Assembly (NCBI GenBank): GCA_030832825.1
Contig: JAURIJ010000006.1
Coordinates: 57,993 to 121,992, forward strand
Source: Gammaproteobacteria bacterium
GTDB lineage: Bacteria; Pseudomonadota; Gammaproteobacteria; Pseudomonadales; Pseudohongiellaceae
DNA length: 64,000 nucleotides
Reading direction: 5' to 3'
Each line of letters begins with the position of its first letter. The stretch's first letter is position 1. Below are positions 1-64,000 of this stretch, piece after piece. Position numbers and translations under genes: made by a program. The notes under the pieces are model-generated. The model saw only the letters and a program-made list of their open reading frames with translations. It did no database searches and had not been told where the DNA came from.

Positions 1-1
1 C

Positions 2-439
2 GACCGTGTCGCGCTCACGCCCGTGGCGCTCGCCGAAGGCCAGATCCTGGCCCACCGACTGTTCGGCACACCCGCACGCGAGATGAGCTATGACAATGTT
101 CCGACTGCTGTCTTCTGCCATCCTGAGATCGCCACCGTCGGACTCAGCGAAGAGCAGGCAAGGGCAGGGGGCAGGGCCATCAAGGTGTTCCGCAGTCGCT
201 TCACCCCCCTGCGCCATACCCTGAGCGGTCGTGCCGAGAAGGCTTTCCTGAAGCTTGTTGTCGACGCGGAGTCAGACAAGGTTCTGGGGGCACACATGCT
301 GGGCGAAGGTGCCGCCGAGATCATCCAGGGGCTGGCCATCGCCTTGACCATGGGCGCCACCAAGGCCGATTTCGACAGAACCCTGGGCATCCATCCCAGC
401 ACCGCGGAAGAGTTCGTCACTCTGAGAACCCCATCCTGA
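2..439 (+). CDS. gor: Glutathione-disulfide reductase-type pyridine nucleotide-disulfide oxidoreductase, C-terminal part (truncated at window start)
   Basis: Frame open from base 2; dimerisation-domain motifs [21 protein letters not shown] and [13 protein letters not shown]. Confidence 0.85.
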
Positions 440-455
440 ACACGAGGACCTCACG

Positions 456-2678
456 GTGAGCAGCGACAGTCCTTCAAGACACTTTCAACTGAAAATTGAG
501 GGCATGACCTGCGCCTCCTGTGTCGGCCGCGTGGAGAAAGCCCTGCGCGGCATGGAAGGCGTCGCATCGGCCAACGTCAACCTGGCGACAGAAACCGCCA
601 ACGTCGACGTGGCCACGAGCACGATTGCCGCCACGGATTTGATTCGCGTCATCGAGAAGGCGGGCTACGGTGCGACACTTCCCGACATCCATGCCTCGGT
701 GGATGACAGCCAGCGTGCCTTGCAGCGCCAACGCCAGGAAGCGCTGGCAGTCTTGATCGCGGCCCTGCTGTCGACGCCGCTCGTGGTGCCGATGCTGGCG
801 GATCTGGCCGGCTACCACTGGATGCTGCCTGGCTGGCTGCAATGGGCACTGGCGACACCGGTGCAGTTCTGGCTCGGAGCCCGCTTTTACAGCGCTGGGT
901 GGAAAGCCGTCAGGGCCGGCGCAGGCAACATGGACCTGCTGGTGGCACTCGGCACCAGTGCCGGCTATGGCTTGAGTGTGTACGAAGTCCTGCGCACAGC
1001 AGGCACCGACATGGGGCATTTCTATTTCGAGGCTTCGGCTGTGGTGATCACCCTGGTGCTCACGGGCAAATGGCTGGAAGGTCGCGCGAAACGCGAAACA
1101 ACAGCGGCCATCCGCGCACTACAGTCCTTGCGACCACAACACGCCCAGGTGCGCACCGGCAGCGCGCAAATGCTGCGTCCGATTGACGCGATCCGACCGG
1201 GTGACCAAGTCATCGTCAAACCAGGCGAGCAGATTCCTGTCGATGGCCGCGTGCTGGAAGGCAGCAGCGAAGTCAACGAAGCTATGCTGACCGGGGAAAG
1301 CCTGCCAGTGCCAAAGCACACCGGCGACAGGGTCACGGGCGGCGCGCTCAATGGCTCCGGACTCCTGGTCGTGGAAACCCTCGCGGTTGGCAGCGAGACC
1401 ACGCTGTCGCGCATCATTCGGCTGGTGGAAGACGCTCAGGCGGCCAAGGCCCCCATCCAGCAACTGGTAGACAAGGTCAGCGCCGTCTTCGTGCCGAGCG
1501 TGCTGGTGCTGGCCTTGCTGACGCTCGGCTTCTGGTGGTGGTATGCCGGGGATGTCCAGCAAGCCATCCTCAACGCCGTGTCGGTGCTCGTCATCGCTTG
1601 TCCCTGCGCGCTGGGCCTTGCCACCCCGACGGCGATCATGGCCGGCACTGGCGTGGCTGCCAGCCATGGCATTCTCATCAAGGATGCCGAAGCGCTCGAA
1701 TTGCTCCACAAGACCACCACGCTGGTGTTCGACAAGACGGGCACGCTCACGGAAGGCAAACCTGCACTGATCGCTGTCATTCCCGTGGGTATCGACGAGC
1801 ACGAACTGCTGCGCCTGGCAGCGGCGCTGCAGCGTGGCAGCGAACATCCCCTGGCACGCGCCATGCTCTCCGTGGCAGAGGACAAGGCGCTCACGCTGCC
1901 CGAGGTCAGCAATCTGCAGGCGATTCCGGGGCGCGGCCTTGTGGCCGAAGTCGATGGCCGGACACTGCAGCTGGGCAGCAGCCGACTGCTGCAGGAACTC
2001 GGGCTGGAGCCTGGTTTGCTGCGCAGCGACGCGGAACGCCTTGAAAGCCAGGGCAACAGCATTTCCTGGCTGGCAGAGACCGGTGCCCAACCGCGCATTC
2101 TTGGTCTGTTCGCGTTTGGCGATCAGGTGCGCAGCGGCGCACGACAGGCCATGGACAGGCTGCATCTGCAAGGCATCGAGACTGTCATGCTCACGGGCGA
2201 CAATGAAGGCAGTGCCAGACATGTCGCCGCCCAGCTTGGCATGGACAAGGTCTTCGCCAATGTGCTGCCGGGCGACAAGGCCAGCGTGATCAGGCAGCTC
2301 AAGTCGCCCACGTCGACCGTGGCCATGATCGGCGACGGCATCAATGATGCGCCGGCGCTGGCCAGCGCAGACATCGGCATCGCCATGGCCACAGGTTCCG
2401 ATGTCGCCATGCACACAGCCGGCATCACGCTGATGCGCGGCGATCCGCTGTTGATCGGCAGCGCCATCGGCATTTCGCGCAGGACTTACACCAAGATTCG
2501 TCAGAACCTGTTCTGGGCGTTCTTCTACAATCTGATCGGCATTCCGCTGGCAGCGTCCGGATTGCTGAATCCAGTGTTCGCCGGTGCGGCGATGGCCTTC
2601 AGCAGCGTCAGTGTGGTGAGCAATGCCTTGTTGCTGCGGCGCTGGAAGCCAGAGCGGCTTGATGAAGAGAAAGATTAA
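456..2678 (+). CDS. copA: Copper-translocating P-type ATPase
   Basis: N-terminal HMA motif GMTCASC, TGES, CPC motif (IACPCALG), [20 protein letters not shown]. Confidence 0.95.
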
Positions 2679-2739
2679 ATAGAGACTTCAGTGAATTGTT
2701 TTTAAAGGAATAGGATTGCGCGCGTTCTTTTTCGAGCAC

Positions 2740-2781
2740 CTCCACTATTTCCGGTAATAAAGATTACCGGAAATAGTGGAG
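2740..2781. repeat. Perfect 19-bp inverted repeat with 4-nt loop
   Basis: CTCCACTATTTCCGGTAAT (2740-2758) / AAAG / ATTACCGGAAATAGTGGAG (2763-2781); lies between convergent copA and the PTP-like gene; no T-tract on either side. Confidence 0.85.
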
Positions 2782-2821
2782 CGGCAAGCCTGGAGGCTAC
2801 ACGATGGCAGCCACCCTGCTT

Positions 2822-3445
2822 TCAGTTGGTTCTGGGCGGCGGCGGTGTCCAGTCACAACCCGGGCATTCAGCCGATTTGCCATGTTCGGCCAGCACGGCA
2901 AAGATGAAGTCACGCCACACGGCATTGGGCTGCCAGACCGTGTTCATGTCTGCCTTGGCTTGCTCGACAGGCACATCCTCGTAGATCACGCGATAAAGGA
3001 AGCTGAACGCCGTGGCGCGCGCATTGACCTGGCAATGCAGCAGCGTCTTCATGTCCGGCTCGCGTTGCATGGCATCGGCGAAAGCATTGAAGTCACGGGC
3101 TGTCGGATTGTTGAAATCCACTGGGATATGCAGGTAGTCCAGTCCCAGTTCCTTGATCAGCTGGTCCTCTTCCGGAATCGCCGGGCCGACTGTGCTGAAC
3201 GCGATGTAGATCACCCGCTCGTAGCCCGCGTCCTTGATCAGCGGCAGCTGTTCGCGAGTGGGTTGACCGGAGCTGGAGAACATCGGGCTGTAAGACTTGT
3301 AATTGAGGATATCCCGCACACTGGGGGAATCCTGCGCCTGCACGCCGGCCGAGACGGCACTCAATGCCACACATGCACTGAACAGACTCGCTGATAGCGC
3401 CTTCCAACCTGCGTTTCGAGGTTTGCTTGAATTTCGCATGACCAC
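2822..3445 (-). CDS. Exported protein tyrosine phosphatase-like (DSP/BLH-type) protein
   Basis: Signal peptide-like N-terminus; DYLHIPVDFNNPT and LLHCQVNARATAFSFLYRV region resembling a PTP P-loop. Confidence 0.65.
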   Translation of the reverse strand: MVMRNSSKPRNAGWKALSASLFSACVALSAVSAGVQAQDSPSVRDILNYKSYSPMFSSSGQPTREQLPLIKDAGYERVIYIAFSTVGPAIPEEDQLIKELGLDYLHIPVDFNNPTARDFNAFADAMQREPDMKTLLHCQVNARATAFSFLYRVIYEDVPVEQAKADMNTVWQPNAVWRDFIFAVLAEHGKSAECPGCDWTPPPPRTN

Positions 3446-3578
3446 TCCTTATTGATGAAAATCCGACACTGCCGTTCGACACGACGACTCCGGCGGCAGA
3501 ATAGCTCAGAACACTCCGCAGCAACCAGAGCAAAGGAGCTTTGCTTTTGCCTGCGCCGCCCCCATAAGATGTCGCACG

Positions 3579-4784
3579 ATGACAAGATCCATTGCCCCCT
3601 CCCCCCTGTTCGACACCCTGGACGAGATGCCCAATCCCTTTCGGCATCCACGTCGCAGCCTGTCCGGACTGCCGGATTCACCTCCCGACTCGGCCTTGAG
3701 CGACTATCAGTTCGCCGCGGAATTTCTCTACAGCTACCGCGGCAGCCCGGACACCTTTTCCACCTACCGGCGCGAGATCGAGCACTTCCTGCAATGGTGC
3801 TGGTGGATTGCGGGCAAGGCCGTCCCCGATATCCAGCGTGAAGACATCGAGGCCTATGTGGATTTTGCTCGCAATCCGCCGGCGGGCTGGATAGGCGAGA
3901 AAACCGTCGCACGTTTTGTGTCGCAGGAAGGCGAGCGGCGGCCCAACCCGCACTGGCGTCCTTATGTAACCACCACTGGCAGCTACTCGCTCTCACAGGC
4001 CGCATTGCAGTCCTTGTTCAGCGTCCTGAGCAGTTATTTTTCGTTCCTGATGCAGGAAAACCAGATTGCCGCCAACCCGGTGGCGCAAATCCGTCAAAAG
4101 AGCAAGTTCATCCGCAAGCACCAGTCGAGTACCCAGACACGCCGGCTGTCGCCGCTGCAATGGTCCTTCGTGATCGAGACTGCCCAGGCGCTGGCCGCAG
4201 TGGATCCTGCAGTGCACGAACGTACCCTGTTCATCATGAATGCTCTGTATGCCCTGTATCTGCGTATCTCCGAGCTGGTGGAAACCCCGCGCTGGATTCC
4301 ACAGATGGGGCATTTCCAGCGCGACATCGAGGGCAACTGGTGGTTTCTGACCGTGGGCAAGGGAAACAAGGAACGCGAGATTTCCGTCAGCGACAGCATG
4401 CTCGAAGCCCTGCGGCGTTACCGTGTGTCGCGGGGACTGACACCCCTGCCCCTCCCCGGCGAAGCAACTCCGTTGATTCACAAGACCCGTGGCAATGGAG
4501 GCATCACCAGCACGCGGCAGATTCGCGGCATCGTGCAGCATTGTTTCGACGCAGCGGAAGAAAAACTGCGCAAGGACGGTTTTGCCGAAGAAGCGGACCG
4601 CCTGAGCGCTGCCACGGTGCACTGGCTGCGGCACACCGGCATTTCGGAAGACGTGAAGCATCGTCCGCGCGAGCATGTTCGTGATGACGCCGGTCACGGC
4701 TCGAGTGCCATCACCGACCGCTACATCGATGTGGAACGAGCCGAGCGCCATGCCAGCGCACGGCACAAGAAAATTCAGGAGTGA
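3579..4784 (+). CDS. Tyrosine-type site-specific recombinase/integrase
   Basis: Core-binding SAM-like N-terminus; catalytic R (YALYLRISELVE), HWLRHTG, GHGSS, DRYIDVE. Confidence 0.9.
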   Translation: MTRSIAPSPLFDTLDEMPNPFRHPRRSLSGLPDSPPDSALSDYQFAAEFLYSYRGSPDTFSTYRREIEHFLQWCWWIAGKAVPDIQREDIEAYVDFARNPPAGWIGEKTVARFVSQEGERRPNPHWRPYVTTTGSYSLSQAALQSLFSVLSSYFSFLMQENQIAANPVAQIRQKSKFIRKHQSSTQTRRLSPLQWSFVIETAQALAAVDPAVHERTLFIMNALYALYLRISELVETPRWIPQMGHFQRDIEGNWWFLTVGKGNKEREISVSDSMLEALRRYRVSRGLTPLPLPGEATPLIHKTRGNGGITSTRQIRGIVQHCFDAAEEKLRKDGFAEEADRLSAATVHWLRHTGISEDVKHRPREHVRDDAGHGSSAITDRYIDVERAERHASARHKKIQE

Positions 4785-4914
4785 GTCTGCGTGGCCCGGG
4801 ATGCCCGGCCGCCGCGGCCTGCGGCCTGGCCGCCGCGATTTAGTACTGGAAAAAAAGGCCTTGCATGGTTTATAAGACGGTAACGAAATGCTCAATCACT
4901 TGGTGCACAACGCT

Positions 4915-7155
4915 ATGAAGACATCTGAATCGACTCTGTACCGACACTCAGAATCACGCACGCCCTCAGCGTGCCGAAAGCTGGCAGCGGCCATCAGTCT
5001 GATGCTGGCATTCAGCACCACCGGCGTCCTGGCCCAGGAGCCGGAAATTCTCAATCCGGTGCTGGATGTGAACACCCTGTTCACCCCCCTGAGCTCCGAG
5101 GAAGTCTACGGTGTCACTGCCGCCGAGCTGCTGGCGGAGCTGGAAGAGAAGCACTACTCGCGCGTGCTTTTCGACGATCTGTTTTCCGACAAGGTGTTCG
5201 ACGCCTACCTCAAGGCACTCGACGGCCAGCACCTGTATTTCCTGCAGGAGGACATCGACCAGCTGTCCCTCTACAGTACTGCACTGGATGACACCCTGAA
5301 GACGGGCAATATCGACCCGGCCTTCGAGATCTACAATCTCTACCACAAGCGACTGCTGGAACGTCTCGTCTACGCCATCGACCAGGTGGAAAACCACTTG
5401 CCGTCCTACGATTTCACGCTGGACGAGACCATCGAGATCGAGCGCGAGGAATCGCCCTATGCCCTGACCACCGCCGAGCTGGACGAGCTGTGGCGCCTGC
5501 GCGTCAAGAACAGCGCCCTGAGTCTCAAGCTGGCCAATCTCGAGATAGCCGACATCCAGGAACGCCTGAGCAAGCGCTACCGTCAGCAACTCAATCAGGT
5601 GCTCAAGACCAACAACCGTGACGTGTTCCAGTCCTATCTGGCCACCGTCGCCAGCACCATCGACCCGCACACCAGCTACTTCTCGCCGCGCGACTCCGAG
5701 AACTTCAACATGGGACTGCGTCTGTCCCTGCAAGGCATCGGCGCCCAGCTGACCACTGAGGACGAGTACACCAAGGTGGTGGAGCTCATCAAGGGCGGCC
5801 CGGCCGAGCGTGGCAAGGAGCTCAAGGCGGGTGATCGCATCATCGGCATCGCCCAGGGCGTGGATGGAGAGATGAAGGATGTCATCGGCCTGCGCCTGGA
5901 TGACGTGGTGGATCAGATCCGCGGCGAGAAAGGCACCGTCGTGCGCCTGAACGTGATCCCGGCAGAAGCCACGGGTGAGACCCAGGCACACGTGGTCGCC
6001 ATCACGCGCGACACCGTGAAACTGGAAGACCAGTCCGCCAAGAAGGAAGTGCTGGAAGTCACCTACAACGAAGGCATCTACAAGGTGGGCATCATCAAGC
6101 TGCCCACCTTCTACTTCGATTTCGAGGCGGCGGCCGCCGGTCAGACCGATTACAAGAGCTCCACGCGTGACGTGAAGCTGCTGCTGGAGGAACTCAAGGC
6201 AGAGGGCGTGGACGCCGTGGTCATGGATCTGCGCGACAATGGCGGAGGCTCCCTGACGGAGGCCAACGACCTGGTAGGTCTGTTCATCGACACCGGCAAT
6301 ACCGTGCAGATCCGCTACTCCGGTCTGCGCAACGGTTTCGTCCGCGCCTATGGTGATGGCAATCCCGAAGTGACCTACGACGGCCCGCTGGGCGTGCTCG
6401 TCAATCGTGCCAGTGCGTCTGCTTCCGAGATATTCGCCGGGGCGATTCAGGACTACCAGCGCGGCATCATCCTGGGCGGCCAGACCTTCGGCAAGGGCAC
6501 TGTGCAGGAAATCATTCCGATGGAATATGGTCAGGTGAAGCTCACCCGCTCCAAGTTCTATCGCATTTCCGGCGCCAGCACCCAGCATCGCGGGGTGGTG
6601 CCGGACATCCTGTTCCCGGATCGGTACCAGGCCATCAAGGAAATGGGTGAAAGCAATCTTGATGGTGCCCTGCCCTGGGATACCGTGCGTCCTGTGGAAT
6701 TCAACACCTACTTTCCGATCAAGGACATCCTGACGGATCTGCAGGTCAAGCATGACGAGCGCGTTGCAAACGACCCGGACTTCATCTATCTGGCAGAGCA
6801 GATCGAGCGTTCACGCGAGATGCGCGAACGCACCTTGCTTTCGTTGAATGAGTCCACTGTGCGCAAGGAGCGTGACGACAACCGTCTGGCAGAGTTCAAC
6901 GCCAACAACATGCGTCTTTTCTTGAAGGGGCTGCCGATGGAGGAATGGACGGAACCGACCGAGGAAGAACTCGATCCGGATGCCGTCGCCGCCGTCACTC
7001 CCGAGGAAACGGACGAAGAAGAGGCAAATCAGGAAGACGATCCGCTGCTGGTGGAAAGCAGCTACATCCTGATCGACATGGCCCAGATGCTGGGCAGCCC
7101 GATGACGGCAGACGCTGTCAGCACTTCCGGCAATCTGAACGCTTCCAACCTCTGA
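4915..7155 (+). CDS. prc: Carboxy-terminal processing (tail-specific) protease, S41 family
   Basis: PDZ region followed by VVMDLRDNGGGSLTEA, RASASASEIFAGAIQDYQRGIILGGQTFGKGTVQ; signal peptide; ORF opens at 4888. Confidence 0.92.
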   Translation: MKTSESTLYRHSESRTPSACRKLAAAISLMLAFSTTGVLAQEPEILNPVLDVNTLFTPLSSEEVYGVTAAELLAELEEKHYSRVLFDDLFSDKVFDAYLKALDGQHLYFLQEDIDQLSLYSTALDDTLKTGNIDPAFEIYNLYHKRLLERLVYAIDQVENHLPSYDFTLDETIEIEREESPYALTTAELDELWRLRVKNSALSLKLANLEIADIQERLSKRYRQQLNQVLKTNNRDVFQSYLATVASTIDPHTSYFSPRDSENFNMGLRLSLQGIGAQLTTEDEYTKVVELIKGGPAERGKELKAGDRIIGIAQGVDGEMKDVIGLRLDDVVDQIRGEKGTVVRLNVIPAEATGETQAHVVAITRDTVKLEDQSAKKEVLEVTYNEGIYKVGIIKLPTFYFDFEAAAAGQTDYKSSTRDVKLLLEELKAEGVDAVVMDLRDNGGGSLTEANDLVGLFIDTGNTVQIRYSGLRNGFVRAYGDGNPEVTYDGPLGVLVNRASASASEIFAGAIQDYQRGIILGGQTFGKGTVQEIIPMEYGQVKLTRSKFYRISGASTQHRGVVPDILFPDRYQAIKEMGESNLDGALPWDTVRPVEFNTYFPIKDILTDLQVKHDERVANDPDFIYLAEQIERSREMRERTLLSLNESTVRKERDDNRLAEFNANNMRLFLKGLPMEEWTEPTEEELDPDAVAAVTPEETDEEEANQEDDPLLVESSYILIDMAQMLGSPMTADAVSTSGNLNASNL

Positions 7156-7185
7156 TCGCAGCGCTCCGCGCGCTGCCCACCAATG

Positions 7186-7217
7186 AAAAGGCCCTCTCGC
7201 AGAGGGCCTTCTTGTTT
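7186..7217 (+). terminator. Rho-independent terminator after prc
   Basis: AAGGCCCTCT/cgc/AGAGGGCCTT (7188-7210) followed by CTTGTTT. Confidence 0.8.
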
Positions 7218-7241
7218 GCGCGGGATGTGCGGTGAACCGCC

Positions 7242-9674
7242 TCAGGTACCGAGACGGTAGCGCAGCTTGATCACCAGTTCGCTGCCCAGCGGGTTCTCCC
7301 ATGAATTGTCGAACAGCTCATCGAAGGCCATCAGAGCACTGCGTCGGTTATCCCCCTTGGTGTAGACGATGAACAGGTCCGACAAGGGCGCGATCTGCCA
7401 GCGATAACGCAGCTGGAAGTTGAGCTGGGACAGGCCGAAACTGTCCGATGGCCCGGCTGGCTTGCTGGCCAGTTTCACCAGATCTCGGTTCTTGGTCGGC
7501 AGATGCGAGGGCAGCGTGTAGAACTCGTCTTCTTCGGCCTCGATTCCCACCCACTGCAGCGCCATGCTCAGTTGCTGACGTGCGGTCAGGAAGTAATCCA
7601 TGCTCATGTCGAAACGCCATTGATCGGCCTGGAAGGTCGTGAAGTTCTGGCGCTCCTGATGCAGCAGCCAACCATCACGATCGTCGTAGCTCACTTCCGT
7701 GTTGAAGGCGATATTGTCGCGGGGCCGCCAGTTGATGCCGGCGTTCACGCCCTTGCTGTTGCCGCCCTCGAACTCGCCGGAGGTGTTCATGCCGACGGTG
7801 TAACTGATGGTTCTGGCCGTGTTGGTCTGATAGCTGAGGTTGAAATTGTTGCGCTCGGCCGTGGCGAAGGTGCCGTTGCCGAAGCTGTTCTGATCGTCGT
7901 AGCGCTTGGGGAAATGCTGCAGGCCCACGTTGACGCGGGCCAGATTGTTCAGCGTGATGTTCGCTGCCAATACCGGGAAGGCATTGTTGGTGCGATCACC
8001 CGCTGCATTCTCCTCATAGCGCAGGAACGGATTGAAACGAAAATTGCGCACCAGCTTGAGATCGGATTTCACCCATTCGAAGCGGTACCACAGCTCGCGC
8101 GAATCGTTGCGCTCCTGGAAGCCGAAGTCATTGACGTGGAACTTCTCGTCCAGATACGTCATCTGCAGTGTGTGGCGAAGGCCCTGACGCGGGGTGTAGA
8201 CGATGTCGGCGAAGGCACCTTTGCCCTGCCCGCGCTCGTCGGTGTCCGTGGAAATGATCTGGCCGTCCACATTCCAGCGACCGCCGGTCATCAGGTAGTG
8301 AAAATCAACAGCATGCACTTCGGCGTCGGATTCGGGATGCTGTACCAGCGAGCCCATGTAACCCAGACCTCGATAGGCAGCTCCATTGCTGTCCTCGTAG
8401 ATCATGCGGAAGGTGCCGAAATCGCGACCGTCCTGAGAAAAACGGCGTCCACCGGCGGCGAAATCGCTCTCGTCTTCCACGGCAGTCATGACGCCATAGC
8501 GCACTGCCCCCACCTGCCCTGTCATCTTCACCGCCCCCAGCAGATCTGCGGGCCGAATACGCTCACGCGTGGGCAACGTCACGCCTGCAGGCAACTGCGG
8601 CGCGCGTGGCCTGGCGCCGATCCGTCGGGTGTTGACGATGGACAGGCGCTTGCCGTTCGCGCCCGTGGAGCGTGGGGTGGTGTTGAATATCTCCTGGCCT
8701 TCCTGGAAGAACAGTCGCTTCTCGGGGAAAAAGGTCTCGTTGGCGGTGAGATTGACGACCACGTTGTCCGATTCGGTCGAACCAAAATCGGGATTCACGG
8801 CGGCAGTCATCTGGAAATTGCTCGATGGCCTCCAGAACACATCGAAGCCCGCCTTGTAGCGCGTGTCGCTGTCGATCTCGTCGAACGTGGATGACGCGTA
8901 CGGGAACACGCTCCACTGCTGTCTGACGTCGACCCCTTCAAGCTGCAGATGCGGCAGATTGCTCATGAAAATCGAGTCGGATTCCGGAATCGGTGGCCAG
9001 GCCCAGGTCTGATTGAGATGAGCCACCTTGCGTTCCGTGTACACGCCGATCTGACGGACGCCATCCTCGCGCGGCATGGCCATCTGCCCCCAGGGCACGA
9101 AGAATTCGGCAGACCAGCCGGTGGCCGTCTGTGCCGTGGCGCCGTACCAGGCGCCGTCCCACTGCGTAGAGTACTGTCGCTCCGGCAGAATGGTGCCGTC
9201 AGCCTGATTGTCACCGAGGGCCAATGTCATCCAGTAACCGAAGAGCCCTTGCCCGGAAGTGTCCAGTGTCATCGACACGGTATCGCGATTGATGGCCAGA
9301 TTGTCGCGCGTGCTGATGCGTTGCACGATGCTGTCGGCCGGCTGATCCATGTCGAAGGAGACGTAGAGCCCGCGCTCGGTGTAGAAGAAACGCACCCGTG
9401 TGTCATGCGGCACCTCTGCCAGCGTGTCCGGGTCGATCACACGCATCTGATTGATGGGCTCGATACGGCCCCACACAGATTCGTCGAGCCGACCATCAAC
9501 GTCGACATTGGCCACGTCGTGATCCAGCTGCTGCAGCGTGATGTTCTGCTGACCGTTCAAATTGACCTGTACAGGATTTGCGGTGGCGGGAGCATTCTGA
9601 GCGTTGAGGGAGGTGGAACTGGTCAGGCAGGCAATGACAGCCGGAATAACAGTACGGTAATTCAAACGCGTCAC
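7242..9674 (-). CDS. DUF5916 / carbohydrate-binding family 9-like exported protein
   Basis: DGRLDESVWGRIEPINQ, ERGLYVSFDMDQPADSI, WSAEFFVPWGQMAM, then a beta-rich C-terminus ending LVIKLRYRLGT (outer-membrane-like). Confidence 0.75.
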   Translation of the reverse strand: MTRLNYRTVIPAVIACLTSSTSLNAQNAPATANPVQVNLNGQQNITLQQLDHDVANVDVDGRLDESVWGRIEPINQMRVIDPDTLAEVPHDTRVRFFYTERGLYVSFDMDQPADSIVQRISTRDNLAINRDTVSMTLDTSGQGLFGYWMTLALGDNQADGTILPERQYSTQWDGAWYGATAQTATGWSAEFFVPWGQMAMPREDGVRQIGVYTERKVAHLNQTWAWPPIPESDSIFMSNLPHLQLEGVDVRQQWSVFPYASSTFDEIDSDTRYKAGFDVFWRPSSNFQMTAAVNPDFGSTESDNVVVNLTANETFFPEKRLFFQEGQEIFNTTPRSTGANGKRLSIVNTRRIGARPRAPQLPAGVTLPTRERIRPADLLGAVKMTGQVGAVRYGVMTAVEDESDFAAGGRRFSQDGRDFGTFRMIYEDSNGAAYRGLGYMGSLVQHPESDAEVHAVDFHYLMTGGRWNVDGQIISTDTDERGQGKGAFADIVYTPRQGLRHTLQMTYLDEKFHVNDFGFQERNDSRELWYRFEWVKSDLKLVRNFRFNPFLRYEENAAGDRTNNAFPVLAANITLNNLARVNVGLQHFPKRYDDQNSFGNGTFATAERNNFNLSYQTNTARTISYTVGMNTSGEFEGGNSKGVNAGINWRPRDNIAFNTEVSYDDRDGWLLHQERQNFTTFQADQWRFDMSMDYFLTARQQLSMALQWVGIEAEEDEFYTLPSHLPTKNRDLVKLASKPAGPSDSFGLSQLNFQLRYRWQIAPLSDLFIVYTKGDNRRSALMAFDELFDNSWENPLGSELVIKLRYRLGT

Positions 9675-9790
9675 CTTGTATGTTCTTGTTGAAAACGCTG
9701 AGCGGGGGCTATCTCAGACGAGAAGAGGGCAAGGATAAACGGCGAAATTTTCGGCGTCCACCAAAGTGACCTATTGTCACATTCTGCGTG

Positions 9791-10795
9791 TCAGGGCAAC
9801 GCGGGACAAGCATCGCCCAGATAGCCGCCGCCACCGCAATAGTCCAGATGCTGCAGTTGAATGTGCAGCCCATCAGGATCCGAAAAATACAGCTCCGGTG
9901 TGCCACTTTCTGCACCGCCGCGATTGGGCATGCGCATGCTTACCCAATGCGACAAGGCCGGTGTCACGGCGGGCTCGGCGCGAGCACTCAAGCCGAACTG
10001 CGTGAGCGTTGCGAGAATGCGTTCGACGTCGAAGTTCTCCACACTCAGACTCACATGATCGATGCGCGCGGGTGTCTGTGGCGCTGTGTCCTGAGAACCC
10101 CCTACGAACATCAGGAACTGCCTGCCGTCGCCGACCCCGATCGTGGGCATGGTCGGCCCTTGATAGGACTGATACTGCAGACCGAAAAGGTTCCTATGGA
10201 ACTGATTGGCAGCGGGGGCATTGGTCATGTAGTTGGTGAAATGGTTGATGTCGTTCAGTTGCAGCAGTCCTGGCGCCGGCGCCGATTCCGGCGTCGCACA
10301 GCCCCCGATGGTTCCGCACCAGGTTGGCGCACACAATTGCAAAAGCAGGCCTTCACGATCCGTCAGGAACACACCAGCCTCGGGCGAGCCGGCGCGCCAG
10401 AATTGCAGCGCGGCGCTCAGCAGGTCGGTCGAGGATGCCGGCGTAGCACGCTCACGCAAGCCCTGCGCCGTGAGCGAGGCCATCATGGCGTCCACTGACA
10501 TGTCAGGAACACTCAGCCCAATATGCCCAATGCCGGGAGTCTCGCCAGGCTGACATTCCTGCAGCGTGAGAAACCGGGGGCCTTCCCCGACTCGCAGACT
10601 CACGGCGCCTGCATCCCGCGCCAGTATCGGCATTCCGAACAGAGCCTGATAGAAATTCACGGAACGCTCGAGGTCAGTCACACGCAGTGTGAAACAGTGC
10701 AGCTTGCTGACGCGAATGGCCTGAGCGACACCCTGGGCCTGCATGCGCAAGGACACTGGACTGAGCGCCAGAAGACACAACAATTGCCGGCGCAT
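9791..10795 (-). CDS. Exported protein with two VOC (glyoxalase/bleomycin-resistance) domains
   Basis: LHCFTLRVTDLERSVNFYQALFGM and IDHVSLSVENFDVERILATL ... LYFSDPDGLHIQL; signal peptide at MRRQLLCLLALSPVSLRMQAQ; ORF opens at 10861. Confidence 0.75.
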   Translation of the reverse strand: MRRQLLCLLALSPVSLRMQAQGVAQAIRVSKLHCFTLRVTDLERSVNFYQALFGMPILARDAGAVSLRVGEGPRFLTLQECQPGETPGIGHIGLSVPDMSVDAMMASLTAQGLRERATPASSTDLLSAALQFWRAGSPEAGVFLTDREGLLLQLCAPTWCGTIGGCATPESAPAPGLLQLNDINHFTNYMTNAPAANQFHRNLFGLQYQSYQGPTMPTIGVGDGRQFLMFVGGSQDTAPQTPARIDHVSLSVENFDVERILATLTQFGLSARAEPAVTPALSHWVSMRMPNRGGAESGTPELYFSDPDGLHIQLQHLDYCGGGGYLGDACPALP

Positions 10796-10988
10796 GCGGC
10801 TGTGAGGAGTAGACAATTCGGCGCTGTGGCGGGTGTATTCGACTGTTCTTTTCATTATCATCCCCTCGCAATGGAATCGACAGGTTCTGCAACGCAGGCG
10901 GCCTGACTATAACGTGCCGCGACGCGCTCACACAATGGACTGGCGTGCGGCGCATTCGCCTCAACCCTACATCAATCCGGACATCATC

Positions 10989-12674
10989 ATGCATTCTTCA
11001 CGTCATTCGATCTGGCGCTCATCCGCCGTTCGTGTGCTCGCCGCTGGCGGCCTCCTCAGTCTCTGCGCGCTCGTTCAGGCGCAGACCACACTCATCACCG
11101 ATGTCAACGGCTATACGGTGAATGCGAACCGCGAACTGGTCCGCTTCGAGGCCGTGCAATTCACGGGCAGCACCATAGATCGCGTGTATGCCACGGGTGA
11201 GGCCCTGCCCCAGAATGCAGACATCGTGGTGATTGATGGCGAAGGCAAGACATTGCTGCCCGGGCTGATCGATGCCCACGGACACATCCTGAGTTACGGA
11301 CTGAGCCTTCTGCGCGTCGACCTCACCGGCACCCGCTCTGAGCAGGAAGCCGTCGAGCGCATCCGCGCGTTTCAGCTGGCGAATGGCAATCTGCAATGGA
11401 TTCAGGGCCGTGGCTGGAACCAGGTGCTTTGGGACAGCAACGCATTCCCCTCTGCCGCAAGCCTGGACGAATACTTCGGTGACACACCGGTCTGGCTCAG
11501 TCGAGTGGATGGCCATGCAGGCTGGGCCAATTCGGCTGCCATGGAACTGGCAGGAGTGAATGCGGCCACGGTGGACCCGGCAGGCGGGCAGATCATTCGC
11601 GATGCGGAAGGCCGTCCAACCGGCACCTTCGTCGACAATGCCATGGATCTGATCACGGCCAACATCCCGGCACTGAGTCTGGACGAGCAGGTGTTCGCCC
11701 TGCGTCGTGCGCTTTACTCACTCAGCGCTCAGGGGCTGACGAGCGTGCACGATGCGGGTGTGTCCGCTCGCACGGTCGACGCCTACAAGCGCCTGCTGGA
11801 GGAAGGTCCCCTGCCTGTGCGAGTGAATGTCATGCTCGGCGCCGGCGATCCCCAACTGCCGGAGCTGCTGGCGGCAGGCCATTTCGCGAGCGCCGACGGC
11901 ACTCTGACCATCAACAGCATCAAGATCTCGGCCGACGGAGCCCTGGGCAGCCGCGGTGCCGCTCTCATCGAGGACTACAGCGACATGCCCGGGCATCGCG
12001 GCCTGTTGCTGCTGGAGCCCGAAGAACTCTACGCCACCATGGAACAGGCGATGAAAGCGAACTTCCAGGTCAATATCCACGCCATTGGCGACAACGCCAA
12101 CATGCTGGTGCTCGACCACTTCGCCGCGCTGATTCCGGCGACAAACACGCGCGACAGGCGCCATCGTGTGGAACATGCCCAGGTGCTGCGCTACGAGGAC
12201 ATCCTGCGTTTTGCCGAGCTGGGCGTGATTCCCTCCATGCAGTCCACGCATGCCACCAGTGACAAGAACATGGCCCAGGACCGCCTGGGCGAGATCCGCA
12301 TCCAGGGCGCTTATGCCTGGCGCAAGTTGCTGGACGCCGGCACGATCATCGCCAACGGCTCGGATTTCCCTGTCGAGTCACCGAATCCTTTCTACGGGCT
12401 GCATGCCGCCATCACACGGCAGGATCACGACAATCAGCCCCCCGGCGGCTGGTTCCCGGAAGAGCGCATGACGCCGGAAGAGGCACTGGCGAGCTTCACC
12501 ATCGACGCGGCCTTTGCCGGCCACCAGGAAACGCTCCTCGGCACGCTCGAGCCGGGCAAGGCCGCTGACTTCATCCTCATCGATCAGGACATCTTTGCCG
12601 ACGCGCCCAGCGAGATCTGGAAGGCGACTGTGGCTCAGACCTGGGTGAACGGACAGCGCATCGTCGCGCCGTGA
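10989..12674 (+). CDS. Amidohydrolase family protein (YtcJ-like), exported
   Basis: LLPGLIDAHGHI, VHDAGVS, NIHAIGDNAN, RHRVEHAQ, IIANGSDFPVESPNPF; signal peptide. Confidence 0.88.
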   Translation: MHSSRHSIWRSSAVRVLAAGGLLSLCALVQAQTTLITDVNGYTVNANRELVRFEAVQFTGSTIDRVYATGEALPQNADIVVIDGEGKTLLPGLIDAHGHILSYGLSLLRVDLTGTRSEQEAVERIRAFQLANGNLQWIQGRGWNQVLWDSNAFPSAASLDEYFGDTPVWLSRVDGHAGWANSAAMELAGVNAATVDPAGGQIIRDAEGRPTGTFVDNAMDLITANIPALSLDEQVFALRRALYSLSAQGLTSVHDAGVSARTVDAYKRLLEEGPLPVRVNVMLGAGDPQLPELLAAGHFASADGTLTINSIKISADGALGSRGAALIEDYSDMPGHRGLLLLEPEELYATMEQAMKANFQVNIHAIGDNANMLVLDHFAALIPATNTRDRRHRVEHAQVLRYEDILRFAELGVIPSMQSTHATSDKNMAQDRLGEIRIQGAYAWRKLLDAGTIIANGSDFPVESPNPFYGLHAAITRQDHDNQPPGGWFPEERMTPEEALASFTIDAAFAGHQETLLGTLEPGKAADFILIDQDIFADAPSEIWKATVAQTWVNGQRIVAP

Positions 12675-12683
12675 TCCGCTCTC

Positions 12684-13925
12684 TCACTCCCCGGCAGCGC
12701 GGTGTTCGAGCAACAGCCCGACACTGCGCTCCGGCAGCTCTCCCAGCACCGATTCGCGCTCTGCCATCTGCTTGAGATGCAGGTCGAGAAACGCCGTCAC
12801 GTAGTGCGCCAGGATATTGTTGCTGCGCACGCTGTCCCACACCGGATCGGCATAGTGCCCCGCCCCTGACTTGTCGGCTGTCTGCAGGATCTCCTGCGGC
12901 AGCGGGATGGGTGCGGCCACACTGTGCCCCCCATTCACGAAGCTGAGCAGAACGCGCTCGGCTCCCGTGGTGTTCTCGAAGATCGCTCGGGTGCCGTTCT
13001 CGTATCCGGCCGTGCTGTCCACGGTGCCGGCCACGAAGAGCACGGGCAGGCGTATGGCGGCGAGCGTCTCGGCGTTGAAGTAGCCGGAGTTCATGCCCCA
13101 GGGAGCAATGGCGACGCCTGCCTTGAAACGCGGGTCGAGCGTCTGTCGATACGTCGAGCTGGCATCGGTGTGCTCTCGCAGCAGACCAAGGGGCGGTGCG
13201 CCAACGGCCTCGATCATGGCCTCGTTGTAGGCAGCACCCAGATTGTTGAGCAGCCCGTAGCCGCCCATGGAAAAGCCGATCAGACCGGCCTGGTCGGCAT
13301 CGACGATGCCCTGCAGGAAATTGCCGTCACTCTGCGCGGCTGTCGCCAACGCCTGCAGCACGAAGCGTTGATCCGGCGCCCGGTTGTAGAGCGTGCTGGC
13401 AAAGGCCTGCTGGTTGCGGTAAGTGCTGTCGGTATGGTCGATGGAGGCCACGACGTAGCCCTTACTCGCCAGGTTCTCGCCAAGATGGCTCATCAGATAG
13501 CGATTGCCTGGATAACCATGCGAGAGAATGACTAGCGGGAATGCGCCCTGCCCCTGCAGCGGCTCGGCATCGCGTTGCGCGGAGCCGTGCAGCCGGGCCA
13601 AGACCTCGAGATTGCGGGTCTCGGTGAGGTATTGCGTGCCTGTCGCACCCTGCTGCACGACAGCCGGGTACCACACCTCCACCGTCAGGGGGCGCTCATG
13701 CCGCACGACACTGCCGCGCTCGAGCGTGCCGAGGACATCGACCCGATCGGGATCGCGCAATTCCAGTGTTCTCACCCCCACCGCCAGCGGGCCCGGCAGC
13801 GCGAGCGGCGGCGCGTCGTGGCGAATCAGATCGATGCGATTGGACAGAACAGCGCCCTGCTCGGCCCCTGTGGCCACCATCGGGAGCAGGCAGAAAAGCA
13901 GTGCGGCAGCGTGTAGACGTTTCAT
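12684..13925 (-). CDS. Alpha/beta hydrolase (dienelactone hydrolase/PAF-acetylhydrolase-like), exported
   Basis: LVILSHGYPGNRY, GLIGFSMGGYGLL (GxSxG), FVNGGHSV; signal peptide MKRLHAAALLFCLLP. Confidence 0.8.
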   Translation of the reverse strand: MKRLHAAALLFCLLPMVATGAEQGAVLSNRIDLIRHDAPPLALPGPLAVGVRTLELRDPDRVDVLGTLERGSVVRHERPLTVEVWYPAVVQQGATGTQYLTETRNLEVLARLHGSAQRDAEPLQGQGAFPLVILSHGYPGNRYLMSHLGENLASKGYVVASIDHTDSTYRNQQAFASTLYNRAPDQRFVLQALATAAQSDGNFLQGIVDADQAGLIGFSMGGYGLLNNLGAAYNEAMIEAVGAPPLGLLREHTDASSTYRQTLDPRFKAGVAIAPWGMNSGYFNAETLAAIRLPVLFVAGTVDSTAGYENGTRAIFENTTGAERVLLSFVNGGHSVAAPIPLPQEILQTADKSGAGHYADPVWDSVRSNNILAHYVTAFLDLHLKQMAERESVLGELPERSVGLLLEHRAAGE

Positions 13926-13940
13926 TCTTTCTCCTGTGTG

Positions 13941-13979
13941 AAAAACAAACGCCCCGAACCAGAGGACTGATTCGGGGCG
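13941..13979 (-). terminator. Rho-independent terminator downstream of the PQQ-dependent dehydrogenase
   Basis: CGCCCCGAA (13950-13958) / TTCGGGGCG (13971-13979), then TTTGTTTTT on the minus strand. Confidence 0.8.
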
Positions 13980-14004
13980 CGGACTGTCATGGCCAACTGT
14001 CGGC

Positions 14005-15945
14005 TCAGGGCAGCGCGTAGACCACCAGCTGGGCCGGTGTGCTACGGCCGCCGACAAACAGGCCGAGGTATTGCTTGCCTTCATGTTCGTAAGTGAACGG
14101 CAGACCAGTCTGGTTGTCAGGCAGTTCCATCAGGTGCACCAGGTCGCCGGTTTCCTTGTTGAAGGCGCGCATTCTCGGCATGGCATCGGCGGTCCCGATT
14201 CCCTCGGCAACGAACAGCAGGGACTTGGTCAGCAGAACACCGGAACGGGTCGGAATGCCTGTCGGAGGCAGATCGACACCCTGCAGGAGCGGGTGGTTCG
14301 CAATGCGCTCGGGCGTGTCGGCGTTGGGAATCCACCACAGATGCTCACCGGAGTTCATGTCGATGGCGGTCACGCGGCCATAGGGCGGCTTGACCACTTC
14401 CAGACCTTCGATGCGAGGAATTCGCACGCCGGTGCCCTGACTGAAGTCGATGTCCGAAGCCGGGTTCTTGGCCAGAGACAGCGACTGCAGCTGGGTGCGG
14501 GAGGGAATGTAGAGGATGCCGGTTTCCGGATCGATGGCGGACCCTTCCCAGTTCGCGCCCCCGGTGGAGGACGGCAGACTCAGCAGACCACGTGTGCCAT
14601 CAGCCGCATCCGATGTGGACGGCGGCGTGTACAGATTCGGGCTGAGACGGAAGCCGGCAATCGCTTCCAGCGCCTTGGCACGCAGCTCGGGCGTGAAGTC
14701 GATCAAGTCGTCCTCAGTGAAGCCCTGACGGTCGAAGGCGGCAGGCCGTGTCGGGAACGGCTGGGTGAGCGAATACCACTCACCAGGCACGTCGCCGGCT
14801 GGCACCGGACGCTCCTCGATCGGCCAGATCGGTTCGCCGGTCTCGCGGTCAAAGGCGTAGACGAAGGACTGCTTGGTCACGGACATCACGACCTTGCGGC
14901 CATTGGGCAGATCCACCAGGATCGGGGCCGCGGGGACGTCCCAGTCCCAGATGTCGTGATGAATGAATTGATAATGCCACGCGCGCTCACCTGTCTTGAT
15001 GTCCAGGGCCACAAGGCTGCTGGAGAACAGGTTGGAGCCAGGGCGATCGCCGCCGTAATAGTCACCAGTCGGGTCTTCCACGGGCAGATAGACATGGCCC
15101 AGTTCCGGATCGCCTGACATGGGCGCCCACACGCCGGCGTTGCCGGTGTATTCCGCGCTGTTCTCGAGCCAGGATTCCGCACCGAACTCAGTGGGCTCGG
15201 GAATGGTGTGGAAGGTCCACAACAGTTCGCCGGTGTGCACGTCGAAGCCGCGGATATCGCCCTTCACATTGGACTTGGCGCGCGGACGGCCGCCTGTGGC
15301 ATGGGCCGCACCGACGACGATCACGTCGTTCATGACGAAGGGCGGGGCCGAGGCGCCGATATCGATGCTGTCAAAGCGCTCATCCTCGGCATTGCGCAGG
15401 CCCACCATCAAATCGACGATGCCATTCTCGCCAAAGGCCGGATCGGGGACTCCCGTCTCGGCATCCAGCGCCACCAGGTGATAGCCCGGAGTGATGTCGA
15501 AGATGCGCTTCTTGTCACCATCGCGCCAATAAGCCACACCGCGCCCTGCACCCTTGCGCGGCGCATTGTCGAACCGAGCTCCCTCCTCCGGGCGCCACAG
15601 CCAGAGCACTTCACCCGTGGTGGCATCCAGCGCCACGACGTTGCGGGTCACCCCGACGTTGGCGTAGAGAGTGCCGTCGATCTCGAGGGGAGTGGAAGGG
15701 TTGGTGAAATCCGAGGAGGGACCGAAATTCTGTGTCGTGAAGCGCCAGGCGATTTGCAGAGAGGCCACATTGTCTGCATTGATCTGATCGAGGGGGGAAT
15801 AGCGCTGGGAGAATTCGTTGCCGTGATAAACGGGCCAATCCCCGTTGTCGACGCTGGTACCCGACTGACTCAAAGCCAGCGGTGCACAGGCAATAGCGCT
15901 GGCCGTGACAATGACTCGTGAAACAACCTTTAATGCCGTACTCAT
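14005..15945 (-). CDS. Pyrroloquinoline quinone-dependent dehydrogenase (quinoprotein, membrane/periplasmic glucose/alcohol dehydrogenase-like)
   Basis: DWPVYHGNEFSQRYSPLDQINADNVASLQIAW, beta-propeller repeats, GEPIWPIEERPVP, GGANWEGSAIDPETG; signal peptide. Confidence 0.88.
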   Translation of the reverse strand: MSTALKVVSRVIVTASAIACAPLALSQSGTSVDNGDWPVYHGNEFSQRYSPLDQINADNVASLQIAWRFTTQNFGPSSDFTNPSTPLEIDGTLYANVGVTRNVVALDATTGEVLWLWRPEEGARFDNAPRKGAGRGVAYWRDGDKKRIFDITPGYHLVALDAETGVPDPAFGENGIVDLMVGLRNAEDERFDSIDIGASAPPFVMNDVIVVGAAHATGGRPRAKSNVKGDIRGFDVHTGELLWTFHTIPEPTEFGAESWLENSAEYTGNAGVWAPMSGDPELGHVYLPVEDPTGDYYGGDRPGSNLFSSSLVALDIKTGERAWHYQFIHHDIWDWDVPAAPILVDLPNGRKVVMSVTKQSFVYAFDRETGEPIWPIEERPVPAGDVPGEWYSLTQPFPTRPAAFDRQGFTEDDLIDFTPELRAKALEAIAGFRLSPNLYTPPSTSDAADGTRGLLSLPSSTGGANWEGSAIDPETGILYIPSRTQLQSLSLAKNPASDIDFSQGTGVRIPRIEGLEVVKPPYGRVTAIDMNSGEHLWWIPNADTPERIANHPLLQGVDLPPTGIPTRSGVLLTKSLLFVAEGIGTADAMPRMRAFNKETGDLVHLMELPDNQTGLPFTYEHEGKQYLGLFVGGRSTPAQLVVYALP

Positions 15946-16123
15946 CTTGGACGCTCCTGATAAGGCTTGATTTTTGTTATTAGCGATACAGCTGCTGCCT
16001 GCCCCGGGAGACTAACGTATTGAGGCGCGGAATTCAAAAGCCGTGTGCTGCCGACATGAGCATGTCGCCATGAGATGTGATAACAGGAGTAATTTGAACT
16101 TGCCGCGATGGCAGGGAGAGGAT

Positions 16124-16213
16124 TGGCGGAGGGGGAGAGATTCGAACTCTCGAAGGGCTCACACCCTCGCCGGTTTTCAAGACCGGTGCATTCAACCGCT
16201 CTGCCACCCCTCC
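16124..16213 (-). tRNA. tRNA-Ser, anticodon UGA
   Basis: GGAGGGG acceptor pairing with CCCCTCC, anticodon loop GGTCTTGAAAACC (TGA), long variable arm, GTTCGAATC T-loop, genomically encoded CCA. Confidence 0.95.
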
Positions 16214-16465
16214 GCGACGGGGGCCAATCTTACTGGAAAAAGTGCCTCAGTCAACCAGAGTTTCACAAGCTCGCGCCCGGCTGGAGTCGAGATTGCTTTT
16301 GAAGACTTGCAAGGTATGATTGCCTGTGCCGGTCTGATGGGCCAAGGATATTGAATTGGCGAGAGATTGACGCCATATCCCTGACGGCAGGAGCTGATGA
16401 CCTGAAGCCCTTGCAGTCTTGTTCGCGGACTTCAACAGCAAGGCAATACAACCACGGAGATCACT

Positions 16466-17131
16466 ATGAGTCAGTTTGATGTAATGGATGTGGCGCGTAC
16501 CGGCGAATCGGTGCTCGCAGTCAACAAGGTTCTCAAGAACACCTACATGCTGCTGGGCATGACACTCGGCTTCAGCGCATTGATGGCTTTCGTGAGCACC
16601 AATGCTGCGCCCATGAACATCTGGATGTACATCATTGGCGTTTACGGATTGCTGTTCGCAACCCATGCACTGGCAAGAAGTGCCTGGGGTCTTCTGACCA
16701 TGTTCGCTTTCGCCGGCTTCATTGGTTATGGCACGGGCCCGCTCATTGGCGCTCTCATGTCCACCAGTGCCGGCAGTCAGGTGGTGACCACCGCTCTGGG
16801 CGGCACCGCGTTCATTTTCCTGGGCTTGTCCGGCTACGCACTGATTTCACGCAAGGATTTCTCGTTCCTGAGCGGCTTCATCACTGCGGGAATGTTCGTG
16901 TTGCTGGCCGCGATGATTCTCGGCATATTCGTGAAGATTCCTGCTCTGCAGCTGGCCATTTCCGTTGGCTTCATGCTGTTCTCCAGCGCGATCATCCTGT
17001 ACCAGACAGGTGAGATCGTGAATGGCGGCGAACGCAATTACATTCTCGCCACGATCACGCTGTTCGTGTCGATCTACAACCTCTTCATGAGCCTGATCCA
17101 CCTGCTCACCGCTTTCTCCGGCGAGGAATAA
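16466..17131 (+). CDS. yccA: Bax inhibitor-1/YccA family membrane protein
   Basis: Seven hydrophobic segments; family motifs GYALISRKDFSFLSGFI and SIYNLFMSLIHLL; adjacent to tus genes. Confidence 0.88.
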   Translation: MSQFDVMDVARTGESVLAVNKVLKNTYMLLGMTLGFSALMAFVSTNAAPMNIWMYIIGVYGLLFATHALARSAWGLLTMFAFAGFIGYGTGPLIGALMSTSAGSQVVTTALGGTAFIFLGLSGYALISRKDFSFLSGFITAGMFVLLAAMILGIFVKIPALQLAISVGFMLFSSAIILYQTGEIVNGGERNYILATITLFVSIYNLFMSLIHLLTAFSGEE

Positions 17132-17156
17132 GCGAGACAACAGGCCTACTGCCCGA

Positions 17157-17183
17157 AGCCCCGACCCGCGTCGGGGCTTTTTT
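17157..17183 (+). terminator. Rho-independent terminator after yccA
   Basis: AGCCCCGAC/ccgc/GTCGGGGCT followed by TTTTT. Confidence 0.88.
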
Positions 17184-17214
17184 GTTTGGGACCCGCCGTC
17201 ATGGATTGTCCGTC

Positions 17215-17607
17215 GTGAAATTCACCATCGTTCTGCATGCCGCCCCCTACACCTCGCAGGCCTCGCTGAGCGCCCTGCGTTTCGCGCAGGCGTCTCTCGC
17301 AGCAGGTCACGAGATCGTGCGTGTGTTCTTCTATTACGATGGCGTGCACAACACCAATGAGTTCAGTGCGGCACCTCAGGACGAGCTCGATCTCGTCGAG
17401 GCGTGGAGCACGCTGCTGCAGGAACACGGCATCGATGCCGTGACCTGTGTGTCCTCCTCGATCAAGCGCGGCATCATCGACACCCGTGAAGCCCGGCGCC
17501 ATGACCGTCAGGGTCACAATCTGCGTGCGCCTGCCGTGCTCTCCGGCCTCGGTCAACTGGTGGATGCCAGTCTCGCCTCCGACCGCACGATCAGTTTCGG
17601 AGCATGA
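17215..17607 (+). CDS. tusD: Sulfurtransferase complex subunit TusD (DsrE family)
   Basis: FTIVLHAAPYTSQASLSALRFAQASLAAGHEIVRVFFYYDGVHN; GTG start; order tusD-C-B-E. Confidence 0.9.
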   Translation: MKFTIVLHAAPYTSQASLSALRFAQASLAAGHEIVRVFFYYDGVHNTNEFSAAPQDELDLVEAWSTLLQEHGIDAVTCVSSSIKRGIIDTREARRHDRQGHNLRAPAVLSGLGQLVDASLASDRTISFGA

Positions 17608-17984
17608 CCATGGACACTGCGCCCGTGCAGAAGCAGTTCACCTTCCTCGCTCGTCGCTCCCCTTATGGCAGTGGCCACGCACGTGCCATGCTCGACATGG
17701 TGCTGGCCACCGCTGTATTTGACCAGAAGGTCACGCTGATCTTCCTGGATGACGGCGTGCTGCAGTTGCAAAGGAATCAGGCCGCAGCAGGCATCGGCGC
17801 CAAGGATCTCGGAGCTGCACTGGGCGTGCTGCCCCTTTACGACATCCAGCAGATATTCGTGGATGGGCAGTCCCTGCAATTGCGCGGCATGTCACCGCAA
17901 GAGCTGGCCATTCCCGCTACGGTCTGTGACAGCGCCCGCATCAGCCAACTGCTGCATGAATCCGATGTGGTATTCACCCTGTGA
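17604..17984 (+). CDS. tusC: Sulfurtransferase complex subunit TusC (DsrF family)
   Basis: RRSPYGSGHARAMLDMVLATAVFDQKVTLIFLDDGV; overlaps tusD. Confidence 0.9.
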   Translation: MTMDTAPVQKQFTFLARRSPYGSGHARAMLDMVLATAVFDQKVTLIFLDDGVLQLQRNQAAAGIGAKDLGAALGVLPLYDIQQIFVDGQSLQLRGMSPQELAIPATVCDSARISQLLHESDVVFTL

Positions 17985-18289
17985 GCACACTGCATACCGT
18001 CAACAAGCCTTCCTGGAACAGCGACCTGCTGGCGTCCTGTCTGCGTGTCGCGAGCGCGGCAGACACACTCCTGCTCATTGAGGACGGCATCTACAATGTC
18101 CGCACGCTCGCGGCACTCGCGGCCGCACTGGAGATTCCAGTGAATCAGCTTCAAATCTGCGTGCTGCGCGATGATTTGCTGGCCCGGGGCATGGCGCAAA
18201 GCGAGCTGCCGGCCGATATCACGGCAGTCGATCAGGCAGGCTTCGTCGCGCTGGTGTGTCGGCATCAGCAATCGGTGCACTGGTTCTGA
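17981..18289 (+). CDS. tusB: Sulfurtransferase complex subunit TusB (DsrH family)
   Basis: MSTLHTVNKPSWNSDLLASCLRVASAADTLLLIEDGIYN. Confidence 0.9.
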   Translation: MSTLHTVNKPSWNSDLLASCLRVASAADTLLLIEDGIYNVRTLAALAAALEIPVNQLQICVLRDDLLARGMAQSELPADITAVDQAGFVALVCRHQQSVHWF

Positions 18290-18651
18290 TGGCTGCGCGA
18301 GAGCATGAGGCTGTGTGCCATCTGTTGCTGCCTGATCAGCGCCGCGTCGCGCTGGACGAGGATGGATACTTGCGCTCTCTTACGGACTGGAACGAAACCG
18401 TTGCCGCCCTGCTCGCGCGCGAAGCCGGCATCGAATTGACACCGGCGCACTGGGAAGTCCTGCACCTGCTGCGCCAGTTTCATGCACGCTTCGGCCTCTC
18501 GCCGGCCATGCGACCGCTGGTGAAATTTGCCGCTCAGACGCTGGGTCCGGAGAAAGGCCGCAGTGTCTATCTGCTGTCACTCTTCCCAGGCAACGCCGCC
18601 CTGCTGGGCGCCAGAATCGCTGGCCTGCCGCGACCAGAGAACTGTTTCTGA
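18289..18651 (+). CDS. tusE: TusE/DsrC/DsvC family sulfur relay protein
   Basis: [43 protein letters not shown]; penultimate Cys (PENCF). Confidence 0.9.
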
Positions 18652-18748
18652 GCCGGATGCGCCCTGGCCAGCGGAGCACTTTCTGCTATCATTCGCGCGT
18701 TTTTCATTCACCTGCAGACCCTCTTGCCCACTCACAGGAAACCCCTCG

Positions 18749-19864
18749 ATGAACTCTGCCAGAAGCCTTGCTGACCGCGTTCTTGCCATCAACAACGACC
18801 TGCCCATCCGCACCGACAAACCCGTGCACAGTGGCAAGGTCAGGTCCGTCTACTGGCTGACCGACAAGGACAGCAGACGGTTGATCGCGGAGCGCGGCTA
18901 CGCGGTTGCCCCGGACGCCCCGTTGGCCATCATGGTCATCAGTGATCGCATTTCGGCCTTCGACTGCATCTGGCATGGCGAGGGCGGCCTCAATGGCGTC
19001 CCCGGCAAGGGCGCTGCCCTGAACGCGATTTCCAACCACTGGTTCGGCCTCTTCAAGCAGCAGGGTCTGGCCGACAGTCACATTCTGGAGATTCCGCACC
19101 CGTTCGTCTGGATCGTGCAGAAGGCACGCCCGGTGATGATCGAGGCCATCTGCCGGCAGTACATCACGGGCTCCATGTGGCGCTCCTACAGCAAGGGCGA
19201 GCGCGAATTCTGCGGCATCACCCTGCCCGACGGTCTGAAGAAGGACCAGCGTCTGCCCGAGCTGCTGATCACGCCCTCCACCAAGGGCATCCTGCGTGGC
19301 ATTCCGGGCGTTCCAGAATCCGACGATGTGAACATCACGCGCGAGGATATCGAGCGCAACTATGCGGCCTTCAATTTCCGCAATCTGCAGGACATCGATT
19401 TCTACGAGAAACTGCTGCGTGAAGGCTTCGGACTCATCAGCACGGCACTGGAGAAGATCGACCAGGTCTTTGTCGACACCAAGTTCGAGTTCGGCTACGT
19501 GACCGACAGAAACGGGCAGGAAAAGCTGATCTACATGGATGAAGTCGGCACCCCCGATTCTTCACGCATCTGGGACGGCCCGTCCTATCGGAACGGTGAG
19601 GTGATCGAGAAATCCAAGGAAGAATTCCGCCAACAGCTGCTGAGTCATTTCCCCGACCCGGACATCCTGCTGAACAAGGATCGCATGCCGGAGCGCAGCG
19701 CCCTGGCGCGAGACAATGCGCTGCCAGAGGAGATTCTGCTGCAGGTCTCACACACCTACCTGGATATCGCCGCGAAGATCGTCGGTCACCGCATCGAGCT
19801 GTCCGACAACCCGCGCCAGGAAATCATCGACGTCCTGCGTCGGGACTACGACCTGATCGTCTGA
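18749..19864 (+). CDS. purC: Phosphoribosylaminoimidazolesuccinocarboxamide synthase
   Basis: [55 protein letters not shown]. Confidence 0.92.
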
Positions 19865-19873
19865 GGCTCCCCC

Positions 19874-21298
19874 TCAGCGCCCTGCTGCCTGCGTATCGGA
19901 GCCCACGACCAGGGCTTCGGTGCGGAACCAGGCATAGCGCGACTGCAGAGCCACGACACGTCCGACAATGATGATGGTGGGCGCCTGCACCGAATGACTG
20001 CGGACCAGCTCCGGCATCGTCACGAGATTGCCCGTCAGCACCTTCTGATTCGCCGTGGTGCCCTGCTGCACCAGCGCCACCGGCATGTCCTCGGCCATGC
20101 CATGAGCCAGCAACTGCCGGCAGATCTCTCCCAGCCCGACCAGCCCCATGTAGAACACCACTGTCTGGTTCTCGCGCGCCAGCTCCGGCCAGTCCAGATC
20201 CAGCGAGTCGTCCTTGAGATGCCCGGCCACGAAGCGCACGGACTGCGACCAATCACGATGAGTCAGTGGAATGCCGGCATAACAGGCACATCCAGACGCG
20301 GCGGTGATGCCCGGAATCACCTGGAACGGGATGCGTTCCTGCGCCAGACGATCAATCTCCTCGCCCCCGCGCCCGAAGATGAAGGGATCACCGCCTTTCA
20401 GGCGCAGGACACGGTTGCCTTCCCGTGCGAGACGCACCAGCAGCTCGTTGATCTGCTCCTGCGGCAAGGTGTGATTCGAACGCTCCTTGCCCACATGAAT
20501 CTTCTCGGCGTCCGGGCGCACGCGCTGCAGGATCTCGGGAGACACCAGCCGGTCATACAGCACGACATCCGCTTCCTGCATTAACCGCAAAGCCTTGAGC
20601 GTCAGCAGGTCGGGATCGCCCGGGCCCGCCCCCACCAGAAATACCTCGCCACGGATATCCAGTTGGTCGGCCTGGGAAAGTTGCTGCTCCAGATGCCGGC
20701 GCGCCTCGTCCTCGCGTCCGGCCAGCACCATTTCCTGGAACGGCCCGGACAGCAGGTTTTCCCAGAAGCGCGTGCGCCGCTTGAAGTCACTCACCACGGA
20801 CTTGACGCGGCCGCGATAGCTGGCGAGCAGCAGGCCGAGACGCCCGTAGGCCGCGGGAATGATGGTTTCCAGCTTTTCCTTGAGCTTGCGGGTGAGAATG
20901 GGCGAAGCGCCGCCGCTGGAGATGGCGATCACCACCGGTGATCGATCGACGATCGCCGGCACGATGAAACTGCACAGCGAAGGCTTGTCCACGACATTCA
21001 CGGGCAGGCCACGCGCCTTGGCCCCAACGGACACCGCCGCATTGACCTCTTCGTCATCGGTGGCAGCCACCGCCAGAAAGACGCCGTCGAGATCATTTTC
21101 CTGGAATTCGCGCAGGCACAACTCACCGGCGCCGGCGATCACCAGCGCCTCGAGTTGCGGTTCGATGGCCGGGGCCACAACGCGCAGGCGCGCGCCGGCG
21201 CGATCCAGCAGCACCGCCTTGCGATACGCGACTTCGCCGCCGCCCACGACCAGGCAGTGCTGGGCGCGGACGTTCAGGAATACGGGCAGAAACTGCAT
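19874..21298 (-). CDS. cysG: Siroheme synthase (precorrin-2 dehydrogenase/ferrochelatase + uroporphyrinogen-III C-methyltransferase)
   Basis: N-terminal CysG(N) MQFLPVFLNVRAQHCLVVGGGEVAYRKA; VFLVGAGPGDPDLLTLKALRLMQEADVVLYDRLVS. Confidence 0.95.
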   Translation of the reverse strand: MQFLPVFLNVRAQHCLVVGGGEVAYRKAVLLDRAGARLRVVAPAIEPQLEALVIAGAGELCLREFQENDLDGVFLAVAATDDEEVNAAVSVGAKARGLPVNVVDKPSLCSFIVPAIVDRSPVVIAISSGGASPILTRKLKEKLETIIPAAYGRLGLLLASYRGRVKSVVSDFKRRTRFWENLLSGPFQEMVLAGREDEARRHLEQQLSQADQLDIRGEVFLVGAGPGDPDLLTLKALRLMQEADVVLYDRLVSPEILQRVRPDAEKIHVGKERSNHTLPQEQINELLVRLAREGNRVLRLKGGDPFIFGRGGEEIDRLAQERIPFQVIPGITAASGCACYAGIPLTHRDWSQSVRFVAGHLKDDSLDLDWPELARENQTVVFYMGLVGLGEICRQLLAHGMAEDMPVALVQQGTTANQKVLTGNLVTMPELVRSHSVQAPTIIIVGRVVALQSRYAWFRTEALVVGSDTQAAGR

Positions 21299-21343
21299 GG
21301 CAGACGCCTCCGCAGAAAAAGGTGCAGACGGATCGTCCCGGCT

Positions 21344-23035
<1,692 letters not shown>

Positions 23036-23036
<1 letters not shown>

Positions 23037-24445
23037 CAGGGCGCCTTCCTGTTCAGTGACGGTTCGGGATAGCGCTGCTGCGGACTCAGCCGGTCACGCT
23101 CGCGCAGCGCGTCCAGCTTCTCCCGAATGCGCAGTTCCAACCCGTTCTCGGTGGGAAAGTAGAAACGGCTGTCGCGCAGGGCGGGAGGAAAGTAGTTCTC
23201 CCCCGCCGCATAGGTACCGGGTTCATCGTGGGCATAGCGATACCCTGCTCCGTGATCGAGCGACTTCATCAAGGACGTCGGCGCATTGCGCAAGTGCTCC
23301 GGCACCACCAGCGAGGGGCCGCTCTGCACTTCGGCGCGTGCCTGATTGAAGGCCATGTAAACGGCATTGCTCTTGGCGGCGCAGGCGAGATAGATCACCG
23401 CCTGCGCGATCACCAGTTCCCCTTCCGGGTGGCCGAGGCGCGTCTGCGCGTCCCAGGCCTGCAAGGCCAGCTGCAGGGCGCGCGGGTCCGCGTTGCCGAT
23501 ATCCTCGCTGGCCATGCGCACGAGTCGACGTGCAATGTAGAGCGGATCGCAGCCCCCATCCAGCATGCGCACCAGCCAGTACAGCGCCGCATCGGGACTG
23601 GAGCCGCGTACCGCCTTGTGCAGGGCCGAGATCTGTTCGTAGAACAGGTCGCCCCCCTTGTCGAAGCGGCGCGCACTGCCCTGCAGGACGTGCTCCACGA
23701 CGGCGTCGTCGACGTGCTGCACGCCATTTTCCGTGCGGGCCATGTCGACTGCGATTTCCAGCAGGTTCAATACGCGCCGGGCATCGCCGTCTGCGGCAGC
23801 GGCAAGCCGCTCGGCCTGCCCCGCTTGCAGCACGATGCGATGCCCGCCAAGACCGCGCGCGTCGTCCCGCAAGGCCTGGTCGATGACGCGCAGCAGATCG
23901 TCCTGCTGCAGAGACTTGAGCAGGTACACCCGGGCACGCGACAGCAGGGCATTGTTCAGTTCGAAGGAAGGATTCTCGGTGGTGGCCCCCACGAAGATCA
24001 GCGTGCCATCCTCCACATGGGGCAGGAAGGCATCCTGCTGACTCTTGTTGAAGCGGTGCACTTCATCCACGAAAAGCACGGTGCCGTGCCCGCTGATGCG
24101 CTTGCGCGACTGCGCCCGCTCGACCGCCGCACGGATCTCCTTGACCCCTGACAGCACAGCCGAGAGGCTCTCGAACTGCCCACCGCTGGCACGGGCCAGC
24201 AACCGAGCTAGCGTGGTCTTGCCCACCCCGGGCGGGCCCCACAGGATCATGGAGTGCGGCAGGCCGCGGCGAATGGCCTCGCCCAGCGGCTTGCCGGGCC
24301 CCAGCAGATGCTCCTGCCCGATGAAATCAGCAAGCACGCGTGGCCGCATGCGTGCGGCCAGCGGCTGCATTGTGTCCACATCAGAGGCAGATGAAGTCCC
24401 TTCCTGCTCCTGCGCGAACAATGACTCGGTGATGCCGCTCGACAT
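23036..24445 (-). CDS. rarA: Replication-associated recombination protein A (AAA ATPase)
   Basis: [63 protein letters not shown]. Confidence 0.95.
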
Positions 24446-24453
24446 GGCGCTCC

Positions 24454-25116
24454 TCAGGGGCTGACGCGATTGTCCACGACCTCGATGTCGGCCGGCGGCG
24501 TGAAGACGAACTCCTCGTCGGCCAGCGGGGCATCGAGGACATGCTCGAAGAATTCCCAGAAGGTGCGCTGGCCGTTGCCGTTGTCGACATGGATGGCATC
24601 CAGCCTGCGGTCGCGGAAATACAGGGTGACGCGTTCATAGAGGCTGGCGGGGTCCACCGGCTCCAGCACGAACTCCCAGGCGGTGCCATTGCCGAGATCG
24701 CCCCCGGTGATGAAATAGTCGGCCTCGATCTCGGCCATGCGGCCACTGAGCAACTGCGCGGCCAACTCGGAGCGCTCTGACTCCCAGTTCTCGAGGGTGA
24801 CCTGCAGCAGATCGGGCTGGTAGTTCCACAGCGTCCTGCCATCGGTGACGATCAGCTCCGGAAAGGGCTCCAGGGTCTCCCAATAGAAACCGTCCGGGCG
24901 CTTGAGCTTGAACTTGATGATGCTCTCCTCCAGCACGCCGCCGCTGGACTCGACGATCAGCTGCCGGACATCGGCCTGGAAGGTCTGGATGCTGCCCAGC
25001 AGGTCCTCGAGCTGTCCGGCGGCGTCATCCTGAGCGTGCGCGGGGCAGACGAGCAGCAGCAAGAGCGTCGCGATACTGGCTGACACGTGCCGCAGGCACT
25101 GGAAAATTGGGCTCAT
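24454..25116 (-). CDS. lolA: Outer-membrane lipoprotein carrier protein LolA
   Basis: Signal peptide; [41 protein letters not shown]; adjacent rarA/ftsK. Confidence 0.92.
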
Positions 25117-25130
25117 GGTGATGATCCTGA

Positions 25131-27476
25131 CTAGCGCGGTGGAGGCGGCGCGATGACTTCGCGGCTGCCATTGCTGCCCATGGGTGACACGACTCCGGCA
25201 GATTCCATGGCTTCGATCATGCGGGCCGCCCGGTTGTAGCCGATGCGCAGCTTGCGCTGCACGGCGGAAATCGAGGCCTTGCGCGATTCGGTCACAAAGG
25301 CGACCGCTTCGTCGTACAGCGCATCGTCTTCCTCGCCGCCCTCGTCGTCATCCCCGCCTCCGCCGAAGCCGCCGTAGTCGCGCTCATCGGCCCCCTGGGT
25401 GATCTCTTCGATGTAGACGGGCTCGCCGCGGGACTTCCAGTCGGCCACCACGCGATGCACTTCCTCGTCACTGACGAAGGCGCCATGCACGCGCGTCGCC
25501 ACCCCACCTCCCGGCGGCAGGAACAGCATGTCACCATGGCCCAGCAATTGTTCCGCGCCGCCCTCGCCCAGGATGGTGCGCGAATCGATCTTCGACTGCA
25601 CCATGAACGAAAGCCGCGTGGGAATGTTGGCCTTGATCAGCCCCGTCAACACATCCACCGACGGCCGCTGGGTCGCCAGGATGAGATGGATGCCGGCGGC
25701 CCTCGCCTTCTGGGCGATGCGGGCGATCAGCTCTTCCACCTTCTTGCCGACGACCATCATCATGTCTGCCAGCTCGTCCACCACGACCACGATCACGGGC
25801 AGGGATTCGAGCACGCCGGCCTGCTGTTCCTCGATGAGCTGCATCGGGTCGGGGCGCCACAGTGGGTCCAGGATGGGCTGGCCAGCCTTGGTGGCGTCGG
25901 TCACCTTCTTGTTGTAGCCCGAAAGATTGCGCACACCCAGCGCCGACATCAGCTTGTAGCGTCGCTCCATTTCGGCCACACACCAGCGCAGGGCGTTGGC
26001 GGCGTCCTTCATGTCGGTCACCACGGGGGTCAACAGGTGCGGAATGCCTTCGTAGACGGACAGCTCCAGCATCTTCGGGTCGATCATGATCATCCGCACG
26101 TCCTGCGGCGTGGCCTTGAACAGCAGGCTGAGGATCATGGCATTGATGCCCACCGACTTGCCCGAGCCGGTGGTACCGGCCACCAGCAGATGCGGCATCC
26201 TGGCCAGATCGACGATCACGGGCTTGCCCACGATGTCGTGACCCAGCGCCATGCTCACCGGCGAGGGCGACTTGTCGAAGTCGGGCGAGGCCAGCACCTG
26301 GCTGAGCATGATCATCTCGCGGTGTTCATTGGGAATCTCGATGCCGATGACCGTCTTGCCCGGAATCACCTCCACCACCCGCACGCTGACCAGTGCCAGC
26401 GAGCGTGCAAGGTCCTTGCCCAGGCCGGTGATGCGGCTGGCCTTGATGCCGGGAGCCGGTTGCACTTCGAAACGGGTGATCACGGGGCCTGGATTCACGG
26501 CGGTGACCTGGATCTCGATGCCGAAATCCGCCAGCTTCAATTCCAGCAGCCGCGACATGGCTTCCAGAGATTCCTTGGAGAAACCAGCCTTGGCATTGCC
26601 CGACCACTCATCCAGCAGCGAGATCGCCGGCAGGTCACCCGGATTCGGCGCGGTGAACAGGCGCCCCTGCCGCTCCTTCTCGACACGCGCACTCTTCACC
26701 ACGGCGGGCTTGGGCGTGGGCGCAATGGTGGGAGGCACCCGGGTCTTTTCCTTCTCGATGTAGACATCCAGCGCACGCTTGCGGGTTTCGAGGATCTGTC
26801 GGGTGTCGTGCTCTTCCTTCTGCCGCGCCAGCCAGCCGGTCACGGTGCGACGCAGATAGCCAATCAGCGCCAATGTGACAAAGCCGGTCTGATCCACGAC
26901 GCGCAGCCAGGATATTTCCACGGCAATGGTGAGACCCAGCAGGAAGATGGCGAAGTACAACAGCGTGCTGCCCACGACCGCGAAAACGGGCACGGTCACA
27001 TCCACCATCATCGAGCCGATGACCCCTCCGGCCATCCAGGGCAGGTTCTGGTCGATCTCGAAATGCATGGTGGCCAGCGCACAGGCCCCAACGGCCAGCA
27101 GCACAATGCCGGTGCACTTCAGGGCGAACATCGGCCAGGAGACAGACGACTCCGGCGCCAGGGGCTGACGCAGCAGACTGAAGGCCTTGAAAACCAGCGC
27201 GAGAGGAAACAGATAGGCAAAGTAGCCGAACAACTGGAACAGAAGATCCGCCAGCCAGGCGCCGATGTGCCCGACCGCGTTGTTGACTTCACGCCCCGAG
27301 CCGGTCGTGGTGAAACCCGGGTCCGTGGGCGAATAGCTGAGCAGGGCGATCAACAGGAACAAACCTGCCAGAAAACTGAGGATGAGCGTGCCTTCGCGCA
27401 CGATGCGCTGAGTCACGGAACTGAGATTCTGGACGTTTTCCGTTTTTTTGTTTGATTTATTTTTCAAACTTATCAT
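25131..27476 (-). CDS. ftsK: DNA translocase FtsK
   Basis: N-terminal TM segments; [70 protein letters not shown]-terminal gamma domain. Confidence 0.95.
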
Positions 27477-27623
27477 GCACCTGCAAATTGAAATTCCATC
27501 ATTTTCTAGATTTTTCGGGCGCTATGATAATCAATTTACCCGCTGCCGCAAACCAGGCCGGCGCGAAGCCGATGACAGCCACCAGGACAAAAACCACATG
27601 AGCGAGCGGCGCTAATCCACTAG

Positions 27624-28667
<1,044 letters not shown>

Positions 28668-28692
28668 GGCGGCCACCCGGGAGACCCCCCTC

Positions 28693-29400
28693 ATGGCGCG
28701 ACTGCCCTGGCTGAGTGCGGCGTCGCTGGACTTCCCCAGCGTCGACAAGGCCCTGCGCGACCCTGACGGCCTGCTGGCCGTCGGGGGCGACCTGCGGCCG
28801 GAGCGCCTGCTCAAGGCCTACGAACGCGGCATCTTTCCCTGGTTCCAGGAAGAGCCGATTCTCTGGTGGTCCCCCGCCACCCGCATGGTCCTGCATACCG
28901 AGCAGCTGCATGTCTCGCGCAGCATGCGCAAGCTGCTGCGCCAGGGGCATTTCCGTGTCACGCTCGATCAGGCGTTTGCTCAGGTGATCGCCCAATGCGC
29001 ACTGCTGCGCGAGGAATATCCCGGCACCTGGATCACGCCCGCGATGCAGGCGGCCTATGGTCGTCTGCATGAGCTGGGTCATGCACACTCGGTGGAAGTC
29101 TGGGAGCAGGACACACTGGTGGGAGGGCTTTACGGCATTGCCATGGGGCAGCTGTTCTTCGGTGAATCCATGTTCAGCCAGCGCAACAATGCGTCGAAGA
29201 CCGCGCTGATCTGCCTGACCCGGCAATTGCAGCGCTGGGGCTTTCATCTGATCGACTGCCAGGTGCCCAGCGAGCATTTGCGCAGCCTGGGAGCGAGCGA
29301 GATGTCGCGCACGCAGTTCCAGCAGTACCTGGAGCGTTACCGTGACGCCGCGGGGCATGCAGGACCGTGGCGCATGGAGATTCCCCTCGATGCCCTATGA
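28693..29400 (+). CDS. aat: Leucyl/phenylalanyl-tRNA--protein transferase
   Basis: [63 protein letters not shown]. Confidence 0.95.
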
Positions 29401-30103
29401 GGACATCCAGACTCTGAAGTTCTTCCAGACAGGGGAACATGCCTGCAGCTACCTGCCGCAACGTCAGGCGCGCACGGTGTTCCTCGACCCGGAGCAACCG
29501 GCCACCACGGCCTTGTACAGCCGACTCATCACCGCAGGCTTTCGCCGCAGCGGTGAGCATCTGTACCGCCCCGGATGCGAGCACTGCGACGCCTGCATCG
29601 CCTGCCGCGTGCGCGTGCGGGAATTCACGCACAATAAGCGCTTCGCCCGTATCTGGAAACGCAATGCCGATATCCAGTCGGCGCAGATCAGCACGCCGGA
29701 CACGCCGGAACTGTTCGCGCTGTACTGCCGCTACATCAACGGCCGCCATGCCGATGGCGACATGTACCCACCGGATCTGCAACAGTATCGATCTTTCATT
29801 GCAGCACACACTCCGAGCACGCAATTCCATGTTTTCACGCTCGAGGAGCGCCCCATCGCACTCTGTGTGCTGGATGAACTCGATCACGGCCTCTCGGCCA
29901 TGTACACCTTCTTCGAGCCGGCGCTGGCGCAGCGCTCGCTGGGCACCTGGATGATCCTGTGGCAGATCGAGAAAGCGCGGCGCCTGAATCTGCCCTGCCT
30001 GTATCTGGGCTACTGGATACGCGACAGCGCCAAGATGCGCTACAAGACGGACTTCCGTCCGCTGGAGCTGCTGATCGGCAACAAGTGGCTACTGCTGACC
30101 TGA
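29390..30103 (+). CDS. bpt: Aspartate/glutamate leucyltransferase (arginyltransferase family)
   Basis: [61 protein letters not shown]. Confidence 0.94.
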
Positions 30104-30238
30104 GCCCCCCAGAAGGCCTGCAACCCGCAGGTTCGGCGCGATTTTTTGCTAATCCCGCCCGGATGAGGCAGAATGCGCGCACGTTTTTGTCCCGGCACCG
30201 CCGGCGCGCGTGTCAATTCAATTCAGGAATGTTTGTTG

Positions 30239-30457
30239 ATGGCAAAAGAAGATCAGATCGAAATGGATGGTGAAGTGGTCGACACCCTTCCCAACACCAT
30301 GTTTCGGGTGAAGCTGGAGAACGGCCACATCGTGACCGCCCACATCTCCGGCAAGATGAGAAAGAATTACATCCGCATCCTGACCGGCGACCAGGTCAAG
30401 GTGGAACTCACGCCCTACGATCTCAGCAAGGGGCGCATCACCTACCGCGCCCGCTGA
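30239..30457 (+). CDS. infA: Translation initiation factor IF-1
   Basis: [70 protein letters not shown]. Confidence 0.98.
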
Positions 30458-30461
30458 TCCT

Positions 30462-30480
30462 GCGAGGGGTTACCCCTCGC
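30462..30480. terminator. Palindromic hairpin between convergent infA and clpA, containing the clpA stop codon
   Basis: GCGAGGGGT t ACCCCTCGC; clpA stop TTA (TAA on the minus strand) at 30470-30472; no clear T-tract. Confidence 0.45.
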
Positions 30481-32770
30481 TCGGACTCAACTCCCTGCTC
30501 TGCGTGCTGACAGCACTGCGCCTGCGGCTGATCTGCAGCTTGACTTCATCGTTCACGATGGACACCTGCACTTCGCCGCCGTCCACCAGTTCCCCGAAGA
30601 GAATCTCTTCCGCCAGGGCCTTCTTGAGCTTGTCCTGGATCAGTCGACCCATCGGGCGTGCGCCCATGGTTTCGCTGTAGCCATGCTCCACAAACCAGTC
30701 GCGCGCGGAATCGTCCACATGCAGCGTGACCTTCTTGTCGTCCAGCTGCACCTGCAGCTCCACCAGGAACTTGTCGACCACCGTGCGGATGGTCTCCACA
30801 CTCAGCGGGCCGAACTGCACGATGGCGTCCAGACGATTGCGGAACTCCGGCGTGAAGAGGCGCTTGATGGCCTCCATGCCGTCGCTGCTGTGATTCTGCT
30901 GACTGAAGCCGATGGAGGCGCGCGACATTTCCTGCGCGCCGGCATTGGTGGTCATGATCAGGATCACGTTGCGGAAATCGGCCTTGCGCCCGTTGTTGTC
31001 CGTGAGCGTGCCGTGGTCCATCACCTGCAGCAGCAGGTTGAACACATCCGGGTGTGCCTTCTCGATCTCGTCCAGCAGCAACACACAGTGCGGAGCCTTG
31101 TTCACCGCCTCGGTGAGCAGACCGCCCTGATCGAAGCCCACATAGCCAGGCGGCGCGCCGATCAGGCGAGACACGGTATGCCGTTCCATGTATTCCGACA
31201 TGTCGAAGCGCAGCAGCTCGATGCCCAGGATCTTGGCCAGCTGGCGGCTCACTTCGGTCTTGCCCACGCCCGTGGGGCCGGAGAACAGGTAGGACCCGAT
31301 GGGCTTGTCAGGATGGTTCAGGCCGGCACGCGAGAGCTTGATGGCCGAGGCCAGGTTCTCGATGGCTTCATCCTGGCCGAACACCACCATGCGCAGGTTC
31401 TCCTCTAGATTGCGCAGGGACTCGGTGTCCGATGTCGACACATGTTTCGGCGGAATGCGCGCGATCGCCGCCACCACCTTCTCCATGTCCTGAGCCTGGA
31501 TCAGCTTCTTGCGCTTGCTGGCGGGCTGCAGGCGCTGGTAGGCGCCGGCTTCATCCATCACGTCAATGGCCTTGTCCGGCATGAAGCGGTCATTGATGTA
31601 GCGCCCTGCCAGCTCGGAGGCGGCACGCAGCGCATTGTCGCTGTAACGCAGATCGTGGTGTTCCTCGAAACGGGACTTGAGCCCCTTCAGGATGCGATAG
31701 GTGGTCTCCACGTCCGGCTCGTTGACGTCGATCTTCTGGAAGCGGCGCGAAAGCGCGCGATCCTTCTCGAAGATGCCACGGTATTCCTGATAGGTGGTGG
31801 AGCCCACGCAGCGCAGGTCACCCGAGGTGAGCACCGGCTTGAGCAGGTTCGAGGCATCCATGACACCGCCGGAAGCGGCACCTGCCCCAATGATGGTGTG
31901 AATCTCGTCGATGAACAGGATCGCCTTGGGATTGTTCTTCAACTCGCCCAGCAGGGCCTTGAACCGTTTCTCGAAATCACCGCGGTACTTGGTGCCGGCC
32001 AGCAATGAGCCAAGATCCAGCGAGTAGATGACGTTGTCGCGCAGGATGTCGGGCACCTGATCTTCCACGATCATGCGGGCCAGGCCCTCGATGACAGCCG
32101 TCTTGCCGACACCGGATTCGCCCACCAGCAGCGGATTGTTCTTGCGGCGGCGCGACAGCACCTGAATGACACGAATGACCTCTTCCTCGCGGCCGATCAG
32201 CGGGTCGATGCGGCCTTGCAGGGCCTGCTCGTTGAGGTTGGTGGCATAACTCTCCAGCGCACTGGCCGTGCGCTCGGCCGCCTCCTCTTCCCCCTCACGC
32301 TGCTGGGGCGATTCGGGCTGTGGATTGTGGCCCGGCACCTTGGACGTGCCGTGGGTGATGTAGTTCACCACGTCGATGCGGGCAATGTCCTGCTGGCGCA
32401 GCAGGAACACGGCATGGCTTTCCTGCTCGCTGAAAATGGCAACCAGGACATTCGCTCCGGAAACCTCACGCTTGCCGGAGGACTGCACATGAAACACGGC
32501 GCGCTGCAGCACACGCTGGAAGCCCAGGGTCGGCTGAGTCTCGCGGCCGGCCTCGGCCTCTGGAATCAAGGGTGTCGTGGAATCCACGAACTCACTCAGT
32601 TCACTGCGCAGTCTGGGAATACTGGCGCCGCAGGCCAGCAGCACATCGGCAGCGACTTCGTTGTCCAGCAACGCCAGCAACAGATGCTCCACGGTCATGT
32701 ATTCGTGGCGCTTCTTGCGCGCGCCGGCGAATGCACTGTTCAACGTGACTTCAAGATCCTTGCTCAACAT
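30470..32770 (-). CDS. clpA: ATP-dependent Clp protease ATP-binding subunit ClpA
   Basis: MLSKDLEVTLNSAFAGARKKRHEYMTVEHLLLALL, two Walker A motifs (GESGVGKTAV, GPTGVGKTEV). Confidence 0.97.
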   Translation of the reverse strand: MLSKDLEVTLNSAFAGARKKRHEYMTVEHLLLALLDNEVAADVLLACGASIPRLRSELSEFVDSTTPLIPEAEAGRETQPTLGFQRVLQRAVFHVQSSGKREVSGANVLVAIFSEQESHAVFLLRQQDIARIDVVNYITHGTSKVPGHNPQPESPQQREGEEEAAERTASALESYATNLNEQALQGRIDPLIGREEEVIRVIQVLSRRRKNNPLLVGESGVGKTAVIEGLARMIVEDQVPDILRDNVIYSLDLGSLLAGTKYRGDFEKRFKALLGELKNNPKAILFIDEIHTIIGAGAASGGVMDASNLLKPVLTSGDLRCVGSTTYQEYRGIFEKDRALSRRFQKIDVNEPDVETTYRILKGLKSRFEEHHDLRYSDNALRAASELAGRYINDRFMPDKAIDVMDEAGAYQRLQPASKRKKLIQAQDMEKVVAAIARIPPKHVSTSDTESLRNLEENLRMVVFGQDEAIENLASAIKLSRAGLNHPDKPIGSYLFSGPTGVGKTEVSRQLAKILGIELLRFDMSEYMERHTVSRLIGAPPGYVGFDQGGLLTEAVNKAPHCVLLLDEIEKAHPDVFNLLLQVMDHGTLTDNNGRKADFRNVILIMTTNAGAQEMSRASIGFSQQNHSSDGMEAIKRLFTPEFRNRLDAIVQFGPLSVETIRTVVDKFLVELQVQLDDKKVTLHVDDSARDWFVEHGYSETMGARPMGRLIQDKLKKALAEEILFGELVDGGEVQVSIVNDEVKLQISRRRSAVSTQSRELSPSEG

Positions 32771-32785
32771 GATGATGTCTTCCGG

Positions 32786-33172
32786 TTAGCGATCCACTTC
32801 GACATTGCACAGCAGCGGGTGCTCGCACTCCCGCGAATAGTCATTGACCTGCTGCGCCTTGGTTTCGGCAACATCCTTGCTGAATACCCCGCACACCGCC
32901 TTGCCCTCGGTATGCACCTTCAACATGATCTGGGTGGCCTTCTCGACATTCATGGCGAAGAAGGAACACAGCACATCGACCACGAAATCCATGGGCGTGT
33001 AGTCATCGTTGAACAACACGACCTTGTACAGGGGTGGTTGTGCAAGTTTGGGGCGAACGGTCGAGGTTGCAAGGCCGCTGTCACGATCATCGCCTGCATT
33101 GCCATCCCATTCTGCCATCGCCAGTTCCCGCTCGAACGCCGTGGCCGGCCTCTCCATCTGCTTCATGCGCAT
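32786..33172 (-). CDS. clpS: ATP-dependent Clp protease adaptor ClpS
   Basis: [57 protein letters not shown]; start uncertain. Confidence 0.95.
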
Positions 33173-33389
33173 TCTTTCTCTATTCCTGTCTGAGCACGTG
33201 AATATTGCTGGACTGCAGGGCCTCACACAAGACCCGGCACCTGCCGGCTTGCGTGCATGGCAGCCTGGCGATGCCCTGCACGAGCCGCCGCCACGCAATT
33301 GACAAGCCAGAATCATTGCGATATACGAACCGTGCTAGTGGTTTTCCTAGGTAAACAATAACAACAAAACGTTACACGGGAGTTTTGCC

Positions 33390-33629
33390 ATGAGTACTGG
33401 GCAAGTGAAGTGGTTCAACAACGCAAAGGGTTTTGGATTCATTCTTCCGGACAATGGCGGGGACGATCTGTTCGCGCATTACTCCGCAATCGGAATGGAT
33501 GGTTACAAGACACTCAAGGCCGGCCAGACCGTCAGCTTCGAGACCATCGAAGGACCGAAAGGCCTGCACGCCGCCAATATTCGACCGATCAGTCCGGAAC
33601 AGAGTCCGACCCAAGCCGGGTCCAGCTGA
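33390..33629 (+). CDS. cspD: Cold-shock domain protein, CspD-like
   Basis: [31 protein letters not shown] (RNP1/RNP2); next to clpS/clpA. Confidence 0.9.
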
Positions 33630-33670
33630 GCTGTTCTGAACGGCATTCGAACCGACATCCTGAGCGCGCA

Positions 33671-33708
33671 CTCCCTCATCACCTCTTGCATGATGAGGGA
33701 GCCCTTCC
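33671..33708. terminator. Bidirectional terminator-like hairpin between cspD and icd
   Basis: CTCCCTCATCA (33671-33681) / TGATGAGGGAG (33691-33701), 11 bp perfect, 9-nt loop, pyrimidine-rich flank. Confidence 0.6.
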
Positions 33709-33714
33709 CTTCCA

Positions 33715-35982
<2,268 letters not shown>

Positions 35983-36118
35983 TCAGTGGCGGGATACGGA
36001 ACAGATCTCAACACTGCAGAGTTTTCTAAGAGCTTGATGCTCAAGCTGAAAGTGGCGGCATTGTAGCAGCAGAGGTTTTGCTAGAATAGCCGCCTCAACC
36101 CTGCGGCAGAGGCGTGGC

Positions 36119-36673
36119 ATGGCCCAACTGATCCTTCTCAACAAACCCTACGACATGCTGTCCCAGTTCACCGACGACAGCGGCCGCGCCACGCTCGCCA
36201 GCTGCATCGACCTGCCAGGCTTCTACCCCGCCGGTCGCCTGGACCGGGATTCCGAAGGCCTGCTCCTGTTGACCAGCGACGGTCGGCTGCAGCAGCGCAT
36301 CAGCGATCCGCAGCACAAGATGGGCAAGGTCTACTGGGCCCAGGTCGAAGGAAGTCCCACTGCAGAAGCACTGGAGAGCCTGCGCGGTGGGGTGGTGCTG
36401 AACGACGGCATGACGCGCCCGGCGAGGGTGCGAGCGCTGGAAGAGCCGAAGCTGTGGGCGCGCCATCCCCCGATCCGGGAGCGTCGCCACATCCCGACTG
36501 CCTGGCTGGAACTCACGCTGTACGAAGGTCGCAATCGCCAGGTGCGGCGCATGACGGCAGCCGTCGGCCTGCCCACGCTGCGTCTGGTGCGGGTGGCGAT
36601 CGGGCCCTGGACCCTGGGAAACTTGCAGCCGGGCGAATGGCGGCTGGCGGAAGTGATGGGCAACGAGCGCTGA
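36119..36673 (+). CDS. rluE: 23S rRNA pseudouridine synthase RluE-like (RsuA family)
   Basis: [62 protein letters not shown]. Confidence 0.9.
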
Positions 36674-36697
36674 GCCCTCAGGCGCTCAGCGTTTCTC
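36668..36697. terminator. Hairpin overlapping the rluE stop codon, between convergent rluE and moaE
   Basis: CGCTGAGC (36668-36675) / GCTCAGCG (36684-36691) followed by TTTCTCCC. Confidence 0.5.
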
Positions 36698-37156
36698 CCA
36701 GCGTGCGCGGGCCGTTTCGTCGGCACTGCGGCTCTCGATCCAGTGGGCGCCCGCCGCCGTGTGCTGCTTCTTCCAGAACGGCGCACGGGTCTTGAGATAG
36801 TCCATGATGAATTCGGCCGCGGCGAAGGCATCGCCGCGATGAGTGCTGGCGATGCCGACATGGACGATCTGATCGCCGGCCTCCAGCGGGCCCACGCGGT
36901 GAATGACCTGCCAGGCCAGGACGTCCCAGCGTGAACGCGCCTCGTCGACGATCACCATGAGGGCTTTCTCGGTCATGCCGGGATAGTGTTCCAGCACCAG
37001 CCGCTGCACCGCCGGCTCCCGACCCGCCTCGCTGCTTTCGTAGAACTCGCGCACCAGCCCCGTGAAACTCACGATGGCGCCGGCGTTGCCGGCGGTGCTG
37101 CGCAACTGCGCGTAAAGCACCGCCACATCGAAATCGGCTTCCTGCACACTGAGCAT
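36686..37156 (-). CDS. moaE: Molybdopterin synthase catalytic subunit
   Basis: GAIVSFTGLVREF, LEHYPGMTEKAL, HRVGPLEAGDQIVHVGIASTHRGDAFAAAEFIMDYLKTRAPFWKKQ. Confidence 0.93.
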   Translation of the reverse strand: MLSVQEADFDVAVLYAQLRSTAGNAGAIVSFTGLVREFYESSEAGREPAVQRLVLEHYPGMTEKALMVIVDEARSRWDVLAWQVIHRVGPLEAGDQIVHVGIASTHRGDAFAAAEFIMDYLKTRAPFWKKQHTAAGAHWIESRSADETARARWEKR

Positions 37157-37158
37157 GC

Positions 37159-37413
37159 TCAGCCCCCCGTCATCGGCGGGAAAAAGGCAAGCTCTTCCGC
37201 GCCTGTCAGCGGATGACTGCGATCGACGATGGTTTGATTCACGGCGACCAGCACCTGAGTGGCGTCCAGCAGGATCTCCCACTGCCCGCCTCGGCTGGTG
37301 GCGAGGTAAGCAGCCAGCGTGGCAACGGTGCTCCCATCTTCAGGCAGAGCCAGAGTCTCGGAACTGCGCCCGAGCGTTTCCCGTAGACTGGCGAAATACT
37401 GGATGTTCAGCAT
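37159..37413 (-). CDS. moaD: Molybdopterin synthase sulfur carrier subunit
   Basis: MLNIQYFASLRETLG; VAVNQTIVDRSHPLTGAEELAFFPPMTGG with C-terminal GG. Confidence 0.92.
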   Translation of the reverse strand: MLNIQYFASLRETLGRSSETLALPEDGSTVATLAAYLATSRGGQWEILLDATQVLVAVNQTIVDRSHPLTGAEELAFFPPMTGG

Positions 37414-37458
37414 CGTGCAGGCACTCCCCTCGCTGACAAATCGACTTCCAAATGACTT

Positions 37459-37935
37459 TCACTGTTTGACATAGTGACCTGATTTACCGCCTTTTTTCTC
37501 GAGAAGACAGATGTTGTCAATGCGCATGCCCTTGTCCACCGCCTTGCACATGTCGTAGATCGTGAGGGCGGCCACCGACACCGCCGTCAACGCCTCCATC
37601 TCGACGCCTGTCTTGCCATCCAGTGCGCAGGTGGCCGCGATGTGAATGCAGTGGCCAGACTCGTCGATGGTGAAATCCACGCTGACTCGGGTGAGCATAA
37701 GGGGGTGGCAGAGCGGAATCAGATCAGCGCACTTCTTCGCGGCCTGGATCCCGGCAATTCGGGCCACCGCCAGCACGTCGCCCTTCTTGTGACCGCCGGC
37801 AACGATCAGCGCCAGCGTCTGCGGCAGCATGTGCACGGTGGCAGACGCCGTCGCCTCGCGTGCCGTGATGCTCTTGCCCCCCACGTCCACCATGCGGGCA
37901 TGGCCCTGTGCATCCAGATGCGTCAATCCACTCAT
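37459..37935 (-). CDS. moaC: Cyclic pyranopterin monophosphate synthase
   Basis: [72 protein letters not shown]. Confidence 0.95.
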
Positions 37936-38089
37936 GTTGTCTGCCTGCGCCTCGAATTTGATCAGGCGGCCATTATCCACGGATTGTCCAAGGAGCTGAA
38001 GCACTTCGCCAGGCCGATTCCGGGAGGCAAAAGCGCTGCGTTTCGGGTAGCATGGCGCCTTCGAAAAAGCACTGGAAACCCGCATCCCC

Positions 38090-38536
38090 ATGAGTCAATG
38101 GCATCCCCATTCCACCGTGGCCACCGTCGTCGAGCGCGACGGGCTGTTCCTGATCGTCGAGGAAATGGTCGACGGCCGGATTCTCTACAACCAGCCCGCC
38201 GGTCATCTGGAAGCAGGCGAAACCCTGCAGGAAGGCGCCTTGCGCGAGACGCTGGAAGAGACCGCCTGGGATGTGCGAGTGACCGATCTGCTGGGGCTCT
38301 ATCACTACACCACGGCCGATGGCACCTGCTATATCCGCACCTGCTTCGTGGCCGAACCCGTGCTGCATCACGTCGATCGTGCCTTGGACACGGGCGTGCT
38401 GCGCGCCCTCTGGCTGAGCCGGCCCGACCTCGAGGCACGCCGCGAGCAGCTGCGCAGCCAGATCGTGTTGCGCGTGATCGACGATTATCTGGCCGGCAAG
38501 CGGCACCCGCTGACGCTGATCACCAGCCTTGCCTGA
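38090..38536 (+). CDS. nudJ: NUDIX hydrolase (NudJ-like)
   Basis: [25 protein letters not shown] Nudix box; adjacent to mnmA. Confidence 0.85.
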
Positions 38537-39675
38537 ACCCGACGCCACCCTTCCTTGCCAGGACACCGATACCTTGACCATGTCTTCTCCCAGACCTGCA
38601 GTGAAAGCGCCCGCCGCCACCCGCGTGATGGTGGGCATGTCCGGGGGCGTCGACTCGTCGGTGGCCGCCCTGCTGCTGCTGGAACAGGGCTATCAGGTCG
38701 AAGGCCTGTTCATGAAGAACTGGGATGAGGACGACGACACGGAGTACTGCACGGCCAAGGCTGATCTGGCCGACGCCCAGGCCGTCTGCGACACCCTTGG
38801 CATCCACCTGCACACGGCCAATTTCGCGGCCGAGTACTGGGATCATGTGTTCGAGCATTTCCTGGCGGAATACCAGGCCGGCCGCACGCCCAACCCGGAC
38901 ATCCTGTGCAACCGCGAGATCAAGTTCAAAGCCTTCCTGGACTACGCCGCCGTGCTGGGTGCCGACCTGATCGCCACCGGCCACTACGCGCGTCGCGCCA
39001 CCCGCATGGGGCCCCAGGGGCCGCAGACGGTGCTGCTCAAGGGGCTGGATGCCAACAAGGACCAGAGCTATTTCCTGAGTGCCGTGAACGAGGACTGCCT
39101 GGCACGCAGCCTGTTCCCCGTGGGCGAGCTGGAGAAATCCGCCGTGCGGGCCATTGCCGCGCAGCACGGTTTCATCACTCACGACAAGAAGGACAGCACG
39201 GGCATCTGCTTCATCGGCGAGCGCCGCTTCAAGGATTTCCTGCAGCGTTATCTGCCGGCACAGCCGGGGGCCATCGAGACGGTGGACGGCGAAGTCATCG
39301 GTCGCCACCAGGGCCTGATGTATCACACCTACGGCCAGCGTCAGGGGCTCGGCATCGGCGGCCTGCAACAGCATGGCGAGGCACCCTGGTATGTCGTGGG
39401 CAAGGACCTCGCGCGCAATGTCCTGCTGGTGGCCCAGGGCAACGAGCATCCGAGCCTGTTCTCCTCGTCACTGCTGGCCACGCAGCTGGCCTGGATCAAT
39501 CATGCCGCGCCCGCCCTGCCGCTGGAGTGCACGGCCAAGATCCGCTACCGTCAGTCCGATCAGGTCTGCCGCGTCACGGCTGCCGGAGCCGATGCCCCTG
39601 CCGACTCCGTACTGGTGCACTTCGCCGAGCCGCAGCGTGCCGTGACGCCGGGTCAGACGATCGTGTTCTATCAGG

Positions 39676-42979
<3,304 letters not shown>

Positions 42980-43011
42980 CCCTGCGGCAGTCCTGCCACG
43001 AGACCTGCATC

Positions 43012-43782
43012 ATGCCCAAGCCACTGACGCCACTGCTTCGCCTCTTGCTGACCACGCTGCTCGTCGCGGCCGCCTGTGTGGCAGGCCCTGCGCTTGCCCA
43101 GACCGGCGACCCCACGCAGCAGGCCGTGGTGGAGATCGTGCGCCTGCAGCACCGGGACCCGGGCAGCATCCGCCAGGCGCTGGAACCCGTGCTGGACCCG
43201 CGTGGGGCCATCAGCCAGATCGACAACACCCTGATCATCAGCACCTCGCGCGCGAATCTGCAGCAGCTGCAGCCCCTGATCGAGACCCTGGATGTACCCC
43301 TGCGCCAGCTGCGCCTGAGCGTGGACTTCGCCTACACGCCCGCAGCGGCGGGCCGCCGAGCCGATGGCAGCAGTGTCACGACGGTGCAGACAGGCGTGTT
43401 GGACAACCCGCGCCAGAGCATCGCCCTGACCGAGGGGGAATACGCCTACTTCAGCCGCAGTGAGACCAGCGCCCGCGTGAGCCCGGCATTCGGCAGCCTT
43501 GGCCTGCAGCTGCAGCAGGACCTGCAGCGCAATGCCCAGAGCCTGAGCGTGACGACCCATGTGCAGGGCGACAGCGTGCAGCTGGCACTGAGCGCCACCC
43601 GCGACACGCCCGCCGCCGACGGCAGTGTGCGCAGCGAGGTGGTCAGCACCACGCTGCAGATTGGCTTCAATGGCTGGTATGTCGTGTTCGATGCTGCCCC
43701 GGCCCCAGTCGACCCGAACGTCGTGCAGACGAGCACCGCGCGCTCCCAGGCCCTGGCTGTGCGGGTGGAACTGCTGCCCTGA
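43012..43782 (+). CDS. Exported secretin-N-domain-like protein (no recognisable full secretin pore domain)
   Basis: Signal peptide; VEIVRLQHRDPGSIRQALEPVLDPRGAISQIDNTLIISTSRANLQQLQPLIETLDVPLRQLRLSVDF resembles the secretin N1/NolW-like fold. Confidence 0.65.
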   Translation: MPKPLTPLLRLLLTTLLVAAACVAGPALAQTGDPTQQAVVEIVRLQHRDPGSIRQALEPVLDPRGAISQIDNTLIISTSRANLQQLQPLIETLDVPLRQLRLSVDFAYTPAAAGRRADGSSVTTVQTGVLDNPRQSIALTEGEYAYFSRSETSARVSPAFGSLGLQLQQDLQRNAQSLSVTTHVQGDSVQLALSATRDTPAADGSVRSEVVSTTLQIGFNGWYVVFDAAPAPVDPNVVQTSTARSQALAVRVELLP

Positions 43783-45104
43783 TGCGCGACCCACTTCTGC
43801 TAGCGCTGCCCTATTCCCCGGACAGCAGCCTGCTGCTGCGGCGGCTGGCGTCCCTGCCCGGCCTGGTGTTCCTCGACAGCGGCTGGCAGAACGACGCGCC
43901 ACAGCACCATGCCGGTGCCCGCCACGACATCCTGAGTGCGCTGCCCGTGGCGGTGCTGGACTGCCCGCAACCCGCGCGCCGCACGACTCCCAGCGTGTTC
44001 CAGAACGACGCCGTGTTCGCGGATCTGCAGGCGCTGCTGCAGCAACACGCCCCCCAGCAGCCCCTGCCGGCCGATCTGCGCGAACTGCCGTTCACAGGTG
44101 GCGCACTGGGCTATCTGGGCTATGACGGCCAGGCACGCTTCGGCATCCATGACTGGGCCATCGTGGTCGACCATCACCGGCGTCGCAGCCAGCTGCTCGC
44201 CCTGCCCGGCTGTGCGCCGCAGACCATTGCGCGCGTGCAGCAGTGCCTGGCGCAGCCCCTGCCCGAGTGGCCGGATTTCGCCCTGCAGGCGCCCTTCACC
44301 GCCAATTTCACGCCTGCTGGCTATGCCGAGGCCTTCGCGCGCGTGCAGCAGTACATCGAGGCGGGCGACTGCTACCAGGTGAACCTGGCCCAGCGCTTCA
44401 CGGCACCCTGCAGTGGCGATCCGCTGGGCGCCTACCTGCAGCTGCGCCGCAGCATCCACGCACCATTCTCGTTCTTCCTGCGGGAGGACGACCGGGCCTT
44501 GCTGAGCTTCTCCCCGGAGCGCTTCCTGCAGGTGCGCGACGGCGAGGTGCGCACCCAGCCCATCAAAGGCACGCGCCGGCGCGCCAGCGACGCGCAGCAA
44601 GACGCCGCCCTGGCCGCTCAACTGCGCGGCAGCGAGAAGGACCGGGCGGAGAATCTGATGATCGTGGACTTGCTGCGCAATGATCTGGGCGCGGTGTGCG
44701 ACACGGGTTCAGTGCAGGTGGATGCGCTGTTCGAGCTGCAGAGTTTCAGCAATGTGCATCATCTGGTGAGCAGCATCCGTGGGCGTCTGCCCTCCGGCAC
44801 CTCGCCGCTCGAACTGCTGCGCTGCTGCTTCCCCGGGGGGTCCATCACGGGAGCGCCCAAGCAGCGTGCCATGCAGATCATTGCCGAACTGGAGCCCCAC
44901 GCACGCAGCATCTACTGCGGCACGGCGGGTTACATCGGATTCGATGGCAGGATGGACACGAACATCCTGATCCGCTCTGTGCTGTGGGAAGCGGACCAGG
45001 TGCACTGCTGGGGCGGAGGCGGCCTGGTGGCCGACTCCGTGTGTGCGCAGGAATATCAGGAGTGCTTCGACAAGATCAACAATATCATCAAGGTGTTGAA
45101 GTGA
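43782..45104 (+). CDS. pabB: Aminodeoxychorismate synthase component I
   Basis: YIEAGDCYQVNLAQRF, PIKGTRRR, ENLMIVDLLRNDLG, FPGGSITGAPKQRAMQIIAELEP. Confidence 0.92.
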   Translation: MRDPLLLALPYSPDSSLLLRRLASLPGLVFLDSGWQNDAPQHHAGARHDILSALPVAVLDCPQPARRTTPSVFQNDAVFADLQALLQQHAPQQPLPADLRELPFTGGALGYLGYDGQARFGIHDWAIVVDHHRRRSQLLALPGCAPQTIARVQQCLAQPLPEWPDFALQAPFTANFTPAGYAEAFARVQQYIEAGDCYQVNLAQRFTAPCSGDPLGAYLQLRRSIHAPFSFFLREDDRALLSFSPERFLQVRDGEVRTQPIKGTRRRASDAQQDAALAAQLRGSEKDRAENLMIVDLLRNDLGAVCDTGSVQVDALFELQSFSNVHHLVSSIRGRLPSGTSPLELLRCCFPGGSITGAPKQRAMQIIAELEPHARSIYCGTAGYIGFDGRMDTNILIRSVLWEADQVHCWGGGGLVADSVCAQEYQECFDKINNIIKVLK

Positions 45105-45121
45105 TCTCTTGAAGCGATGGA

Positions 45122-45745
45122 TTACATGCTCAACTGGCGCGGACTGCCCTTGAGGAAAGCCTGGCGCAGCTCGTCATACTCCGTCACGGACGCGAACTGC
45201 GGGAACTCGGCGATCACATTCGCCGGTGCGCGGAACAGCACGCCCAGGTCGGCCTCGGACAGCATGCTGGTGTCATTGTAGGAATCGCCCGCCGCCATGA
45301 CGTGGTAGTTCAGATCATGGAAAGCCTTCACGGCCTGGCGCTTCGGGTCGCGCTGACGCAGCTTGTAATCCACCACCATGCCTCTCTCGTCGGTGATTAG
45401 GCGATGGCAGAACAGCGTCGGGAAACCGAGCTGGCGCATCAGGGGCTGGGAGAACTCATAGAAGGTGTCGGAAAGGATGACCACCTGGAAGCGCTCCCGC
45501 AGCCAGTCCACGAACTCGCGGGCACCGGGCATGGGGCTCATGGTGGCAATGACCGCCTGGATGTCGGGCAGCCCGAGGCCGTGTTCGGCCAGGATCCTGA
45601 GGCGCTGCTTCATCAGCACGTCGTAGTCGGGAATGTCCCGGGTGGTGGCCCGCAGGGCACTGATGCCGGTTTTCTCGGCAAAGCCGATCCAGATTTCCGG
45701 GACCAGCACTCCTTCCAGATCAAGACACACGACTTCCAACGCCAT
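45122..45745 (-). CDS. thrH: Bifunctional phosphoserine phosphatase/homoserine phosphotransferase ThrH
   Basis: MALEVVCLDLEGVLVPEIWIGFAEKTGI, VILSDTFYEFSQPLMRQLGFPTLFCH, AAGDSYNDTSML. Confidence 0.93.
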   Translation of the reverse strand: MALEVVCLDLEGVLVPEIWIGFAEKTGISALRATTRDIPDYDVLMKQRLRILAEHGLGLPDIQAVIATMSPMPGAREFVDWLRERFQVVILSDTFYEFSQPLMRQLGFPTLFCHRLITDERGMVVDYKLRQRDPKRQAVKAFHDLNYHVMAAGDSYNDTSMLSEADLGVLFRAPANVIAEFPQFASVTEYDELRQAFLKGSPRQLSM

Positions 45746-45915
45746 TCCCCTTCGCCACAGGCTGAAATTCAAAGAGGCGCCAATGTACCCAGATCGCCTG
45801 GGGCTTGCAAGGCGAAGCGGGTCGCGCAGCGGTTTACCCTCCCAGACAAATCGGGGAGAATGCCCAGCCATCGTCGGGCGCCTGTTGCACGCGCTCCCAC
45901 CCCCGCTCTCCAGTG

Positions 45916-46665
45916 ATGCACTTTATGATGAATGCCAGCCAAGTCTCTGAATTGAATTCGAAATTCCAATCCATGGAGCCACGCGACATCCTTCGCCACA
46001 TCCTGCCGGAGATCCCCGCCATCGCGGTGTCGTTCAGCGGCGCCGAGGATGTCGCCCTGGTGCACATGGCCTGGAAACTGAAGCGGGACATCAAGGTGTT
46101 CAGCCTGGATACCGGGCGCCTGCATCCGGATACGCTGCGCTTCATCGACCAGGTGCGCACGCTCTACAAGCTGGATCTGGAGATCATGAGTCCGAATGCC
46201 GAGGCGGTACAGCGCCTGACGCGGGAAAAGGGGCTGTTCAGCTTCTACGCCGATGGTCACGAGGAATGCTGCGGCGTGCGCAAGGTCGAGCCGCTGCGCC
46301 GCCAGCTGGCCGGACTGGACGCCTGGATCACCGGGCAGCGCCGGGACCAGAGTCCCACGCGCGCGGAAGTGCCGGTGGCGCAGCTGGACAAGGCCTTCTC
46401 CACGCCCGAAAAGCCGTTGCTCAAGTTCAATCCCCTGGCGAACTGGAGCTCGAAGCAGGTCTGGGACTACATCCGGATGCTGGAAATCCCCTTCAACCCC
46501 CTGCACGAGCGCGGCTTCATCAGCATCGGCTGCGAGCCGTGCACCCGCGCCATCGGGCCAAACCAGCACGAGCGCGAAGGCCGCTGGTGGTGGGAGGAAG
46601 CCACGGCCAAGGAGTGTGGCCTGCACAAGGGCAGCGTGATCGGCAGCGACCGCGCCTCAGACTGA
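45916..46665 (+). CDS. cysH: Phosphoadenylyl/adenylyl-sulfate reductase ([4Fe-4S] type)
   Basis: [43 protein letters not shown] and GCEPCTRAI cysteine motifs. Confidence 0.93.
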
Positions 46666-47649
46666 GACGGCCTGCCGCAGCACCGGGATCGGCACGTCCT
46701 GGAACAGTTCATCCAGGGCATGCTGGGACGGCGTCGCAATGGCGGCGCGAATCAGCGCCGGCTGCAGATGTGGAGCGAACATGCCCATGAAGTCCACCAT
46801 GTAGGCCCGCAGGATGGCACCGCGGCGAAAGCCGATGCGCGTCAGGCTGTAGTCGAACAGATGGCTCACATCCACTGCCACCAGATCAGCATCCTTGAGC
46901 GGATCGACGGCCATGCTGGCCACGATGCCGATCCCCACCCCCAGCCGCACATAGGTCTTGATGACATCGGCATCGGCCGCCGTCACCACCACATGGGGCT
47001 GCAGGTCATGGGCACGGAAGGCGTCGTCGAGCTTGGCACGCCCGGTGAAGCCCGAGACATAGGTCACGATGGGGTAACGCGCGATGTCGGCGTGGTTGAC
47101 GCGCTCCACCGCGAGCAAGGGATGGCCCTGGGGCAGCAACAGCACCCGATTCCAGCGATAGCACGGCATCATGATCAGGTCGCCCACCAGCTCCATGGCC
47201 TCGGTGGCGATGGCGAAGTCCGCCGCACCGCGTGCCGCCATCTCGGCGATCTGCAAGGGAGTGCCCTGATGCATGTGCAGGGACACGGCCGGATACTGAC
47301 TGACGAAGCGGCTGATGATGCCCGGCAGCACGTAGCGGGACTGGGTGTGCGTGGTGGCGATGGACAGACTGCCCGTGCGCTCGTCGGTGAACTCCCGGGC
47401 GATGGTGCGGATATTGTCCAGCTTGAGCAGCACCGCGCCGGCCTCCTCGAGGATGCGCTCGCCGGCCTGGGTGAGCCCGCTCAGATGCTTGCCATTGCGC
47501 ACGAAGATCTGCACGCCCAGCTCATCCTCCAGCTGCATGATCTGCTTGCTGACGCCCGGCTGCGAGGTGAACAGGGACTGCGCCGCCGCCGACACGTTCA
47601 TGCCATTGCGGGCCACTTCCCACACATAGCGCAACTGCTGCAGCTTCAT
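46657..47649 (-). CDS. cysB: LysR-type regulator CysB
   Basis: [63 protein letters not shown]. Confidence 0.95.
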
Positions 47650-48581
47650 GTCGGCTCCCTCGGAGTCGCGGGGGGCTGATTCGCCACCCCACTGGGCACA
47701 TGCCCCGTCGCCACATGATGACGAGCGGAATCGCAGTGCGACTGCTGATCGTCGAAGAACACGTCGGCGTCATAGGCCTGCAGGAAGGCGCCCTTGTCAC
47801 GCCCGCCCAGGAACAGGGACTCGTCGATGCGGATGTTCCAGGCACGCAGCGTCTTCACCACACGCTCATGGGCCGGCGCCGAGCGCGCGGTGACCAGACA
47901 GGTGCGAATGGGCGATTCTCCCGGCGGGAAGGCCATCTGCAGGCGCTGCAGCGCCGCCAGGAAGGGCTTGAACGGCCCGCCGGAGAGCGGCTGATTGGCG
48001 GCCTTTTGTTCGCTCTCGGCGAAGGCGGCCAGACCACTGGCCTTGTAGACGCGTTCGGCCTCATCGGAAAACAGCACGGCATCGCCGTCGAAGGCGAACT
48101 TGAGCCGCCCCTGGGGTCGCGTGGTCACCCGCGACGGCAGGATGGTGGCCGCCGCCACGCCCTGCTCCAGCGCATGACGGACATCGCTGCCATCGGTGGA
48201 CAGGAACAGGTGCACATTGAACGGCGCGATGTAGCGATACGGACTCTCGCCACCGCTGAAGGCCGCGCGGGTGATGCCCAGCCCGTAATGGCTGATGGAA
48301 TTGAAGATGCGCAGCCCGGTGTCAGCGCTGTTGCGCGACAGCAGGATCACCTCCACCCGCTGCTCCGGCAACAGCTCGTTGAGCGCCAGCAGCTTGTTGA
48401 CCAGCACGAAGGCGTCGCCGGGCTCCAGCGGCTCGTCCTCATGGGCGATCTGGTAGCGCTGGTAGGCCTCCAGCCCCTCCTGCTCGAAGACGCGGTGACT
48501 CTCTTCCAGATTGAACAGCGCACGTGACGAGATCGCGATCACCAGCTGTTCGGGAGGGGCGTCGGAGGTATTGGCTGTCAT
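47646..48581 (-). CDS. 5'-nucleotidase (cytosolic 5'-nucleotidase-like family)
   Basis: LVIAISSRALFNLEESHRVFEQEGLEAYQRYQIAHED, ALNELLPEQRVEVILLSRNSADTGLRIFNSI, FDGDAVLFSDEAE. Confidence 0.85.
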   Translation of the reverse strand: MTANTSDAPPEQLVIAISSRALFNLEESHRVFEQEGLEAYQRYQIAHEDEPLEPGDAFVLVNKLLALNELLPEQRVEVILLSRNSADTGLRIFNSISHYGLGITRAAFSGGESPYRYIAPFNVHLFLSTDGSDVRHALEQGVAAATILPSRVTTRPQGRLKFAFDGDAVLFSDEAERVYKASGLAAFAESEQKAANQPLSGGPFKPFLAALQRLQMAFPPGESPIRTCLVTARSAPAHERVVKTLRAWNIRIDESLFLGGRDKGAFLQAYDADVFFDDQQSHCDSARHHVATGHVPSGVANQPPATPREPT

Positions 48582-48721
48582 GGCGGGCTTCCGGGGGCAG
48601 ACTTGCGGGACTGGCGCCGAGTATAGAGCAATCCGCCGGGATGATCGCCTGCGCTGACAGCGCCGCCATGACAGGCTGGCGCGGATGCGGCTAGAATCGC
48701 GCCTTCCAGAGATTTCCAGGA

Positions 48722-49840
48722 GTGCCTGCCCCGGTGACCATGCGCTGTGCCCGAGCATCCGAGAAACGCGCCCTGCTGCTGTCCGGCGGCGGCGCCCGAG
48801 CGGCTTATCAGGTGGGCGTGCTGCGCGCCATCGCCAATATCCTGCCGCACGATGCCAGCAACCCCTTCCAGATCATCACCGGCGCCTCGGCCGGCGCCCT
48901 CAATGCGGCGTCCATCGCCATCCATGCGCCGCGCCTGCGCACCGGCGTGCGGACGCTCGAACACGTCTGGGGCAACATCAGCAGTGCCTCGCAGTGGGTG
49001 TTCTCCTTCCTGGCCAGTCGCCGGCGCGACACCCCCGCCTCTCTGCTGGACAACTCGCCCCTGTAGGAGCTGCTGGGGCGCACCATCAAGTTTGACAGGC
49101 TGCAGCGCAATATCGACGCCGGCTATCTGGAAGCCCTGGCGATTACGGCCTCGGGCTATTCCAGCGGCGAGTCGGTGTCCTTCTTCCAAGGGGTGGAAGG
49201 CCTGCGCAACTGGCACAAGGCCCATCGCGTGGGCGTGCGCAGCGAGCTGGGCGTGAAGCCTTTGCTGGCCTCCTCGGCCATCCCGACCCTGTTTCCGGCC
49301 GTGCGCATCAACCGCGAGTTCTTCGGTGACGGCGCCATCCGGCAGCTCTCGCCCCTGAGCCCGGCCATCAAGCTGGGAGCCGACCGCATCCTGGCCGTCG
49401 GCGTCAGTGGCAACAAGGCCGCCAGCCCGCCGCGCGACGCCACGCCGGCCCAGCCCTCGCTCTCCCAGATCCTGGCGCACATCCTCAACAGCGCCTTCGT
49501 GGACACGCTGACCAATGACATGGAAGCTCTGCGGCGCGTGAACAAGCTGCTGCCGCTGATTCCGCCGGAACGCCTGCAGGAGGCGCCGGAGCTCGGTCTG
49601 AAGCCGATCTGCCTGCTGGACATATCGCCCAGCCAGAACCTGAACAACATCGCGGCCGAGTATTTCGACGACCTGCCCCGTGCCCTGCGCCTGTTCGTGA
49701 AGGACTCGGGCTCCAGCAGCGTGCTGAGCCTGCTGATGTTCGAGAAGCGCTACTGCCAACGTCTCATCGCCCTGGGTCTGGAAGACGCCATGGCCAAGGA
49801 GGCCGAGATCCGCGATTTCTTCATGCCAGCGGGCACGTGA
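48722..49840 (+). pseudogene. Patatin-like phospholipase interrupted by one in-frame TAG (49064-49066)
   Basis: Upstream half: GGGARAAYQVGVLRAI, GASAG (GxSxG). Same frame after TAG: ELLGRTIKFDRLQRNIDAGYLEALAITASGYSSGESVSFFQG...FGDGAIRQLSPLSPAIKLGADRILAVGVSG (DGA). No frameshift. Confidence 0.85.
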
Positions 49841-50456
49841 TCCCCAATCCCTTGATGCCGCAGTAGCCATTGGGATTGCGCGCCAGGTATTGCTGGTGGT
49901 AATCCTCTGCGTAATAAAACGCATCCAACACTTTGATTTCAGTGGTTATCACACCGAATCCGGCAGCATCCAGCACCGCCTGCACCTGCTGGGCTCCTGC
50001 CTGGGCCTGCACCAGTTCCTCGGCACTGCCGACATAGATCGCGGAGCGGTACTGCGTGCCTCGGTCATTGCCCTGCCGCATGCCCTGGGTCGGATCATGG
50101 GATTCCCAGAACACCTCCTGCAGACGGTGCCGACTGATCTGCTGCGGGTCGAAGAAGACGATCACCACCTCCGTGTGACCGGTGCGACCGCTGCAGACCT
50201 CCTCGTAGGTGGGATTGGGCGTGACACCCCCGGCATAGCCCACGGCGGTGCTGTACACCCCCTGCAGACGCCAGAACACACGCTCGGCGCCCCAGAAGCA
50301 GCCCATGCCGAAGACGATCTGCTGCAGCCCCTCCGGCAACGGCGGCTGATAGGGCCGCCCGTGCACCACATGGCAGTTGCTGACGGGCATCGGCGTGCTG
50401 CGGCCCGGCAGGGCCGAGGCGGCATCGGGCAACGTCGCAGGTTTGGCAAACAACAT
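49821..50456 (-). CDS. msrA: Peptide-methionine (S)-S-oxide reductase MsrA
   Basis: [52 protein letters not shown]. Confidence 0.96.
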
Positions 50457-50667
50457 GGCAATCCTCCTTCTGGAACGGGCTGAACACGAACTCACACAGT
50501 GCCTGCAGGCCACGCTGGCTGCGGCCTTCGGCTTGAATGCGCGGGGCAGTTGGGGCATGATCGCGCCTTCCGGAAAACCAGGCCAGGCGCCTGTCTTGCC
50601 GCCCCCACGACCCGCGCAGTATACGTTACGCCACTCGCCCCACACTGGACTTGAAAAGGACCGACGC

Positions 50668-51846
50668 ATGATCTCTGCACTGATGAGCAACTACGGCAAT
50701 CCCGATCTGGAATTCGAGCGTGGCGAAGGCACCTGGCTGTACACCCCGGGCGGCGAGCGTTACCTCGACTTCACCACGGGCATCGCCGTGAACTGCCTCG
50801 GCCACTGCCATCCCGAGCTGGTGCAGGCGCTGCAGGAGCAGTCCACGCGCATCTGGCACAGCTCCAACCTGTTCCGCATTCCGCAGACAGAGAAACTGGC
50901 TCGACGCCTGGTCGACCACACCTTCGCCGACCGCGTGTTCTTCAGCAACTCCGGCACCGAGGCAGTGGAAGCCGGCTTCAAGATGATGCGTCGCTATCAC
51001 TACAGCCGGGGCGACGCCCAGCGTGTACGCATCATCTCGCTGACCAGCTCCTTCCACGGCCGCACGCTGGCGCCCATCGCCGCGTGCCGCAACCCCGTGC
51101 ACATCGAGGGCTTCCTGACGGGCGATCCGGGCTTCGACCAGGTGCCCTTCGGCGACATCGAGGCCCTGCGCGCCGCCATCACCCCGGCCACCGCCGGCGT
51201 GATCCTGGAGCCCATCCAGGGCGAAGGCGGCATCCGCCTCACGCCCTTCGACTACCTGCGCCAGGTGCGCGAACTGTGCGACGAGCTGGGCATCCTGCTG
51301 ATGTACGACGAAGTGCAGTCCGGCATGGGCCGCTCCGGCTATCTGTATGCCTACATGGCCTCGGGCATTGCGCCGGACCTGCTGGCCTCGGCCAAGGGGC
51401 TGGGCGGCGGTTTCCCGATTGGTGCCTGTCTGTCCACCGAGCGCGTTGCCGCGCCGATGGTGGCCGGCACGCATGGCAGCACTTTCGGCGGCAATCCGCT
51501 GGCCACCGCCGTGGGCAATGCCGTGCTGGACGTGCTGCTGGCGCCGGGTTTCCTCGACGACGCCATGCGCGGCGCCGCGCGCCTGCGTGCCGGACTGGCC
51601 GACCTGATCACGCGCTACCCCGGGGTGATCTCCGAGCAGACGGGACTGGGCTACATGATTGGCTTGAAGTGTGTGATCAGCAACGGGGATTTCATCCACG
51701 CCCTGATGGACGAGCGTGTGCTGGTGGTCAAGGCCGGCGGCAATTCCGTGCGCCTGCTGCCGCCCCTGAATGTCAGCGTTGCCGAGATCGACATCGCCCT
51801 CGGCACACTTCAGCGCGTCTGCGAGCGCCTGGCGACGGCAGGCTGA
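50668..51846 (+). CDS. argD: Acetylornithine/succinyldiaminopimelate-type aminotransferase (class III)
   Basis: [92 protein letters not shown]. Confidence 0.9.
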
Positions 51847-51870
51847 GCGCCAGCCTCACGCGGCGCCCGG

Positions 51871-52179
51871 CTACCAGCCGCCGTCCTGAAAGTCCTTCCA
51901 GGCCTCGTAGCCACCGTCCAGGCTGCAGGCCTGCTCGAAGCCCTGCTCGGAGAAATAGGCCGCCGCACCCTGACTGGCATTGCCGTGATAGCAGCAGACG
52001 ATCAGCGGCTTGCTGCGATCGTTGGCCGCGATGAACTCGTCGACATTGTCGGCGGTGATGTGAACGGCCCCCTCGATGCTGCCTGCGGCGAAGGAGTGGG
52101 CATCGCGAATGTCCACCACTCGGGCGCCTTCTGCCAGCATGCCGGCGGCCTGTTCTGCACTGATCCTGATCACGCTCAT
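51871..52179 (-). CDS. glpE: Thiosulfate sulfurtransferase GlpE (single rhodanese domain)
   Basis: RVVDIRDAHSFAAGSIEGAVHI, LIVCCYHGNASQGAAAYFSEQGFEQACSLDGGYEAW. Confidence 0.93.
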   Translation of the reverse strand: MSVIRISAEQAAGMLAEGARVVDIRDAHSFAAGSIEGAVHITADNVDEFIAANDRSKPLIVCCYHGNASQGAAAYFSEQGFEQACSLDGGYEAWKDFQDGGW

Positions 52180-52277
52180 GCGTGCCTCCTGTGTCTGTTG
52201 GGTGCCTTGGCGGCACCTGTCAAAAGTCTTACCATGCCGGCTCGCCACCCCGGCCTCACTTTTCCACGGGCTTCGCC

Positions 52278-52520
52278 ATGTCTGCCAGCAACCGTTCTTT
52301 CCTGATCTGGAACCAGGTCCTCTTCGCCGCCGAGGCCATCGAGGAGGCACCCCAGGCCGAGGCGCGCCGTATCGCACAGGAGAAACTGGCGACGCTGGCG
52401 GAAGCCTTCGGGGAAGAGGCCGATCCGGTGGAGAACTTCGAAGCCTTCGTGATGCTGCGCCTGTGCGATGCCCTGCAGCGCTGCGTGCAGCCGGACGCCG
52501 AACCCCCCGCCGCCGACTGA
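52278..52520 (+). CDS. Small conserved-looking hypothetical protein (80 aa)
   Basis: MSASNRSFLIWNQVLFAAEAIEEAPQAEARRIAQEKLATLAEAFGEEADPVENFEAFVMLRLCDALQRCVQPDAE; fills the gap between glpE and mtnC; no family recognised. Confidence 0.55.
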   Translation: MSASNRSFLIWNQVLFAAEAIEEAPQAEARRIAQEKLATLAEAFGEEADPVENFEAFVMLRLCDALQRCVQPDAEPPAAD

Positions 52521-52530
52521 GCCCGGCGCC

Positions 52531-53235
52531 CTACTCCAGCTCGATCTCCCCGAACTGCGTCACCACCGGGTGTGGCGACTTCAGCCGGACCCGCGCCGGG
52601 TCGAGCGAGGTATCCTGCGGGCGGATCACCCAAGTGGTCTTCAGCCCGGCCTGCGCCGCCGCATCCAGTTCGGTGCGATCATCCGAGACGTACAGCACAC
52701 GCTGGGGCGGCAGGGCGATGGCCTCGGCAATGCGCGCATAGGACTGCGGATCATCCTTCGGCCCGAGCGTGGAATCGTAGTGGCCGGAGAACAGCAGGCG
52801 CATGTCGCCCGCCGTGGAATAGCGGTAGAACAGCTGCTGCGCCTTCACCGACTCGCGGGAATACACGTACAGATTGCGCTCCTCCTGCTGCCAGCGCTGC
52901 AGCACCTCGGACACGTCAGGGTATACATGGGCCTGGAACATGCCCTGCTTGTAGGCTTTCTCCCAGACCATGCCCTGCAGCGTCTTCAGCTCCGTGACGG
53001 GCTCTTCGTCCCGGATCCACTGCTGCAGCACGCGAATGATGCCCTCGACGTTTTGCAGCGGGATGTGCGTCCTGTCGCTGAGCTTGACCAGCGTGCGCAT
53101 CACGTCACGCTCTTCCGGGTGCTCGCGGACAAAGGCGGCGATGTGTTTCAGGGAATATGGCATGAGCACATCGTGATGGAACCCCGAGCCACCGGTGGTC
53201 CCTTCAATGTCTGTGACAATGGCGGCAATCTTCAT
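52531..53235 (-). CDS. mtnC: Enolase-phosphatase E1 (HAD superfamily, methionine salvage)
   Basis: IAAIVTDIEGTTG, YVYSRESVKAQQLFYRYSTAGDMRLLFSGHYDSTLGPKDDPQSYARIA, VLYVSDDRTELDAA. Confidence 0.85.
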   Translation of the reverse strand: MKIAAIVTDIEGTTGGSGFHHDVLMPYSLKHIAAFVREHPEERDVMRTLVKLSDRTHIPLQNVEGIIRVLQQWIRDEEPVTELKTLQGMVWEKAYKQGMFQAHVYPDVSEVLQRWQQEERNLYVYSRESVKAQQLFYRYSTAGDMRLLFSGHYDSTLGPKDDPQSYARIAEAIALPPQRVLYVSDDRTELDAAAQAGLKTTWVIRPQDTSLDPARVRLKSPHPVVTQFGEIELE

Positions 53236-53349
53236 CAAGTCTCCGAACGCGAACAGCACTCTTCTGTGGCCTCCTTTGCGGCCTTGCAGCAGCAGGCAAG
53301 CAGGAATCGCGCGATGCCCCCCGAAAAGGCGGCGGATTATAGCCCGATC

Positions 53350-54537
53350 TCACTCGATCCTGCACACCAGCCCTTTCAGATAAAGGCTTTCCGGGAACGG
53401 CAGCCCCACCGGATGATCGGCCGACTGGTGCATGTAGTGCAGGATTTGCCCACTGCGTCCGGCATCCAGCACGGCGTCGGCTGTGATCTTCTGGAACAGC
53501 GGCAGGTCGATCGCCCCTGAGCACGAGAACGTGAACAGCAGTCCTCCCGGCTGCAGCAGCGCCGCCCCCTGCAGCGCGATGTCCTTGTAGGCCCGCGCCG
53601 CACGCTGGAACTGCGCCTTGGTCTCGGCGAACTTGGGCGGGTCCAGCACCACGATGTCGAAGCGCCGGCCGCTCTGTTTCAGCTCGCGCAGATACTCGAA
53701 GGCATTGGCACAGTGCAGGTCGCAGGCAGACGGGTCAAAGCCATTGCGTTCGAAATTCGCGGCCGCGAGTTCGAGCGAGGGGGCCGACGAGTCCACGTTG
53801 AGCACATGGGCCGCCCTGCCCTGCAGAGCGGCGATACCAAAACCGCCCGTATAGGCAAAACAGTTCAGCACACGCTGCCCGGCAGACATGCGGCGCAGCA
53901 GCTCGCGATTGTCGAACTGGTCCAGGTAGAAGCCCGTCTTGTGCCCGTGGGCCACACTCAGGCCATAGATACGGCCATTCTCGTTGATTTCCAAGAGCTC
54001 CGGCGGCTCTTCGCCCCACAGCAGCCCTTGCGCCGAAGGCAACCCTTCACGCTGACGCACGCTGGCCTCGGAGCGCTCGTAGATGCCGCGACAGAGCAGC
54101 AGGCGCTGCAGCGCGGCAACGATCTCGGCCTTCCAGGCATCCACGCCGGTGCACTGGAACTGGCACACGAGGAAATCCCCGTAGCGATCCACGACCAGGC
54201 CCGGCAGCTCATCGGCCTCGCCGTAGACCAGGCGGCAGCCGGTGCGCTGCGGGTCGTCCAGCATGGCGCGCCGGCGTTCGATGGCGGCGGCCAGGCGCCG
54301 CGCGAAGAAGTCGGCGTCGATGCGCTCATCGGCATCGAAGGTCCACATGCGGGCGCGGATCTGGGAACTGGGGGACCAGGCCGCCAGGCCCAGAACACGC
54401 CCGTCGGCGGCGAGCACGCGCACGGTCTCGCCGGGGGCTGCAGAGCCCGCCAGGCGGTCGATGGCGCCGGAGAATATCCAGGGGTGACGGCGCAGGAGGG
54501 AGGACTCCCGGCCCTTGTTCAGATGCAGTGTCTTCAT
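53350..54537 (-). CDS. rlmI: Class I SAM-dependent rRNA methyltransferase (RlmI family)
   Basis: MKTLHLNKGRESSLLRRHPWIFSGAI (PUA), VLNCFAYTGGFGIAALQG, FDIVVLDPPKFAETKAQFQRAARAYKDIALQG. Confidence 0.92.
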   Translation of the reverse strand: MKTLHLNKGRESSLLRRHPWIFSGAIDRLAGSAAPGETVRVLAADGRVLGLAAWSPSSQIRARMWTFDADERIDADFFARRLAAAIERRRAMLDDPQRTGCRLVYGEADELPGLVVDRYGDFLVCQFQCTGVDAWKAEIVAALQRLLLCRGIYERSEASVRQREGLPSAQGLLWGEEPPELLEINENGRIYGLSVAHGHKTGFYLDQFDNRELLRRMSAGQRVLNCFAYTGGFGIAALQGRAAHVLNVDSSAPSLELAAANFERNGFDPSACDLHCANAFEYLRELKQSGRRFDIVVLDPPKFAETKAQFQRAARAYKDIALQGAALLQPGGLLFTFSCSGAIDLPLFQKITADAVLDAGRSGQILHYMHQSADHPVGLPFPESLYLKGLVCRIE

Positions 54538-54629
54538 GTGTGGCGTCGACGTCGTGAGCGTGCGTGTCCGGGGCTGGTGGAAGAACGTGCGTGCGAGACG
54601 CAAGGCGGCTGGCAGACGAGGCGGCGATT

Positions 54630-55478
54630 CTACCCGGTTTGCCCGTCGGCACATAGCCGCCGCGCCAGCACATGCTGGTAGCGCCCCAGCGCCCGGTAAG
54701 GCTCCTGGCGGGCCAGCTCCAGTTCCAGCGCCAGCAGCTGCGCCTCGGGCATGGCACGCCCTTCCGGGGTCAGCAGCAGATCATGGAAGACGCGAATGCC
54801 GCTGTGACACAGCCGCTGCCAGCCGCCCTCGTCCAGCCAGCGCAGCACCTCGTTCGGCTCCAGCGGACGCGTGGGCGTGAGACTGCCGGCACTGGGCACG
54901 AAGTCGGCATCCAGGATCGGCGGGCGGCGCCCGCGCAGCAGGTTCTTCATGATGAGCCCGTGGCGATTGTAGAAGCTCAGCGACAGCAGGCCGTCACAGC
55001 GCACGAGGGTGCGCAGGGCCCCCAGCAGCCCGGGCTGATCGGCCACCCACTCCAGCACGGAATGGCACAGCACCAGATCATAGGGCTCACGCTGCCCGGC
55101 AGCGACTTCGGCGGCCAGCGTCTGTATGGAACAGTGCCGCCACTCCACCGTGTCAAGCTGCAGGGCCGTGGCTTGCTCGCGCGCCAGACTCAGCATTTGC
55201 TCGGAGATGTCGCACAGGGTCAGGGCATGGCCGGAGGCGGCGATCTGCAGGCCGAACTGGCCCTGTCCTCCTCCGGCATCCAGCACGCGCAATGGCCTGA
55301 CACCCGCCGGCGCCAGCGCCTGGGGCAGTGCCTCGAGCAGGTCGCGACGCAGCACGGCCAGGCGTACGGCGCCCTTCAGTCCGCCATAGACATTGCGGGC
55401 GAAGCGCGGTGCCAGATCGTCGAAATTGCGGTCGGTGTCGAAACTGACCGGCGTGCGTCGGCGGCCTGGGCTGCTCAA
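54630..55478 (-). CDS. cmoM: tRNA 5-carboxymethoxyuridine methyltransferase CmoM-like
   Basis: LRVLDAGGGQGQFGLQIAASGH, DLVLCHSVLEWVADQPGLLGAL, LSLSFYNRHGLIMKNLLRG. Confidence 0.88.
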   Translation of the reverse strand: MSSPGRRRTPVSFDTDRNFDDLAPRFARNVYGGLKGAVRLAVLRRDLLEALPQALAPAGVRPLRVLDAGGGQGQFGLQIAASGHALTLCDISEQMLSLAREQATALQLDTVEWRHCSIQTLAAEVAAGQREPYDLVLCHSVLEWVADQPGLLGALRTLVRCDGLLSLSFYNRHGLIMKNLLRGRRPPILDADFVPSAGSLTPTRPLEPNEVLRWLDEGGWQRLCHSGIRVFHDLLLTPEGRAMPEAQLLALELELARQEPYRALGRYQHVLARRLCADGQTG

Positions 55479-58369
55479 TTCACCACGGCCCCGGTGGCAT
55501 CCAGCTCCACGAGGGGATAGCCGAGCTGCGCCAGCTCCTCGCCGATCACGGCCTTGTCCCCCACCACCAGCAGGATCATGCGCTCGAAGGGCAGGCGCTC
55601 GCGCGCCAGAGTGTTGATCTCCTCGCGGCTGATGCTGTCGATGATGCGGCTCTGCTCGTCGACGAAGTCGGGCGCCAGCCCGTACTCGATGATGCGGCCC
55701 AGGAACCCCGCCTTCTGCGTGGGCGTCTCGAAGTTCAACGCATCGCGCTGGCCCACGGCGGCACGGGTGAAGGCCAGTTCCTCGTCGGTGATGCCGCTGT
55801 CACGGAACTGCGTGATCTCGTTGACGAACTGGCGCACCGAGTCGGCCGTGCTGTCCATGCGCACGCTGGCGGCGGCGGTGAACGGGCCCGGAATGCTGGT
55901 GCTGGAGAAGCCGCTGCGCGCGCCGTAGGTGTAGCCCTTGTCCTCGCGCAGATTCAGGTTGATGCGGCTGCTGAAGGCGCCGCCCAGCACATAGTTCATC
56001 AGCGAGGACTTGAAGTAGTCGCCGGTGGCATCCCAGGGCATGTCGGTGACATAGCCGATGCGGATCTCGGACTGCGCCGCCCCGAGCTTGTCCACCAGAT
56101 ACAGCGTGTTGCCCGCATGTTCGGGCAGCGGCGGCTGCTCGCGCAGGGCCGGAGCCTCGCGTGGAAGGACATCGAGGAAGCTCAGGGCCGGCAGCAGCGT
56201 CGCCTCGTCCACATCGCCCACCGCCACGATCTGCAATGCACCAGTGGCCAGGGCCTGCTGACGGAAGGCCTCGACATCCGCCAGCGTCAGCGCCTCCAGC
56301 GTCTCGACCGTGCCGTTCACCGGCGTGGCGAAGGCATGCGCCTGCCCGTGCAGCAGTCCGTCGAAGACGAGATCGGCGATGGCGCTGGGCTGTTCGCGAT
56401 TGGCCTGCAGGGATTCGATCTGCTGGCGGCGCAGGCGGTCGAGGTCGGCCTCGGTGAAGGCCGGCTGCAGCAGGCGCTGCTCCAGCAGGGCCAGGGTCGG
56501 CGCCAGATTGCGACTCAGCGCATTGACGCTGACCTGCAGGTTCTCGCGGGCGGCGGTCACGCTGATGCGGCTGCCCAGCTTCTGCAGCTCGGCCTCGAAA
56601 GCCTCGGCGCTCAGCTGCTGCGTGCCCTCGTTGAGCAGACTCGCCGTCAGCCGTGCCAGCCCCCAGGTGCGCTCGTCGTTGAGCAGATGCCCGCCGCGAA
56701 ACACCAGACGCAGGGTCACGCTGGGAATCTCGTCGCTCTGGGTGCCGATGATCTGAGCGCCATTGGCCAGGGTCTGCTGCCAGAACGGCGGCACTTCCAC
56801 CAGTGGCGTCTGCCCTGCCCCCGGCCGCACGCTGCGATCGAAGCTGTCGCTCACCGGGCGCGGTTCCAGATCATCGAGCTCGGACGAGGTCACGCGCAGC
56901 GCCGGCGTGGGCACATAGGAATCGGGCTTGCTGGGCGCGACCCCCTCCTCGCGAGTCAGCACGCTGAGCACCACCGCCGGCTGGTCCTGGAGGTACCGGG
57001 TGAACACGCGCAGCACATCTTCCTTGGTCAATGCCCGCACGGCCTCGAGTTCCTGCGGCAGGAAGTTCGGGTTGTCCAGCAGATAGTCGTAGAGCGCCAG
57101 CCGCGACGCCTTGCCCTGCACACTCTCCAGCGCATTGATCAGGCTCGCCTCGGTCTGGCCCTTGAAAGTCTCCAGGTGCTCGTCGGTGATGTCCTCGGCA
57201 GCGAAGTCGGCCACGATGGCGCGCATGTCGGCCTCGAACTGCGCCAGATCGGCGCCGGGGAAAGGTTGCACCTCCAGACTGAACATGCCGCCCAGCTCCT
57301 GCGAGCCATTGGAGGCACTGGCATCGAGCGCCCGATTGCTCAGCACGAACTGTTGATAGAACAAAGAGTTGCGGCCTTCTCCTAGAATATTCGCGAGGGC
57401 CTGCAGCGGCACTCGGTCGGGGTGGGAGTACGGCACGCTGGGGAAGGCCATCACCAGCAGCGGGAAGCGCACGTTCTGATCCACGTAGGACACATGGCGA
57501 TCGGAGTCCAGCACGACCGGCTGCGGCACAGCGCGCTCCACGGCCGGGCCGGTGGGAATGCTGCCGAAGTACTTGTCGATCATGGCCAGGGTGGCGGCCT
57601 CGTCGAGATTGCCGGCCACGATCAGCGTGGCGTTGTTCGGGCCGTACCAGCGCAGGAAGAAGTGGCGCAGATCCTCCAGGGTGGCAGCGTCCAGATCCGC
57701 CGGATAACCAATCACCGGCCAGGAATACGGGTGGCCGCCTGGATACATGGCGGCAATCAGACTCTCATAGACACGGCCGTAGGGGCGGTTCTCGACATTC
57801 TGTCCGCGCTCGTTCTTCACCGTGTCGCGCTGAATCTCGAACTTCTCCTGGGTCACGGCTTCCAGCAGGAAGCCCATGCGGTCGGCCTCCAGCCACAGAA
57901 TGGTCTCGAGCTGGTTGGCGGGCACGGTCTGGAAGTAGTTCGTGCGATCGGTGCTGGTGGAGCCGTTCAGCGTGCCGCCAGCCTCGGTGACGATCTGGAA
58001 ATGGGCGTCGTCGCCGACATTGGCGGAGCCCTGGAACATCATGTGCTCGAAGAAGTGGGCGAAGCCGGAACGCTGGGGCTCCTCCCGGGCGGAGCCGACG
58101 TGGTAAGTGATGTTGACATGCACCAGCGGGTCGGAATCATCCTCGTGCAGCAGCACGGTCAGGCCGTTGGGGTGCACGTACTTGCGGTAGGGAATGAGGA
58201 TCTCGTCGCCGGCGCGGGTGATGGTTTCGGCAAGCGTCCAGGGGCTGCTGGCGGCAGGGGCAGCGGCCGTGCCGGCAGACGCGTCGGGGGCAGCGGGTGC
58301 GGCAGGACCAGGGTCGGAACAGGCGGCAAGCACGAGACTGAGAACGAAGAGGAAGAAGATGCGCAACAT
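55475..58369 (-). CDS. M16 family zinc metallopeptidase (two M16 repeats), lipoprotein
   Basis: Lipobox LVLAAC; HFFEHMMFQGSANV (HxxEH); second repeat LNLREDKGYTYGARSGF. Confidence 0.92.
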   Translation of the reverse strand: MLRIFFLFVLSLVLAACSDPGPAAPAAPDASAGTAAAPAASSPWTLAETITRAGDEILIPYRKYVHPNGLTVLLHEDDSDPLVHVNITYHVGSAREEPQRSGFAHFFEHMMFQGSANVGDDAHFQIVTEAGGTLNGSTSTDRTNYFQTVPANQLETILWLEADRMGFLLEAVTQEKFEIQRDTVKNERGQNVENRPYGRVYESLIAAMYPGGHPYSWPVIGYPADLDAATLEDLRHFFLRWYGPNNATLIVAGNLDEAATLAMIDKYFGSIPTGPAVERAVPQPVVLDSDRHVSYVDQNVRFPLLVMAFPSVPYSHPDRVPLQALANILGEGRNSLFYQQFVLSNRALDASASNGSQELGGMFSLEVQPFPGADLAQFEADMRAIVADFAAEDITDEHLETFKGQTEASLINALESVQGKASRLALYDYLLDNPNFLPQELEAVRALTKEDVLRVFTRYLQDQPAVVLSVLTREEGVAPSKPDSYVPTPALRVTSSELDDLEPRPVSDSFDRSVRPGAGQTPLVEVPPFWQQTLANGAQIIGTQSDEIPSVTLRLVFRGGHLLNDERTWGLARLTASLLNEGTQQLSAEAFEAELQKLGSRISVTAARENLQVSVNALSRNLAPTLALLEQRLLQPAFTEADLDRLRRQQIESLQANREQPSAIADLVFDGLLHGQAHAFATPVNGTVETLEALTLADVEAFRQQALATGALQIVAVGDVDEATLLPALSFLDVLPREAPALREQPPLPEHAGNTLYLVDKLGAAQSEIRIGYVTDMPWDATGDYFKSSLMNYVLGGAFSSRINLNLREDKGYTYGARSGFSSTSIPGPFTAAASVRMDSTADSVRQFVNEITQFRDSGITDEELAFTRAAVGQRDALNFETPTQKAGFLGRIIEYGLAPDFVDEQSRIIDSISREEINTLARERLPFERMILLVVGDKAVIGEELAQLGYPLVELDATGAVVN

Positions 58370-58442
58370 GGGGACCTCGCGAATGGACTGTCGGGGTTTA
58401 TAGCCTGCCGGTTGGAAAAACACCAGCCGACGTGCAAGCAAG

Positions 58443-58469
58443 TCCTGTGGGAGCGGGCTTGCCCGCGAA
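58443..58469. repeat. REP-like palindromic unit
   Basis: TCCTGTGGGAGCGGGCTTGCCCGCGAA with internal GCGGGC-TT-GCCCGC; resembles Pseudomonas-type REP sequences. Confidence 0.6.
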
Positions 58470-58486
58470 CCGAGCACTGAAGCTGG

Positions 58487-58648
58487 CCCTGCGGCCTGGG
58501 AGCGAGTTTGCAGACACGCTGCAAGTACGTCCCTGTAAGCTCGGCGCCCGCCATCCGACCGCCATGGATGGCGGGAGTGCCGGAAATGCAGGAGCATTTT
58601 TCGGCCCTGGCGGGCGACGGTCTGCAAACTCGCTCCCAGGCCACAGGG
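58487..58648. repeat. Structured palindromic element E1 (outer 29-nt arms, 28/29 paired, two internal hairpins)
   Basis: Arms 58487-58515 and 58620-58648 (23-nt perfect block GGCCTGGGAGCGAGTTTGCAGAC); inner CCCGCCATCC/GGATGGCGGG (58547-58575) and GCCGGAAATGC/GCATTTTTCGGC (58579-58605). Confidence 0.85.
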
Positions 58649-58806
58649 CTCAAGTCCAGTGGCATCGACCAGACTCGTCTCGGCAACTTCTTACTTGTCG
58701 TTATGTCTTGTGCGGACGTTACAGCGGCACCGGATGTCGTGGTGGCACCGGTTTTCCCTTGGTTATCACCCAAGAGGAGTTGTAGAGATCGCTGGCAGTG
58801 GACAAA

Positions 58807-58921
58807 GGGGCTGTCCTCGGCCTGCTCGTCGGCGGACCGTTGGCCGCCCGGACGGCGGCCAGCGAGCCCCCAGGGATGGGTTCACGGCGTGTCCGCAGAC
58901 GAGCAGGCCGAGGGCAGCCCC
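58807..58921. repeat. Structured palindromic element E2 (outer 31-nt arms, 29/31 paired, inner hairpin)
   Basis: Arms 58807-58837 and 58891-58921; inner GTTGGCCGCC/CGGAC/GGCGGCCAGC (58839-58863). Confidence 0.85.
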
Positions 58922-58949
58922 GAATTCGGAGTGCAAAAACCGGCAACCC

Positions 58950-59810
58950 TTATCCCCGCCGCAACACCAACCACAACGCCACCACCGTCAGCGCCGTGCC
59001 CAGCAGCGTCGTCAGCGTGATCGGTTCCGCGAACAGCCCCCAGGCCATCAGCGCCGTCACCGGCGGCGTCAGGTACATGTAGGACGCCACCTGCGTCGCC
59101 GCGCCCTCGCGAATCATCATGAACAGCAGCGAGATCGCCCCGATGGAGAGCGCGAAGATCGACCACAGCAGCGCCGCCACCACCGTCGGCTGCCAGTCCA
59201 CCACCCGCGTCTCGAAGGCGAACATCAGCGGCAGACACACCAGCGCCGAAGCGCCGAACTGCAGCACCGAGCCCGCACGCAGGTCGAACTGCGGACAGAA
59301 ACGCTTCTGGTAGAGCGTGCCCGCCGTGATGCTGAACAGCGCCAGCACGCACAGCAGCAGACTCGTGGCCGTCAGGCCGATCAGCGAGAACTTGGCCATC
59401 ACCACCAGGCCCACGCCGCCCAGCCCGGCCAGCAGCCCCAGCCATTGCCGGCCACTCACCCGCTCCGCCACCATGGCGCCCAGCCAGGCGGTGAGAATCG
59501 GCTGCAACCCCACAATCAGGGACGACAGACTCGCCGACATGCCCAGCTTGATCGCCGCCCAGACGCCACCCAGATAGCCCGCCTGCAGCAACACGCCGGC
59601 CAGCGCGATGTGCGCCATCTGCCTGGGTGCCGGCCACTGCACGCGCGCCAGCAGGCACAGCGGGAGCATGATCAGGAGCACGCCGCTGAAGCGCAGGAAC
59701 AGGAAGGTCATGGGCTCGGCATGAGGCATGCCGTAGCGCGCCACGATGAAGCCCGTGCTCCAGATGAACACGAAGACGAAGGGAATCAGACGCCGCTGCT
59801 GTTCCGACAT
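58950..59810 (-). CDS. EamA (DMT superfamily) transporter
   Basis: Ten hydrophobic segments; LIPFVFVFIWSTGFIVARYGMP..EPMTFLFLRF; two EamA repeats. Confidence 0.88.
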   Translation of the reverse strand: MSEQQRRLIPFVFVFIWSTGFIVARYGMPHAEPMTFLFLRFSGVLLIMLPLCLLARVQWPAPRQMAHIALAGVLLQAGYLGGVWAAIKLGMSASLSSLIVGLQPILTAWLGAMVAERVSGRQWLGLLAGLGGVGLVVMAKFSLIGLTATSLLLCVLALFSITAGTLYQKRFCPQFDLRAGSVLQFGASALVCLPLMFAFETRVVDWQPTVVAALLWSIFALSIGAISLLFMMIREGAATQVASYMYLTPPVTALMAWGLFAEPITLTTLLGTALTVVALWLVLRRG

Positions 59811-59819
59811 GGCGGGAAC

Positions 59820-61424
59820 TCAGACCAGGGGCGCGTAGAGGTCGCTGACATAGCGCCGCACCACGTCGTCCCAGGTGAAGCGCGTGTTGAGCGCGCCCTT
59901 GCGCAGGGCCGCCCAGGCCGCCGGCCTTGCCAGCATGGCCACGCCCTGCTGCACACAGTCCAGCATGGCCTCGGCCTGGGCGCGCGGTGTCTCGCCCGTG
60001 AAGGCCAGTCCGTTGCGCCCGTGCACTACCGTGTCCCGCAGGCCGCCCACGTGGTGGACGATGCAGGGCGTGCCGGCCCGCATGGCCAGCATCTGGGAGA
60101 TGCCGCAGGGCTCGAAGCTGCTGGGCATGAGGAAGAGATCGCCGGCGGCGTAGAGGGCCTGGGCCAGGTCCTCGGAGAAGCCGCGCAGGAAGAGGAAATT
60201 CTCGTGCCGCACCATGGCAGCGGTGAAGAAGTGCTCCAGCGCCTCGTCGCCACTGCCGATCATGATGAACACGCCGTCCTGCAAGTCGCGCAGCAACCGG
60301 TCCAGGGCCGTGCACTCGCCGCCCTGGCCGTCGTCCACGCTCTGCAGGAAGAGCTGCACCTTCTGACTGGTGAGGCGGCCGACCGAGGTTAGCGTGCACG
60401 CCACCGGACGGCGTCGGCGCCGCCACTGGGCCACGCGACGCTCGGCGTGGAAATGCGCAGCAGGCACGCTCTGGCGCTGCCCCACCCAGTCCAGCAGGGC
60501 CGCCTCGATCAGGTCGAGCAACTGCAGGCGGGTGCGATGCGGCGCAGGCGCCTGGCAGTAGTCGCAGCCGTTGAGGATGCCGAACAGGCGGCCGGCGTCG
60601 TGCACGGCCTGCAGATCCCGCTCCAGCCCTTCCCCGCCGATGAAACCGCGGGCAGGGTCAGTGGGCTCCAGGATCTCCCGCGCATAGTTCGGCGACACGG
60701 CATGCACGCGATCACTGAGGGTGATGCCGGCGCGCATGAGGTTCACGCAGTCCCAGTGCCGCGGGTCCTGGAGGCGCGCGAGATCGGGCACCAGATCGGG
60801 GAACCAGCTGTGCAGGGAGGAGCCATCGCCGGCCAGCGGCCGCACGCCCTGCAGGGAGAGATTGTGAATGCTGTAGACGGTGGGCAGCGCCTGCAGCGCC
60901 CGGTAGCGCGGCTGGCAGTGGCGCAGGATGGCGAGCATGGCGGCGTGCCAGTCATGCAGGTGCAGGCGGTCGATGCCGGCGATGCGCTGGTCGACGAGCA
61001 GCTGCGCCACGGCCACGCAGAACAGCGCGAACTTGTGTGCATCCGTGGCGAAAGGCCCGTAGTGATCATTGCAGTAGATGGCGCCTTCGCCGCAGGCACC
61101 GAACAAAGGGTGTTCCAGGACGTAATGGGCCACCTCGCCGGTCTTCGCGGCGCGTGGCCGCTTCCCGGCGCCCTTGCCGGTGCCGGCGGGCTCGACGCGA
61201 TGGACTTCCACCGGCTCCGGGCGGCCGCAGAAGGACACGTCCACCGTGCCCAGCAGACGGGAGGGGTTGCGCCGGCTCAGTGCCTGATAGCCCGGGGTGA
61301 TGACCGACACCGTGTGCCCGAGGGCCGCCAGGGCCAGCGGCACATCCCGGATCACATCGCCAATTCCCCCGACCTTGCCGCCCTGCAGTGCCCCGTTCTC
61401 GGCGGCAATCATCGCGATATGCAT
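59820..61424 (-). CDS. glgA: Glycogen synthase
   Basis: MHIAMIAAENGALQGGKVGGIGDVIRDVPLALAALGHTVSVITPGY, LMPSSFEPCGISQMLAMRAGTPCIVHHVGGLRDTV. Confidence 0.88.
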   Translation of the reverse strand: MHIAMIAAENGALQGGKVGGIGDVIRDVPLALAALGHTVSVITPGYQALSRRNPSRLLGTVDVSFCGRPEPVEVHRVEPAGTGKGAGKRPRAAKTGEVAHYVLEHPLFGACGEGAIYCNDHYGPFATDAHKFALFCVAVAQLLVDQRIAGIDRLHLHDWHAAMLAILRHCQPRYRALQALPTVYSIHNLSLQGVRPLAGDGSSLHSWFPDLVPDLARLQDPRHWDCVNLMRAGITLSDRVHAVSPNYAREILEPTDPARGFIGGEGLERDLQAVHDAGRLFGILNGCDYCQAPAPHRTRLQLLDLIEAALLDWVGQRQSVPAAHFHAERRVAQWRRRRRPVACTLTSVGRLTSQKVQLFLQSVDDGQGGECTALDRLLRDLQDGVFIMIGSGDEALEHFFTAAMVRHENFLFLRGFSEDLAQALYAAGDLFLMPSSFEPCGISQMLAMRAGTPCIVHHVGGLRDTVVHGRNGLAFTGETPRAQAEAMLDCVQQGVAMLARPAAWAALRKGALNTRFTWDDVVRRYVSDLYAPLV

Positions 61425-61434
61425 CTGTCCTGCC

Positions 61435-62703
61435 CTAGATTCCACCCACCGACTGCCCGAGCATCTCGCGAGTGACCAGGGTGACGCCCTTGGCCGTCAC
61501 CCGGAAGCCGTTTGCCACGTCCTGCTTGCGGTCGTAACCGATCACCGTGCCCTCGGGCACCGTGCAGCCACGGTCGATGATGACCTTGCGCAGCTTGCAG
61601 TGACGCGCAATGACGACATCAGGCAGGACCACTGCCTCTTCGATGGTGGAGTAGGAATGCACCCGCACGTTCGAGAAGAGCAGCGATTTTCGCACCGTGG
61701 AGCCGGAAATAATACAGCCGCTCGAGACCATGGAATCGATGGCCGCGCCGCGCCGATCGTCGTCGTCGAACACGAACTTGGCCGGCGGCAGCTGCTCCTG
61801 GAAGGTCCAGATCGGCCAGCGCGGGTCATACAGGTTCAGCGGCGGCGTGGGCGAGACCAGCTCCATGTTGGCCAGCCAATAGGAGTCCAGATTGCCCACG
61901 TCACGCCAGTAGGCAGTCTGCTCCGGAGCCGGGTCGGCGAAGCGATAGGCGAAGACTTTATGGTCGGCAATGATGGACGGAATGATGTTCTTGCCGAAGT
62001 CGTGGTCGGAGCCGGCATTGCGGGCATCCTTGCGCAGCTGCTCGAACAGGAACTCCGTCTTGAACACGTAGTTGCCCATGGACGCCAGGCACATGGCCGG
62101 ATTGTCCGGCACGCTCTGCGGCTGCGCCGGCTTCTCGTGGAAGGCCAGGATGCGCTGCTGGCGATCCACACTCATCACGCCGAAGTTGCCCGCCGCCTCC
62201 TCCAGCGGCACTTCCATGCAGGACACGGTCATGTCGGCATCGTGCTCGGCATGGAAGGCCAGCATCTCGCCGTAGTCCTGGCGGTAGATGTGGTCGCCGG
62301 AGAGGATCATCACGTACTCGGGAATCTCGCCCCGGATGATGTCGATGTTCTGGAACACCGCATCCGCCGTGCCCATGTACCAGTTGTCGGAATGGCGCTG
62401 GGACGCCGGCAGGATCTCCACACCCTCCCCCAGCTCCTTCTTGAAGTGCCCCCAGCCGCGCACCAGATGCTTGATCAGCGAGTGGGCCTTGTACTGCGTC
62501 ACCACCCCGACGCGGCGCACGCCCGAGTTGATGCAGTTGGAGAGCGGGAAGTCGATGATGCGGAACTTGCCGCCGAAGAACAGCGCGGGCTTGGCCCGCC
62601 AGTCGGTCAGTTCGTGCAGGCGCGAGCCCCGTCCGCCCGCCAGGATCAGGGCGTAGGTGTTGCGGGTGAGCTTGCTGACATAGCGCGGTCCGTGTTCAGT
62701 CAT
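61435..62703 (-). CDS. glgC: Glucose-1-phosphate adenylyltransferase
   Basis: [75 protein letters not shown]. Confidence 0.95.
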
Positions 62704-62736
62704 GGGCACCTCGAGTGTGAGTAAAGTGGCTGCGGG

Positions 62737-64000
<1,264 letters not shown>

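Follow-up and report, generated by a model that had tools for sequence, protein, structure and literature searches.

A YPAL-type repeat family of Gammaproteobacteria with a selected fold and paired candidate CsrA sites

Two palindromes, E1 and E2, in a 64,000-nucleotide stretch of gammaproteobacterial DNA (the window) are very probably copies of a short, non-coding YPAL-type repeat, which occurs across Gammaproteobacteria and has the anatomy described below. We favour the reading of the family as a YPAL-type mobile repeat that acts as RNA and carries a paired, predicted CsrA site, and put the probability of this whole chain at roughly 0.4.

Anatomy of E1, E2 and their family

An earlier note on this DNA, made from the letters alone, had described E1 and E2 as near-perfect inverted repeats. 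So they are (arms 29/30 and 29/31; Table 1), and both fold far beyond chance, with z = -10.4 for E1 (minus strand) and z = -10.5 for E2 (plus strand); none of 200 shuffles folds as well. The reverse complement of 58506-58542 aligns without gaps to 58864-58900 at 25/37 positions, as the note had claimed. This 37-nt match is real, but the full shared unit is larger and consists of a ~54-nt core, the arms and a weaker outer box. Nor do E1 and E2 have quite the same build: both are family members, but the core of E1 is 104 nt long owing to a 49-nt segment that interrupts the loop of its first hairpin (HP1). On the plus strand, this segment forms two hairpins with the loops ATGGAT and AGGA. It recurs in two more copies of this genome, in the HP1 loop at C44:54971 and in the loop of the second hairpin (HP2) at C39:33798, and long-core-like sequence is common in the genus. 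As a twin-hairpin unit with GGA loops, the segment is nested in hairpin loops of larger copies (L004, L021), and segments resembling it occur free in other genomes (e.g. L202, L223). The hairpin that adjoins E1 is one that we take to be a Pseudomonas-type REP; inverted REPs bracket several family copies (L011, L015, L048).

Table 1 Coordinates of E1, E2 and adjoining features in the window
Feature	Position	Strand	Evidence or detail
E1, long-core family copy (arms and core)	58486..58649	sense = minus	model match 58504-58631, 73.7 bits, E 2.8e-12; arms 29/30
E1 5' arm (sense)	58620..58649	(-)	inverted repeat
E1 3' arm (sense)	58486..58515	(-)	inverted repeat
E1 core, 104 nt: HP1 with insert, GAGC linker 58539-58542, HP2	58516..58619	(-)	
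E1 49-nt segment in HP1 loop	58557..58605	(-)	
E1 HP2, TAC-AGGGAC-GTA, CsrA-type hexaloop	58526..58537	(-)	sequence
E2, standard family copy	58807..58921	sense = plus	model match 58826-58902, 96 bits, E 9e-17; arms 29/31
E2 arms	58807-58837 / 58891-58921		29/31 complementary
E2 core, 53 nt, flanked by GAC and GTC	58838..58890	(+)	
E2 HP1, TGGCCGCC-CGGAC-GGCGGCCA	58841..58861	(+)	
E2 HP2, CCC-AGGGAT-GGG, CsrA-type hexaloop	58869..58880	(+)	
E2 outer box, 5' side, TGGCAGTGGACAAAG; family form TGGCACTGAA	58793..58807	(+)	flank comparison
E2 outer box, 3' side, CGAATTCGGAGTGC	58921..58934	(+)	flank comparison
Spacer of the head-to-head pair E1/E2	58650..58806	(.)	
REP hairpin CTGTGGGAGCGGGCTTGCCCGCGAACC, adjoins E1 directly	58445..58471	(+)	sequence

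Read along the core strand, a copy consists of the outer box TGGCACTGAA, a ~31-nt 5' arm ending in GAC, CGT, HP1, CGAGC, HP2, TTCACGGCGT, GTC, the complementary 3' arm and TTCGRAGTGC. The ~31-bp arms, which are unique to most copies, close the ~54-nt core with its two hairpins. Watson-Crick pairing of the arms is ~0.9 at most positions up to 29 and at background (0.3) beyond position 31. Arm length is fixed (~31) and the arms are alike in their G-rich composition, but their sequences are unrelated between most copies. The earlier note is right that the arms differ, although recent copies are still alike in arm sequence.

The stems of HP1 and HP2 vary with compensation (for example, C-G to U-A and C-G to A-U in HP2). 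Their loops are conserved: among copies recognised without use of the loops, GGA is present in the HP1 loop of 124/129 and in the HP2 loop of 124/129. A class-wide pattern without HP1 gives GGA in 108 of 112 HP1 loops, and a genus scan with both loops left free in the pattern gives the same picture. The invariant columns of HP2 are C, A, G, G, A and G at positions 1, 2, 4, 5, 6 and 8, that is, CANGGANG.

Copy number and distribution

A degenerate core pattern (at most one mismatch) matches the genome 35 times, compared with 10 times for the reversed pattern. We built a covariance model, R1, from an alignment of 23 standard copies, all from this genome. R1 finds 30 copies in the 2.7-Mb genome and 18-47 in every one of the 13 congeners; elsewhere in the family and order the counts are 0-66, with a patchy distribution in the order. 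The dispersed intergenic family that the earlier note had suspected is therefore real, with at least 30 copies in this genome (30 full model matches) and others in the congeners. Copies are intergenic and multiple, and their presence differs between close species.

In a phylum-wide sample, 20 of 299 genomes carry the family, and all 20 belong to one class, Gammaproteobacteria. Among the matches listed in a pattern scan of named genomes are Xanthomonas, Stenotrophomonas, Arenimonas, Marinobacter, Microbulbifer, Alteromonas, Rheinheimera, Methylotuvimicrobium, Shewanella, Pantoea, Sodalis, Yersinia and others; wherever a listed record gives a genus, order or class, it is gammaproteobacterial, and a few give the phylum only. 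At one locus (L340; G206:C1:94432-95644), six copies stand in tandem, all oriented alike and repeating every 227 bp; their hairpins are intact, and differences between units are compensated.

Relation to YPAL/RU-2 and other repeats

The core of YPAL/RU-2 reads GTC, a hairpin with an AAGGAT loop, GCTCGAGC, the hairpin TAC-ATGGAT-GTA and TTTACGGCGTC, and is flanked by arms (PMC2759123). This core sequence is common to the family described here, and YPAL/RU-2 is likewise intergenic and mobile, with a size of 168 nt against an estimated 145-165 nt here (De Gregorio 2006; Delihas 2007, PMC2759123). In accordance, R1, although this genome was its only source, recovers Yersinia copies with E values from 1.6e-7 to 7.9e-9, and down to 4.3e-10 when Sodalis is included. 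The two differ in their arms: YPAL has a common arm sequence within its ~168-nt unit, whereas the arms here are near perfect but mostly unrelated between copies. Many head-to-head pairs, the long-core form and the distribution across Gammaproteobacteria also set the present family apart. Because a common arm sequence is absent here, we file the family as YPAL-type rather than as YPAL. Our best reading is a YPAL-type repeat whose range extends over Gammaproteobacteria, YPAL so far being known only from Yersinia and close relatives.

The question whether the repeat is already catalogued has a divided answer. It has the core of Yersinia YPAL/RU-2, and Rfam family RF02770 (Ysr224, Yersinia sRNA 224) covers the YPAL core, matches Yersinia and Sodalis copies above its cut-off and is annotated on the strand opposite to the core strand used here. 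However, an Rfam scan of the window gives only a sub-threshold Ysr224 match (24.8 bits; cut-off, 70), and a literature search with core strings returned the YPAL/RU-2 paper as the sole related record and no description from outside enterobacteria. The portions of the YPAL literature available to us contain no remark on paired GGA loops. REP, BIME and REPIN elements with their RAYTs are similarly intergenic, high in copy number and arranged in inverted pairs, and Pseudomonas-type REPs adjoin several copies, but they differ in sequence, size and anatomy.

Evidence for strand-specific selection on the fold

The first 23 copies contain 124 two-sided covarying cells, compared with 40 in shuffles. 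In 32 independent pairs of close copies with 133 changed stem sites, 62 changes are compensatory, 40 proceed via G.U and 26 are one-sided mismatches. Covariation among copies and compensation between related copies thus bear out the structural constraint that had been proposed from E1 and E2 alone.

Paired arms could also arise as a mere by-product of DNA repair, with template switching perfecting imperfect palindromes and no selection on the fold. The dominance of two-sided changes would suit this explanation, as would the arms of E2 and C27:35459, which are alike in their inner ~18 bp on both sides and then diverge on both sides together, and the first 23 copies, which are nearly free of G.U pairs. 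The last impression was reversed by a larger sample with longer arms. Repair is strand-blind and predicts as many G.U as A.C mismatches, yet the arms of 243 copies (partly non-independent, so that the asymmetry is given without a p-value) contain 227 G.U and 33 A.C, 133 G.A and 53 U.C, and 51 G.G and 8 C.C. Repair would also leave the GGA loops unconserved. We therefore reject a repair-only origin of the paired arms, which is highly improbable.

The asymmetry holds in the most mismatched copies (61 vs 10) and is unaffected by the direction of the neighbouring gene (38:3 sense, 39:5 antisense). Strand-blind mutation predicts equal counts within each mismatch couple; the unequal counts point to selection on the core strand in its folded, single-stranded form. 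Selection of this kind, whether on RNA or on DNA, is probable.

Genomic placement and movement

Sites beyond the 3' ends of genes are preferred, with 37 convergent and 10 divergent contexts according to heuristic gene calls based on amino-acid composition. This preference is what one would expect of a REP/ERIC-like hairpin at mRNA 3' ends that serves as a barrier to exonucleases or as a substrate of RNase III and whose loops are incidental. The fold is very stable, and YPAL is reportedly transcribed with upstream genes, possibly affecting transcript stability (De Gregorio 2006, cited after PMC2229807). We nevertheless consider such a role unlikely, as it leaves unexplained both the conservation of the loops (96%) and a strand asymmetry that is independent of neighbouring gene direction.

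Neighbouring copies are arranged head to head in 47 of 57 cases, E1/E2 being one of them. Single copies between genes of the same direction show no transcription bias (28 sense, 30 antisense). Movement of the IS200/IS605 type was examined through replication-strand bias in two genomes, and no clear bias was seen (13 lagging and 6 leading in G029, 24 and 25 in G196; 37 lagging and 31 leading in sum).

The pair E1/E2 between the M16 and EamA genes is absent in 13/13 congeners, as far as their contigs cover the locus; for G005 the comparison allowed no judgement. In G007 and G002 (flanks ~80-82% identical) the locus holds just a short spacer; in G004 and G010 it is occupied by another, different long palindrome. 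The latter (L094, L096) has ~25-bp arms and the core GCAAAAAG..CTTTTTGC and CCGCGGAGCGG; an element resembling it adjoins the family copy L025.

The copy C48:110698 has an empty counterpart, without trace of arms, in the close relative G005, and a different copy pair occupies the same point in G007. The empty site indicates that the element brings its arms along or that they are formed together with it, the alternative being that G005 lost its copy. YPAL is characterised by target-site duplications of 3-26 bp and targets at dyad symmetry; at the one empty site examined (C48:110698 in G005), no duplication is clear and no dyad is visible. The element might instead insert into pre-existing palindromes, such as terminators or REP pairs, which then become its arms. 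REP hairpins do flank several copies, the 49-nt segment does sit in hairpin loops, and YPAL targets are reported to span or adjoin dyad symmetry (PMC2229807). But the fixed arm length and common G-rich composition speak against acquired arms, and no such palindrome is seen at the empty site in G005, so that this origin is very unlikely.

A RAYT/Y1 transposase, which the earlier note had named as a possible mover, finds no support here. Y1-type proteins are expected to carry a His-x-His motif; the sole Y1-type protein of this genome (C22:16583) is degenerate at this position (LKDRYHLL), and its contig contains no family copy. No family copy found in this genome has an intact RAYT beside it. At L032:1432-2406, the single Y1-type transposase-like protein (324 aa, His-x-His motif degenerate) is encoded upstream of apparent ribosomal protein genes.

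The paired loops as a candidate CsrA site

The published CsrA/RsmE consensus is A/UCANGGANGU/A (PMC6849547, PMC6692469). The HP2 consensus, C-A-N-G-G-A-N-G, equals it, including the two free positions. As in RNAs bound by CsrA/Rsm proteins, the motif (A/UCANGGANGU/A) is presented in hairpin loops, here as the core CANGGANG and the GGA loops. The gene csrA is present in this genome and in 25/25 carriers tested, which says little, since csrA is nearly universal in Gammaproteobacteria. One member of the order that carries the element (G158) has nine csrA-like genes.

If the folded strand is RNA, the pair of hairpin loops, which are of CsrA/Rsm consensus and separated by less than 30 nt, would form a landing pad for one CsrA dimer; from the known biology of CsrA, two sites at this distance in one rigid junction should suit a single dimer. 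A transcribed copy would then either titrate CsrA or place it on the RNA that contains the copy, and the long stem may hold both sites in geometry and protect the RNA. In CsrB and RsmX/Y/Z, too, A-N-GGA motifs recur in single-stranded regions of a folded RNA (PMC5864184), but these are single regulated sRNA genes, whereas the family here is dispersed and offers two sites in each copy. It also shows no promoter signal upstream of its sense strand, the mirrored flank scoring slightly higher.

Several observations weigh against this role. The absence of a sense bias in gene context argues against a simple mRNA model and, together with the equal asymmetry in both contexts, makes read-through mRNA not obviously the selected molecule. 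The catalogued Yersinia transcript Ysr224 lies on the opposite strand, which counts against a sense RNA bound by CsrA. So do the missing promoter signal and, for E1, the 49-nt segment that breaks up its HP1 loop.

Chief among the rivals is a mobile element that is purely selfish: its folded strand, as DNA (or RNA), would be an intermediate in transposition, the GGA loops and conserved junction would be recognised by the mobilising protein, and the host would gain nothing. Orientation independent of transcription and replication, as if the element set the selected strand, is in line with this, and so are the varying presence (E1/E2 in the 13 congeners, C48:110698 in G005) and the rule of head-to-head pairs. 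Even the strand asymmetry would fit a DNA hairpin, as A.C, C.T and C.C are less well tolerated in DNA hairpins than G.T, G.A and G.G. On the other hand, neutral decay after insertion should be symmetric, whereas the asymmetry persists in the most mismatched copies; this genome has yielded no mover, and lagging strands are not favoured in the two genomes compared. Nor does a selfish origin account for a loop consensus that equals the CsrA site down to its two free positions. We regard it as possible but doubtful.

The loops make CsrA a natural partner of the family, although, judged from loop sequence, the CsrA step itself is tentative. Still more speculative is the wider proposal that the family provides mobile CsrA landing pads, dispersed in genomes across the class, each copy being a transposable RNA element with a two-site CsrA clamp; the copy number of a selfish repeat may then set or rewire the capacity of a global regulator. 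If CsrA does bind, dispersed repeats would join a central regulatory network. Such repeats are usually seen as genomic litter; here, the conserved loops coincide with a known protein-binding site and the stems co-vary strand-specifically across a class. With CsrA as a partner, the function of YPAL and REP-like repeats, an old question, would become testable. Even without CsrA binding, the family would provide a clean test of whether selection on a folded strand or DNA repair underlies covariation in bacterial palindromes.
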